DNA of 45,789 bases from a virus. Below the pieces are notes generated by a model. The model did no database searches and was not told the origin of the DNA. It saw only the letters and a list, made by a program, of their open reading frames with translations. A program made the translations under genes and the position numbers. The stretch lies in the IMG/VR virus record IMGVR_UViG_3300046525_000090, positions 1 to 45,789 of that record. One strand, written 5' to 3'. How positions within the stretch are numbered: position 1 is the stretch's first letter; each line of letters begins with the position of its first letter. This document shows positions 1 through 45,789 of the stretch, one piece after another.

Positions 1-180
1 CCTCCGACCGTGAGGTTGTCGGGCAGGGCGGTGATCGCCGTGCCCCTCAGATCGAGGGAGCCTCCGACCGTGAGGTTGTCGGGCAGGGCGGTGATCGCCG
101 TGCCCCTCAGATCGAGGGAGCCTCCGACCGTGAGGTTGTCGGGCAGGGCGGTGATCGCCGTGCCCCTCAGATAGAGGGAG
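1..180. repeat. Three tandem 60-bp repeats (LRR coding)
   Basis: Three consecutive 60-bp copies occupy 1-60, 61-120 and 121-180. The first two are identical and the third differs by one base (a Tyr instead of an Asp codon on the minus strand). Each copy encodes one 20-residue leucine-rich repeat. The last 92 bases of the window carry another full copy with one substitution plus 32 bases of a further copy. Near-identity at DNA level suggests recent expansion by recombination or slippage and explains an assembly break here. Confidence 0.95.
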
Positions 181-275
181 CCAGTCACGTTCATTCCGGC
201 CGGCGCCTTGCCGGCCTTGATCAAGCGTTCGGCCTTCGCGGCCGTGTAACTGGTTTCGGGGGTCTCGGTGGACAC
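1..275 (-). CDS. Leucine-rich-repeat protein, N-terminal part (runs off the left end)
   Basis: Reading the minus strand from a GTG at 275, with GGAG about 11 bases upstream, gives a short Ala/Lys-rich N-terminus of about 32 residues. It is followed by 20-residue leucine-rich repeats of the form SLxLRGTAITALPDNLTVGG. The frame is open to base 1 and continues, in register, in the minus-strand frame at 45789-45439 if the identical 32-base window ends are merged. The complete protein would then have four full repeats, a partial fifth, and a C-terminal domain. The repeats resemble the bacterial LRR class that forms a curved protein-binding solenoid, so a role in binding a host or phage protein is an inference. 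It is the first gene of the minus-strand operon, with operators just upstream. The GTG start is a choice; no better ATG is seen. Confidence 0.72.
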   Translation of the reverse strand, partial: MSTETPETSYTAAKAERLIKAGKAPAGMNVTGSLYLRGTAITALPDNLTVGGSLDLRGTAITALPDNLTVGGSLDLRGTAITALPDNLTVG

Positions 276-336
276 GATGGTTCTCCGCGTGCCGTCTTGC
301 GTACCGCCCCATGCGGCAGATCAGGCATGCGGAAAC

Positions 337-348
337 TGCACATATGCA
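337..348. promoter_or_regulatory. Operator-like palindrome TGCA-N4-TGCA (LRR promoter, proximal)
   Basis: TGCACATATGCA is a perfect palindrome about 62 bases upstream of the LRR gene start. The same TGCA-N4-TGCA form occurs at 370-381, 1017-1028 and twice in 1073-1092. A possible -35-like TTGACC on the minus strand (356-361) lies between this site and the one at 370-381. Repressor binding is inferred. Confidence 0.5.
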
Positions 349-369
349 GCGACGCGGTCAAGCACTAAA

Positions 370-381
370 TGCAAGTATGCA
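370..381. promoter_or_regulatory. Operator-like TGCA-N4-TGCA (LRR promoter, distal)
   Basis: TGCAAGTATGCA is the second TGCA-N4-TGCA site upstream of the minus-strand operon. The pair at 337 and 370 brackets a -35-like TTGACC, as expected for a repressed promoter. The 276-544 gap holds no convincing gene besides these sites. Confidence 0.45.
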
Positions 382-544
382 GGTTTAGCCGCAGGAAAGA
401 TTTTCCTATGCAACGACCGTGACTCAGAACAAAATGAGAACATGGAGCCGGTTAGCAGAGTCGCGAGTCGCACGGAGCTCGAATCGCCAGAGTGCGAGCG
501 CGGCTGTTGGCCGTGCTACCTGGACTGCGCTTTATGCCGTGTGG

Positions 545-1021
545 CTATTGCTGCGTCAGAGCGCGAAATCGAGTTACTGCTGCGCGAGAGGCCACCCCAA
601 GGGCCAAATCTTCGCCATTGGCGATCTGCTCTGCGAGCAGCGCAAGACCACTCTCAAGAGCTGCGGCGACGACTCGCAGCGATTCAGCCGTCTGCCGGCC
701 ACGAGGGGCGAGGGGTAGAACTGCGGCCAGCAATGTTGAAAGCGACTCGGCACTAGGGACAGCCGGTGGCTGAGGCGCGGCGGGCGTCGTGGCTTGGTCT
801 GTCTCGAGGAAATCGAGGACGGACGGCACGCCGGCGGCGCGCGCCAGGGCATGTAGCGTCTTGGTACCGGTGACCGATGCATAGTCCGGATCCACCGCGC
901 GGGTGATTGTCGTCGGGGCCATACCGGTCCCGGTCGCCTTGGCCCAATCAGCTGCGGTCCAGTTGTTGCGCTGGAGCGTCCGCTTGATCCAATCGGCGAT
1001 TATCTGCTGTTCTGGCTGCAC
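545..1021 (-). CDS. Helix-turn-helix transcriptional regulator (CI-like candidate)
   Basis: A 158-residue protein read from a GTG at 1021, with AAGG about 14 bases upstream. Residues about 5-65 form an XRE-like helix-turn-helix domain: a WIKRTL helix, WTAADWAKATG, then a recognition segment around TTITRAV, then a segment about regular alanine-rich loading. A Pro/Ala linker follows, then a helical C-terminus. There is no visible S24 peptidase Ser-Lys dyad, so it would not self-cleave like lambda CI. It is divergent from the Cro-like gene at 1086 and upstream of the LRR operon, both flanked by TGCA-N4-TGCA sites, which fits the lysogeny repressor. That role is inferred from position. The site at 1017-1028 overlaps its own start codon, suggesting autoregulation. 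Confidence 0.75.
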   Translation of the reverse strand: MQPEQQIIADWIKRTLQRNNWTAADWAKATGTGMAPTTITRAVDPDYASVTGTKTLHALARAAGVPSVLDFLETDQATTPAAPQPPAVPSAESLSTLLAAVLPLAPRGRQTAESLRVVAAALESGLALLAEQIANGEDLALGVASRAAVTRFRALTQQ

Positions 1022-1028
1022 GCATGCA
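1017..1028. promoter_or_regulatory. Operator-like TGCA-N4-TGCA over the repressor start
   Basis: TGCACGCATGCA covers the GTG start (1019-1021) of the minus-strand HTH gene. It is one of the five sites of this form in the switch region and would let a bound repressor block its own gene. Confidence 0.45.
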
Positions 1029-1062
1029 CGTTACCTTCGCTGGTGCAGCAACAGAAGCTGCA

Positions 1063-1068
1063 TATAAG
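1063..1068 (+). promoter_or_regulatory. -10-like TATAAG for the Cro-like gene
   Basis: TATAAG in the divergent 64-bp intergenic region is the best -10-like hexamer upstream of the plus-strand HTH gene. The matching -35 is weak (around 1040-1046). TGCA half sites flank it on both sides. Tentative. Confidence 0.3.
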
Positions 1069-1072
1069 CCGT

Positions 1073-1092
1073 TGCACTACTGCACATGTGCA
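1073..1092. promoter_or_regulatory. Overlapping operator pair TGCA-N4-TGCA-N4-TGCA
   Basis: Three TGCA half sites are spaced every 8 bases (1073, 1081, 1089). The last two form the perfect palindrome TGCACATGTGCA, which covers the ATG at 1086. This is the densest operator cluster and sits over the start of the Cro-like gene. Confidence 0.5.
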
Positions 1093-1322
1093 GCTATGAC
1101 AACCTCATGATTGACCCGCTCGACATCCGCACGCTGCTCCCCGCAAGGGAAGCGGTCGGTCTTTCCAGAGCCGAACTGGCGAAGCGCGCGGGCGTCAACG
1201 AAACCACCATTCTCCGCATCGAGAACGGCGCATGCGATCCTCGCACCGACGGGACCTGGGCGAAGCTGGTGCGCGAGGTAACCGCGGCGGGCAAAGCGCC
1301 GCGCCAGGCGAGCGCGGCATGA
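1086..1322 (+). CDS. Cro-like XRE helix-turn-helix protein
   Basis: A 78-residue protein with a classical XRE helix-turn-helix at about residues 24-50: LSRAELAKRAGVNETTILRIENG. It probably opposes the divergent repressor, acting as the Cro of this phage, and is the first gene of the rightward early operon. Two starts are plausible: ATG 1086, which lies inside the operator palindrome, and ATG 1107, which gives a protein starting at MIDPLDIR with a length typical for Cro-like proteins. Neither has a clear Shine-Dalgarno. The end overlaps the next gene by ATGA. Confidence 0.82.
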   Translation: MCSYDNLMIDPLDIRTLLPAREAVGLSRAELAKRAGVNETTILRIENGACDPRTDGTWAKLVREVTAAGKAPRQASAA

Positions 1323-1585
1323 GCCGCTGTATCGCCTGTCATAGTGATCCAGCCTCGGCGGAGGCGCGGTTCTGCACCTTGCCGGGCTGTCCGACGTCCT
1401 CCCCAGATCCGGGGTTCGACCGCGCCGGCGGTCCTGAAATGGCTGATCTGCGCACCAATAGCCCGGGCCTGGCTCGGGGGGTGCGTCAACGCGGAGGGGA
1501 GGCGGGCGAGGCCGTTCATTTGGCCGCGAAGATCAGCAACGGCGCAACCTTTCTACCGGGCACGAGGGAACCAGCAACCGCCTGA
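1319..1585 (+). CDS. Small Cys-rich (zinc-binding) protein
   Basis: An 88-residue product whose ATG (1319) overlaps the previous stop as ATGA, so this start is preferred over the longer in-frame extension. The N-terminus has CIACHSD followed by FCTLPGC, a CxxC...CxxxxC arrangement expected to bind zinc. The rest is low in recognisable features. No function can be assigned; position in the early operon suggests a takeover or regulatory protein. Confidence 0.6.
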   Translation: MSRCIACHSDPASAEARFCTLPGCPTSSPDPGFDRAGGPEMADLRTNSPGLARGVRQRGGEAGEAVHLAAKISNGATFLPGTREPATA

Positions 1586-1605
1586 CGGCGGAGGAGTGAA
1601 ACGAC

Positions 1606-2424
1606 ATGAACGCCATGACAGGCGTCGAAGCGGTGGGAGCCGTTTCGGCGGACGATATAGGCTTGTCCATCGACGGGCCGCGCAAGGGATACGGGCACGG
1701 CGGCGTGCTGCGTCGCTTCGAGAGCATCGAAGCGAAGGGAAGCCGCTTCGTCATGGCCGATACGCACCCCGCGTTGGTCCAGGGTCGCACCATCTTCCCG
1801 AGCCGAGTTTTCCCGGCCGCTACCGTTCCGCGTCTGCTGATCGACGGCCACAACAGCCGCAAGATCGGGCGGCGGGTCATGAAGGGGCGGCTTAAGGGCG
1901 CGCCGATCTTCACCCTGACCCTTGAAGAGCGCGCGACCTGTCCGCGCAGCTGCACCGAATGGCGCTCCTGCTACGGCAACAACATGCAGTTCGCGCGGCG
2001 TGCCGCGGCGGGCCCGGCGCTAGAGCACAGGCTCTGGCGCGAGCTCGCTGACAAGCAGGCCGCGCATCCCGGTGGGTTCCTGGTCCGGCTTCACGTCCTG
2101 GGCGATTTCTATTCGGTCGATTACGCGGAACTATGGGCCGACGCGCTCGAAGAGTTCCCGGCCCTGAACATCTTCGGATACACGGCGCGGGGGCACGATA
2201 GCGCCATCGGCGCGGTGATCCGCGGCGTGCTCGGGCTGCATCCCGACAGGTTCCACATCAGGTTCAGCGGGCTCGACGCCCCGTCCGACGGTTCGGTCGT
2301 GATCGAACGCGGCACCGCTACGCCGCATGTGATCTGCCCGGCCCAGACCGGCGGGACCGACTGCTGCGCCACCTGCGCGCTGTGCTGGCACAGCGACCGC
2401 ACCATTGCCTTTTGGAGGCACTGA
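1606..2424 (+). CDS. GP88-like phage protein with Cys clusters
   Basis: A 272-residue protein with a strong GAGGAG Shine-Dalgarno before ATG 1606. It carries the hallmarks of the phage GP88-type family: ATCPRSC...CYGNN in the middle (around residue 110-125), then LVRLHVLGDFYS, then FGYTARG. A second Cys group sits near the end: CPAQTGG..CCATCALC. These cysteines look like metal or Fe-S ligands and the alternating strand/helix pattern suggests a barrel-like enzyme, but the classical radical-SAM CxxxCxxC is absent. The biochemical activity of the family is not known to me. It ends in a TGATG overlap with the next gene, so the two are probably coupled. Confidence 0.7.
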   Translation: MNAMTGVEAVGAVSADDIGLSIDGPRKGYGHGGVLRRFESIEAKGSRFVMADTHPALVQGRTIFPSRVFPAATVPRLLIDGHNSRKIGRRVMKGRLKGAPIFTLTLEERATCPRSCTEWRSCYGNNMQFARRAAAGPALEHRLWRELADKQAAHPGGFLVRLHVLGDFYSVDYAELWADALEEFPALNIFGYTARGHDSAIGAVIRGVLGLHPDRFHIRFSGLDAPSDGSVVIERGTATPHVICPAQTGGTDCCATCALCWHSDRTIAFWRH

Positions 2425-2945
2425 TGGAGCGGACCTGCTCAGACTGTCCCGCGTCGATAACCGTCCAGTCGAAGACGGGTCGCTGCCGGCGCTGCGCGAC
2501 GCTGCGGAGCAATGCCGATCCCGCGATGATCGCACGGCGGGTCGAAGGCAATCGGCTGCGCAGGGACACGGATCCCGCCTCCCGCGAGCGCCACGCGCAA
2601 GGCTGTCGCGACGCAGCGGTGCGGCGGATGCAAGATCCGGTTGTTGCCGAGCGAATGCGCTTGAACGGTGTAGAGTTCGGTCGCTGGAATTTCTGGCGCG
2701 TGCAGACTCCGGCGGCGCGGGAAAAGGCGAAAGCCGGCTTGCGCCGGGCTCATCTGGCCTGGTGCCCCGAGGAATTCTGGGCGCTGAACCGCAAGCTGAA
2801 GCGCAACGGATATCGGCTGCCGAATCGCAAGCGGATCATCCTCGAGCAGGTGCCGGGGTCGCCGCACTACAAAGATCTGAAAGTCGCCAACCGTCTCGAA
2901 CGCGATCGCCAGCGGCGCGAGCGCGAGAAAGCGCAGGCGTACTGA
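2424..2945 (+). CDS. Zinc-ribbon-like basic protein
   Basis: A 173-residue product starting at ATG 2424 in a TGATG overlap, rather than at the longer upstream in-frame start. The N-terminus carries CSDCP...GRCRRC, a treble CxxC/CxxC zinc ribbon. The rest is strongly basic and helical, with many Arg residues and the segment RNGYRLPNRKRIILEQ near the C-terminus. This looks like a DNA- or RNA-binding protein; phage proteins of this shape sometimes resemble HNH-endonuclease accessory proteins, but no His-Asn-His motif is seen. Function unassigned. Confidence 0.6.
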   Translation: MERTCSDCPASITVQSKTGRCRRCATLRSNADPAMIARRVEGNRLRRDTDPASRERHAQGCRDAAVRRMQDPVVAERMRLNGVEFGRWNFWRVQTPAAREKAKAGLRRAHLAWCPEEFWALNRKLKRNGYRLPNRKRIILEQVPGSPHYKDLKVANRLERDRQRREREKAQAY

Positions 2946-3088
2946 TGCCCCCCCAAACGGCGCGGTGGCGCTGCCCCATCAATCCCAACCGCGACTGCGT
3001 CCCAGCCGCCGGCGCCCGCAAGGATTTCTGCGCGCGCGTGGCGTCGGGTCGGTGTCGCTTGCCAGTGAAGGAAGATCGTAATGGCTGA
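2945..3088 (+). CDS. 47-residue Cys-rich small protein
   Basis: ATG 2945 overlaps the preceding stop as TGATG. The product has four cysteines spaced as CPINPNRDC then [10 protein letters not shown], suggesting a small zinc-binding fold. It overlaps the next gene by 8 bases. Too short for a family call. Confidence 0.5.
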
Positions 3089-3335
3089 CGTGATCGCGGC
3101 GGACCAGCTGCGCCTGTTGATCGAGCGTATCGAACGGCTCGAGGAAGAGAAGAAGGGGATCAGCGAGGACATCAAGGATGTCTATGCCGAGTGCAAATCG
3201 ACCGGCTTCGATACGAAGACGATCCGCACGATCGTGAAGCTGCGGAAGATGGAGAAGCATCACCGCGACGAGGCGGCAATGCTGCTCCAGACCTATGCCG
3301 CCGCGCTCGGCCTGCAGCTGACGTTCGGCCTCTAG
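3081..3335 (+). CDS. gapR-like: GapR-like (DUF2312) DNA-binding protein
   Basis: An 84-residue protein that matches the DUF2312/GapR family along its length: a long N-terminal helix ([28 protein letters not shown]), the segment [15 protein letters not shown] and a short C-terminal helix. GapR of alphaproteobacteria is a tetramer that clamps overtwisted DNA ahead of polymerases and supports replication. It is encoded in the phage early operon with GAAGGA before ATG 3081. A phage copy may coat phage DNA, help replication or substitute for host GapR; which one is inference. All family hallmarks seem intact. Confidence 0.9.
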
Positions 3336-3337
3336 AG

Positions 3338-3664
3338 ATGGCTGACGAACCGATCAAAGCGCAGCGCAGCGAAACCTATGAGGAAACGCGCGGCACGGCT
3401 CACTCCATTGGTGAGGTCCTGATCGAGACGCCGAACGGTGACCGCATCAAAGCGATCGACGCGCCTGGCTATTCGACCCTCTCGCTGACCTATCCCGAGG
3501 GCGCGGGCGAGAACCGCATCGGGTTGCTCCTCTACGACAAGGCGCGCGAGGGCGAAGAGACTGGCACTGGCATGATCTGCCAGATGACCGGCGACGAGGC
3601 GCGCACCATTGCCGGGTCACTGATGCAGCTCGCGGCGGCTCTCGATCCGAGGAAGCCGCATTGA
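3338..3664 (+). CDS. Conserved hypothetical early protein
   Basis: A 108-residue product from ATG 3338, right after the gapR-like stop. It starts with a polar segment and has a central stretch that looks like a small beta-rich domain (TLSLTYPEG, IGLLLYDKA), ending in a helix (EARTIAGSLMQLAAAL). No motif identifies an activity. It overlaps the next gene by 4 bases (TTGA). Confidence 0.55.
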   Translation: MADEPIKAQRSETYEETRGTAHSIGEVLIETPNGDRIKAIDAPGYSTLSLTYPEGAGENRIGLLLYDKAREGEETGTGMICQMTGDEARTIAGSLMQLAAALDPRKPH

Positions 3665-4244
3665 GCGCTCCCACGATCATCGTCGCCGGGCAGGGCCGGT
3701 GCGGCACATCGCTCGTGATGCAGATGCTCTCGGTGGCTGGCGTCCCGACCGTGGGCACATGGCCGGACTTCGAGGATACCGGCGTCGCGGCGTCGCTTGC
3801 GCATGATCCGGCCCGGTGGGCCGCTGCGAGCCAAGGCCACCGGTGGGCGGCGACTATCGGGCCATCTGGCTATCGCGCGATTTCGAGCAGCAGGCCCGGA
3901 GCGTGCTCAAGCTGGTCGGGGCGAGCACGTCACGGCGGAGCAGACGCGCCATGGAGCGCAGCTTGCGCGCCGATGACGGGCCGGCGCAACGCGCGCTGCG
4001 CCAGGCGTGCACGGTCCCGGGCGCTGAGCCGCGCATCGTATCACTGACGTTCGAGCAAATCCTATGGGACCCGCGCACCGTCTCGCTCGCGCTGTGTGCC
4101 TTTCTCGCGCTCGATATTCCCGATGCTGGCGCGATCGATGCGATGGCGAATTGCGTCGTTCCTCGCACGCCTGAATGCCTGCCGGGCTTCCTTGAAGCCG
4201 AGTTGATCCTGTCCGGCCAGGCCGGCGCGGGAAAGCTGCACTGA
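3661..4244 (+). pseudogene. Sulfotransferase-like P-loop gene, apparently frameshifted
   Basis: The first frame, from TTG 3661, begins with a P-loop: IIVAGQGRCGTSLVMQMLS, the 5'-phosphosulfate loop of sulfotransferase-like proteins. After about residue 58 this frame becomes low quality. The frame at +2 (to stop 4244) then supplies the expected rest of the fold: YRAIWLSRDFEQQARS (3'-phosphate-binding strand with Arg/Ser), LTFEQILWDP and LCAFLALDIPD. The switch must lie near 3835-3850. Either a small indel has inactivated the gene, the sequence has an error here, or a ribosomal frameshift occurs; no obvious slippery heptamer is seen. An intact protein would transfer sulfate to an unknown acceptor. 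Confidence 0.6.
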
Positions 4245-4247
4245 GCC

Positions 4248-4481
4248 ATGGCCCTGCTCGACCCTCCCTCCCACGACAAGCCGATGCGGTCGAACCCCGG
4301 GTTCTGCCCCGAGGAGGCGCGCGGCAAGCGCGTGTGGGCGCGCCTGGCGCACGGCGGGATCGGCGCGGCCGACAATCGCTCCGACACCCCGCCTGGCTGG
4401 GCGGCGGACGGTCGCAACGGATGCCGGTGGGTCAAGGTCGGCGGCCCCTTCGACATCGAAGAATATGAGGTGATCGCTTGA
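4248..4481 (+). CDS. Hypothetical 77-residue protein
   Basis: A small protein from ATG 4248, just before the methyltransferase gene and overlapping it as TTGA. It has one Cys near residue 20 and a C-terminal segment with aromatic and acidic residues (WVKVGGPFDIEEYEVI). No family recognised. Its coupling to the methyltransferase suggests co-expression with the DNA modification genes. Confidence 0.5.
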   Translation: MALLDPPSHDKPMRSNPGFCPEEARGKRVWARLAHGGIGAADNRSDTPPGWAADGRNGCRWVKVGGPFDIEEYEVIA

Positions 4482-6505
4482 GCGCTCTTACAGGATTTCT
4501 TGCGACCGGTCTCTTTCTCGACCTGTTCGCAGGCGGCGGTGGTGCCAGCGAAGGCATTGAACAGGCCATCAATCAACCTGTCGATATCGCCCTGAATCAC
4601 TGCGAACCCGCTCTGGCGATCCACAAGGTGAACCATCCGGGCACGACGCATTACTGCCAAGACGTGCGCGCGTCCTGGCCCGCGGCGGTGACGCGGATGC
4701 AGCCCGTCGCCGGGATCTGGTTCTCTCCCGACTGCAAGGAATTCAGCAAGGCGAAGGGCGCGCCGGTCAAGGATCGCAGTATCCGCGCATTGGCCGACGA
4801 GGTGGTTGTGTGGCTGCGCGAATGCCAGCCTGTCGTGGCGTACCTCGAGAACGTCGAGGAAATGGAATATGCCGCGCCGCTCGACGCGGACAACAGGCCG
4901 ATCAAGGGCCAAGAGGGGCGGCTCTTTAAGCGGTACGTGCGGCAATGGCGCGGTGCAGGGTACCGCGTCGAGTGGCGCGTTCTCCGGGCCTGCGACTATG
5001 GGACCCCGACCAGCCGTAAGCGCCTGTTCGTCATCATGCGGCGGGACGGGCTGCCGATCGTCTGGCCGAAGGCGACGCACGGCCATCCGGATTCGCCTGC
5101 GGTTCGCAGCGGCAAGCTGAAACCCTATCGAACCGCGGCGGAATGTATCGATTGGAGCAAGCCCTGCCCCTCGATCTTCGATCGGGACCGAGACCTAGTC
5201 GATGCCACCAATGTGCGGGTCGCAACGGGCGTGATCCGCCATGTCGTTGAGGCAGCGAAGAAGGGGAAGGCCTTCATTGTCCCGGTCACTCATCAGGGTG
5301 GGGTCCGCCTCCATAGCCTCGATGAGCCCGCGCGGACCATTACGGGCGCGCATCGCGGGGAGCTCGCGCTGTCCGAGGTCAAGCTCGCGCCGCACATCAC
5401 CAAGTATCGCAAGGGCAGCGCAGGCTCCCCGATGGACAGGGAAATGCCGACGGTCACGGCCAACGGTGTCCCGGCTCGCCAGGCGGGCGCGATCCCATTG
5501 GGAATGGTCGGCGCGACGCTCGCGCCCTTCGTGACCTATGGCCAGCACGGCGGAGCCAATCGAGCGGCCGACGAGCCGCACCACACCATCGCCGCTTCGA
5601 AAAAAGATCAGAACTGTATCGCGGTCGCGCATCTCGAGAAGTTCAGCGAGAATAGCCGGGGCAGGCCTGCGGGCGATCCTTTGGACGCGGTGATGCCCGG
5701 CGCCGCACGGCACGCGGTGGTGCAAACCGAGGTCGCGTTCCTTGATCGCCAATTCGGTCGCTCCACCGGCGCCCGTGCCGATCTTCCCGCGCCCGTCACC
5801 ACGGCCGGTGGCGGTGGTAAGACCGCGCAGGTCAGCGCGTTCCTGTCGACGTTCAACGGCAGCGACAAGCGAAATGGTGGCGGTGATCCTGTAGTCCCAT
5901 TGAAGACGGTACGCGCCGGCGGCGGAAAAGGCGGCGGTCATCATGCAATTATCGCCGCTCACATGGAGCAAGCCAACACCGGGCGGGTCGGCCATCCCAT
6001 GCCCAAGCCGATCAGCACCATCACCAGCGCGGGTTCGCATCAGCGGTTGGTCGAAACGACCATGATCGAAGAGGGGGCGTTGCCTCCCGAAATGATGGAG
6101 CGCGCGACGATGGTCGCGGCTTTCCTGGTCAAATATTACGGTGAAGGCGGGCAGAGTCAGGCAGTCGACCAGCCTATCGACGTGATCACCGGCAAGGCAC
6201 GGTTCGCGGTGGTGACGGTCACCATAGACGCGGTCACCTATGTCATCGTCGATATCGGCCTGCGGATGCTCACGCCGCGCGAGCTCGCCCGGGCGCAGGG
6301 TTTCCCCGACAGCTACATCCTCGATCCGGAATGCTGGTACACCACGGAGCCTTCGAAGAAATATCCGAAGGGCAATCGCCGGTTCGGGCGCCTGCCCGTC
6401 TCGTACCAAATCAGCGCCATTGGGAACAGCGTGTGCCCCCCGGTGGCTCGGGCCCTGGTCGCTGCCAATCAACCCGGCATCGTCCCGATGAGTCTCGCCG
6501 CGTGA
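4478..6505 (+). CDS. DNA (cytosine-5) methyltransferase with tandem internal modules
   Basis: A 675-residue C5 DNA methyltransferase that adds methyl from S-adenosylmethionine to cytosine. Motif I (LFAGGGGASEG) is at about residues 16-26. Motif IV is the divergent SPDCKEFSKAKG with catalytic Cys86. Motif VI (LENVEE) is at about 123-128. Motifs IX/X are near the end (LTPRELARAQGFP at about 597 and AIGNSVCPPVA at about 646). Between about 265 and 585, where a single target-recognition region is expected, there are roughly eight degenerate repeats of 30-45 residues, each built around a Gly-rich turn and a P..TIT-like strand. This makes it much longer than the usual 350-450 residues. The start is a TTG overlapping the previous stop (TTGA). 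It probably protects phage DNA from restriction. Confidence 0.92.
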   Translation: MSALTGFLATGLFLDLFAGGGGASEGIEQAINQPVDIALNHCEPALAIHKVNHPGTTHYCQDVRASWPAAVTRMQPVAGIWFSPDCKEFSKAKGAPVKDRSIRALADEVVVWLRECQPVVAYLENVEEMEYAAPLDADNRPIKGQEGRLFKRYVRQWRGAGYRVEWRVLRACDYGTPTSRKRLFVIMRRDGLPIVWPKATHGHPDSPAVRSGKLKPYRTAAECIDWSKPCPSIFDRDRDLVDATNVRVATGVIRHVVEAAKKGKAFIVPVTHQGGVRLHSLDEPARTITGAHRGELALSEVKLAPHITKYRKGSAGSPMDREMPTVTANGVPARQAGAIPLGMVGATLAPFVTYGQHGGANRAADEPHHTIAASKKDQNCIAVAHLEKFSENSRGRPAGDPLDAVMPGAARHAVVQTEVAFLDRQFGRSTGARADLPAPVTTAGGGGKTAQVSAFLSTFNGSDKRNGGGDPVVPLKTVRAGGGKGGGHHAIIAAHMEQANTGRVGHPMPKPISTITSAGSHQRLVETTMIEEGALPPEMMERATMVAAFLVKYYGEGGQSQAVDQPIDVITGKARFAVVTVTIDAVTYVIVDIGLRMLTPRELARAQGFPDSYILDPECWYTTEPSKKYPKGNRRFGRLPVSYQISAIGNSVCPPVARALVAANQPGIVPMSLAA

Positions 6506-7827
6506 CGGTGCGGATCCTGATAGGCGACGTGTTCGCGCAGCTTGCGCAGATCCCGGCGAACTCGGTGGACCTGGTCTTCACCTCGCCCCCCTATTGGGGC
6601 CTGCGGAATTACGACGTCGAGGGGCAAATCGGCTTAGAACCGACGCTCGGGGAGCACATAGAGGTGCTGATCCGGGTTTTCCGCGAGATACGGCGGGTGC
6701 TCAAGGCGCAGGGCACGTGCTGGATCAACTACGGCGACTGCTACGCGGCGGCGCCGAATGGGAAGTCGGCGGAGGCGTACAAGGCGGACGGGAGCGACGA
6801 TCGCACGTTTCGCGACAAGCCTTTCTCCACTGTGGGGCCGATTTACGAAGAGCAGCCTGCGGGGCGCCAGGACGGGCGCCAGGACGGGCGCCGGGGCCGC
6901 TCGGGCAACCTCGGCAACGGGGGCATCAATGGGGTGAGCATCCCCACCGGGCGCATCGTCGCCGGCGGCTTCTTAAAGCCCAAAGACCTGTGCATGATCC
7001 CGAACCGGCTCGCGATCGCGCTGCAGGATGACGGCTGGTACGTCCGGTCAGAGATCATCTGGCACAAGCCCAATCCGATGCCGGAATCGGTCTATGACCG
7101 CCCAACGGTCGCGCATGAGAAGATCTGGCTGCTCTCGAAGAGCGAGGACTATTACTACAATCACGCGGCCATCCGCGAGCCGGTCACGGGCGGAACCCAT
7201 GCGCGGCGCCCTGGCCCGAACAGTCGCCAGAATGTCGACCGTGTGCCGGTCTCGCGGAAGACAACCGGCGTCGGCTGGGGGCATCAGGACCGCGTAAACG
7301 CCAAGGAAGGCGATCGCGGGCGTGACCGGATCAAGGTGCCGGGCGGTTGGGACGTTGAGAAGCGCGCGCACGGCAAAATCAACCAAGCCGGCCGCACTGT
7401 TGGAAAGACGGTGGCGGCGCGCAATGGGATCAAGAACAACGCGAGCTTCAATGCGTCCCTGATCGACGAGCATCCGTTGGCGACCCGCAACGCACGCAAC
7501 GTCTGGACAGTAGCGCCGAAGCCCTTCCGCGAGGCACATTTCGCGACGTTCCCGCCGGCGCTGGCGGAGCGCGTTCTCAAGGCTGGCTGCCCGCCCACGG
7601 TCTGCGGCTATTGCGGCGCGCCTGACGGTTGCGGTGGCCTGTGTGCCTCGGTCCCGCGCGTGCCTGGTGTCGTGCTCGACCCGTTCGGTGGCGCCGGCAC
7701 GGTAGGCTTAGTTGCGGAGCAGCTGGGCATGGATTCCATCCTGATCGAATTGAACCCGGGCTATGCCGAGATAGCGCGGCGGCGGATCGATGCTGACTCC
7801 GCGCAACGCGCGGCGGTGGCGGCATGA
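6502..7827 (+). CDS. DNA N4-cytosine/N6-adenine methyltransferase (beta order)
   Basis: A 441-residue product from a GTG at 6502 that overlaps the previous stop as GTGA, so the longer upstream in-frame start is rejected. The catalytic motif TSPPYW is at residues 27-32 and the AdoMet-binding motif DPFGGAGT is near 393-400; this order (IV before I) defines the beta class of amino-methyltransferases. TSPPYW-type motifs occur in both N4-cytosine and N6-adenine enzymes, so the base cannot be fixed. Just before motif I is a Cys cluster (CGYCGAPDGCGGLC), a likely zinc knuckle. The middle holds a basic, Gly-rich stretch probably involved in target recognition. With the C5 enzyme it forms a two-gene DNA-modification unit. 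Confidence 0.92.
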   Translation: MTVRILIGDVFAQLAQIPANSVDLVFTSPPYWGLRNYDVEGQIGLEPTLGEHIEVLIRVFREIRRVLKAQGTCWINYGDCYAAAPNGKSAEAYKADGSDDRTFRDKPFSTVGPIYEEQPAGRQDGRQDGRRGRSGNLGNGGINGVSIPTGRIVAGGFLKPKDLCMIPNRLAIALQDDGWYVRSEIIWHKPNPMPESVYDRPTVAHEKIWLLSKSEDYYYNHAAIREPVTGGTHARRPGPNSRQNVDRVPVSRKTTGVGWGHQDRVNAKEGDRGRDRIKVPGGWDVEKRAHGKINQAGRTVGKTVAARNGIKNNASFNASLIDEHPLATRNARNVWTVAPKPFREAHFATFPPALAERVLKAGCPPTVCGYCGAPDGCGGLCASVPRVPGVVLDPFGGAGTVGLVAEQLGMDSILIELNPGYAEIARRRIDADSAQRAAVAA

Positions 7828-8426
7828 CGGGGTCGGTCGCCGAAGAGAGGATCCGCGCGAAGGCGGAGGCCGCGTTGCGCGAGACCTGGTCGACGGGGCG
7901 CATCATTCATGAACTGATGCTGCGTCAGGGCGGGTGCCGCATCGATCTGGCCTGCGTCACGCCTGACCGGCTGATCTGCGTAGAGGTGAAGTCGGAGCGG
8001 GACGTGCTGACCCGACTGAAGCGCCAGCGCGAAGAGGCTGTGCAGGTCGCGGACGGATTCTCGGTCATCCTGGCAGAGAAGCACTGGCGCAAAGCGTGGG
8101 AGGAGCACCACGTCTCGATCTGTGAGGCTGGGAAGGAAGATGAATTCCGCCTGCACCTGCAGCGCGGCCAGCGCGAGGTGTACGAGGCGACATGCAACGC
8201 GCCCGCGCGCCTCGATATGCTCTGGGCGAGCGAGTTGCGGCGGGTGGCCGGCTCCGGGCCGAAGGCGACGCGGCAATATTCCATCATCCAGGCATCGGAC
8301 AGCCTCACCGGTGCGGAGGTGCGTCGGCGGGTCTGTGCCGCGCTTCGCGCCCGCGTCTTCCCCCGGGCTGATCCGCCCGTCCTGTCGGAGCTCTTCCCGG
8401 AACCAAGCATGGCGATATTCGGATGA
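7824..8426 (+). CDS. PD-(D/E)XK-type nuclease-like protein
   Basis: A 200-residue protein starting ATG 7824 (ATGA overlap with the methyltransferase). Residues 39-56 contain a PD-(D/E)XK-like core: RIDL with Asp41, then VEVK with Glu54 and Lys56, followed by a helix RDVLTRLKRQREEAV typical of this fold. The C-terminal half is helical and less conserved. Position directly after two DNA methyltransferases could mean a restriction-like or repair/recombination nuclease. Substrate is unknown. Confidence 0.65.
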   Translation: MTGSVAEERIRAKAEAALRETWSTGRIIHELMLRQGGCRIDLACVTPDRLICVEVKSERDVLTRLKRQREEAVQVADGFSVILAEKHWRKAWEEHHVSICEAGKEDEFRLHLQRGQREVYEATCNAPARLDMLWASELRRVAGSGPKATRQYSIIQASDSLTGAEVRRRVCAALRARVFPRADPPVLSELFPEPSMAIFG

Positions 8427-9061
8427 TCAGCACCGATCTCCGCCAGATATTCCACAAGGAGCATTGCGGCTTCCTCTTCATCAGCGTGCGATCGCCGGGC
8501 TTCGCAGCGGGCGAGACGCCACCGCCGATGGAATGGTCGCTCGAGTGGTACGCGCCTGGGCAAGAGGCCGATTATTGGTCCAGCGTTGATGTAGCGCGCT
8601 ATCTCGCGGATCCTGCTTGTCCGCTCGATCTCGACCAAGTCGAGGTTGTGCCCGCGCCGTCCTGCGCCTGTTGCGGCACGGATATGTGCCGGCTGCCGGG
8701 AAGTCCGCCTATCCGTTGCGTGCGGCTCAACGCTGATCCGGCAAAGCGGGAGTATCGGTGCCCGAAGCATCTGGATCGCAACCCCTGCGCTATCGAGGGG
8801 TGCAAGCGCACCACCTCAGCCAATGGATACCATAGCGCGGATGTCTGGATCTGTGGCGAGCACTGGCGGCGCTACATCCCTGCGCGCTCTCTGCGGCGGC
8901 GGGCCTATCATGCGTTCTTCCGACGGGCGAAGCGCCACGGGTGGAGCGAAGAGCTCAAGGCGGATTTCTGGCGCTTCTTCGATGCCCTGGTCGCGTCCGC
9001 CCGCCGGCGGTCTAGCGGTGGGCACATCGATGTCGCCGAAATCGAGCGGTTGTTCGGCTGA
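8423..9061 (+). CDS. Cys/His-rich hypothetical protein
   Basis: A 212-residue product, ATG overlapping the upstream stop. The middle has several zinc-like clusters: CACCGTDMC, CPKH, CAIEGCKR and CGEHW. The C-terminal third is basic and helical (LRRRAYHAFFRRAKRHGW). It looks like a nucleic-acid-binding zinc protein; no HNH catalytic pattern can be confirmed. Ends in TGATG overlap with the DUF1064 gene. Confidence 0.6.
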   Translation: MISTDLRQIFHKEHCGFLFISVRSPGFAAGETPPPMEWSLEWYAPGQEADYWSSVDVARYLADPACPLDLDQVEVVPAPSCACCGTDMCRLPGSPPIRCVRLNADPAKREYRCPKHLDRNPCAIEGCKRTTSANGYHSADVWICGEHWRRYIPARSLRRRAYHAFFRRAKRHGWSEELKADFWRFFDALVASARRRSSGGHIDVAEIERLFG

Positions 9062-9429
9062 TGCGCCCTCCCGCTCCACGCCAGCCCAAACCCAAGGGCA
9101 ACAAATACGGTGCCGAAAAGGCCGATTGCGGCTTCGGACACCAGCACCCGTCGAAAAAGGAGGCGCGGCGGTGCGCCGATCTGCACCTTCTTCAGCGCGG
9201 CGGGGGGATAAGCGAGCTCGAGATAGGCCCGCGCTACTTCTTCACGGTGAACGGCACGGAGTTGGTGCACGATAACGGGCGGCGGGCCGTCTATACCCCT
9301 GACTTCCGGTACCGCGAGGCTGGTCGGCTGATCGTCGAGGACAGCAAGGGCATGCGGGTGCGGGACTGGCCGCTGCGCAAGGCGCTGTTCCGCGCCTGCT
9401 ATCCCGACATCGAGGTGCGCGAGACATGA
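9061..9429 (+). CDS. DUF1064 phage endonuclease-like protein
   Basis: A 122-residue protein matching the DUF1064 family: NKYGAEK at the N-terminus, SKKEARRCADL with Glu34, YTPDFRY with Asp81, and VEDSKG with Glu93 and Lys96. The Glu...Asp...ExK set is a PD-(D/E)XK nuclease core. DUF1064 proteins lie in phage replication/recombination modules and are thought to be Holliday-junction or flap nucleases; that role is inferred here. Start ATG 9061 by TGATG overlap. Confidence 0.85.
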   Translation: MRPPAPRQPKPKGNKYGAEKADCGFGHQHPSKKEARRCADLHLLQRGGGISELEIGPRYFFTVNGTELVHDNGRRAVYTPDFRYREAGRLIVEDSKGMRVRDWPLRKALFRACYPDIEVRET

Positions 9430-10232
9430 GCGGCGATCTTCTTGCGCGCCTGATCGCCGCCGGCGTCGGGGCCGATCTGATCGCAGAGGTTGCGCGCCTC
9501 GAAGCGCGCGCCGCGATCGCGGCGGAGGAACTGCAAGCCCGTGAGGCGGCGGAGGCTGCGCGGCGGGAGCATGTGCGCGCCGGCAACACGGAGAGGCAGC
9601 AGCGGCGGCGCGCGCGTAACGGCGTGTCACGCGATGTAACGACTGTCACGCGTGACAACGCGTTACCGGGCGTGACGCCCCCCCTTGATAAGAAAAATCC
9701 CCAGACCCCTAAAAGAATTAATCCCCCCCTTACCCCCATCGAAGCTAACGCTTCGATGCCCCCAGCGGGGGCCGCGCCGGGCGGTTCTGAACCGATTGGG
9801 AACCGAGCGAAGCGGAGGGCTTCGGCTCGTTGCACCTCGTCCCGGCTTTCGGCAGACTGGACACCGCCGCCGGTCACCGAGTTGCCCCAGCCGATCCAGG
9901 CGATCGTGCACAACTGGCCAGCGGGGGCTTACGACCTGACCGGGCTGCAGTTCAAAAACCATTGGGCGACCGAGGGTAGAGCCATGGGGGCCAAGCGGGA
10001 TTGGCCGAAATGCTGGCACAACTGGCTGATCCGTGAAGCACCCTCGATCCTCCGAGCCGCCAAGGCAGGCATGCGGTTCGATGTCATCGACAACACGGGG
10101 CAGCGGCCAATCGCTGAGCGCATCGCCTGGTTCGAAACCAACGCGGTGCTGATGCGCAATCTCGGGAGGAAGGACACGGCCGAATCGTTCGAGCAGAGCG
10201 CCGCCGTGCTGCGGGCGCAAGGGGCGGCATGA
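9426..10232 (+). CDS. Replication initiation/helicase-loader-like protein
   Basis: A 268-residue product, ATG overlapping the previous stop. The N-terminal third is an Arg/Ala-rich helix that resembles a coiled coil. A long Pro/Ser-rich linker follows at about 75-155. The C-terminal domain has FKNHWATEGRAMGAKRDWPKCWHNWLIR, the FxxxW...KxDWxxxxxxWL signature seen at the end of many phage replisome-organiser proteins (DnaT/O-like). No Walker motif is present, so it is not a helicase itself. It is followed by a winged-helix gene, as in other phage replication modules. Confidence 0.6.
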   Translation: MSGDLLARLIAAGVGADLIAEVARLEARAAIAAEELQAREAAEAARREHVRAGNTERQQRRRARNGVSRDVTTVTRDNALPGVTPPLDKKNPQTPKRINPPLTPIEANASMPPAGAAPGGSEPIGNRAKRRASARCTSSRLSADWTPPPVTELPQPIQAIVHNWPAGAYDLTGLQFKNHWATEGRAMGAKRDWPKCWHNWLIREAPSILRAAKAGMRFDVIDNTGQRPIAERIAWFETNAVLMRNLGRKDTAESFEQSAAVLRAQGAA

Positions 10233-10708
10233 TGACCAAGGGCAAGACGCGCAAGGAAATCGCGGCGCGGCGACGGATGGCGGAAGCGAAGGTGATGGAA
10301 GCGCTGGTCGAGGCTGCTTCGAGCGGGCTGATGGCGCCGACGAACGAAGCGCTGCAGGATATGCTGGGCTGCCAGTCCACCTCTACCCCGGTCAGCATCG
10401 TGCAGAGCCTCGAGAAGCGCGGCCTGGTGCGGGTCGAGCGGTATCAGCGCGCGCGCCGCATCACGATCGTGGCGACGGGCCGTGCCACCTCCGTGTCCAA
10501 CACCGCGCCGCATTGGCGCGCTCGGCCCAAGTCGATCCCCGTGTTGCCGGAACGGGAGATTTTGCGCAGGAATTCTGACTTTTCTGACAAAATCCTATCA
10601 GCAGCGAAGCGAGAACGCGTCGATTTGCCAGAATTTATGCTCAGATTGATGTGGTCCGGTTGGCTTTTGCGCGAGGCGTCGATTCAAGATCAGTCGGACG
10701 CGGCGTAG
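10229..10708 (+). CDS. Winged-helix DNA-binding protein
   Basis: A 159-residue product with a winged-helix domain at about residues 15-75: APTNEALQDMLGCQSTSTPVSIVQSLEKRGLVRVERYQRARRI in outline, matching a MarR/LexA-like fold where helix three reads DNA and the RGLV segment starts the wing. The C-terminal 60 residues are less clear. Likely a regulator of replication or of the early-to-late switch; this is inference from being directly upstream of terS. A copy of the late-promoter-like element (10681-10707) lies inside its 3' end. Confidence 0.62.
   Translation: MMTKGKTRKEIAARRRMAEAKVMEALVEAASSGLMAPTNEALQDMLGCQSTSTPVSIVQSLEKRGLVRVERYQRARRITIVATGRATSVSNTAPHWRARPKSIPVLPEREILRRNSDFSDKILSAAKRERVDLPEFMLRLMWSGWLLREASIQDQSDAA
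10681..10707 (+). promoter_or_regulatory. Late-promoter-like element before terS
   Basis: GATTCAA, 14 bases, then GGCGTA. The same two blocks with the same 14-base gap recur at 12962, 13218 and 32855, and with one mismatch in the second block at 15797. The terS ATG is 14 bases downstream, so any transcript starting here would have a very short leader. Confidence 0.6.
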
Positions 10709-10720
10709 GGACTCGAGACC

Positions 10721-11260
10721 ATGACGCCCAAGCAAGCCATTTTCGTCAAAGAATATTTGGTCGATCTGAACGCGACGCAGGCCGCGACGCGCGCCGGGTA
10801 CAGCGCGAAGACCGCCTATTCCGCGGGGCAGCGGCTGTTGAAGCATGTTGATGTGGCCGCGGCGCTGGCGTCGGCGATGGAGAAGCGCGCCGCGAAGCTC
10901 GATATCACTGCGGAGCGGGTGCTTGGCGAGCTCGCGCTCATCGGTTTCGCCAACATGCAGGATTACGTGCGGATCACGCACGAGGGCGACCCGTACATCA
11001 ACCTGTCCGAGATGACGCGCGAGCAGGCCGCGGCGATCGCGGAGGTGACGACGGAGGATTTCACGGACGGGCGCGGTGAAGACGCGCGCGACGTGCGCCG
11101 GGTGAAGTTGAAGTTCCACGATAAAAAGGGAGCGTTGACCGATCTTGGCCGGCACCTCGGGCTATTCAGGGAGAAGCTGGAAGTGGATGTGAGCGAGGAT
11201 CTCGCCGCTGTGATCGCCGCTGGGCGTCGGCGCGCCGGTTTAGGGGGAGACGGCAATTGA
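10721..11260 (+). CDS. terS: Terminase small subunit
   Basis: A 179-residue protein whose N-terminus (TPKQAIFVKEYLVDLNATQAATRAGYS) is the classical Terminase_2 helix-turn-helix that recognises the packaging site. The rest follows the family: a helical oligomerisation region and VKLKFHDKKGALTDLGRHLG near residue 135, then a C-terminal tail likely to contact the large subunit. Only one very short downstream gene separates it from terL. It is the first gene of the late block and has the bipartite element immediately upstream. Confidence 0.93.
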   Translation: MTPKQAIFVKEYLVDLNATQAATRAGYSAKTAYSAGQRLLKHVDVAAALASAMEKRAAKLDITAERVLGELALIGFANMQDYVRITHEGDPYINLSEMTREQAAAIAEVTTEDFTDGRGEDARDVRRVKLKFHDKKGALTDLGRHLGLFREKLEVDVSEDLAAVIAAGRRRAGLGGDGN

Positions 11261-11448
11261 CCGCCGCAGCACGCGCTCTGTGTCCGAATTTCGAGGATCA
11301 CACGCCTTGCCCGGAAGGATATATTCAATGGCATGCCTGGGCTGAGACGATGTCGAAGACGCACCGGTCGCGCAAATGCGCCGGATGCGGCCTCTACGCC
11401 GTTTGGGAGCCTAAGGGGCGCGCCAAACCGAGCGAGGTAGCGTTGTGA
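11257..11448 (+). CDS. Small zinc-binding protein between terS and terL
   Basis: A 63-residue product from TTG 11257 (TTGA overlap with terS). It has CPNF near the start and KCAGCGLYAVWEP near the end, giving Cys/His groups that resemble a small zinc knuckle. It overlaps terL by 4 bases (GTGA). Small zinc proteins between the terminase subunits occur in some related phages; function unknown. Confidence 0.55.
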   Translation: MTAAARALCPNFEDHTPCPEGYIQWHAWAETMSKTHRSRKCAGCGLYAVWEPKGRAKPSEVAL

Positions 11449-12959
11449 GCACCGCCGCCGCGAAGCTGGTGCTGGCGCGTGACATAGCCAGCCTGACCTA
11501 TAACCCGCTCGGCCATGCCCGATACGCCTATCCCTGGGGAGACGAGGGCGCGCTCGAGGGGCTCACCGGTCCGCGCGACTGGCAGGCCGAGGCGCTGCAG
11601 AGCATCGGGGAACATCTTGGTAATCCCGCGACGCGGCATCAGCCGTGCCGCATCGCGCGTGCCTCGGGTCACGGCATCGGCAAATCTGCCCTCGTATCGA
11701 TGATTACCAAATGGGCGCTCGACACCTGCGAGGACACGCGCGTCACCGTCACGGCGAATACCGAGGCGCAGATCCTGGGCAAGACGTGGCCAGAGCTCGT
11801 GAAGTGGAACAACCTTTCGGTGACGCGGGATTGGTTCAAGTCGACCGCGACCGCGCTCTATTCGACCCAGCCCGGGCACGAGAAGGGCTGGCAGGCCAAG
11901 GCTGAGACCTGGTCCGCGACCAATACCGAGGCGTTCGCCGGTTTGCACAACAAGGGCAAGCGCCTGGTGCTGATCTTCGACGAGGCGTCGGGCATCATCG
12001 ACAAGGTGTGGGAGGTGGCCCAAGGCGCGCTGACCGATGAGGACACCGAGATCCTGTGGCTCGCGTTCGGCAACCCGACCAAGAACACGGGCCGGTTCCG
12101 CGAGTGCTTCGGCCGCGAGCGTCACTTGTGGGACACGCGCCAGATAGACAGCCGCACGGTCGAGGGCACGAACAAGGCGTATCTCGACGAGCTTGTTGAG
12201 ACCTATGGGGTAGATAGCGACCTGGTGAAGGTCCGCGTTCGCGGCCAGTTCCCCTCGGCGTCGTCGATGCAGTTCATTCCAAGCGCTGTTGCGGCTGCGG
12301 CGCGGAAGCGTGAACCGTCGGTGCTGATCACGGATCCCGTCATCTATGGCATCGACATAGCCCGGTTCGGTGATGATCACTCCACGCTCGCCAAGCGCTG
12401 CGGCCGCGACGCCCGCTCGCGCGAGTGGAAGCGCTGGCACCAGCAGGACACCATGACGATCGCGGGTGACATCGCGTTGGAGGCCTCGCTCGACAAGCCC
12501 GATGCGATCTTCGTTGACGTGGGAGCGATGGGCGCCGGCGTTGTCGATCGGCTGCACCAGCTTGAGGTGCCGAATGTGTTCGAGGTCAGCTTCGGAGGAG
12601 GCGGGCGCGACGCCTATTGGGCGGGTGAGGTTCGCGTGAAGACGGCGAACAAGCGGGCGGAGATGTGGACCAACATGCGCGCCTGGCTGAAGCTCGGGGC
12701 GATTCCCGACGATGACAGGGTCGAAACCGATCTGACCGGCGTGGAATATGGCTATGCCGCGGACCAGGTCTCGATTCTCCTGGAGAAGAAAGAGCACATG
12801 AAGTCGCGGGGGCTTGCCTCGCCAGACGACGCCGACGCGCTCGCCCTGACCTTCGCCGAACCTGTGATGCCGCGCGCCACGCCGGGCTATGTCGATCCGA
12901 GCCGATACGATCGCTCATCGAGCGACGACACGGACGATACATACGCAGAGCTTCGCTAG
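11445..12959 (+). CDS. terL: Terminase large subunit (ATPase and nuclease)
   Basis: A 504-residue packaging motor protein. Walker A is GHGIGKS at residues 75-81. Walker B with the catalytic Glu is LVLIFDEAS at 174-182. The RNase H-like nuclease carries Asp304 in YGIDIARFGDD, a second Asp near 358 (VDVGAMG) and the DDADALAL pair near 461-465, as expected for the three metal-binding acidic residues. The full set of motifs suggests an active motor. Starts at GTG 11445, coupled to the preceding small gene. Confidence 0.95.
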   Translation: MSTAAAKLVLARDIASLTYNPLGHARYAYPWGDEGALEGLTGPRDWQAEALQSIGEHLGNPATRHQPCRIARASGHGIGKSALVSMITKWALDTCEDTRVTVTANTEAQILGKTWPELVKWNNLSVTRDWFKSTATALYSTQPGHEKGWQAKAETWSATNTEAFAGLHNKGKRLVLIFDEASGIIDKVWEVAQGALTDEDTEILWLAFGNPTKNTGRFRECFGRERHLWDTRQIDSRTVEGTNKAYLDELVETYGVDSDLVKVRVRGQFPSASSMQFIPSAVAAAARKREPSVLITDPVIYGIDIARFGDDHSTLAKRCGRDARSREWKRWHQQDTMTIAGDIALEASLDKPDAIFVDVGAMGAGVVDRLHQLEVPNVFEVSFGGGGRDAYWAGEVRVKTANKRAEMWTNMRAWLKLGAIPDDDRVETDLTGVEYGYAADQVSILLEKKEHMKSRGLASPDDADALALTFAEPVMPRATPGYVDPSRYDRSSSDDTDDTYAELR

Positions 12960-12961
12960 CC

Positions 12962-12988
12962 GATTCAACCGTTGCGCGGGCCGGCATA
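12962..12988 (+). promoter_or_regulatory. Late-promoter-like element after terL
   Basis: GATTCAA-N14-GGCATA, 2 bases after the terL stop codon and 10 bases before ATG 12999. It matches the element at 13218 in both blocks and in the 14-base gap. Confidence 0.6.
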
Positions 12989-12998
12989 TCCAGCCTGC

Positions 12999-13208
12999 AT
13001 GTGCCTATCCAACAATCCCGACATGACCCGCACCTTCGTGCAGAAGCTCGTCGCCAATCGTAAGGGCAAGGGCGGGATTGGGGATGCTCTTCACGGAGCG
13101 ATGGAGGATCGTCGACGCACGGCCCAGCTGGCAATGCTGCGCGGCGACACCGCAGGCGCGCGGGATGCGCTGGGCAATGGGCCCGCCAGCAGCCTGCTGG
13201 GCGGGTGA
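12999..13208 (+). CDS. Small head-module protein (MC-start, GG-end)
   Basis: A 69-residue product from ATG 12999; ATG 13023 is an alternative that would leave a normal leader after the element at 12962. The N-terminus is MCLSNNPD and the C-terminus ends SSLLGG. The neighbouring gene at 13299 also starts MC and ends in VLGG, so the two could be diverged paralogues. Small proteins of this kind sit beside the portal in T7/BPP-1-like phages. Function not known. Confidence 0.55.
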   Translation: MCLSNNPDMTRTFVQKLVANRKGKGGIGDALHGAMEDRRRTAQLAMLRGDTAGARDALGNGPASSLLGG

Positions 13209-13217
13209 TCCAGAGCC

Positions 13218-13244
13218 GATTCAACCTGAGGCGCGCGCGGCATA
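13218..13244 (+). promoter_or_regulatory. Late-promoter-like element before the portal module
   Basis: GATTCAA-N14-GGCATA, 54 bases before ATG 13299. Here the distance fits a conventional promoter with an untranslated leader better than at the other copies. Confidence 0.65.
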
Positions 13245-13298
13245 GTCCCTGCGCCTGATGATCGACCCACGCACCAATCCAACCGCAGGTGGCCGCTG

Positions 13299-13490
13299 AT
13301 GTGCACGCCCAAGGCACCCGAACCGCAGAGCATTCCAGAGCGGCAGGCGCTCAAGCTGCCCGATGGTGGATCGACCGCGGCGCGCGGGGACGATGAGATT
13401 CGCCGGCGCCGCGCGATGTTCGCGACCGCGTACACCGGATCGATCGGTCTGGGCGCCGGGCCGTCGACCACTGCTGTCCTGGGCGGCTGA
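13299..13490 (+). CDS. Small conserved protein upstream of the portal
   Basis: A 63-residue protein beginning MCTPKAPEP and ending TTAVLGG, with a Gly/Ser/Arg-rich middle. MC-P-K-starting proteins of this size directly upstream of the portal are common in alphaproteobacterial podoviruses; their role is not established. Its stop overlaps the portal ATG (TGATG). Confidence 0.65.
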   Translation: MCTPKAPEPQSIPERQALKLPDGGSTAARGDDEIRRRRAMFATAYTGSIGLGAGPSTTAVLGG

Positions 13491-15154
13491 TGGGCATAAC
13501 GCTCAAGGAGCGCGTGACGCGGCGCCTCACGTCGCTGAAAGCGGCGCGCCAGCCCTATGAGGAAGAGTGGGCGGAGATCGCGAAGTATGCGCAGCCCTCG
13601 CGCTCGCGGTTCCTCAATGCCGAGAAGAACAAGAATTTCCGGCGTACCAACGCGCAGATCTACAACAGCCATCCTATTCTCAGCTTCCGCACCCTGACCG
13701 GGGGCATGACGAGCGGGCTGTCCTCGCCGTCCCGCCCCTGGTTCCGGCTCACGCCCTTCAATGAAGAGTTGAAGGATGACGCGGAGGTCAAGATCTGGCT
13801 CTCCGAGGTCGAGCGTCGCATGTACGCCTATCTCGCGGGCACGAACTTCTATGCCGCGGTCAAGGCCGGTTACGGCGAGATGGGCCTGTTCGGGTCCGAC
13901 GCGTGCGTGATGGTCGAGCATCGGACCGAGGGCGCGGTGTGCCACGCGCTGACCGCGGGCGAATATTGGACCGCGCTGTCCGATGCGATGGTGCCCGACA
14001 CCCTGTATCGGCGCTGCCCTATGAGCGTGCACCAGGTGGTGCAGGCCTTCGGCACGGAGAACGCGTCCAGCTTCGTCAAGAACGCCTATGCCAATGGGCG
14101 ATACGACGATCAGGTCGAGATCATCCACGCGATCGAGCCGAATGACGATCAGGTCGAAGGTCTGATGACGGCGCGGGGCAAACCGTGGCGCTCAGTCTAT
14201 CTTGATGAGGCGGACGGGCGCAGCGATCGCGTTCTGCGCGTCGCCGGGTATGAGGAGCAACCGTTCTGGGCCCCGCGCTGGGACACCACGGGCGGCGACA
14301 CTTATGGCACGTCCCCCGGCTTCGACGCGCTGCCCGACATGCGGGAGCTTCAGCTACAGACGAAGCGGAAGACTGACGCCACGGGGTTCCTGGTGCGGCC
14401 CGAGAAGATCGTGCCGGCCTCGGTCAAGCTGACCGGCAAGGCGGGCAACGTGGTAACGGCCAGCGCTGTAGACGTCGCCGGCATCAAGGTGCCGTACGAA
14501 ATGCCGCCCGAGGCGATTCAGGCCATCATGCAGGACGTGGAGCGCTGCGCCGGCGCGATCGACCGCCTGACCTATGCTGACCTCTTCATGGCGATCACGA
14601 ACATGGAGGGGATTCAGCCCCGCAATATCGAAGAGATTGCGAGCCGGAACGAAGAGAAGCTGACCCAGCTTGGGCCCGTGGTCGAGCGCGTGAACAATGA
14701 GAAGCTCGAGGTGGCGATTGACCGTGCCTTCGGCATCATGATGCGACAGGGCCTGATCCCGCCTGGACCGGAGCAGTTGCAGGGGCAGGCCCTCAAGGTC
14801 GATTTCGTTTCGATCCTCGCGCAGATGCAGCGCATGGTCGGCGTGGGCCAGATCGAGCGGACCGTGTCGTTTATCGGCAACCTGGCCGGCATCTTCCCCG
14901 ACGCGGCCGACCGGCTCAATGTCGACGAGACGATTGACGATTACGCAGACCGCGCCGGCGCGCCGCCGCAGATGCTCCGCTCCGTCGACGATGCGAACAA
15001 GATGCGCGCTGCGCGCCAGCAGCAACAGCAGATGGAGCAGATGGCGGCGATGGCGCCGGCGATCCAGCAGGGCGCCGATGCGGCACGCCTAGCGAGCGAG
15101 ACGGCGCAGAACCTGGGCAGCATCCCGGGCGGGGCAGGGGGCATGCCAGCATGA
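13490..15154 (+). CDS. Portal (head-tail connector) protein
   Basis: A 554-residue protein matching the T7-type head-tail connector family: N-terminal TSLKAARQPYEEEWAEIAKYAQPSRSRF, then GGMTSGLSSPSRPWF, then the wing/stem helices (MRELQLQTKRKTDATGF) and a Gln-rich C-terminal helix (RQQQQQMEQMAAM). Twelve copies form the ring through which DNA enters and leaves. The length is normal for podoviral portals. The start ATG 13490 overlaps the previous stop. Confidence 0.93.
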   Translation: MGITLKERVTRRLTSLKAARQPYEEEWAEIAKYAQPSRSRFLNAEKNKNFRRTNAQIYNSHPILSFRTLTGGMTSGLSSPSRPWFRLTPFNEELKDDAEVKIWLSEVERRMYAYLAGTNFYAAVKAGYGEMGLFGSDACVMVEHRTEGAVCHALTAGEYWTALSDAMVPDTLYRRCPMSVHQVVQAFGTENASSFVKNAYANGRYDDQVEIIHAIEPNDDQVEGLMTARGKPWRSVYLDEADGRSDRVLRVAGYEEQPFWAPRWDTTGGDTYGTSPGFDALPDMRELQLQTKRKTDATGFLVRPEKIVPASVKLTGKAGNVVTASAVDVAGIKVPYEMPPEAIQAIMQDVERCAGAIDRLTYADLFMAITNMEGIQPRNIEEIASRNEEKLTQLGPVVERVNNEKLEVAIDRAFGIMMRQGLIPPGPEQLQGQALKVDFVSILAQMQRMVGVGQIERTVSFIGNLAGIFPDAADRLNVDETIDDYADRAGAPPQMLRSVDDANKMRAARQQQQQMEQMAAMAPAIQQGADAARLASETAQNLGSIPGGAGGMPA

Positions 15155-15576
15155 CGACTATCGCGACCGACGGGAAGAGCATGGCGGGCGATGGCCTGTG
15201 CACCGATCACACAGAGACGATCGTCGACATGGCGCGACCCAAAGTCTTCCGCCTCTCGGGTGGCCGGATAGCTGGCGGCGCCGGCAACAGCTTCGATGTT
15301 GATGCGTGGATGGCCTGGCTAGAAGCTGGGAAGGCGGGCCCTTGCCCGATCGCGTCGGACCGCTTCAACGGCGTTATCCTCACGTTGGACGGCACGATAC
15401 TCTGGGTCGATTATAAGGGGCGCGAGGTACCGAGCCCGGCGCCGGTCGCCATTGGCTCGGGTCAGGACTTCGCCCTTGGCGCGATGGCGGCTGGCGCCTC
15501 GCCTGCGCGCGCTGTCGAGATAGCTTGCGCTCGGGATTGCTACTCCGGCGGCGAAATCACGGTCGAAGTGCTTTGA
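15151..15576 (+). CDS. HslV-like Ntn-hydrolase (proteasome-type peptidase)
   Basis: A 141-residue protein with the signature of HslV peptidases. MTTIATDGKSMAGDG places a Thr right after the initiator Met, where removal of Met would expose the N-terminal nucleophile. Lys31 (ARPKVFRL) matches the HslV catalytic lysine, GRIAGGAGNS follows, and AIGSGQDFALGAM at about 100-112 matches the conserved GSG loop. HslV proper is about 175 residues, so this is a compact version. It lies between portal and scaffold where tailed phages often encode the prohead protease, so processing of scaffold or capsid is a reasonable but unproven role. ATGA overlap with the portal gene. Confidence 0.85.
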   Translation: MTTIATDGKSMAGDGLCTDHTETIVDMARPKVFRLSGGRIAGGAGNSFDVDAWMAWLEAGKAGPCPIASDRFNGVILTLDGTILWVDYKGREVPSPAPVAIGSGQDFALGAMAAGASPARAVEIACARDCYSGGEITVEVL

Positions 15577-15905
15577 TCACCAAGGCAGAGAAGCAAACCC
15601 TGCTGGCGAACGGGTATTTCCTGCGCTGGCTCTTCGCCCTGGTCGAAGCGTCGGGCCTGCTTGAATCGACGGCCAGCGCGGGAGATGGGCGCAACCTCTA
15701 CCTTGAGGGTCGCCGGTCGCTCGCGCTCGATCTGCTGCGCGAGCTCGAAGCGGCGCAGCCGGCCGGATCGCCCTCGGGCGTGCCGGTCCTGACGCTGATT
15801 CAAATTCTACGAGAACAGGCGCAATCAGCCGGCAACAAGGAGCGAAATGTTGCGACACGGGATGGAACATATGCAGAACTCGGTGACGAAGGCGACGCTC
15901 CTTAG
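15573..15905 (+). CDS. Bbp19-like phage protein
   Basis: A 110-residue product from TTG 15573 (TTGA overlap). The region FLRWLFALVEASGLLEST followed by YLEGRRSLALDLLRELEA matches the Bbp19-like domain of BPP-1-type phages: a helix that ends in GLL/F-S, then an EGRR helix. Its exact virion role is unknown; it is part of the conserved head module. The 3' end overlaps the scaffold gene by 59 bases and contains the late-promoter-like element at 15797. Confidence 0.75.
   Translation: MITKAEKQTLLANGYFLRWLFALVEASGLLESTASAGDGRNLYLEGRRSLALDLLRELEAAQPAGSPSGVPVLTLIQILREQAQSAGNKERNVATRDGTYAELGDEGDAP
15797..15823 (+). promoter_or_regulatory. Late-promoter-like element before scaffold/capsid genes
   Basis: GATTCAA-N14-GGCGCA, one mismatch to the GGCRTA second block. 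It is 23 bases before ATG 15847, ahead of the genes needed in greatest amount. Confidence 0.5.
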
Positions 15906-16713
15906 CGGCGCGGCCTTCATCCGACCGACCGCAGCGGAGCGCCTCACGGGGCGGCTCATGCGCGCGCCGGATGGGCATGAAGGCACGCCCGCGCCCAGCC
16001 CTGCGCCGGCACCCGCTCCGACGCCTGCTCCGTCTCCCACGCCAACGCCGGCTCCCTCCGCGACCGAGGGTGCGGAAGGGGGCGAGGGCGACGACAGCGA
16101 GGCGGAGCGTTCCGCGCTCGATGGTGGCGACGACGATGTCGACACCGAGACCCAGCCCGAGACCAAGACGCCCGAGGAAATCGCGGCGGAGGAAGCCGCT
16201 GCGAAAGCTGCGGAGGTTCCGGAGACCTATGAACTGACCGCGCCCGAGGGGATGACCCTTGACGACGAGGCGGTCACCTTCGCCACGCCGATCTTCAAGG
16301 AGCTCGGCCTCTCGAATGAGGAGGCCAACAAGCTGATGCCGGCAGCCGCTCAGCTGGTGCAGCGCACTCAGGCCCAGATGACGCAGCAGCTTGACGCGCA
16401 AGTCGCGCAGGTCCGCAAGGAATGGCTGGATACGGCCCGCGCGGATCCGGAGATTGGCGGGGCGAAGTGGAAGGAATCGCTGGCGGCGGGGGCAAAGGCT
16501 CTCGACCTGCTCGGTTTCCCGAAGGGCTCCGCGTTCCGCACCGTGCTGAACGAAACCGGATTCGGGAACCATCCCGAGATGATCCGCGCCTTTGCCAAGG
16601 TGGGCGCGGCGATCGGCGATGATCCTCAGTTCCTGCGCAACAACGGCGCACTTCAACCCAAGCGGGACCGAGCCGAGACGCTCTACCCCGACGACACGCC
16701 CGAGGGAGGGTAA
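15847..16713 (+). CDS. Scaffolding protein
   Basis: A 288-residue protein from ATG 15847, supported by AAGGAG four bases upstream. The middle of the N-terminal third is a Pro/Ala repeat (PAPSPAPAPAPTPAPSP in outline) followed by a strongly acidic stretch. The C-terminal half is helical with a coiled-coil feel (AQMTQQLDAQVAQVRKEWLD). Acidic, helical proteins directly upstream of the capsid gene are podoviral scaffolds. The Pro-rich segment is unusual. A later start (15871) is possible. Confidence 0.82.
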   Translation: MLRHGMEHMQNSVTKATLLSGAAFIRPTAAERLTGRLMRAPDGHEGTPAPSPAPAPAPTPAPSPTPTPAPSATEGAEGGEGDDSEAERSALDGGDDDVDTETQPETKTPEEIAAEEAAAKAAEVPETYELTAPEGMTLDDEAVTFATPIFKELGLSNEEANKLMPAAAQLVQRTQAQMTQQLDAQVAQVRKEWLDTARADPEIGGAKWKESLAAGAKALDLLGFPKGSAFRTVLNETGFGNHPEMIRAFAKVGAAIGDDPQFLRNNGALQPKRDRAETLYPDDTPEGG

Positions 16714-16716
16714 GAC

Positions 16717-17739
16717 ATGGCGACCATTGGTAATAGCTTCATCAACCTGATCGATCTGTACAAGGGTGCAGGCGGTTCCGACGCGCAGCTTGGCGAAGTC
16801 GTCGAGGTGCTGCGCCAGCTGAACCCGATCATGGAGGATGCGGTGACGGCTCCGTGCAACATGGGCACGATCCATCGCCACACGATTCGAACCGGCCTGC
16901 CGGATGTCGCCTGGGGCCGGCTCTATCAGGGCATCCCGCAGTCGAAGAGCACGACGCAGCAGGTCGATGATACGACCGGCTTCGTCGAAGGCCTGTCGAC
17001 CGTCGATACCCGTCTGCTTGAGATCTCCGACAACCCCGCCGGCGTCCGGCTCAGCGAGGGTCGCGCCTATCTCGAGGCGATGGCACAGGAGGTGAGCCGC
17101 GGTTTCTTCTATCACAACACCACGTCGACGCCCGAGAAGTTCAAGGGCCTGGCTGCGCGCTACTCCACGCTTGGCGGTGGCGGCGCCGGCAATCAGATCA
17201 TCAACGGCGGCGGTGTTGGTTCCGATAACACCAGCATTTGGTTCGTCACCTGGGGTGATGATTATACCACCCTGATCCACCCGAAGGGCACCAAGGCCGG
17301 CGTCACCCGCGAGGAAAAGGGTGAGCAGCGCACCATGGATGCGAACCAGAACGTCTATTACGTCAAGGAGGAGCTGTTCCGGCAGCATGTCGGCGTGGCC
17401 GTTCGCGACTGGCGCTATAATGCCCGCATCGCCAACATCGATGTGTCGAACGTGATCGCCGGCTCGGTAGACCTCTACGCGCTGATGCGCCAGGCGGCGT
17501 ATAAGCTGCAGGGGCGCCGTGCCGCGAAGAACCCGAACGAAACGGCCGAGAAAGGCCGCACCGTCATCTACATGAACCGCGACATGCTGCAGGCGCTCGA
17601 CGCGCTCGGCACGAACGCGGCGAACGGCGCGCTGATGCTCAAGCCGATGGAACTGCAGGGCGAGGAGGTGCTGTCGTACCGCGGCATGCCGATCCGCGAG
17701 ACCGATGCGCTGATCAACGCCGAATCGGTCGTGAGCTGA
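16717..17739 (+). CDS. Major capsid protein (Bbp17-like)
   Basis: A 340-residue protein that matches the BPP-1 Bbp17-type major capsid family: MATIGNSFINLIDLYKG at the start, IMEDAVTAPCN, HRHTIRTGLPDVAWGRLYQG and a C-terminal RGMPIRETDALI. It is expected to have the HK97 fold. A GGAGGG Shine-Dalgarno precedes ATG 16717. No large N-terminal delta domain is evident, consistent with a separate scaffold. Confidence 0.93.
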   Translation: MATIGNSFINLIDLYKGAGGSDAQLGEVVEVLRQLNPIMEDAVTAPCNMGTIHRHTIRTGLPDVAWGRLYQGIPQSKSTTQQVDDTTGFVEGLSTVDTRLLEISDNPAGVRLSEGRAYLEAMAQEVSRGFFYHNTTSTPEKFKGLAARYSTLGGGGAGNQIINGGGVGSDNTSIWFVTWGDDYTTLIHPKGTKAGVTREEKGEQRTMDANQNVYYVKEELFRQHVGVAVRDWRYNARIANIDVSNVIAGSVDLYALMRQAAYKLQGRRAAKNPNETAEKGRTVIYMNRDMLQALDALGTNAANGALMLKPMELQGEEVLSYRGMPIRETDALINAESVVS

Positions 17740-17761
17740 TCCGAGGACAGGGAGAAAACAC

Positions 17762-18193
17762 ATGATCTTCGACGCAACCACTCTGTTCTCGAACGCGCAG
17801 GCGATCACTGCCACCGCGGCTTCGACGAACATCATCGACCTGGGCGCGACCGGCACCATTTATGGCGCCGCCGCGGCTCAGACCCGCGACGTGGGCAAGG
17901 GCAAGTCGGTTCCGATGCGCGCGAGCGTAACCGAGAGCTTCAACAACCTGACCTCGCTTACGATTTCGATCGAGACCGACGACAATGCGGGCTTTGCCTC
18001 GGCGAAGACGGTGTGGACCTCGGTCGCTTACACGCTCGCGCAGTTGCAGGTCGGTGCGCAGCTGCTGCTGCCCGATGATCTGCCGGTCGGCACGGACGAA
18101 CGCTACCTGCGGCTCAAATACACCGTTGCGGGGACCGCGCCGACGCTTGGCAAGATCACCGCCGGCGTGACCGCGGGCAACCAGACCAACTGA
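17762..18193 (+). CDS. Capsid cement/decoration protein (Bbp16-like)
   Basis: A 143-residue beta-rich protein directly after the capsid gene. Segments MIFDATTLFSNAQAIT and TEDDNAGFA-like turns, with YLRLKYTVAGTAP near the end, match the Bbp16-like cement proteins, which form jellyroll trimers on BPP-1-like capsids. GGGAG lies before ATG 17762. Confidence 0.85.
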   Translation: MIFDATTLFSNAQAITATAASTNIIDLGATGTIYGAAAAQTRDVGKGKSVPMRASVTESFNNLTSLTISIETDDNAGFASAKTVWTSVAYTLAQLQVGAQLLLPDDLPVGTDERYLRLKYTVAGTAPTLGKITAGVTAGNQTN

Positions 18194-18216
18194 TCCTGCC
18201 GGGAAGGGAAAAGACT

Positions 18217-18603
18217 ATGACCGAGCCGACGAAACCAGCCGACGACAAGGCGCAGAAGCCTGTAACGGCCAAGCCGGCCGCGGAGAAGGCAGCGCAGAAG
18301 CCGCGCGAGCCGCGCACCTATAAGGCTCCGCATGATGTGTATGTGGACGGCGAGTATCATCGCGCCGGCAAGCCCTTCGTAACTGCTGCCCCTAAGGGCA
18401 AGCAGTGGGAGCGGGTCGGCCAGCGCGAGAAGGCGGCGACCGAGGCAGCTGATCCCGCGCCAGGCGGCGACCCGGACTATACCAAGCTCGATCCGGATCA
18501 GCTGCTCGTCGTCCTCGCGGCCAAGGAGATCGACCCTGGTCCGGTGAAGGACAAGGAGGGGCTGCTCGCCATTCTCAAGGCCGAGAGCAAGCCGAACGGC
18601 TGA
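18217..18603 (+). CDS. Charged hypothetical head-module protein
   Basis: A 128-residue product with a Lys/Ala/Pro-rich N-terminus, a short central segment (HDVYVDGEYHRAGKPFVT) resembling a small beta domain, and an acidic C-terminal region ending with a SAP/HeH-like helix pattern (LDPDQLLVVLAAKEID...KEGLLAILKAE). GGGAAGGG precedes ATG 18217. Similar small proteins follow cement genes in related phages. Possibly a head-completion or DNA-binding protein; uncertain. Confidence 0.6.
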   Translation: MTEPTKPADDKAQKPVTAKPAAEKAAQKPREPRTYKAPHDVYVDGEYHRAGKPFVTAAPKGKQWERVGQREKAATEAADPAPGGDPDYTKLDPDQLLVVLAAKEIDPGPVKDKEGLLAILKAESKPNG

Positions 18604-18635
18604 CATCGACACGACGAGCCATAAGGAGGGCCGCA

Positions 18636-19571
18636 ATGAAGATCCTTTTCCGGGCCATTGCGGCCTTCTTGCTGTTGAGCGGCTCGCTCGCGTCTGCCCA
18701 GACCGCGTACAATCGCGGCATCCCGATCACGGACACCAACCCCGAGCCGCACAAGGAGATGTGCTGGAACGGGAGCGCCTATGCGACGTGCGGCGCGCCG
18801 TCCAGCGCTGCCAACCAGACCGTGACGCAAGCCGACCCAGGCGCCGATGCGACCAAGGCGACGGCGGTACAGGGTGTTACCGGCGGCAAGGCCGTCGCGG
18901 TAAGCGCCGCGAGCCTGCCGCTACCGTCCGGAGCGTCGACCGAGGCGACGCTCGCGGCCCAAAGTGCGAAACTCCCTGCATCACTGGGAATCAAGACTGC
19001 AGCGGCGAGCCTTTCCGTGGCGCCGGCATCGGATAGCAAATATCTGATCGTCAATATGGGGGGAGTTCCGTCAGGCAATGCGACCTATCGCATGAGCGTG
19101 ACGAACTATGGCGGGTACACCACTCCGACCGATATGCTGACGATCCGCGGGTCAGCAACGAAGACAGTGGTAGTGACCAGTGTCACGATCCAAACCCAGA
19201 CCACGGTTGCGGCGCTGCAAACATATTATTTCGTCAAGCGCTCCACGGCTAACACGGGCGGCACGGCCACACAGCCGACATTATTCCCGCTCGACAGCAA
19301 TAGCGCTGCGGCGACAGCTGTTGTGGACCTGTACAGCAGCGCACCGACGACGGGTACGCTTGCCGGCAATGTGACGATTGCGCTCGGCGTTTCCGCCGTT
19401 CCTACCGCCGCGCCACAAACTATCTCGATCGGCACCGCCTCAAGCATGGTCGACCTTCGGCAAGGGCTCACCTTGCGCGGTACGGGTGAGAGTCTGAGCA
19501 TCAACAATGCGGGCGCGGCGCTGGGCGGGGGTTACTCCGCGACGATCATTGTCGAGTTGGTGGAGTATTGA
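18636..19571 (+). CDS. Virion-module protein with Sec signal peptide
   Basis: A 311-residue protein with a clear signal peptide: basic MKILFR, a hydrophobic core (AIAAFLLLSGSL) and an ASA-Q cleavage site at residues 19-22. The mature part is Ala/Thr/Gly/Ser-rich and beta-like, with ASLPLPSGASTEATLAAQ and VDLRQGLTLRGTGESLSI. It lies between cement and tail-tubular genes, so a head-fibre or external structural role is likely from position, yet a signal peptide would send it to the periplasm. GGAGGG precedes ATG 18636. Confidence 0.7.
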   Translation: MKILFRAIAAFLLLSGSLASAQTAYNRGIPITDTNPEPHKEMCWNGSAYATCGAPSSAANQTVTQADPGADATKATAVQGVTGGKAVAVSAASLPLPSGASTEATLAAQSAKLPASLGIKTAAASLSVAPASDSKYLIVNMGGVPSGNATYRMSVTNYGGYTTPTDMLTIRGSATKTVVVTSVTIQTQTTVAALQTYYFVKRSTANTGGTATQPTLFPLDSNSAAATAVVDLYSSAPTTGTLAGNVTIALGVSAVPTAAPQTISIGTASSMVDLRQGLTLRGTGESLSINNAGAALGGGYSATIIVELVEY

Positions 19572-19577
19572 TCCGCC

Positions 19578-20219
19578 ATGGCCATCAGCATTACCATCTG
19601 CAACCTTGCCCTTGGCGAACTGCGCGCCCCGCCCATCGCCGATATCGATGAGGCGACGACGGAGGCGCGGGAGTGCTCGCGGTTCTACCAGCACTGCCTG
19701 GATCTGCTGCTCGAGCGGTTCGATTGGAGCTTCGCGACGCGGATCGCGACTCTCGCGCAGCGTCTGGCCAACGACCGGGCCAGCGAGTGGGCCTATTCCT
19801 ATACGCTGCCGGCCGATCTCGCGACGCCCAAGCGCCTGTTTCCGCCCACGGTCCTGCCCAGCGGGCTGGCGGTGGTGCCGCCCTTCGCGGTCGCGGGTCA
19901 GCCCTATGTCGTAGAGGCGGGCGTGCTTTACACTCAGGTTTCCGGCGCGATCCTCGAATATAGCTCGGGCAGCGTGTCCGATGCGGCGATGACGGCGCTT
20001 TTCAAGGACGCGCTTGTCTATGCGCTGGCGGCGCGCCTGGCCGTGCCGCTGCGCGACAGCCGGGAAACCAAGGGCGAGTTGCTTCAGCAAGCCGAGCTCG
20101 CGGCGCAGCGCGCGATCGCCGATGACATGAACCGCCAGCCGAGTCGCGACGAGACGGTAGACGACGAGGTCGCTGCGGTGCGCAGTGGCGGCATGGGCTA
20201 TTACGGCGGGTGCCGCTGA
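19578..20219 (+). CDS. Tail tubular protein A-like (gatekeeper/adaptor)
   Basis: A 213-residue protein with the opening pattern of T7 gp11-like proteins: ICNLALGELRAPPIADIDEATTEARECSRFYQHCLDLLLERFDWSFATR (in outline), then WAYSYTLPADLATPKRLFPP. These bind the portal and close the head. The end overlaps the next gene by TGATG. Confidence 0.9.
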   Translation: MAISITICNLALGELRAPPIADIDEATTEARECSRFYQHCLDLLLERFDWSFATRIATLAQRLANDRASEWAYSYTLPADLATPKRLFPPTVLPSGLAVVPPFAVAGQPYVVEAGVLYTQVSGAILEYSSGSVSDAAMTALFKDALVYALAARLAVPLRDSRETKGELLQQAELAAQRAIADDMNRQPSRDETVDDEVAAVRSGGMGYYGGCR

Positions 20220-21217
20220 TGGCGTTTCGGGTCGGGCAGCAGAATTTCTCGAAGGGCGAGCTATCCGAGGATCTGCTCGGCCGGATCGATGTCAGCGCCT
20301 ATTCGACCGGCCTGCGTCGAGCCAGAAACGTGATCATCCTCAAATATGGTGGGGTCACGAAGCGGCCCGGCACCAGGTTCGTCGCGGAGGTGTTCAAGGA
20401 TGAAGGCGTGCGGCTGATGCCGTTCCAGTTCAGCCTGACCCAGACCTATGCGCTCGAGCTCGGCCAGGCCTATATGCGTGTGCTCGCCGGCGGCGCGAAA
20501 GTGATCGAAGAAAAGATTGCTATCGTGTCCATCACCAAGGGCGCCACAACGACGATCTTTGCCGATTATCATGCCTATGAGCCCGACGACGAAGTGTATT
20601 TCGAGGGCATCGAGGGGATGACCGAACTGAACGGCCGCACCCTCAAGGTGCTGGCCGGTGGTGACGTCGACAGCTTCGTGGTCGACATCGATTCGACCGG
20701 CTTCGCCGATTTCACCGGCGACACGGGCGGCGCGACGCGCGCGGGGCCCCCGCCGCCGCCGCCGCCACCGCCGCCGGTCCCGCCGCCAGCACCGCCGCCA
20801 CCGCCGCCGGACACCGGCGGTGGCGGCGGGGGCGGGGGCTATCCCGGCGGAGGCTGGTGCGTCGTCGACAACACCCCAATCCTGATGGGTGATGGGACGG
20901 AGATAGAGGCGCGGTTCGTCAAGGCTGGAATGCGGGTGAAGACCCAGCACGCCGGCACCATGAAATGGGGCGTGTTCCTGGTCGAAGCTGCGGCGCAGGC
21001 CTGGCGCCCTGTCTTCGCGGCCCGAATCGGAGAGACGGTTCTCCGCGGCACCGCGGAGCACAAGGTGCTGATCGACGGACTATGGATCAGGCTGGACGCG
21101 ATCGGGAAGCCGGACGGCTCGGCCTGGGTGTCCCGCATCACCGTTGCTGACGCGCATACCTATGTCTCGGCCGGGATCCTGTCGCACAACAAGGTCGACC
21201 AGGGGCCCGACCTGTGA
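20219..21217 (+). CDS. Tail-stem (tubular B-like) N-terminal half with C-terminal Hint domain
   Basis: A 332-residue protein from ATG 20219 (TGATG overlap). Residues 1-175 match the start of podoviral stem proteins: QQNFSKGELSEDLLGRID, RARNVIILKYGGVTKRPGTRF. A Pro-rich then Gly-rich linker follows at about 177-212. Residues 214-324 are a complete Hint domain: Cys214 in CVVDNTPILMGDG (block A), TAEH at 278-281 (block B) and ISRITVADAHTYVSAGILSHN ending in His323-Asn324 (block G, in outline). After Asn324 comes Lys, not Cys/Ser/Thr, and eight residues later the protein stops. This predicts cleavage rather than splicing, as in BIL domains. The next gene, starting in a GTGA overlap, encodes the remaining stem. 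Confidence 0.9.
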   Translation: MAFRVGQQNFSKGELSEDLLGRIDVSAYSTGLRRARNVIILKYGGVTKRPGTRFVAEVFKDEGVRLMPFQFSLTQTYALELGQAYMRVLAGGAKVIEEKIAIVSITKGATTTIFADYHAYEPDDEVYFEGIEGMTELNGRTLKVLAGGDVDSFVVDIDSTGFADFTGDTGGATRAGPPPPPPPPPPVPPPAPPPPPPDTGGGGGGGGYPGGGWCVVDNTPILMGDGTEIEARFVKAGMRVKTQHAGTMKWGVFLVEAAAQAWRPVFAARIGETVLRGTAEHKVLIDGLWIRLDAIGKPDGSAWVSRITVADAHTYVSAGILSHNKVDQGPDL

Positions 21218-22998
21218 GCGTCGCCCGCGTCTATCGTACCGGTTCGCCGTTCAACGGGCCCGAACTGCCCGAGGTGGATTTCGAGCAGTCCGCGGACACG
21301 ATGTATTTCGCGCATCTGAACCATGCGCCGACCAAGCTGGTGCGCGCCGATCATACCGACTGGACCTTCTCCTCGGTCGATTTCGAACCGACGCTCGCGG
21401 CGCCAACGGGGCTGACCGCGACCGAGTCGCACCCGAACGAAGACGCGGATGCCTATTTTCCCCAGCCTGCCAGCTACATCGTGACGGCGGTCGATGACCT
21501 GTCGGGAGAGGAGAGCCGACCATCCAACCCTGACTCCTGCACCAACGACCTGACGCTGAAGCGCAACAGCAACACGATCGCCTGGACCGGCTCCGCCGGC
21601 GCGACGCGGTACCGGGTCTACAAAGCCGATAACACGGCCGAGTATGGTTATATCGGCACCACGACACTGACCTATTTCGTCGACGACAATATCGGGCCTG
21701 ATTATTCTGACGGTCCGCCTGTCGGTTCCGACCCTTTCGCCAGCACTGACGAAGACAATCCAACGGCGAATTATCCCTCGACCGTCACCTTTTTCGAGCA
21801 ACGATTGCTGTGGGGCCGCTCGAGTGCGCATCCGAACGCGATCTGGGCGTCGCGGTCGGGCCGTTTCGAGAACATGGATATCTCGCGCCCGCTCAAGGCA
21901 AGCGATGCTTTCAGCTTCGCGCTCGTCGCGGGCCGGGTCAACGCGGTGAACCAGCTGGTCTCGATCAACAACCTGCTGGCGCTGACCTCGGATAGCATCT
22001 TCAAGATCGAGGGCGGCCAGGCCGGTTATGTCAGCGCGACCGACTTCGTGACGCGCCGGCAGAACGGGCGCGGATCCTCGCGCCTGTCGCCGCTCGTAGT
22101 CGATAGCGTCTGTTTCTATCAGACCAGCGTCGGCAACGGGGTGCGGACCCTCGGGTACGAATTTCAATCGGACTCGATCAACTCGAACGACGTCACAATC
22201 TTCTCGCCCGATCTGTTCCGCGGCTTCGATATCGTGTCCTGGGCCTATGCGCAGGAACCGCGCTCGCTGATCTGGGCCGCGCGGAGCGACGGCAAGCTGT
22301 TGTGCTTCACCTGGGAACAGGAGCAACAGGTCTGGGGCTGGACGCTGTGCGAGACCGATGGACTGGTCGAAAGCGTCTGCGTCATCTCGGAGAACGGAGA
22401 GGACCGGCTCTATCTGACCGTGCGCCGCGGCGAGAAGTTGCTGATCGAGCGCATGGCCGCAGCCCGTTGGTCCACGGTGGAGCGATCCTGCTTCCTCGAT
22501 AGCGCCATTACCTATGAGTTCGACGAGCCTGAGACGCTGCTGACCAACCTGCAGCACCTTGAGGGCAGAACCATTACGGCGATCGCCGATGGCGGCGTGG
22601 TCACCGACCTTGTCGTTACCGATGGGCAAACGACCCTGCCATTTCCCGCGACGATCGTGACGGCCGGCATCCCGTTCACCTCGACGATCGAGACGCTGCC
22701 CCTTGCGTACCAGGACAGGGGCGGCTGGACCCTGGCCAAGGCTCAGACCCAAGCGAAAGCAGTGCTTCGTCTGGTCGACAGCCGCGGCGTTGCCGTGGGC
22801 CCGACCGAAGCGCTGCTCGAGGCGTTGCGGTCTCGGGTCAACGAGCTACCGGGCCAGCCCGCCTCGCTGCTGAACGGCATGTATGACGTGACCCTGCGTC
22901 CGAACCTCAACGATGGCGCGCGCCTGGTGGTGCAGTCGACCGATCCCCTCCCGATGACTGTCACCGCGATCTATCTTGACCCCTCCGTCTCGCAATAA
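21214..22998 (+). CDS. Tail-stem (tubular B-like) C-terminal part with FN3-like insert
   Basis: A 594-residue protein from GTG 21214 overlapping the previous stop. ELPEVDFEQSADTMYFAHLNHAPTKLVR is the well-known segment found in the middle of stem/tubular B proteins, so this gene continues the protein begun at 20219. Residues about 66-165 look like two fibronectin-III-type sandwiches (APTGLTATES, SYIVTAVDDLSGEESRPS, ATRYRVYKA). Then NYPSTVTFFEQRLLWGRS and the beta-propeller-like rest are standard. In other podoviruses both parts are one chain; here the Hint domain separates them. Confidence 0.88.
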   Translation: MSVARVYRTGSPFNGPELPEVDFEQSADTMYFAHLNHAPTKLVRADHTDWTFSSVDFEPTLAAPTGLTATESHPNEDADAYFPQPASYIVTAVDDLSGEESRPSNPDSCTNDLTLKRNSNTIAWTGSAGATRYRVYKADNTAEYGYIGTTTLTYFVDDNIGPDYSDGPPVGSDPFASTDEDNPTANYPSTVTFFEQRLLWGRSSAHPNAIWASRSGRFENMDISRPLKASDAFSFALVAGRVNAVNQLVSINNLLALTSDSIFKIEGGQAGYVSATDFVTRRQNGRGSSRLSPLVVDSVCFYQTSVGNGVRTLGYEFQSDSINSNDVTIFSPDLFRGFDIVSWAYAQEPRSLIWAARSDGKLLCFTWEQEQQVWGWTLCETDGLVESVCVISENGEDRLYLTVRRGEKLLIERMAAARWSTVERSCFLDSAITYEFDEPETLLTNLQHLEGRTITAIADGGVVTDLVVTDGQTTLPFPATIVTAGIPFTSTIETLPLAYQDRGGWTLAKAQTQAKAVLRLVDSRGVAVGPTEALLEALRSRVNELPGQPASLLNGMYDVTLRPNLNDGARLVVQSTDPLPMTVTAIYLDPSVSQ

Positions 22999-23008
22999 GG
23001 TCCGTCTT

Positions 23009-23449
23009 GTGCCGGCGCGGCTGGTGCATGTCGGGCCGATCGCGGTTCGGATGCGAGAGGCGGACCGGCGCGAATGCGTTGCGATGGGGCGCAACCCTCG
23101 CCAGGCGCTGCGCGAAGGGCTCCAATCGTCCACCATCTGCTTCACCGCGCTGGTCGACGCGCGACCCGAGGCGATGTTCGGCCTGGTGGTGTACAGCGCG
23201 CTCGGCGGTGCCGGCATTCCGTGGATGCTGGGCACGGACGCGATCTACGATCATCCGCGCCAGATGCTCGCGACAGGCCCGCGCCTGCTGAGCCTGATGC
23301 TCGATTCAACCCCAAGCCTCGAGAACGTAGTTGCGGTCGAGAATGAGCGCGCCATCCGCATGCTGCGCCGGTGGGGCTTCTCGATCGGGGAGAATCTGCA
23401 GGTGTTCGGCGGTGTCGACTTCGTAACCTTCAAAATGGAGCTCAGCTGA
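23009..23449 (+). CDS. Internal virion protein A-like (GNAT fold)
   Basis: A 146-residue product from GTG 23009, with TAAGG about 8 bases upstream; an upstream TTG at 22976 would overlap the stem gene. It resembles T7-group internal virion protein A/DUF2833: VRMREADRRECVAMG, ALVDARPEAMFGLVVYS, IPWMLGTDAI and VENERAIRMLRRWGFSIGE, the last being GNAT-like. Enzymatic acetyltransferase activity is doubtful in this family. A weaker copy of the late-promoter-like element lies inside (23303). Confidence 0.75.
   Translation: MPARLVHVGPIAVRMREADRRECVAMGRNPRQALREGLQSSTICFTALVDARPEAMFGLVVYSALGGAGIPWMLGTDAIYDHPRQMLATGPRLLSLMLDSTPSLENVVAVENERAIRMLRRWGFSIGENLQVFGGVDFVTFKMELS
23303..23329 (+). promoter_or_regulatory. 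Degenerate late-promoter-like element
   Basis: GATTCAA-N14-AACGTA lies within the internal virion protein A-like gene, 119 bases before the next start. Only four of six bases of the second block match, so it may be chance. Confidence 0.2.
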
Positions 23450-24033
23450 TGTGCCCGCCCGTTGCCCTTGCCATCGCCTCGGCCGCTGTAGCCGCGACCG
23501 GCGCGGTGTTCAGCGGCATCAGCCAGGCGCAGCAGTACCGATATCAGGCGCAGGTCGCGGATCAGAACGCGAAGCTGGCCGCGGATCAGGCGCGGGATTC
23601 GATCGAGACGACGAACACCGAAGCGCTTCGCGCGCGGCGCGCGCAGGCCCAGACCGAGGGGCAGCAGACCGCGGCGATGGCGGCGAACGGTGTCGATCTC
23701 AGCTTCGGCTCCGCCGCCGATGTGGTCAGCGATACCAAGATGCTGGGCAATGAAGACGTGGCCCAGATCTATAAGGGCGGCAACGAACGCACGCGCGGCT
23801 ATGATATCAACGCCTGGAATTACCGGTCGCAGGCGGCTGGGGCTCGCGCCAAGGCCAAGGGCGCCATGGTGCAGGGCATTCTAGGCGGGCTCTCCTCGGC
23901 GCTGGGAGCGGCCTCTCAGGTCACCGGGATGAAGGGGGGCGGGGGTGGCAGCGTCGGCGGCGGTAACACCAGCGGGGCGGGCTCGGGCGACGCCTATGGC
24001 CGCGGCGGCGGTATCGGGCGGGGTGGCATGTAA
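23449..24033 (+). CDS. Internal virion/ejection protein B-like
   Basis: A 194-residue protein from ATG 23449 (TGATG). The N-terminus MCPPVALAIASAAVAATGAVFSG is hydrophobic and followed by long Gln/Ala-rich helices (AQVADQNAKLAADQARDS). The segment ANGVDLSFGSAADVVSD and the Gly-rich tail are typical of podoviral internal virion protein B. It should be ejected with DNA and help form the periplasmic channel. Confidence 0.75.
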   Translation: MCPPVALAIASAAVAATGAVFSGISQAQQYRYQAQVADQNAKLAADQARDSIETTNTEALRARRAQAQTEGQQTAAMAANGVDLSFGSAADVVSDTKMLGNEDVAQIYKGGNERTRGYDINAWNYRSQAAGARAKAKGAMVQGILGGLSSALGAASQVTGMKGGGGGSVGGGNTSGAGSGDAYGRGGGIGRGGM

Positions 24034-26192
24034 TGCCCGTCGTTCCTGTCGCTCAAAATCGCGTCGGCATCGCCAGCGTCACGGACGCAAAGCTGCAACC
24101 GGGGGATTTCTCCGGCAACGCGTTCGACGCGCTCGGCCAGGGCATGCAGCGCCTGGGCGAGGGCGGGCAGGATCTCGCCAAGATGTTGGAGCACCAGGAG
24201 GCGATACAGGACCAGGCCGCGACCAAGCAACTGGACAATGAGGCGACACTCGCGATCCGCAACGTGCTGTGGACCGGCGACGGCGCCTATTTCACGAAGC
24301 AGGGCAGCGACGCGCTGAACGCGCGGGAACCGACCCAGAAGGCGTTGCAGAAAATCCGCGAGGACATGCTCGGCCGCGTCACCAGTGACCGCCAGCGCAA
24401 GATGCTGACTGACCAGCTGGACCGGCGCTTGTCCGAAGAGTTCGACGGCATCGCGCGTTACTCGCTGCAGCAGAACATCAAATATGAGCAGGATCAGTCG
24501 GTGTCGCGCCAGGCGATCCAGACCGATGAAGCGGTTCGGTCGTTTGAGGATCCGGTGAAATTCGAGTCCGCGTACAATACCGGGCTGGGCGAGATTCGCT
24601 CGCGCGCTGACATCGAAGGATGGTCGCCGGAGCGGCTCAAGATCGAGGAAAGCGACTATAGCACCGGCATTCACGGCGCTGTCACCATGGGCCTGATCGA
24701 CAAGGACCCGACACAGGCGAACGCCTATTTCCAGCAGCACCGCGACAAGATCGATTACAAGGCGCAGGCGAAGCTGGAAGGTCTGTTGCGCGAGCCGCTC
24801 GAGCGCCGGGCAGATATGGCGATCGCCGATGCGGCAATGAACCCGGGCGAAGCCGCGGCGACGGAACCGAAGACGCGCGGAGGCTATAGCGACCCGCTGC
24901 GCGGCGCCGGCAAGGCGCCGGTGCGCGGTGGCGAGTATGGTGCGGCGCGCGATTACGGCGGGCACCAGGGCGATGACTGGCCCGCGCCGGTCGGAACGGC
25001 GGTCTATTCAGGGCATGGCGCAGGCGTCGCCAAGGTCTCGCGCAGCAGGCTCGGCGGAAACACGGTGACGATCGATCACGGCGATGGCGTCGTGACTCGC
25101 TATATGCACCTGTCGGCCATCGCGGTGCAGAATGGGCAGCGCGTCGACGGCGATACGCCGATCGGCCAGGTAGGCGTTTCGGGGCGCTCGACCGGGCCGC
25201 ACCTTCATTACGAAGCGCGGGTGAACGGCCGGCCGGTCGATCCAGGGTCGCTCGTGACTCATGCCACGCGCAAGATGGATCCCGCGCCTGGCGATCTCGG
25301 GGCGGCGCTTGCCAATGTCGATGCAGATCCGCGCCTGGCAAACGACCCGGTCCGGCGCGAGCGGGTCAAGTCGGAGGTTATCCGACGCTTCGGCGTGGCA
25401 GATGCGGTGCGGGCCAAGCAGACCGACGCGGCGCGCGACGACGCCTGGCAATATATCGACCGCCTGCCCGAGAACGGCTTCACCAGCTACAGCCAACTCC
25501 CTTCCGGAATCCGCGCGCGGCTCGACCAGGACCCCAGCGCGGCGCATCAGTTCCACGAGCTCGCGGACGCGACCCGCGCGTCGCTGACCAAAGCGCCAAA
25601 GACGAACCCGATGGCCTTCATCACCATGTCGGACGCTTATGCTCGCGACCCCGCTGCATTTCTTAAGGTCCGCCCCGAGGTGATGCGGACCCAGCTCGAT
25701 GACGGCGACTTCAACATCTACATGGGCTGGCGCCGCGACGCGCTGCAGGACAAGACCGGCACCGGGAAAACCGCGAAGTGGAACGCGGACAAGGAGGTTC
25801 TCGACGCATCGAGCACGGTCATGGAGGCTGCGGGCCTGACCACGACGGGCAAGAAAGAAAAGGAACGCGCCGGCGTGGCGCAGTCGATCGCCGGATTTCA
25901 GCGTCAGATGGTCGGATGGGCGGAGGGGTACAAGTCGATCCACGGCAAGCCGCCCCCAGCGGCCGAGATCCGGCAGCAGGCCAGCCGCTACCTTGTGCAA
26001 GGCACGTGGCGCGACCCGACCACGGGCGCGAAGCGCACCGATTATCTGTTCAACTATCCCGAAAAGCAGGGCGTCGACCTGGCCATGACGGTGCCGGCCG
26101 ATGTCGCGGCGCGGATTCGGCGACAGGCTCCGCGCGCCACGGACGCGGACGTGACGCAGATCTATATCAGCGGGTTGGGCAAGCACTGGTGA
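24033..26192 (+). CDS. Internal virion protein with M23 peptidoglycan endopeptidase
   Basis: A 719-residue ejection protein. The N-terminal 275 residues are mostly helical. Residues about 295-405 are an M23 (LytM/lysostaphin) domain: His311 and Asp315 in HQGDDW, then HGDGVVTRYMHLS, then HLH at 390-392 in TGPHLHYEA. These are the zinc ligands and catalytic His. M23 enzymes cut peptide cross-links in peptidoglycan, so this protein likely opens the wall during DNA entry. The C-terminal half is helical. Overlaps the next gene by GTGA. Confidence 0.88.
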   Translation: MPVVPVAQNRVGIASVTDAKLQPGDFSGNAFDALGQGMQRLGEGGQDLAKMLEHQEAIQDQAATKQLDNEATLAIRNVLWTGDGAYFTKQGSDALNAREPTQKALQKIREDMLGRVTSDRQRKMLTDQLDRRLSEEFDGIARYSLQQNIKYEQDQSVSRQAIQTDEAVRSFEDPVKFESAYNTGLGEIRSRADIEGWSPERLKIEESDYSTGIHGAVTMGLIDKDPTQANAYFQQHRDKIDYKAQAKLEGLLREPLERRADMAIADAAMNPGEAAATEPKTRGGYSDPLRGAGKAPVRGGEYGAARDYGGHQGDDWPAPVGTAVYSGHGAGVAKVSRSRLGGNTVTIDHGDGVVTRYMHLSAIAVQNGQRVDGDTPIGQVGVSGRSTGPHLHYEARVNGRPVDPGSLVTHATRKMDPAPGDLGAALANVDADPRLANDPVRRERVKSEVIRRFGVADAVRAKQTDAARDDAWQYIDRLPENGFTSYSQLPSGIRARLDQDPSAAHQFHELADATRASLTKAPKTNPMAFITMSDAYARDPAAFLKVRPEVMRTQLDDGDFNIYMGWRRDALQDKTGTGKTAKWNADKEVLDASSTVMEAAGLTTTGKKEKERAGVAQSIAGFQRQMVGWAEGYKSIHGKPPPAAEIRQQASRYLVQGTWRDPTTGAKRTDYLFNYPEKQGVDLAMTVPADVAARIRRQAPRATDADVTQIYISGLGKHW

Positions 26193-29100
26193 GCGACGAT
26201 TGGATCAGGGACGAATGGCGGCGCTCGAAAGGGTTGCAAGCCAGGGCGAGCATCGTCGGTGCCACCGCTGCGCCGGACGCGGCGGCACGCGCCAATGCCC
26301 TTGCACGGACCATGGGCCTGCCCGCCGAAGCGGTGGAGCAGGATTTTCCCGCGGCGGAGCGCCAGCACCAGGCCAAGCGCGCCGTGCAGGCGCTGCCGCA
26401 GAGCGACGACTATATCGCTTCGTGGTTCTCCCAGCCGCGCAACGCCGCCGCTGCGAAGGCCGAAGACGTCGCCGCCATGGCGGATATCTCGAAGCGATTC
26501 CATGAATTCTGGGGCGCCACCGACGACACGATCACGCGTGGCGCGCGGCAGCAGGCTCGGGGCGATAACGAAGCGGCGGCGGGGGCGGATGGCTTTCTCG
26601 GCCGTGGCTGGGCCTTCCTGCGCAAGGGCGGCTCCTCGATCGAGCAGGGACTGTATCAGCTTGGCGGCGCGCTGCAGGAGTGGAACGCCAACAATCCACT
26701 GCCCTGGACCAGCCGCGAAAACACGGCGCGGGCCAGAGACGCCGCGGATCAGTTGCGGAACAGGGCCAGGCTTTTGGCCGGGACGGCACCGGTTCGCGGC
26801 GGCACCTCGTGGGAGGATCTGAAAGCAAAGCCGAGTGCCGGCAACATTGCCCGGTTCGGGGTAGAGCAGACGATCCAGTCCCTGCCGGGCATGGCGGCGG
26901 CGGTCTATGCGCTGCCCGCCTATGTCGCGAGCCAGAGCGGCTCGATCGGCCAACAGCGCGCGCAGAACAACGGGCGGAGCGATGCCTCGATTGGCGATAT
27001 TGCTCGCTCCACGCCGGCCGCGATCGCAAGCGCGCTGGTCGAGCGGTTCGGTGTCGAGAGGATCTTCGGTGCCGAAGCGAAGAACCTGCTGCTGCGCGTG
27101 GGTAAGGCCGCGGCGACGGAGGCGGGGACGGAGGCGGCGCAGTCCCTGATCGAATATTCCGGGGGCGCGCTCGGCACGGATCAGGGCTTCCGCCCGTACG
27201 ACGCGTTCGACCAGATGCTGCAGGGCGCGGTCGCCGGCGGATTCGCGGGTGGGTCCATTCGCGCCGGCATCGAGAGCACACATTCACTGCACCGCTATGT
27301 GCGCGGCGGTGCCGAGATTATCGGCGCGGAGCATGACGCGGCGTTCGTCGACCAGGTGATGTCGTCGGCCGAATCGGTCGAGATGCGCCAGCATGATCCG
27401 GAAGGCTTCCGCGAGTTCGTCGCGGGCCGCGCCGAAGGCTCGCCGGCTGAGAATCTCTATCTCCCGGCGGAGCAGGCGCGCCAGCTGATGCAGTCGGGTC
27501 AGCACCCGTTCCTCGAGCAATATGAGCAGCAGGTTGCCGAGGCGCTCCCGCTCGACGGCGATGTCGTGATCCCGCTCGCCGATGCTGCTGCCCATCTGGC
27601 CGGAACCCCGACATGGGAGGCGATGCGCGAGCATGTGAGGCTCAGCCCGGGCGGCATGTCGCTTTCGGAGGCGCAGGCGGCGGGTCAGCGTCATTCGAGC
27701 GAGCTTGAAGCGGCTGGGCAACGCATCGCGGAGGAAGCGCGCGCCGCGAGCGAGTCGCCCGCGGCCAAGGTCTATGAGATGGTTCGCGATGATCTGACTG
27801 GCGCGGGCATCGCGCCGGACGCGGCGGACCGATACGCGCAGATCTATGCCGCGAACCGCGCCACTTGGGCCGCGCGCCTCGGCACGGACGCGCTGAGCTA
27901 TCACCAGGCCAACCCGATCAGCTTTCGGCGCGTGCTGCCGCCAAGCCTGGCGCGAACCCAAGCCGCGGGCTCGATCGACCTGGTAGTGAACGCGATGCGC
28001 CGGGGTGCTGCTGCGCCGAAACAAGGGCCGTCGCTGGTCGAATGGATCGCGCGAAATGGCGGCATCGAGGACAAGGGCGGCGATCTGAAGGCGATGGGTG
28101 CCGAGACCTGGCACCGCGGGAAGCCGGGCCGGCGCAAGCTGATCCGGCCGCACGGAGCAGAGGGGCAGGGCTCCATGCTCGGTGCCGGGGAGCAGCAGAA
28201 CGCCAACACGCCCGATGAGCTCGCCGCGCGGGCGCAGGAGGCAGGCTATTTCCCTGCCGGTGAGCGACCGACGGTCAATCAATTGCTCGATGCGATCGCG
28301 GGCGAGTTGCGCGGCGTGCCGGTCAGGGCGGAGCAGCCGAGCCGGGCACCGCGAGACGTCGAGATCCGCGAGGCGGCGGACGATCTGCGCCGGATCCTTG
28401 AGAGCCGCGGCGTCGATCCGGACACGGCGACGAAACAGGAGATCAAATCGGCGCTCGATGCGCACCGCGATGAGATGGAGCGAGGCGGGCGCGCCTATAG
28501 CCAGCCGGCGAACCCGGAAATAGCCGACCTGATCGGGCTTGCGGGGGATCCTGGGCATAATCATGCGACGGTCGAGTTGGGCGCGCCCTCTGATTGGCTG
28601 ATCGAACAGGCGGCACGGCACGGCATCAACATCGCCGGGATGCAACACACCATCGACACAGCGGCGGTGCGGCACACGCTCGCCCGGCACGGCGACAAGG
28701 CGGGCGAGCGGAGCCGCGGTCAGTTGCAGGTGACAGGCTCGGATCTGGAGCACGCGGGCGAGGTTCTTGCGGCGCCGGACCAGGTCGTATTCGGGCTGAA
28801 GAACGGGCGCGGTCAGGATATGATCGTTCACGCAAAGCGGCTGAACGACGGCACGACGGTCTATATCGAAGAAGTGCGGGTCGGCCGGAAGAGGTTGGCC
28901 CTTGCCTCGGTGAGGCGGTATCCCGGGACGATTGCTGCTGCCCGCCTTGCGGCGGTCCTCAATCCCCACGCCCGAAGCGCTTCCCGGGATACCGACCTCA
29001 AGGTAGTGGATGTGCTCCCGGAAGGGAAGGCACGGGTACTCAACCAGGGTAACGACGAGGCACGGGGCCGCATCTCACTCACGGACTCTGGCGCCGTCAT

Positions 29101-32100
29101 CGAGCTATTCCAGAACGCGGACCTGTCGACCGTGCTGCACGAAACCGCGCACGGTTGGCTCGAGGAGCTCCAGCGCAACGCGGTGAACGGGCCCGAGGAT
29201 GTCCTTGCGGATTGGGACGCCACCGCGGCGTGGTTCGCGGAGCAGGGCCACCCGATCGGCGCAGACGGGGTGATCCCGACCGATGCGCACGAACTATGGG
29301 CCCGGGGATTCGAGCGGTACGCGATGGAGGGCAAGGCGCCGTCGGGCGCGTTGCGCCGCGCGTTCGACACGTTCCGCGGCTGGCTGCTGCAGATCTATCG
29401 CCATGTCGATGCGCTGCGCGCCCCGATCAGCCCCGAAATCCGGCGCGTGTTCGACCGGATGCTTGCGACGCAGGACGCGATCGATGAGGAGGCGCGGCGC
29501 GAAGAGGACCGGGCGCTGTTCGACGATGTCGCCGGTTCCGGCATGACGGGCGCGGAGTTCACCGCGTACCGCGACACCGTCGCCCGGGCGAAGTCAGAAG
29601 CCTATGACGCGCTGTTGGTGAAAACCACGGACGTGCTGCGCCGCGAGCGCACCGCGGAATGGAAAAAGCAGCGCAAGCGCGTCCTCGACGACGTGACGCA
29701 GCGCGTGAATCGCCAGCCCGAGCACCGGGCGCTGCATCTGCTGCGCACCGGCTCCTGGCTGGGCGAGCCGGATCGCCCCGGCGCCAAGGTCCGGCTGAGC
29801 CGGCAATGGCTGATCGACAATTTCGGCTCGGACGCGCTCGCGCTCCTGCCCAAGGGCGTGCCGCCCATCTATGCCGAAAAGGGCGTCGACGGCGATACGC
29901 TGGCGGAACTGGTCGGGGCGCGGTCCGGCGACGAGCTCGTGCGGACCCTGATGGGCATGGAAGAGACGCAGCGCGCGCTGCGCCGCGCCGGCGACAAGCG
30001 ATCGGTACGACAACAGGATATCGACGAGCAGACGCAGGGCGAGATGGATCGCCGATACGGCGACCCGCTCAAAGATGGCTCGATCGAGGATGAGGCGGTC
30101 GCGGCGATCAACAACAGCAGCCGCGGCGAACTTCTCGCGATGGAGGCGCGCGTGCTTGGCAGGCGGATCGGCCGCGAAGGTACGCCGGCGCAGCTGGCGC
30201 AGGAATGGGCGGCACGCACGATCGCGGAAGGCTCGGTGATCGACGTGGCGAGCCGCGCGGCGATGCAGCGATACCGGCGCAACATGGAAATCGCGTCGCG
30301 CCAGGCCGAAGAAGCGTTCATCGCCGGCGACCAGGACGAAGCGTTCAAGCATAAGCAGGCGCAACTGCTGAACCATGCGCTCCTTGCCGAGGCAACGAAG
30401 GCGGCGGAGGATGTCGACAAGATCGTCGCGCGCCTGACCAAGATCGCCAACAAGGCGACAATGAAGTCGATCGACCAGGACTATCTGGACCGGGCGCACG
30501 GCATGCTCGAAGCGTTCGACTTCCGCCAGCGCTCGCAAAAGGCGATCGACGCGCAGGAGATGTATGCGGGTTGGGCGGATCAGCAGCGCGCCAATGGCGT
30601 CGATGTCATGCCGTTGCCGCGCATGGCGTCGCAGGGCACCCATTATTCGCGGATCTCGGTGGAAGAGTTGCGCGGGCTCGACGCGTCGATCGAGCAAATC
30701 ATGCACCTTGGCCGGTTCAAGCAGAAGCTGATCGACCAGCAGATAGAGCGCGATTTCGATGAGGTTGTGCAGGAGGCGATCGCTTCGGCCGAAGCACTGC
30801 CGCAAAAGCCGCCCTCAAACCTGATGGACCCGAACCTTGCCCAGCGCTTCAAATCGCGGGTGGCCTCGGCGGATGCATCGTTGCTGAAGATGGAGCAGAT
30901 TTTCGACTGGCTCGACAGCGGCAACGCCCAAGGCGTGTTCAACCGGCTCGCGTTCAAGCCGATCGCCGATGCGCAGGACCGGGAGAATTCGATGCTGACC
31001 GACTATTATGGCCGGATCCGCGAGGCGATGCAGAAGGTGCCGAAGGAAACTATTCGCCGGTGGACCGAGCGCGTCTCGGCGCCCGAGCTCCGCAACAGGG
31101 AGACGGGCGAGCCGTTCGTGCTGACCCGGCAGAACCTGATCGCGGCCGCGCTGAACGTCGGCAACCATGGGAACCTGCAGCGCTTATCCGACGGCTATGG
31201 CTGGCCCGAAATCTCGATCATGACGGTGCTGAACCGCGAGCTCTCGCCGGCGGAGTGGGGCTTTGTCCAGGAGACGTGGGACATCATCGAGACGCTCTGG
31301 CCCGACATCGCCGCCATGGAACGCCGGATCAACGGTATCGCGCCGGACAAGGTCAAGCGGCGCGCGATCGAGACGTCGGGCGGGCGGCTGCGCGGCGGAT
31401 ATTACCCTGCGATCTACGACAGCTCCAAGGATCTGACGGCGGAGGAGCACGCGGGCAAGAACAGCGACCTGTTCGAGACGCTGTACACCAGGGCGACGAC
31501 GCGCGCATCGGCGACCAAGGATCGCGTCGAGAAGGTTCGGCGCCCGATCCTGTTGCAGCTTGGCGTCATCAACCGCCACCTGGGCGAGGTGATCCACGAT
31601 ATCACGCACCGCGAGGCGATCATGAACGCGGATAAGTTCCTGTCGTCGAAGCGCGTCATGGCGGCGGTCGACAAGGCGCTTGGCCCCGAGATCCGGCAGC
31701 AGTTCCGGCCCTGGCTCAAGTTCGTCGCGAATCAATGGGCGATCGAGCGCGCCGGCAACGAGGGCCTTGGCTGGTTCCTCAACCAGGCGCGCGCCAACGC
31801 GACCGTCGTGGGCATGGGCTATCGCTTCACCACGATCCTGACGCAGGTGGCGGGCTTCTCGAACAGCTTCGAGAAGGTGGGCGCGGGGTGGGTCACGGCC
31901 GCGATCGCCAAGACGGCGGCGCACCCGATCGACACGTTCAATTTCGCGATGCAGCGCTCGGGCGAGCTACGCGACCGCATGAACACGCTGGACCGTGATA
32001 TCCGCTCCGCGATCGGCGATCTGGCTGGCAAGGTGACTCCGCTGGCCGATGCAAAGCGCTTCGCGTTCCACGGCATCGGCTATATGGACCGCGTCGTCTC

Positions 32101-32842
32101 CATCCCGACCTGGCTCGGCGCCTATGACAAGGCGATCGCCGGCGGCGCGACCGAGGAAGAAGCGATCTACGAGGGCGACAAGGCGATACGCCTGTCGCAG
32201 GGCTCGGGCTCGCCCAAGGATCTGGCGGCGGTCCAGCGCGGGACGGGCAAGTTCGGCCAGGCCTTCAAGCTGCTCACGATGTTCTACAGCTATATGTCGG
32301 TTGTGTATCAACGGAACCGCACACTCGGCCGCGACGTGGCGCAGGCCGTGCGCGAGCGCGACGTGCGGATGACCCCGCGCCTGCTCGCGCGCGCCTGGTG
32401 GCTGATTGCGGTGCCGCCCGTTCTGGCAAGCATCCTCGGTGGGCACGGGCCCGATGACGACGAGGATTGGGGAGAGTGGGCGTCGCTGCAGATGATGTCG
32501 CAGATGGTCGGGCCTATCCCGGTGGTGCGCGACGCCTTCGTTCCGATGTGGAACAAGATCGTCGGCAAGCCCGGCTTCGGGTATCAGCTTTCGCCGATCC
32601 AGCGGGCAGTGGAAAGCTTCGTCAATGTCGCCGATGACGTCGGCCGGACCCTGCGCGGCGACGAGACGAAGCACGCGACCAAGGATGCGCTCGAGGCGAC
32701 GGGCTACGCGACGGGCCTCGTGCCGGGGCAGGTCGCCAGCGCGGCGCAGTTCTTCGTCGATGTGGCTCACGGCGATCAGGATCCGCAGACCGTCGCGGAC
32801 TGGTATCGGGGTGTGACCACGGGCAAGGCGGAGAAGCGCTGA
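26189..32842 (+). CDS. Giant internal virion (ejection) protein with PBECR-like and HExxH elements
   Basis: A 2217-residue protein from GTG 26189, overlapping the previous stop; a longer upstream reading is rejected as overlap. It is the T7 gp16-like ejectosome protein by position and size. Residues about 800-945 look like a PBECR (Barnase/EndoU/ColicinE5/RelE-like) RNase domain of phage polyvalent proteins: VRHTLARHG, QVTGSDLEHAGEVLAAPDQVV and VYIEEVRVGRK. Immediately after, at 984-988, is HETAHGWLEEL, an HExxH zinc-protease-type motif. Long helices fill most of the rest; near 1870-1900 (GMGYRFTTILTQVAGF) and 2070-2085 (WWLIAVPPVLASILGG) are hydrophobic stretches suited to membrane insertion. 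Catalytic activities are predicted only. Confidence 0.85.
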   Translation: MSDDWIRDEWRRSKGLQARASIVGATAAPDAAARANALARTMGLPAEAVEQDFPAAERQHQAKRAVQALPQSDDYIASWFSQPRNAAAAKAEDVAAMADISKRFHEFWGATDDTITRGARQQARGDNEAAAGADGFLGRGWAFLRKGGSSIEQGLYQLGGALQEWNANNPLPWTSRENTARARDAADQLRNRARLLAGTAPVRGGTSWEDLKAKPSAGNIARFGVEQTIQSLPGMAAAVYALPAYVASQSGSIGQQRAQNNGRSDASIGDIARSTPAAIASALVERFGVERIFGAEAKNLLLRVGKAAATEAGTEAAQSLIEYSGGALGTDQGFRPYDAFDQMLQGAVAGGFAGGSIRAGIESTHSLHRYVRGGAEIIGAEHDAAFVDQVMSSAESVEMRQHDPEGFREFVAGRAEGSPAENLYLPAEQARQLMQSGQHPFLEQYEQQVAEALPLDGDVVIPLADAAAHLAGTPTWEAMREHVRLSPGGMSLSEAQAAGQRHSSELEAAGQRIAEEARAASESPAAKVYEMVRDDLTGAGIAPDAADRYAQIYAANRATWAARLGTDALSYHQANPISFRRVLPPSLARTQAAGSIDLVVNAMRRGAAAPKQGPSLVEWIARNGGIEDKGGDLKAMGAETWHRGKPGRRKLIRPHGAEGQGSMLGAGEQQNANTPDELAARAQEAGYFPAGERPTVNQLLDAIAGELRGVPVRAEQPSRAPRDVEIREAADDLRRILESRGVDPDTATKQEIKSALDAHRDEMERGGRAYSQPANPEIADLIGLAGDPGHNHATVELGAPSDWLIEQAARHGINIAGMQHTIDTAAVRHTLARHGDKAGERSRGQLQVTGSDLEHAGEVLAAPDQVVFGLKNGRGQDMIVHAKRLNDGTTVYIEEVRVGRKRLALASVRRYPGTIAAARLAAVLNPHARSASRDTDLKVVDVLPEGKARVLNQGNDEARGRISLTDSGAVIELFQNADLSTVLHETAHGWLEELQRNAVNGPEDVLADWDATAAWFAEQGHPIGADGVIPTDAHELWARGFERYAMEGKAPSGALRRAFDTFRGWLLQIYRHVDALRAPISPEIRRVFDRMLATQDAIDEEARREEDRALFDDVAGSGMTGAEFTAYRDTVARAKSEAYDALLVKTTDVLRRERTAEWKKQRKRVLDDVTQRVNRQPEHRALHLLRTGSWLGEPDRPGAKVRLSRQWLIDNFGSDALALLPKGVPPIYAEKGVDGDTLAELVGARSGDELVRTLMGMEETQRALRRAGDKRSVRQQDIDEQTQGEMDRRYGDPLKDGSIEDEAVAAINNSSRGELLAMEARVLGRRIGREGTPAQLAQEWAARTIAEGSVIDVASRAAMQRYRRNMEIASRQAEEAFIAGDQDEAFKHKQAQLLNHALLAEATKAAEDVDKIVARLTKIANKATMKSIDQDYLDRAHGMLEAFDFRQRSQKAIDAQEMYAGWADQQRANGVDVMPLPRMASQGTHYSRISVEELRGLDASIEQIMHLGRFKQKLIDQQIERDFDEVVQEAIASAEALPQKPPSNLMDPNLAQRFKSRVASADASLLKMEQIFDWLDSGNAQGVFNRLAFKPIADAQDRENSMLTDYYGRIREAMQKVPKETIRRWTERVSAPELRNRETGEPFVLTRQNLIAAALNVGNHGNLQRLSDGYGWPEISIMTVLNRELSPAEWGFVQETWDIIETLWPDIAAMERRINGIAPDKVKRRAIETSGGRLRGGYYPAIYDSSKDLTAEEHAGKNSDLFETLYTRATTRASATKDRVEKVRRPILLQLGVINRHLGEVIHDITHREAIMNADKFLSSKRVMAAVDKALGPEIRQQFRPWLKFVANQWAIERAGNEGLGWFLNQARANATVVGMGYRFTTILTQVAGFSNSFEKVGAGWVTAAIAKTAAHPIDTFNFAMQRSGELRDRMNTLDRDIRSAIGDLAGKVTPLADAKRFAFHGIGYMDRVVSIPTWLGAYDKAIAGGATEEEAIYEGDKAIRLSQGSGSPKDLAAVQRGTGKFGQAFKLLTMFYSYMSVVYQRNRTLGRDVAQAVRERDVRMTPRLLARAWWLIAVPPVLASILGGHGPDDDEDWGEWASLQMMSQMVGPIPVVRDAFVPMWNKIVGKPGFGYQLSPIQRAVESFVNVADDVGRTLRGDETKHATKDALEATGYATGLVPGQVASAAQFFVDVAHGDQDPQTVADWYRGVTTGKAEKR

Positions 32843-32854
32843 CCCTTGTGAGCC

Positions 32855-32881
32855 GATTCAAGCTCTAGCGAACCCGGCCTA
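32855..32881 (+). promoter_or_regulatory. Late-promoter-like element before the tail fibre
   Basis: GATTCAA-N14-GGCCTA in the 66-bp gap between the giant ejection gene and the tail-fibre gene, 27 bases before ATG 32909. AAGGGAGG just before that ATG is a strong ribosome-binding site. Confidence 0.6.
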
Positions 32882-32908
32882 TCGAACCTCCGTCAAGGGA
32901 GGCGCCGC

Positions 32909-35900
32909 ATGGCCGATATCAGTCCGAACGTCTATGAGCCGGCGCAGCTGGGCAACGGGTCGCTCGCCGCGTTCCCGTTTCATTTCTCGGCGTCGAGCGA
33001 TACGGGCGTAGAGGTCCGGATTGACGGCGTCACGATCGACGACAGCCTCTACACCGTCGATGTCGGCGACACCGCGGGCACGGTACATTTCACCGTTGCG
33101 CCGGCAAATGGCGCGGAGATCCTCATCCTCTCGGCGCCCGACTATACCCAGGCCAGCAGCTTCGCGAACCAGGGCGCCTACAATCTCTCGACCATCAACA
33201 CGATCAATCGCCGTGCCGCGATCCGCGAGCTCGTGAACCATGATCTCGGCACGCGTGCGCTGAAAGTGCCGCGCGGCGAGAACGCGGAGGGGCCAGAAAT
33301 CCCGCTGACCGATGTGGCGTCGATCGTCGCGGTGGGGCAGAGCCTGCAGGCGGGCAATGCTATCCCGATCGTCGCGGGCGCCATCGCCAATGTGGGAATC
33401 GTCGCCGGCTCGATCGCCAACGTCAACACGGTGGCGGGCATCTATGTGGCCGTCTCGACCGTGGCCGGCATCTCGGCGGCGGTTACGACAGTTTCGGGCA
33501 TCAGCGCGAATGTCACGACTGTTGCCGGAATCGCAGCGAATATCAGCACCCTCGCGCCGATCGCGGCGAATATCGCGACCGTGGCGGCGATCAGCGGCAA
33601 CGTCACGACCGTGGCCGGAGCGGTGGCCAACATCAACACGGTCGCCACCAGCATCGCCAACGTAAATGCGGTCGGCGGATCGATAGCGAACGTCACCACC
33701 GTCGCCGGCATGTCGGCGGCGATCACGACCGTGAACGGCAACGCGACCAATATCAACACGGTCGCGGGCGTTTCAGCCGCAGTAACGACGGTGGCCGGCA
33801 TCTCGGCAAACGTCACCTCTGTGGCGGGCATCGCCGCAAATGTGACTTCGGTGGCGGGCAATGCGGCGAATATCAATTCAGTCGCAGGTGCGCTGACCAA
33901 TCTCAACCTCGTCGCCACGAACATCGCATCGGTCAACACCTGTGCCACGAACATCGCGGCCATTATCGCGGCACCCGCGGCCGTGGCCGCGGTGCAGCCA
34001 ATATACAATGACCGTTTCGGTTTGATGCGCATGCGCATCGACAGCCTAGACGGCCAGATAGGCTATACTTCCACGACCGCAGCTGGCACCGCCTCGATCG
34101 CGCAAAATGCGAGCGCGCAGACCGTTGTGCGGCTCAATCCGAGCGACCTCGCGCGTCGCGACGCCGGGGGCACCTTCACCCTCATCACGCGCCTGACGAC
34201 GCTTCCGTCGGCCCTCCCTACCTATGTGCGATATCAGGAGCGGGATGCCAGCAACGCCGTTCTGGCGACCCACGACCTGGCGCTTGAGGGTACGAATTAC
34301 ATCAAGCGGGACATTGTGCTGCAGGCGGCAACCGATAACTTCAAGACCGATATCAAGGCCGCCAACAGCGCCGGGGGCGCGATGACAGGCGTGCACTTCC
34401 CTGAATATGTGCGCGGCACGCCGGCGCCGATCAACAACACCGACGATGTGCGATCGACGGAAGGCTATGTGGATAGCGTGATGAACCGGGTTGTTCCGGT
34501 GACCTTCACCTCAACGATCCCAAACCCTAACACTCTCACGGTGATCGCCACCGGCACTGGCTTGATCCGCAATTACTTCACACCCGTGGTGCAGGGCGAG
34601 AATTACACGATCCGATTCCGTGCGACCAACTTTTCGACCTCATTCTACCTGCTGAAAGCGCTGGCAAACGGCTCGTTTACCCAAGCGTTCGATGCCCCGG
34701 GCGCGCGGCCAATGCTGATCCATACGCTTGCAGACGGGAGCGGCGTCTATCAGGCGACCTTCCCCGCCAGCGGGGCGACAATCTCTGGCACTCCGTACGA
34801 TTTCACCGGCATCGTCATCAACATCTACAACGCAACGACGAGCGCGGTGACGGTCGACAACGTCACCGTGGCGCGTGGGAATTTCATCCCTCCCATGGCA
34901 GAGACGCCGGCGGTGGTTACCCGCGATGTTGCCGCCCAGATCACGGCTGCGCTGGCAGCAGCGACCGGAACTGTCCTCGGTCAGCCTCTCAACCTGGTCG
35001 ACATCTGGGGCAACAGCCTCATCGACTATAACCACGCCGCGGGCAGCGTCTCGGCCGAACTCCAAACCCTGCTGGGCGTGACGGTCGCCAACTACGGCGT
35101 GGCTACCCAGACCGCCGGCCAAATCTTCATGCGTGCTGGCGGGTCGCCCGTGATTCTGTCGCTGGTCGGCGATGAGATACCGGCAACGACCACGCCCGTT
35201 GCGATCCGGAATTTCAACGCGACCAACTCGCCAATCACGATCGCCTGCAACTCGACGAACGGCACGGATCCTCTTACCGGCAGCCTGGGCGGTGTCGCGG
35301 GCGTACTTACATCGGTGCGTCCCGGCGGTGCAGGAACGGCGGTGACCGGCCTGACCTTCACGCGGAATGTCGCCGGCGCCGCGGTCAAGATAACCCCATG
35401 CACGCCATTCCTTCCGACGCAGGCGGAGGCCAGCCGGAACCGCTACCAAATATTTGCGGGTATTCTTGAGAACAATATCGCGGGCAGTGGTGTCACCCAG
35501 GCGAACGACGCGGCCGACATGATCGACCGGCAAATTGTGCGCATGCTGCCGGTCGACAGGCGATATCTGGTCGGATCGTGCAACGCGGGCAACCAGGTGT
35601 CGTCGGCCGGCGCGGTGATCATGGTCGATATGAACCAAACGACGAAGAAGCGTTTCGGTGCCTATTTCGTCGATCTGACCTCGGCTCCGACCACTGAAGA
35701 GATGGCGACCATCGGATTCTCGCCTACCTCGGATGACACCTACGACATGGATGCGGTGATCAGCGGAAGCGCGACCGGTGGTACGCTTACCGTCTCGGCG
35801 GTGACGAGCGGCACCATTACCGTCGGCAAGTATCTCGATCCCGATGTGTTCGGCATCACGGCTGTGATTACCGGCTTCGGCACCGGCACAGGAGGGACCG

Positions 35901-36112
35901 GCACCTATACGATCAGCTACGCCAGTGCGATTGCGGCTTTTACCAGCGCGACACTCAAAGGCTTCATTCCCCGCGGGATGCGGAGCGGCGGCTATTCGAG
36001 CGGCGCAGGTGTGAATCCCCCTGGCGGCGACCAGCTCCATGGCAACGGATATTTCAACAAACTTTGGGCGCTGCGTATGTTCAGAGCGCTCCGTCAGCGC
36101 GCGTGGCTGTGA
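32909..36112 (+). CDS. Tail fibre with T7-type N-domain, heptad-like repeats and SGNH-like esterase domain
   Basis: A 1067-residue protein. Residues 1-115 match the T7 tail-fibre N-terminal domain that attaches to the tail ([34 protein letters not shown]). About 150-357 is a run of some 28 seven-residue repeats alternating [14 protein letters not shown] units, a triple-stranded fibrous shaft. The C-terminal third (from about 695) has [22 protein letters not shown] and, near 1040, [11 protein letters not shown]; these resemble SGNH/GDSL hydrolase blocks I, II and V (Ser near 704, Asp near 1040, His near 1043). This suggests an esterase that deacetylates the host surface polysaccharide. It is the likely receptor-binding depolymerase. 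Confidence 0.85.
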
Positions 36113-36115
36113 TGC

Positions 36116-36211
36116 TCAAAACCAGAAATGCGCGTCGCACTGCTCGCCCGGCTTGCAGTCGGGGCAGGGGCCGGCGAGGAAGTGCCAGATTGAGCGGGCT
36201 ATACGGAACAT
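36116..36211 (-). CDS. Possible 31-residue Cys-rich ORF on the minus strand
   Basis: In the 139-base gap after the tail fibre, the minus strand encodes a 31-residue peptide from ATG 36211 with CPDCKPGEQCDAHFWF at its end. GGTGAGGG stands directly before the ATG, which is close for a ribosome-binding site. Its orientation opposes all neighbours. The cysteine pattern is suggestive, but the ORF may be a remnant or chance. Confidence 0.3.
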   Translation of the reverse strand: MFRIARSIWHFLAGPCPDCKPGEQCDAHFWF

Positions 36212-36251
36212 CCCTCACCAATACCCGCGCCCGCGGCCAAGGTCTAGCCAC

Positions 36252-36560
36252 ATGACCGAACCGAAACTCGACACTACGGGGATGATGCTGGGCGAGATGA
36301 AGGGTCAGCTGCGCGAGCTCATTCACAACCTCAACACCATGTCGATGAAGATTGACGGTCTGACCGAGCGGGTGCTCGGGGCAAAGGATCTGCCCGAAAA
36401 GATCAAGGCGCTCGAAGATCGGGTGACATTGCTCGAGGCCGATCGGAACCGCCGCGACGGCGCCATGAGCTTCGGCGGCTGGTTGCTGAAATCCCCAGCC
36501 GTGGCGTGGCTCGCTGCGGTCGCGTTCGCGGCATGGTCGCTGCTGAAGGGTAAGGTATGA
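36252..36560 (+). CDS. Membrane-anchored coiled-coil protein (lysis module)
   Basis: A 102-residue product from ATG 36252. The first 65 residues form a coiled coil (MKGQLRELIHNLNTMSMKIDGLTERV, KIKALEDRVTLLEADRNRR in outline). A single C-terminal transmembrane segment follows (AVAWLAAVAFAAWSLLKG). Such proteins precede endolysin genes in many prophages and may be a holin/spanin-like accessory. It overlaps the endolysin gene by 4 bases. Confidence 0.65.
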   Translation: MTEPKLDTTGMMLGEMKGQLRELIHNLNTMSMKIDGLTERVLGAKDLPEKIKALEDRVTLLEADRNRRDGAMSFGGWLLKSPAVAWLAAVAFAAWSLLKGKV

Positions 36561-37033
36561 CGAACCTGTCACCGAATTTCACGCTGGCGGAGCTGACCCG
36601 CACCAGCCAGCCATATCCGAATGTGCCTGGGCCGGCGGAGATCGCCGCGCTGACCGCGCTGTGCGTGAACGTGATCGAGCCGGTGCGAGCGCACTTCGGC
36701 AAGCCGGTGCGGGTCAACAGCGGATACCGCTCGCAGAAGGTGAACGCGGCCGTCGGCTCGTCGCCGGGCAGCCAGCATCGCAAGGGTGAGGCGGGCGACA
36801 TCGAAATCGACGGCGTGTCCAATGCCGACCTCGCCATCTGGATCCGCGACCATCTCGCATTCGACCAGGTCATACTGGAAAACCACAAGAAGGGCGTGCC
36901 CGGCTCGGGCTGGGTCCACGTGTCCTGGTCGCCGGCGGCTCGCAAGGGCGGGTCGAAGGGTATCAACTCGGTGATCACCATGACGATCGGCGCCGGCGGA
37001 AAGCCGAGCTACACCGCGGGGATCAACCCGTGA
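36557..37033 (+). CDS. Endolysin, peptidase M15 family
   Basis: A 158-residue protein of the Peptidase_M15_3 type. VRVNSGYRS leads to SQHRKGEAGD with zinc ligands His74 and Asp81, and GWVHVSW provides His121. M15 enzymes cleave D-Ala-containing peptide bonds in peptidoglycan. There is no signal peptide or anchor, so release needs a holin. The neighbouring membrane genes fit this. Confidence 0.9.
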   Translation: MTNLSPNFTLAELTRTSQPYPNVPGPAEIAALTALCVNVIEPVRAHFGKPVRVNSGYRSQKVNAAVGSSPGSQHRKGEAGDIEIDGVSNADLAIWIRDHLAFDQVILENHKKGVPGSGWVHVSWSPAARKGGSKGINSVITMTIGAGGKPSYTAGINP

Positions 37034-37329
37034 CGTTCTGGGCCTTCCTCGACCGGCAAATAGGCCGGATGGGCACACGCGGCTGGCTGGTGGTGGGACT
37101 CTATCTGCTGACCTGGCGCAGCCTGTCGCTGATCCACGGGCTGCCGCAATTCGCGAAGCTCGAGGAAATCGTGATCCAAGGCCTGGTGATCCAGGGCTTT
37201 CTAGGCCTCGCTGCCGCCTTCTACTTCGCCGCGTCGAAGGGCGGCACCGAGATGGCTGATCGCAATCAGGCGCTGGTCGAAAAGCAGGCCAACGCCAGCC
37301 CGCCAATTTCCGATGGAGAGACGAAGTGA
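37030..37329 (+). CDS. Holin-like membrane protein
   Basis: A 99-residue protein from GTG 37030 (GTGA overlap with the endolysin). Two hydrophobic segments are seen at about 18-36 (RGWLVVGLYLLTWRSLSLI) and 47-68 (VIQGLVIQGFLGLAAAFYFAAS), followed by a hydrophilic, charged C-terminus. This is the layout of a class II holin. The role is inferred from topology and position next to the endolysin. Confidence 0.7.
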   Translation: MTFWAFLDRQIGRMGTRGWLVVGLYLLTWRSLSLIHGLPQFAKLEEIVIQGLVIQGFLGLAAAFYFAASKGGTEMADRNQALVEKQANASPPISDGETK

Positions 37330-37541
37330 CCGACGGCCAGATCGAGCACATGACGCAGCGCTTCCTGTCGTGGCGACTGCCTCAGTCGTTCAACCCTGAC
37401 AACGGGATCAGCTTCACGCCAGATCATGGCGTCGGCACGTCGCACCCCGGGAAATATGAGCCGATCGGCACGAACCTTTTCACCGCCGCGGAAGCGGAGG
37501 CGATGATCCGCCACCTGGTCGACGGCATATCCGACGCCTGA
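37326..37541 (+). CDS. Conserved small phage protein
   Basis: A 71-residue product from GTG 37326 (GTGA overlap). It carries the pattern FLSWRLPQSFNPDNGISF, HPGKYEPIGTNLF and AEAMIRHLV, which I recognise as a widespread small protein family in phages and prophages of alphaproteobacteria. Function not known to me. Confidence 0.7.
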   Translation: MTDGQIEHMTQRFLSWRLPQSFNPDNGISFTPDHGVGTSHPGKYEPIGTNLFTAAEAEAMIRHLVDGISDA

Positions 37542-37566
37542 CGCCGCTTCATAGGGAATTCGTTAT

Positions 37567-37797
37567 ATGCGCACGCTTCTCCTGATTCCGCTCCTGGCCA
37601 TGCTCGCCGCTTGCGCGACCGACCGCCAGATCTCCGACTATGTCTGCACACACCAGGTGTCGGTGCGGCTGTCCGCGCTTACTGCGATCAACGCGGCCGC
37701 TGGCATCAAAGACCCGGTCGCTCGACAGGCCGCGATCGACGGCGCCAACACGACACTGGCGCTGATCGACGCGTGCCCGCCTTTCGCTGCCCCGTAG
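37567..37797 (+). CDS. Small lipoprotein (possible outer-membrane spanin)
   Basis: A 76-residue protein with a lipoprotein signal: MRTLLLIPLLAMLAAC, lipobox LAAC with Cys16. The mature part is about 60 residues with one further Cys pair. Its place at the end of the lysis cluster suggests an Rz1-like outer-membrane spanin, though an obvious inner-membrane partner with a coiled coil is only the protein at 36252. Confidence 0.65.
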   Translation: MRTLLLIPLLAMLAACATDRQISDYVCTHQVSVRLSALTAINAAAGIKDPVARQAAIDGANTTLALIDACPPFAAP

Positions 37798-37839
37798 GTT
37801 CTTGCTTTGTTCGCATGGCGCGGTATCATGCGGGCGTGT

Positions 37840-37916
<77 letters not shown>

Positions 37917-38069
37917 GAATCCCAGAGCGAAAGCTCGGCGTTGATCTGTCCGATGTTGCCAGTGGAGCCCAGCGAAGTGGCGTTGAAGCTGGAAAGCGGA
38001 GGACGGGGAGCCGGGTGAGTAGGAGGCCAACTCGCAGGCGGAGCGGGGAAACCTCGGCTTTGACCGCCA

Positions 38070-38094
38070 CTCGGTCCGCTCTGTGATGACCGAG
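38070..38094 (+). ncRNA. Hairpin within an apparent structured non-coding stretch
   Basis: The 180 bases from the tRNA end (37917) to the terminator hold no gene on the plus strand. CTCGGTC (38070-38076) pairs perfectly with GACCGAG (38088-38094), and a GCGAAAGC mini-hairpin lies near 37926. A small RNA co-transcribed with the tRNA is possible; no known class is recognised. Confidence 0.3.
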
Positions 38095-38096
38095 AC

Positions 38097-38128
38097 CGAA
38101 CGCCCGTCTGGCAACAGGCGGGCGTTCG
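38097..38128 (+). terminator. Strong intrinsic terminator hairpin
   Basis: CGAACGCCCG/CGGGCGTTCG is a perfect 10-bp stem, extended by four more pairs (one G-U) to a GCAA tetraloop, 14 pairs in all. TGTTTC follows. It would stop transcription of the late/lysis/tRNA unit. The downstream 38129-38238 holds another short inverted repeat (38208-38214 with 38224-38230) and no gene. Confidence 0.75.
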
Positions 38129-38244
38129 TGTTTCAACTGTCAGGGAATCCTTGATAGCTGACATTGCCAACTATTAAGCATCGCTTACACGTTGCCCCGA
38201 TTCGCTGACTCGCCGAATCGTTCGCGCTCTGTTCTCATGTGGAA

Positions 38245-38475
38245 ATGCATCCAGAGCGCCCTGCCTATCTCCACGATCCTTTGACCGATCACATCGGCGG
38301 CGACACACGAGTCCGCATCCTCTGCCAGCGCTGCACGCACGAGAAGATCATGCGGACCAGCGAGCTCCACGACGCAGCACCAGGCGCCGTCACGGTCGGC
38401 GAATTCGCTCGGCGGATGAAATGCACCAGGTGCAAGTGTCGAGGCTGGGTATCGTTCCGAGCCGCGGGGCGGTGA
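38245..38475 (+). CDS. Zinc-ribbon protein
   Basis: A 76-residue product from ATG 38245 (GTG 38239 also possible). CQRC near residue 28 and CTRCKCRGW near the end form a zinc ribbon separated by a short helix (TVGEFARRMK). Small two-CxxC proteins of this pattern are frequent in alphaproteobacterial genomes. Its stop abuts the convergent minus-strand gene with no gap. Function unknown. Confidence 0.6.
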   Translation: MHPERPAYLHDPLTDHIGGDTRVRILCQRCTHEKIMRTSELHDAAPGAVTVGEFARRMKCTRCKCRGWVSFRAAGR

Positions 38476-38730
38476 TCAGCGCTGGTCGGCGGTGCGCGGT
38501 GTCCAAGGATCCCGGGCACCGAGGCGGCGCTCGTCGACTCCGAAATATTTGGCGAGCATGAGGCGCTCTTTCTCGGGCAGCCGCTCCGGCGTGCCGCGCT
38601 TCACGAACTGTTGCAGGTACGCGGCATTGCGGCCGATGAATCGGGACATGGCCGCATAGCTTTCGCCGCGCTGGTTGACCAGGCGCTCCACTGTCGCGCG
38701 GACCTGCTCCGGGGTCTGGGGCTCTTCCAT
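38476..38730 (-). CDS. Small HTH protein resembling the N-domain of sphingomonad phage repressors
   Basis: An 84-residue product from ATG 38730 with AGGA upstream; a longer upstream reading is rejected. SYAAMSRFIGRNAAYLQQFVKRGTPERL is the helix-turn-helix of a repressor family common in sphingomonads, followed by LAKYFGVDERRLG. Full family members continue with a C-terminal peptidase domain, which is missing here. It may be an excisionase-like or lysogeny-related regulator near attP. Confidence 0.7.
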   Translation of the reverse strand: MEEPQTPEQVRATVERLVNQRGESYAAMSRFIGRNAAYLQQFVKRGTPERLPEKERLMLAKYFGVDERRLGARDPWTPRTADQR

Positions 38731-38868
38731 AGGAATAATCCTAGCGCCGCGTGGATCGCCTGCATAGCCGGGTTGGGATCGCACTGGGATCACGGATTGC
38801 CTCCTGTTCGCGCTTCGTTCCGGGTCGCAAGAAGGGGAGGGCGGCGATTTCCCCTCCTAGACCGTGCC

Positions 38869-38924
38869 GAGCATCGCATTCGTAATGCGGGGGTCACAGG
38901 TTCGAGTCCTGTAAGCGGCACCAT
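38869..38924 (+). other. attP: attP core: 3' half of tRNA-Thr(CGU)
   Basis: The sequence from GAGCA at 38869 through GGCACCA matches the 3' two-thirds of a bacterial tRNA-Thr(CGU). The anticodon stem is CGCA-like with anticodon CGT at 38881-38883. The T-arm is ACAGG-TTCGAGT-CCTGT. The acceptor strand is AAGCGGC, followed by ACCA. The 5' part of a tRNA is absent, so it is not a working tRNA gene. It lies just beyond the 3' end of the integrase gene, as expected of an attP that restores the host tRNA on integration. Confidence 0.85.
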
Positions 38925-38940
38925 CCACAAATGGCGGAAA

Positions 38941-40320
38941 TCAGCCATTTCCGCCGCCCTTCCCGAGCCGCGCCGCACCAAAATCGATGATCTTGGGATC
39001 ACGGTGGGATCGCAGATGGACACTGGTCAGCTTCCCTATCTCGGACCAGTAATCCTCGACGCCTTCGATGAACTCGCGGAGATAGCCGGGCCGCAGGTGC
39101 CGGTAATGGCGCTTGTTGGTCGAATCACCGCTATGCCCCGCGGCAGAATCAATCTGCGCCTCGGGCACGCCGCGCATATGCATCTCGGTCGCGATCGTGT
39201 GCCGGAGTGTGTTGGGCGAGCCCAGCCCGATCAACTTGGGCCGCATCGCGGTCTCGCCAAGTTTGCGCCGGGGCGGCAGCCATATCGGCTCGCCCTGGTC
39301 ATCGGTGGCGTGCTCCGTGATGCCGGCGCCGATCAATGATTTCTCGAACGCGGTCCGGATGCTGTCGACCGACTCGCGCACGAATCGCCAACCCGTCTCG
39401 CTGTCAGGATCCTTGAACCGGCGGCTCCATTGAATGACGCGGCCCGACAGGCCCTCGAGCCACGGCGCGAGGGTCGGGGCGATCGGCACGATAGAGCGGC
39501 GCTTCTTGGTCTGCCGGCGCCCTGGCGCGTTGAAGTAGATCAGTCCGTCATGGATCTGCAGGTCCGCGTCGAGCTCGATAATGGCTTCGCCGCGCCCGTG
39601 CGTGCTGAGCATGATCATCGCGAACAGGTGCACGTGCTGGCGCTCCTCGATCGACCATGCGGATTCGAGCATCGCGGCGACCTGCGGCACGTCATAGACG
39701 AGCTCTTTCGGGCCAGGTTTGTTCTGGACGTCCGGCACGAACGGCGCGGACGGGATAAGGTGCGCTTTCCATGCCCAGTTCACGGGCTGGCGCAGCGCGG
39801 CAATGTCTCGGCTGATCGTGTGCGGGCTCACGCCGGCGGGCTCGCGAAACGCAATGAACCGCTCGACCAGGGGCGGTGTGACGTCCTTAACGGTCGGCGC
39901 GCCGATCAGCCGCCCCGCCTTGCGCTCGATGACAAAGAAGCGCTGCCAATGGGCGATGCTCGTGGCGTAGCGGCCCGGGTCGGAAAGGTTCTTCAGCGCG
40001 TGCCTGATGAGCCAATCCGCCATCAGGTTTTCGACATAGGTTACATCGATTGGCTGCTCGGCGGGTTGCTGCGCGGCTAGGAAATGCTTTGCGAGGGCCT
40101 CGTGCGCCTCCTGGGGCGGCTGATCAGCTGCACCGCCTCGAATGCCCGTAGACTTGCGGCATGTCCGACGCTTTCCGCCTGGCCCTCCGTCATCGTACCA
40201 GCAGATGCACCATTCCTCGCGCTCCGCGCGGTACCAGAGCCAGAACGGCCCGAGTTGGACACGGGTGGCGTTGTCGTTGGAGGCGGGATTGTTGGTGCCG
40301 GTGCTTGCTCCTCTGGCCAT
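38941..40320 (-). CDS. int: Tyrosine integrase
   Basis: A 459-residue tyrosine recombinase from ATG 40320. The catalytic domain has an Arg around residue 240 (THGRGEAII), the NTLRHT block with Arg373 (N in place of the usual His), His396 in GHSGD and the nucleophile Tyr406 in KRHYRHL. The N-terminal half has a SAM-like core-binding domain (SIAHWQRFFV, ISRDIAALRQPVNWAWK). It recombines attP (38869-38924) with a host tRNA-Thr gene. It is the penultimate gene of the minus-strand operon. Confidence 0.92.
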   Translation of the reverse strand: MARGASTGTNNPASNDNATRVQLGPFWLWYRAEREEWCICWYDDGGPGGKRRTCRKSTGIRGGAADQPPQEAHEALAKHFLAAQQPAEQPIDVTYVENLMADWLIRHALKNLSDPGRYATSIAHWQRFFVIERKAGRLIGAPTVKDVTPPLVERFIAFREPAGVSPHTISRDIAALRQPVNWAWKAHLIPSAPFVPDVQNKPGPKELVYDVPQVAAMLESAWSIEERQHVHLFAMIMLSTHGRGEAIIELDADLQIHDGLIYFNAPGRRQTKKRRSIVPIAPTLAPWLEGLSGRVIQWSRRFKDPDSETGWRFVRESVDSIRTAFEKSLIGAGITEHATDDQGEPIWLPPRRKLGETAMRPKLIGLGSPNTLRHTIATEMHMRGVPEAQIDSAAGHSGDSTNKRHYRHLRPGYLREFIEGVEDYWSEIGKLTSVHLRSHRDPKIIDFGAARLGKGGGNG

Positions 40321-40469
40321 GACGCGACGAGTTCCTTTTGCCGCTCTTCCAGCATTATGGCGTAAGCGGGCGATTTGACCAAGGCCCGCACCTGGGCGAG
40401 CGATAAATGACCCTTCGTGCCGTTCCTTGCGGCGCGCTCGAGCAGGTCGGTGATTTCGGTGAAGATCAT
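40077..40469 (-). CDS. Hypothetical protein overlapping the integrase start
   Basis: A 130-residue reading frame from ATG 40469. The first 65 residues (IFTEITDLLERAARNGTKGHLSLAQVRALVKSPAY in outline) look like a real small helical protein. The rest overlaps the integrase in another frame by 244 bases and is Pro/Ser/Arg-rich, as expected for a shadow. Either the true protein has this odd tail or the integrase starts later than 40320. Confidence 0.5.
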   Translation of the reverse strand: MIFTEITDLLERAARNGTKGHLSLAQVRALVKSPAYAIMLEERQKELVASWPEEQAPAPTIPPPTTTPPVSNSGRSGSGTARSARNGASAGTMTEGQAESVGHAASLRAFEAVQLISRPRRRTRPSQSIS

Positions 40470-40621
40470 GGGCGGGGCAGTCCCAGTGTCGCGCGCATCG
40501 CATCCATGGCGATCGTCATGGCCTTGACCGGATCCGCCTTCACCTCGCCATCGGACATGCGCGCGGCAATCGCCGCTTCTCCGACGCGGCGTAGCGCGGG
40601 GTTCTTGCCTGTGCCGCTCAT
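40466..40621 (-). CDS. Small helical early protein
   Basis: A 51-residue product from ATG 40621, whose start overlaps the previous gene's stop (ATGA); a longer upstream reading is rejected. Sequence is Ala/Met-rich (VGEAAIAARMSDGEV...AMTIAMDAMRATLGL), helical, with no motif. Confidence 0.5.
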   Translation of the reverse strand: MSGTGKNPALRRVGEAAIAARMSDGEVKADPVKAMTIAMDAMRATLGLPRP

Positions 40622-40797
40622 GCCGGCTCTCGCTCGCGACATACGGAAACCCATTCGTCATATGCCTCGGCCATCTCCTCGGCGGTAACGCACAGGCGGA
40701 AGGATACGCAGTTCGAACGCGCCCAGAATTCCCTGGGCCCGATCATCTCGTGTTCGGCGCGTGAGTCTCCGCATTTGCAGATATCGCCAGGGCTCAT
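40618..40797 (-). CDS. 59-residue Cys-containing early protein
   Basis: Read from ATG 40797 to TGA 40618-40620, with ATGA overlaps at both ends. The product has DICKCGDSRAEHEM, then NCVSFRLC and VCREREPA: Cys/His residues compatible with a zinc site. Codon coupling on both sides strongly supports it although it is short. Confidence 0.62.
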   Translation of the reverse strand: MSPGDICKCGDSRAEHEMIGPREFWARSNCVSFRLCVTAEEMAEAYDEWVSVCREREPA

Positions 40798-41063
40798 CGT
40801 AAGCCTCGATATGGGAAGATGATGTCGGGGCCGAAATTGGGCGCGTTTTCAACCTTGGGCGGATTGCGCGGTGGCTGGCCATGCTTTTCGAGATATTCTC
40901 GGACAGCTTGGCCCCATTTCTTTCGGCCCCAATAGGTGCCGCCATGGAAGCCAGGGCCTGCGGCGCGCAGAGCACTCCGCCGCTGCGGCAAGGTCGCCGT
41001 CTCGGGTATCGCGGCGGTGGCCGCTCGGACTGCTACCCGGGCGCGGTCGATCCACGCGCTCAT
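40794..41063 (-). CDS. Hypothetical early protein
   Basis: An 89-residue product from ATG 41063 with ATGA overlaps on both sides. A central YWGRKKWGQAVREYLEKHGQPPRN and N-terminal alanine/arginine-rich helix can be seen. No family recognised. Confidence 0.6.
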   Translation of the reverse strand: MSAWIDRARVAVRAATAAIPETATLPQRRSALRAAGPGFHGGTYWGRKKWGQAVREYLEKHGQPPRNPPKVENAPNFGPDIIFPYRGLR

Positions 41064-41344
41064 TCTCGCACCTTGCTCGTTAACCGCATCGCGACCGGAA
41101 AGTTGTTGTGCTTACCCTGCCGGCGCTCAGTGTATTCGGCATAGCCGCGCGTCACGAGCGCATGAACTGTGGGAGTCCCGTGATATCGCGGGAGGCCGCG
41201 TCCGGATCCCCACGTCTGGGGGGATGAAGTCAGAGGGTGAGAACCGCGGGGCGCCCAATAGCCACCCTGGTACCGAACCAGTTCGCCTCCTGCCTCCTGG
41301 GCCATGTCGATGCATTCGACCATCGTCGCGGAGAGAGCGCTCAT
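41060..41344 (-). CDS. Hypothetical early protein
   Basis: A 94-residue product starting ATG 41344 with 4-base overlap on each side. It has an aromatic/Gly-rich centre (VRYQGGYWAPRGS) and HALVTRGYAEYTER, which resembles a small winged element. Possibly DNA-binding; unassigned. Confidence 0.58.
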   Translation of the reverse strand: MSALSATMVECIDMAQEAGGELVRYQGGYWAPRGSHPLTSSPQTWGSGRGLPRYHGTPTVHALVTRGYAEYTERRQGKHNNFPVAMRLTSKVRE

Positions 41345-41601
41345 GCGCGCCCTTCCTGGCTCTCGCTATCGAACTGCGCGGCCTGATGGAGGAAAGATTG
41401 CGAGGCTCCGAGGCACCAGCCGGCGGTGTCGAGCAAGCGGCGCGCGATCGTGTCGCGATCCTCGATGACGTGAACCGGCATATCTTCGAGCCTGGCCGCG
41501 ATCGTACCGTCGGGTTTGCGCCACAGGGAGACGGTCGCGAGGTGGCTGCCGGCGCCAGCGCCGATCGGGATGACCTTTGCGATATCGCTGTTGTCCGTCA
41601 T
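41341..41601 (-). CDS. Hypothetical early protein
   Basis: An 86-residue product, ATG 41601, overlapping both neighbours by 4 bases. A beta-like N-terminal half (TVSLWRKPDGTIAARL) precedes a helical C-terminus (ARRLLDTAGWCLGASQSFLH). No motif recognised. Confidence 0.58.
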   Translation of the reverse strand: MTDNSDIAKVIPIGAGAGSHLATVSLWRKPDGTIAARLEDMPVHVIEDRDTIARRLLDTAGWCLGASQSFLHQAAQFDSESQEGRA

Positions 41602-41840
41602 TTCAGGATCCTCGCGAGGTGATTAGTTACCACGGAGAGCGCCTTCCAATATGCCGCCATCGGCGGTTTGTGAGTCTTCCAGCACTTGTCCGCGAGAATG
41701 CGAGCGTCGTCGCGGATGGCGAGCAGTATGCGGCGCCAGCGCTCGCGATCGTCGCTGGTCATTTCCGCTATCGCTGCTTTCACGCTGGGCAGGCGGAGCA
41801 TGGGGTTGCGGACGTCGCGGCGTGAGGAACGGTCGGTCAC
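41598..41840 (-). CDS. Hypothetical helical early protein
   Basis: An 80-residue product from GTG 41840, overlapping the stop of the small upstream gene (GTGA), which decides against the longer reading. It is basic and helical (DDRERWRRILLAIRDDARILADKCW). No function assigned. Confidence 0.55.
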   Translation of the reverse strand: MTDRSSRRDVRNPMLRLPSVKAAIAEMTSDDRERWRRILLAIRDDARILADKCWKTHKPPMAAYWKALSVVTNHLARILK

Positions 41841-41998
41841 GGCTTCGACGCCTCCTCGACCGCCATGAAGCCGGGGCATGCCTCATCGAGCCGGGCCGTG
41901 CAGGCGTCGGCATAAGTTTCAAGCGTGGCGCCGCAACGCTCGCAAATGAGCGCGCCCAAAAGTTTGGACTCGACGCGGGCTCGCTCTTCCTTCGTCAT
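41837..41998 (-). CDS. 53-residue zinc-binding early protein
   Basis: ATG 41998 to TGA 41837-41839. LICERCGATLETYADACTARLDEAC contains CxxC plus two further Cys, a probable zinc knuckle (in outline). Its overlaps with both neighbours place it firmly in the operon. Confidence 0.65.
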   Translation of the reverse strand: MTKEERARVESKLLGALICERCGATLETYADACTARLDEACPGFMAVEEASKP

Positions 41999-42414
41999 GC
42001 CAGCCCCCGCGCTTCGGCCTCGGCCTGGGAAATGCCGGATGGATCTACAAGAATCGTCTCGCGGTTCCGCATCTCGGCGAACTCAGAGACGTCCTCGCCT
42101 TCCTTGACGTTGTCGGCCCAGAGGCGCGCTTCGACGATCCAAAAGCTGTCATCGCCAGCGAAGGCGACCCGGCCGCGGGCAATTGCTTCGTCGCGCGTCG
42201 GGGCCTCGTCGTCGTAGGATTCGCCGTCGAGCTCGCCGAACCACCAGCCCCAGCTATCCTTGGCGGCTTTACCGCGCGCCTGGCGCCATTGGTTGAGCAA
42301 CTGCTCCTGCCGATCGTCCCAGTCGCCGGCGCGATATATGGTGGCGAGCATCTGCTCGAACACGTCGTGGACGGCCTGTGAAAGGCCGATGAAGGGGTTG
42401 GGCTGGTCAGCCAT
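41995..42414 (-). CDS. Hypothetical early protein
   Basis: A 139-residue acidic protein from ATG 42414. It has an N-terminal helical region (VHDVFEQMLATIYRAGDWDDRQEQLL) and tryptophan-rich WGWWFGELDG. No family recognised. Overlaps the genes on both sides. Confidence 0.6.
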   Translation of the reverse strand: MADQPNPFIGLSQAVHDVFEQMLATIYRAGDWDDRQEQLLNQWRQARGKAAKDSWGWWFGELDGESYDDEAPTRDEAIARGRVAFAGDDSFWIVEARLWADNVKEGEDVSEFAEMRNRETILVDPSGISQAEAEARGLA

Positions 42415-42997
42415 TGCGCAGATCCCGGCCAGAGTAGCGGAAGGGTTTTAGCGATGCAGGCAGGTAGAGCGGGTGGGCGGGGAACCCGTCCTTGGTCAGT
42501 CGCAACGCGTGCGTCTCGCCCTCGATCCAGCCGAGCATAGTTTCGTCTTGGCCAAGGTGCCCACCATGTGAGCCCCACGCGCACACGATCAGCCCGGCGT
42601 CGAAGAGTGCCTGACGAACGTGACTTTGGTTCGCATGCCCGACGGGGTCATCAGCATGGCTAAGGGCGAGCAAATCCTTGGGCGAGGTCGCACGCCAGGC
42701 AAAGAGGTTGATCACCTCCATGCGGTCATAGCCCCACGCTTGAGCGAAGCTCACGCACCGGCGAATGGTGGGGTCATCTTCTTCGCCGTTAGCGGTCGAC
42801 GGATTGAGCATCACGAAGACGACGGATTTCGGATAGCCGAGCGGTTCTCCGTCGCCGTCCGGCACAAGTGCGCCATCATCGTCGCGGTACCAATGCCAAT
42901 GTTCGTCTGGCGCTGAACCGCGCCACTCCCGCCAAAGGCGATAGCGATACTTGCCGCACGGCGAGATCACCGCGCCTTTCCCAATGTATTCGACCAT
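42407..42997 (-). CDS. DUF1643 protein
   Basis: A 196-residue protein from ATG 42997 (TGATG overlap; GGAG 11 bases upstream). VVFVMLNPSTANGEEDDPTIRRC at about 59-81 followed by NLFAWRATSPKDL and DDPVGHAN is the DUF1643 signature. The family is common in phages and bacteria; its enzyme activity is not established. The first 40 residues (GKYRYRLWREW) form an N-terminal strand region also seen in other members. Confidence 0.85.
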   Translation of the reverse strand: MVEYIGKGAVISPCGKYRYRLWREWRGSAPDEHWHWYRDDDGALVPDGDGEPLGYPKSVVFVMLNPSTANGEEDDPTIRRCVSFAQAWGYDRMEVINLFAWRATSPKDLLALSHADDPVGHANQSHVRQALFDAGLIVCAWGSHGGHLGQDETMLGWIEGETHALRLTKDGFPAHPLYLPASLKPFRYSGRDLRNG

Positions 42998-43170
42998 CAG
43001 CGAGATGCTCCCGTTCGGATGTGCGCGACCAGGAACCGCAATGCCTCGGCATCGCGGGCGAGCTGGTCGGCCAGGTGTGCGTTGTTGTCTCCGCGCTCGA
43101 CGCGGGACATGATCTCCATGCGGGAGGCCTTGCTCTCCGCGCGGCCGATGGCCTGGTCGAGCGTCATCAT
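42997..43170 (-). CDS. 57-residue helical early protein
   Basis: ATG 43170 to TGA 42997-42999. Helical throughout: AIGRAESKASRMEIMSRVERG then LADQLARDAEALRFLVAHIR. No motif. Both ends overlap neighbours, supporting it despite its size. Confidence 0.58.
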   Translation of the reverse strand: MMTLDQAIGRAESKASRMEIMSRVERGDNNAHLADQLARDAEALRFLVAHIRTGASR

Positions 43171-43367
43171 GTGCGCGCTCCGAACAGATAGGCGATCGCC
43201 ACGACCAGGCTCGAGCCGAAGAGCGCGAAGATAAACGCTGATTCTGGCAGCGAGAGACTGCGCCCGTTTGAGGCCTCAAGGCGCCCGGTGCCGAAGGCCT
43301 CGCGCGCCACATAGGTGAGGAGCGCGCCATTCAGGCACAGCGATATGATGGCTGCGATCGTCATCAT
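43167..43367 (-). CDS. Small membrane protein, two transmembrane segments
   Basis: A 66-residue product from ATG 43367; the longer upstream reading is rejected. The first segment is MMTIAAIISLCLNGALLTYV, the second ESAFIFALFGSSLVVAIAYL. A superinfection-exclusion or early membrane role is possible but unproven. Confidence 0.6.
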   Translation of the reverse strand: MMTIAAIISLCLNGALLTYVAREAFGTGRLEASNGRSLSLPESAFIFALFGSSLVVAIAYLFGART

Positions 43368-43369
43368 GT

Positions 43370-43663
43370 CTAGTTCCTCGCCAGCGACTGGGCGGCGTGA
43401 AGAACCGGCAGGCCCGCGTCTAAGCGCTCGGCATCCTCCATTGCGTTGCGAAGCAGCAGGATGTGCGCTTCCACCTCGTCTCGATCGAGGATCTGGATAG
43501 CGGCGACGTCGCTGTTGGGCCGGGAGGCGACAATCGCGGCGAAATGCCCCTCGGGCAGTTCGATGGTGTGAATCGCGCACTGGGTCATCGCAACGCAATT
43601 TTTCATCACGTTGTTGTGCGCGGGTGCCGGAAACGTCGCCGGGACGGAACGGGGGCGGCTCAT
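43370..43663 (-). CDS. Hypothetical early protein
   Basis: A 97-residue product from ATG 43663, overlapping the J-domain gene by 4 bases. An acidic helical C-terminus (DRDEVEAHILLLRNAMEDAERLD) follows a beta-like segment (HTIELPEGHFAAIVA). A start at a downstream Met is also possible. Unassigned. Confidence 0.52.
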   Translation of the reverse strand: MSRPRSVPATFPAPAHNNVMKNCVAMTQCAIHTIELPEGHFAAIVASRPNSDVAAIQILDRDEVEAHILLLRNAMEDAERLDAGLPVLHAAQSLARN

Positions 43664-44250
43664 GCTGTCAGTCCCGCAAGGAGGGCGTCGCGCGCGACAT
43701 TGAGGTCGGCCATGGCCTGGCCGTCACCGCCGTGAAGATCGGGATGCGCCTTCGCCGCGAGGTCGCGGTGCGCCGCGATGACGTCGTCGCGCGTGAATTT
43801 ACGGCCATCCAGCCCGAGAACCTGCGCCAGCGTCTTTCCTTCGACGCTGGTCGGCGCGGGCAGTGCGATGAAGCCGGTAAAGGTCTGCTGGACGATGCGC
43901 AGGCCTCCGTGGCGCGCCTCGGTCACGCGGGCCTCGAGCACGTAGTGAACTGCCTGGAGATTGTGGGCCAGGCGCGGATAGCGGTCGACCGCTATGCAGC
44001 GCTCCTTGCCGTCCCATACGAACCAGATGGCGACGCCCGGGTCGGTCGGGTTCGTCTCGCCCAAGGTGTAGTTAGACGAGATAACGACCGAGTCGATCTT
44101 TTTGCCGGTCGCCTCGCCGAACCGGCGCAGGCTGTTCTGCACGTTCTTCAGCGCGGCGCTGAGCTCAACTTTGAACTGGCTAAAGGCCCAGCGTCCGCGT
44201 TCGGTGCGTGGCAGGCCGTGCGGCCACGCCAGTGGATAAGCGCTGCTCAT
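43660..44250 (-). CDS. J-domain protein
   Basis: A 196-residue protein with a C-terminal J domain: RDDVIAAHRDLAAKAHPDLHGG with HPD at 169-171, then MADLNVARDALLAGL. J domains activate Hsp70 (DnaK). The N-terminal 130 residues form an alpha/beta region (VVISSNYTLGETNP, GVAIWFVWDGKERCIAVDRY) of unknown role. Phage J-domain proteins of this type occur in alphaproteobacterial phages, and could redirect host DnaK to replication or assembly. Confidence 0.85.
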   Translation of the reverse strand: MSSAYPLAWPHGLPRTERGRWAFSQFKVELSAALKNVQNSLRRFGEATGKKIDSVVISSNYTLGETNPTDPGVAIWFVWDGKERCIAVDRYPRLAHNLQAVHYVLEARVTEARHGGLRIVQQTFTGFIALPAPTSVEGKTLAQVLGLDGRKFTRDDVIAAHRDLAAKAHPDLHGGDGQAMADLNVARDALLAGLTA

Positions 44251-44429
44251 AGTCCGAAACCTCTCGCAATGTCGGCAAGGGCGAGCATGCCGAGCCCGAC
44301 GGCGACCAGGAGCGCGATGCCCTGGCCCGCGTGCTGGGCAGCCGCGATGAAATGACCGAATTCGATCGCGCCGGCCTCACGCTCTGCGTCGGGGTCGCCG
44401 ATCTCGTCGGGAAGGATTTGCGGGATCAT
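44247..44429 (-). CDS. Small membrane-associated protein
   Basis: A 60-residue product from ATG 44429, overlapping the adjoining genes. An acidic N-terminus precedes one transmembrane segment (GIALLVAVGLGMLALADIA). No function assigned. Confidence 0.52.
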   Translation of the reverse strand: MIPQILPDEIGDPDAEREAGAIEFGHFIAAAQHAGQGIALLVAVGLGMLALADIARGFGL

Positions 44430-44632
44430 ATCGCCGGTGCCTCTCCATGCCTGCCGCAGGGGCAGCGATCCGGTTCCGCGCCGTAGAGCGCGTCGAACCA
44501 TGGCTTCATGCGGATGCGCCACGCCTTGGCCCATGCGAGACCTTCCTCGCGGCGTGCAGCGCGCTTCTTGCCGCTGCTGATCCGCGCCGCATCGAGGGCG
44601 GCGCGGCTGGCCGGTGTCGTTTTCCTGCTCAT
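44426..44632 (-). CDS. Basic small early protein
   Basis: A 68-residue product from ATG 44632. Rich in Arg/Lys/Ala, with an aromatic C-terminal part (WRIRMKPWFDALYGAEPDRCPCGRHG in outline) ending in CPCGRH, a possible zinc site. Overlaps both neighbours by 4 bases. Confidence 0.55.
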   Translation of the reverse strand: MSRKTTPASRAALDAARISSGKKRAARREEGLAWAKAWRIRMKPWFDALYGAEPDRCPCGRHGEAPAI

Positions 44633-44958
44633 CTTGCTTTCACCCACACAATGTCGCCCGCAGGCGCGATGATCTTGGCGCGGGCACCGTCGCGGGTGGC
44701 CGCAAGTTGAGGGCACAGGAGGTGCCGGACCTTCGCCGGCATCATCCAATTGACCCGGTCCGTGATCTGAAGCGGCACCTGGCACCGCTTCAGCTTGTCG
44801 AGGTCGCGCCCGATCCGCTCGGCCGTGGCGAGTTGCTGCTCGGTCCAGATCGAGCCCTTGGCCGGCGTGCCGTGCCACGGGTCGGGATCGGACGGCGCGA
44901 TGCGCCTGCCCTGCTGCAGCGCATGCTTGATGCGCTCGCTGCTGGTCCGGTCCGTCAC
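44629..44958 (-). CDS. Hypothetical early protein
   Basis: A 109-residue product from GTG 44958, overlapping the upstream stop (GTGA). DPWHGTPAKGSIWTEQQLATAERIGRDLDKLKRCQV (in outline) suggests a helical protein. No family recognised. Confidence 0.55.
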   Translation of the reverse strand: MTDRTSSERIKHALQQGRRIAPSDPDPWHGTPAKGSIWTEQQLATAERIGRDLDKLKRCQVPLQITDRVNWMMPAKVRHLLCPQLAATRDGARAKIIAPAGDIVWVKAR

Positions 44959-45065
44959 TGCACCAACGCCGACAGGATAGCCGCGGCGATGCCGAGCAGG
45001 ACAAGCAGCGCCTCGAAGGCATTGCCGATCCAGGCACCGCGACCGCCGGGGCGCGGCGCGCTCAA
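44955..45065 (-). CDS. 36-residue single-transmembrane protein
   Basis: TTG 45065 overlaps the stop of the HNH-like gene (TTGA), and the end overlaps the next gene (GTGA). The product has a short basic N-terminus then a transmembrane helix (ALLVLLGIAAAILSALV). Its tight coupling supports translation. Confidence 0.5.
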   Translation of the reverse strand: MSAPRPGGRGAWIGNAFEALLVLLGIAAAILSALVQ

Positions 45066-45439
45066 AACGAATTCTCCCACCGGAACCGGCTGGGCCAGGC
45101 GCGCCAGAGCTGCTCGCAGAATTCCCGCGCGCTGAAGCGATACTTGATCTGGAATTTGGGCCAGCCAAGCACAGATGTCTGCTCGTCGTGGTGGCCGTCG
45201 CACATCGGCAGCGACCATTTGTCGGCGACCTTGGTCGCCATGCCCTTGTCGCCGGCCTCGTCCCAATGGCAGGCGCGCACCTTGCCCATGCATTCCCCGG
45301 TATGTTCGAGGATGCACGGGCGTTGCCGGACATAGGCGAGGAAGCCTGGCGCCGATTTCTCGGCGGGACGGCCAGCGTTCTGATGGCGGCGCTTCGTGGA
45401 GAGGCGCGCCACCGGTGCGGGGGAGAGGCGCCCGAACAT
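45062..45439 (-). CDS. HNH/DUF968-like protein
   Basis: A 125-residue product from ATG 45439, overlapping the LRR stop as TAATG; the longer upstream reading overlaps the LRR domain and is rejected. CILEHTGECMGKVRACHWDEAGDKGMATKVADKWSLPMCDGHHDEQ (in outline) contains the C...C/ACH and PMCDGHH pattern of DUF968/HNH-type recombination nucleases. It likely acts on phage DNA branches or ends; activity is inferred. Confidence 0.75.
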   Translation of the reverse strand: MFGRLSPAPVARLSTKRRHQNAGRPAEKSAPGFLAYVRQRPCILEHTGECMGKVRACHWDEAGDKGMATKVADKWSLPMCDGHHDEQTSVLGWPKFQIKYRFSAREFCEQLWRAWPSRFRWENSF

Positions 45440-45789
45440 TACACCAGCGCCTTGATAGCAGCGGCGAACGCCTTGGCGCGCGCGTCGGTGCGGCTCGAAC
45501 GATCCCAATGCGCGAGCGCCTGTTTCGCGGTCCATGGGCCGCGACAGCCAGCAAGGAACTGGCCGGTGTCGGTCTGCACAAGGACATAGCCATCCTTCGC
45601 GCAGGCGGCGATCGCGCGCCGGCGGGTCGCCTCGCCCTGCTGCTGCCACCAAGCGGTGGGGAACTGCAGATGATGATCTCCCCTCAGATAGAGGGAGCCT
45701 CCGACCGTGAGGTTGTCGGGCAGGGCGGTGATCGCCGTGCCGCTCAGATCGAGGGAGCCTCCGACCGTGAGGTTGTCGGGCAGGGCGGT
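45439..45789 (-). CDS. Leucine-rich-repeat protein, C-terminal part (runs off the right end)
   Basis: The frame enters at 45789 inside a TALPDNLTVGG repeat and goes through one full repeat. After SLYLRG it leaves the repeat pattern and gives an about 80-residue C-terminal domain: WWQQQGEATRRRAIAACAKDGYVLVQTDTGQFLAGCRGPWTAKQALAHW (in outline), ending at TAA 45439-45441. It is the continuation of the frame at 1-275 when the identical ends are merged. The C-terminal domain is not recognised. The stop overlaps the next gene (TAATG). Confidence 0.75.
   Translation of the reverse strand, partial: TALPDNLTVGGSLDLSGTAITALPDNLTVGGSLYLRGDHHLQFPTAWWQQQGEATRRRAIAACAKDGYVLVQTDTGQFLAGCRGPWTAKQALAHWDRSSRTDARAKAFAAAIKALV
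45683..45789. repeat. 60-bp LRR repeats at the right end; last 32 bases equal the first 32
   Basis: One full 60-bp unit at 45698-45757 has a single change relative to the left-end copies. The last 32 bases (45758-45789) are identical to bases 1-32. This is the terminal overlap expected of a circular or circularly permuted genome. Confidence 0.9.

What the first reader, a model, noticed from the sequence alone, without database searches (positions are those of the whole stretch)
20219..22998. Tail-stem protein split by a complete Hint (intein/BIL-like) domain
Residues 1-175 of the first gene and the whole second gene are the two ends of one podoviral stem protein. Between them sit a Pro/Gly linker and a 111-residue Hint domain with Cys214, TAEH (278-281) and terminal His323-Asn324, then Lys and a stop eight residues later. 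The second gene starts in a GTGA overlap. Lacking a Cys/Ser/Thr after Asn, the domain should cleave or form an adduct rather than splice. It could mature the stem, attach it covalently to a partner, or be an intein that lost splicing and was rescued by a new start codon.
Basis: partly seen in the sequence, partly recalled or inferred. Interest (0 to 1): 0.88.

Follow-up and report, generated by a model that had tools for sequence, protein, structure and literature searches.

The report
Self-excising intein-like domain in phage tail
A phage tail-nozzle protein that is made from two genes carries, near the end of its first half, a complete miniature protein-splicing domain; the same domain hops between the tails of many different phage proteins and very probably cuts itself out, so it did not break the gene in two as first thought.

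Summary
Profile, fold-prediction and Foldseek evidence put it with A-type bacterial intein-like (BIL) domains and DnaB mini-inteins. The interpretation needs correction. (1) The Hint did not split the gene: all 83 distinct relatives examined are split, with a Pro-rich tail, and 51 have no Hint. (2) It is mobile: 7-9 or more gains, losses and transfers, on nozzle proteins, central tail fibres (J) and other tail proteins, always inside a short C-terminal tail. (3) Empty sites exist (...GGQ-YNKMNQPEQPSQV without, ...GGQ-[Hint]-IKMNQPEQPSQV with), and removing the Hint from nozzle proteins restores the length of the Hint-less tail (median 19 against 18.5 residues). (4) Cys1, block-B His, penultimate His and Asn are invariant, Cys/Ser/Thr never follows Asn, and Lys stands at +1 or +2 in 52 of 52 non-redundant copies. 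Best explanation: an active BIL that removes itself, probably by nucleophile-independent or Lys-assisted splicing; cleavage without ligation is the main rival. No experiment proves either.

The parts
19578..20219 (+). Tail tubular protein A-like gene, upstream neighbour (same order as in podophages with an unsplit nozzle gene)
   Evidence: phrog_394 tail protein E=8e-41; same gene order in HTVC034P
20219..21217 (+). Gene 1: N-terminal half of the nozzle/stem protein + E1-FCCH-like domain + Pro/Gly linker + Hint + 8-residue tail (332 aa)
20219..20536 (+). Residues 1-106: N-terminal part of the nozzle family phrog_376
   Evidence: E=9.3e-33; PDB 8ck1 'Tail Nozzle' E=4e-18
20546..20716 (+). Residues 110-166: E1_FCCH-like domain (PF16190, just under its cut-off), also present in unsplit homologues
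20741..20857 (+). Residues 175-213: Pro-rich then Gly-rich linker; the Pro-rich part is conserved in Hint-less relatives too
20858..21190 (+). Hint domain, Cys214-Asn324 (111 aa); block B TAEH with His281 (21059-21061), His323-Asn324 (21185-21190)
21191..21214 (+). C-terminal flank KVDQGPDL with Lys at +1 (Lys at +1 or +2 in all 52 non-redundant copies)
21214..22998 (+). Gene 2: C-terminal part of the nozzle/stem protein (594 aa), GTG start in a GTGA overlap
   Evidence: phrog_376 E=1.5e-141; 8ck1 Tail Nozzle E=9.8e-69
22976..23449 (+). Downstream internal virion protein / acetyltransferase-like gene (start codon not settled)
   Evidence: phrog_308 E=9.5e-30; same order in HTVC034P

Best explanation
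The Hint is an active A-type BIL-like mini-domain (about 108-111 aa) inserted in the short C-terminal tail of the separately encoded N-terminal half of the nozzle protein. Proposed steps: Cys214 takes over the preceding peptide bond as a thioester (inferred from the invariant Cys1 and block-B His); Asn324 cyclises with help of His323 (inferred from their invariance); the thioester is resolved by an amine of the C-flank, either the freed alpha-amine or the Lys side chain at +1/+2. The Hint leaves, and the protein keeps a tail like that of its Hint-less relatives, here about ...GGGW-KVDQGPDL. The Hint does not cause the gene split. It is a mobile passenger of phage tail proteins, with no homing endonuclease.
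For: Catalytic set C1, block-B H, S-H-N invariant in 49 aligned non-redundant sequences; fold and profile match to BILs and DnaB mini-inteins; purifying selection. 52 of 52 non-redundant copies have Lys at +1/+2 and none has C/S/T at +1; 31 of 31 nozzle-type loci likewise, most found through gene 2 and so not chosen for the Hint. Empty sites: L185 ...GGQYNKMNQPEQPSQV against L182/L183/L184 ...GGQ[Hint]IKMNQPEQPSQ(V/D), with 93-97% aa identity upstream to L182 and L183; L204/L206 without against L205 with; nozzle pair L013/L014 GGGGR-RYFDYDV against GGGGR-[Hint]-IKQYDPEEPV. Nozzle C-tail length with Hint removed median 19, Hint-less 18.5. Every nozzle gene 1 ends either in an intact Hint or in a short tail, no decayed intermediates. 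Precedent: A-type BILs splice without a +1 nucleophile (PMC5874633, PMC7765530); BIL2, the best PDB match, makes a Lys isopeptide bond (PMC8616854).
Against: No biochemical evidence; activity is inferred from conservation. BILs without a +1 nucleophile are reported to give predominantly cleaved products (PMC7664689). The anticorrelation of the two flank lengths is weak (rho -0.40, p 0.05, relatedness not controlled). The L185 site is not exact (YN remains where the Hint form has ...HN-I), and the 3' ends of these fibres may recombine. No nearly identical empty-site pair was found for the window's own nozzle clade.
Confidence: 0.55

Rival explanations
1. Cleavage without ligation: the Hint cuts at Cys214 (thioester hydrolysis) and/or at Asn324, is shed with or without the 8-residue tail, and trims the nozzle half to its Pro/Gly linker.
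For: Cys1, His and Asn invariant; BILs lacking the +1 nucleophile give mainly cleaved products (PMC7664689).
Against: The C-flank is kept at 4-15 aa with an invariant Lys and is identical to the tail of a Hint-less allele, which is not expected of a discarded peptide.
Confidence: 0.28
2. Transfer: the thioester at Cys214 is attacked by an amine of another molecule (a neighbouring subunit or a host surface component), so the nozzle half becomes covalently attached to a partner.
For: BIL2 can transfer its N-flank to Lys of other proteins (PMC8616854); the domain sits on host-facing tail proteins.
Against: No partner gene shared by nozzle-type and fibre-type loci within about 4 kb; Asn and His would not need to be invariant for N-side transfer alone; the gene 2 start residue does not follow Hint presence.
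Confidence: 0.08
3. Inactive structural or decoration domain that stays on the virion.
For: The fold is kept and is always near the C-terminus.
Against: The invariant residues are exactly the catalytic ones, including the terminal His-Asn.
Confidence: 0.05
4. One reading: an intein that broke the nozzle gene, lost splicing, and was rescued by a new start codon for the second half.
For: The domain does lie between two halves of one family.
Against: The split with Pro-rich tail occurs in 51 Hint-less distinct loci; gene 2 starts in frames 0, 1 or 2 relative to gene 1; L004 has an unrelated gene between the halves; no decay.
Confidence: 0.02

Closest known systems
A-type bacterial intein-like (BIL) domains (e.g. 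CthBIL4, PDB 2lwy)
   Same: Hint fold, Cys1, block-B His, terminal His-Asn, no obligatory C/S/T at +1, no homing endonuclease, sits in a variable non-conserved region of the host protein
   Different: About 108-111 aa rather than the 130-155 reported; lies on phage tail structural proteins; invariant Lys at +1/+2; always within about 15 residues of the C-terminus (one internal exception group)
BIL2 of the Tetrahymena BUBL1 locus (PDB 6y75/6tmm)
   Same: Best PDB fold match; uses a Lys side chain to make an isopeptide bond (PMC8616854)
   Different: Eukaryotic, between ubiquitin-like domains, Zn-controlled; whether the phage Lys is the nucleophile is untested
Class 1 mini-inteins (Ssp/Npu DnaB)
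   Same: Fold and blocks A, B, F, G
   Different: No Cys/Ser/Thr at +1; not in a conserved active site of an enzyme
Inteins in phage terminase genes (e.g. phiCbK TerL, Gordonia phages)
   Same: Distant sequence similarity of the Hint to those of Gordonia phage terminases
   Different: Inserted in conserved enzyme sites, with a +1 nucleophile in the phiCbK case (PMC3556154)

Membership tests
Hint superfamily | Hedgehog/intein fold | tested here: met
   AF2 pLDDT 89.8; Foldseek E 7.7e-8 to BIL2
A-type BIL | Cys1, block-B His and C-terminal His-Asn | tested here: met
   invariant in 49 sequences
A-type BIL | +1 C/S/T not required | tested here: met
   0 of 52 have it
A-type BIL | Insertion in variable, non-conserved protein regions | tested here: met
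   variable C-terminal tail of nozzle and fibre proteins
A-type BIL | Length 130-155 aa (as reported for BILs) | tested here: not met
   108-111 aa in most copies; hence 'BIL-like', a shorter variant
A-type BIL | Splicing or auto-cleavage shown | not testable with these tools
   needs expression and mass spectrometry
Class 1 intein | Cys/Ser/Thr at +1 | tested here: not met
   Lys here; I/K/L/A/V/F in the family
B-type BIL | No terminal His-Asn motif | tested here: not met
   His-Asn invariant
Hedgehog Hog domain | Only N-side chemistry, with a sterol-recognition region | tested here: not met
   C-side His-Asn invariant; nothing but 4-15 residues follows; Hog is a weaker fold match, E 4.5e-4
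Podoviral nozzle (phrog_376) | Both halves match one family without gap | tested here: met

The most novel reading that the evidence does not exclude
A mobile family of phage tail BILs in which a lysine side chain at +1 or +2 replaces the usual Cys/Ser/Thr nucleophile, so that excision leaves the tail peptide joined to the virion protein through an isopeptide bond, with no accessory enzyme.
Probability: 0.22. Interest if true: 0.82.

Novelty: new variant of a known kind. Interest (0 to 1): 0.62.

Why it matters
It would be a family of intein-like elements that lives in the variable tails of virion proteins rather than in conserved enzyme sites, moves between unrelated tail genes without a homing endonuclease, and lacks the usual nucleophile. 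Natural empty and filled alleles make it directly testable whether BILs splice in their native setting and why a lysine is fixed beside the splice site. No description of it was found in the open-access library searched, which lacks most subscription papers.

Tried and rejected
Trans-splicing to gene 2 through its N-terminal Ser: rejected, because gene 2 begins Met-Ser or Met-Gly according to the overlap type, with or without a Hint. Programmed frameshift fusing the genes: rejected, because relative frames are 0, 1 and 2 in relatives and L004 has another gene between. Conserved partner gene: none shared within about 4 kb; matches were antisense or frame-shifted Hint sequence or fibre-domain similarity. 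Window-related genomes: not available, as the window is a virus record. Prevalence in host family genomes: 4 of 398, with only part of the candidates scored in each. Named, characterised phages with this domain: none found; only the uncultured record MT835519. The A1 profile could not be used for a genome scan; the narrower A2 gave six prophage-like loci. In one search the Hint-less lengths for one comparison were listed by hand, so the automated medians are cited instead. Placing the Lys in the active site was not possible, as model coordinates are not exposed.

Full report
WHAT IS THERE. Gene 1 (20219-21217) and gene 2 (21214-22998) were re-read and match the finding letter by letter. Gene 1 residues 1-106 and gene 2 residues 5-589 cover one PHROG family without a gap (phrog_376). 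Gene 2 matches the solved 'Tail Nozzle' 8ck1 at E=9.8e-69. In Pelagibacter phage HTVC034P, and by annotation in Bordetella phage BPP-1 and Caulobacter phage BL94, the homologue is one gene. In HTVC034P about 5 residues separate the two aligned halves. The neighbours, tail tubular A upstream and an internal virion protein downstream, are in the same order.

IS THE HINT REAL. A single sequence gives only marginal hits. An alignment of 49 relatives gives full-length profile matches to DnaB inteins and BIL domains in the PDB (1.6e-9 to 4.3e-8). AlphaFold2 gives pLDDT 89.8 and pTM 0.82. Foldseek ranks T. thermophila BIL2, Ssp and Npu DnaB mini-inteins and CthBIL4 at the top. Invariant across the 49 are Cys1, a Thr, the block-B His, a Trp, and the final Ser-His-Asn, which include the catalytic residues of Hint domains.

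THE HINT DID NOT SPLIT THE GENE. Scans with gene 2 brought in relatives whether or not they have a Hint. Of 83 distinct loci carrying both halves, none is fused; all have the Pro-rich tail; 32 have the Hint and 51 do not. On a gene-2 tree the Hint needs at least 9 changes, 7 of them forced by well-supported branches. Gene 2 starts by ATGA/GTGA or TGATG/TAATG overlap, or after a short gap, in any relative frame; in L004 a minus-strand gene resembling MntP lies between the two (identified by eye). So two chains are made in any case.

IT IS A MOBILE MODULE OF TAIL PROTEINS. A Hint-profile scan of viral contigs found the domain on central tail fibre J and related fibres (phrog_5616, phrog_31), a phrog_2048 tail protein and other virion proteins, in nearly every case at the C-terminus and usually after a Gly- or Pro-rich linker. 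On a Hint tree, fibre copies nest inside the window's nozzle clade and nozzle copies inside a fibre clade: 7 changes, 3 forced. Copies occur in prophage-like loci of Sphingomonas and Sphingopyxis.

WHAT IT PROBABLY DOES. The copies are under purifying selection (dN/dS about 0.1-0.4 in most close pairs), and no decayed copy was seen. Nothing like Cys, Ser or Thr follows Asn in any of 52 non-redundant copies, but Lys stands at +1 (10) or +2 (42) in all. Lys makes up 1.8% of the gene-2 frames. The most telling data are empty sites. Fibre L185 ends GGGATPPGGQYNKMNQPEQPSQV; its relatives L182 and L183, 97% and 93% identical upstream, end GGGATPPGGQ-[Hint]-IKMNQPEQPSQ(D/V). L204 and L206 lack the Hint where L205 has it. 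In the nozzle set the stretch from the Pro-rich linker to the C-terminus is 18.5 residues (median) without Hint and 19 with the Hint taken out; the two flank lengths are weakly anticorrelated. Both flanks are thus kept as one tail, as expected if the domain excises itself and rejoins them. Published A-type BILs lack the +1 nucleophile and can splice or cleave (PMC7765530, PMC5874633, PMC9185962), though cleavage often prevails (PMC7664689). BIL2, the best fold match, forms an isopeptide bond with a Lys side chain (PMC8616854). Whether the conserved phage Lys plays that part is inference.

WHAT IS SHOWN AND WHAT IS INFERRED. Shown by sequence: domain identity, intact catalytic residues, independence of the gene split, mobility, empty sites, the Lys rule. 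Inferred: that the domain is active, that it leaves the protein, that it ligates the flanks, and the role of Lys. Related sequences are not independent, and E-values of locus confirmation are relative to candidates only. The Hint scan used a conserved pattern around A-H/R-T/S-Y, but most of the 31 nozzle-type loci came in through gene 2 and obey the same rules.

VERDICT. A new, shorter variant of the A-type BIL kind, with an unusual home (virion tail proteins) and an unusual fixed Lys.

Noticed in passing
L004 2295-2867 (- strand); L090 appears to share the arrangement: A host-like gene resembling the manganese exporter MntP (identified by eye) sits on the opposite strand between the two nozzle genes of a close relative.
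   Followed up: partly
L050 3281-4366 and 4763-7213: One contig carries two Hint-bearing tail proteins, a phrog_2048 protein and a larger fibre-like protein; the two Hint domains are 56% identical.
   Followed up: partly
L084 3206-5482, L085, L088: An internal version of the Hint followed by about 364 more residues, again with Lys after Asn; carrier without a PHROG match.
   Followed up: no
L006, L010, L012 gene 1: An extra domain of about 85 residues is inserted after residue ~60 of the N-terminal nozzle half.
   Followed up: no
L015, L016, L017, L018 gene 2: Gene 2 carries an insertion of roughly 65-75 residues near residue 175.
   Followed up: no
L202: The fibre has an extra domain of about 120 residues inserted within its otherwise conserved region before the Hint.
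   Followed up: no
window 24033-26192: Large protein with an M23-type metallopeptidase region (phrog_10475, phrog_7767), likely a virion-associated lysin.
   Followed up: partly
window 37840-37916: A tRNA-Met gene (anticodon CAT).
   Followed up: no
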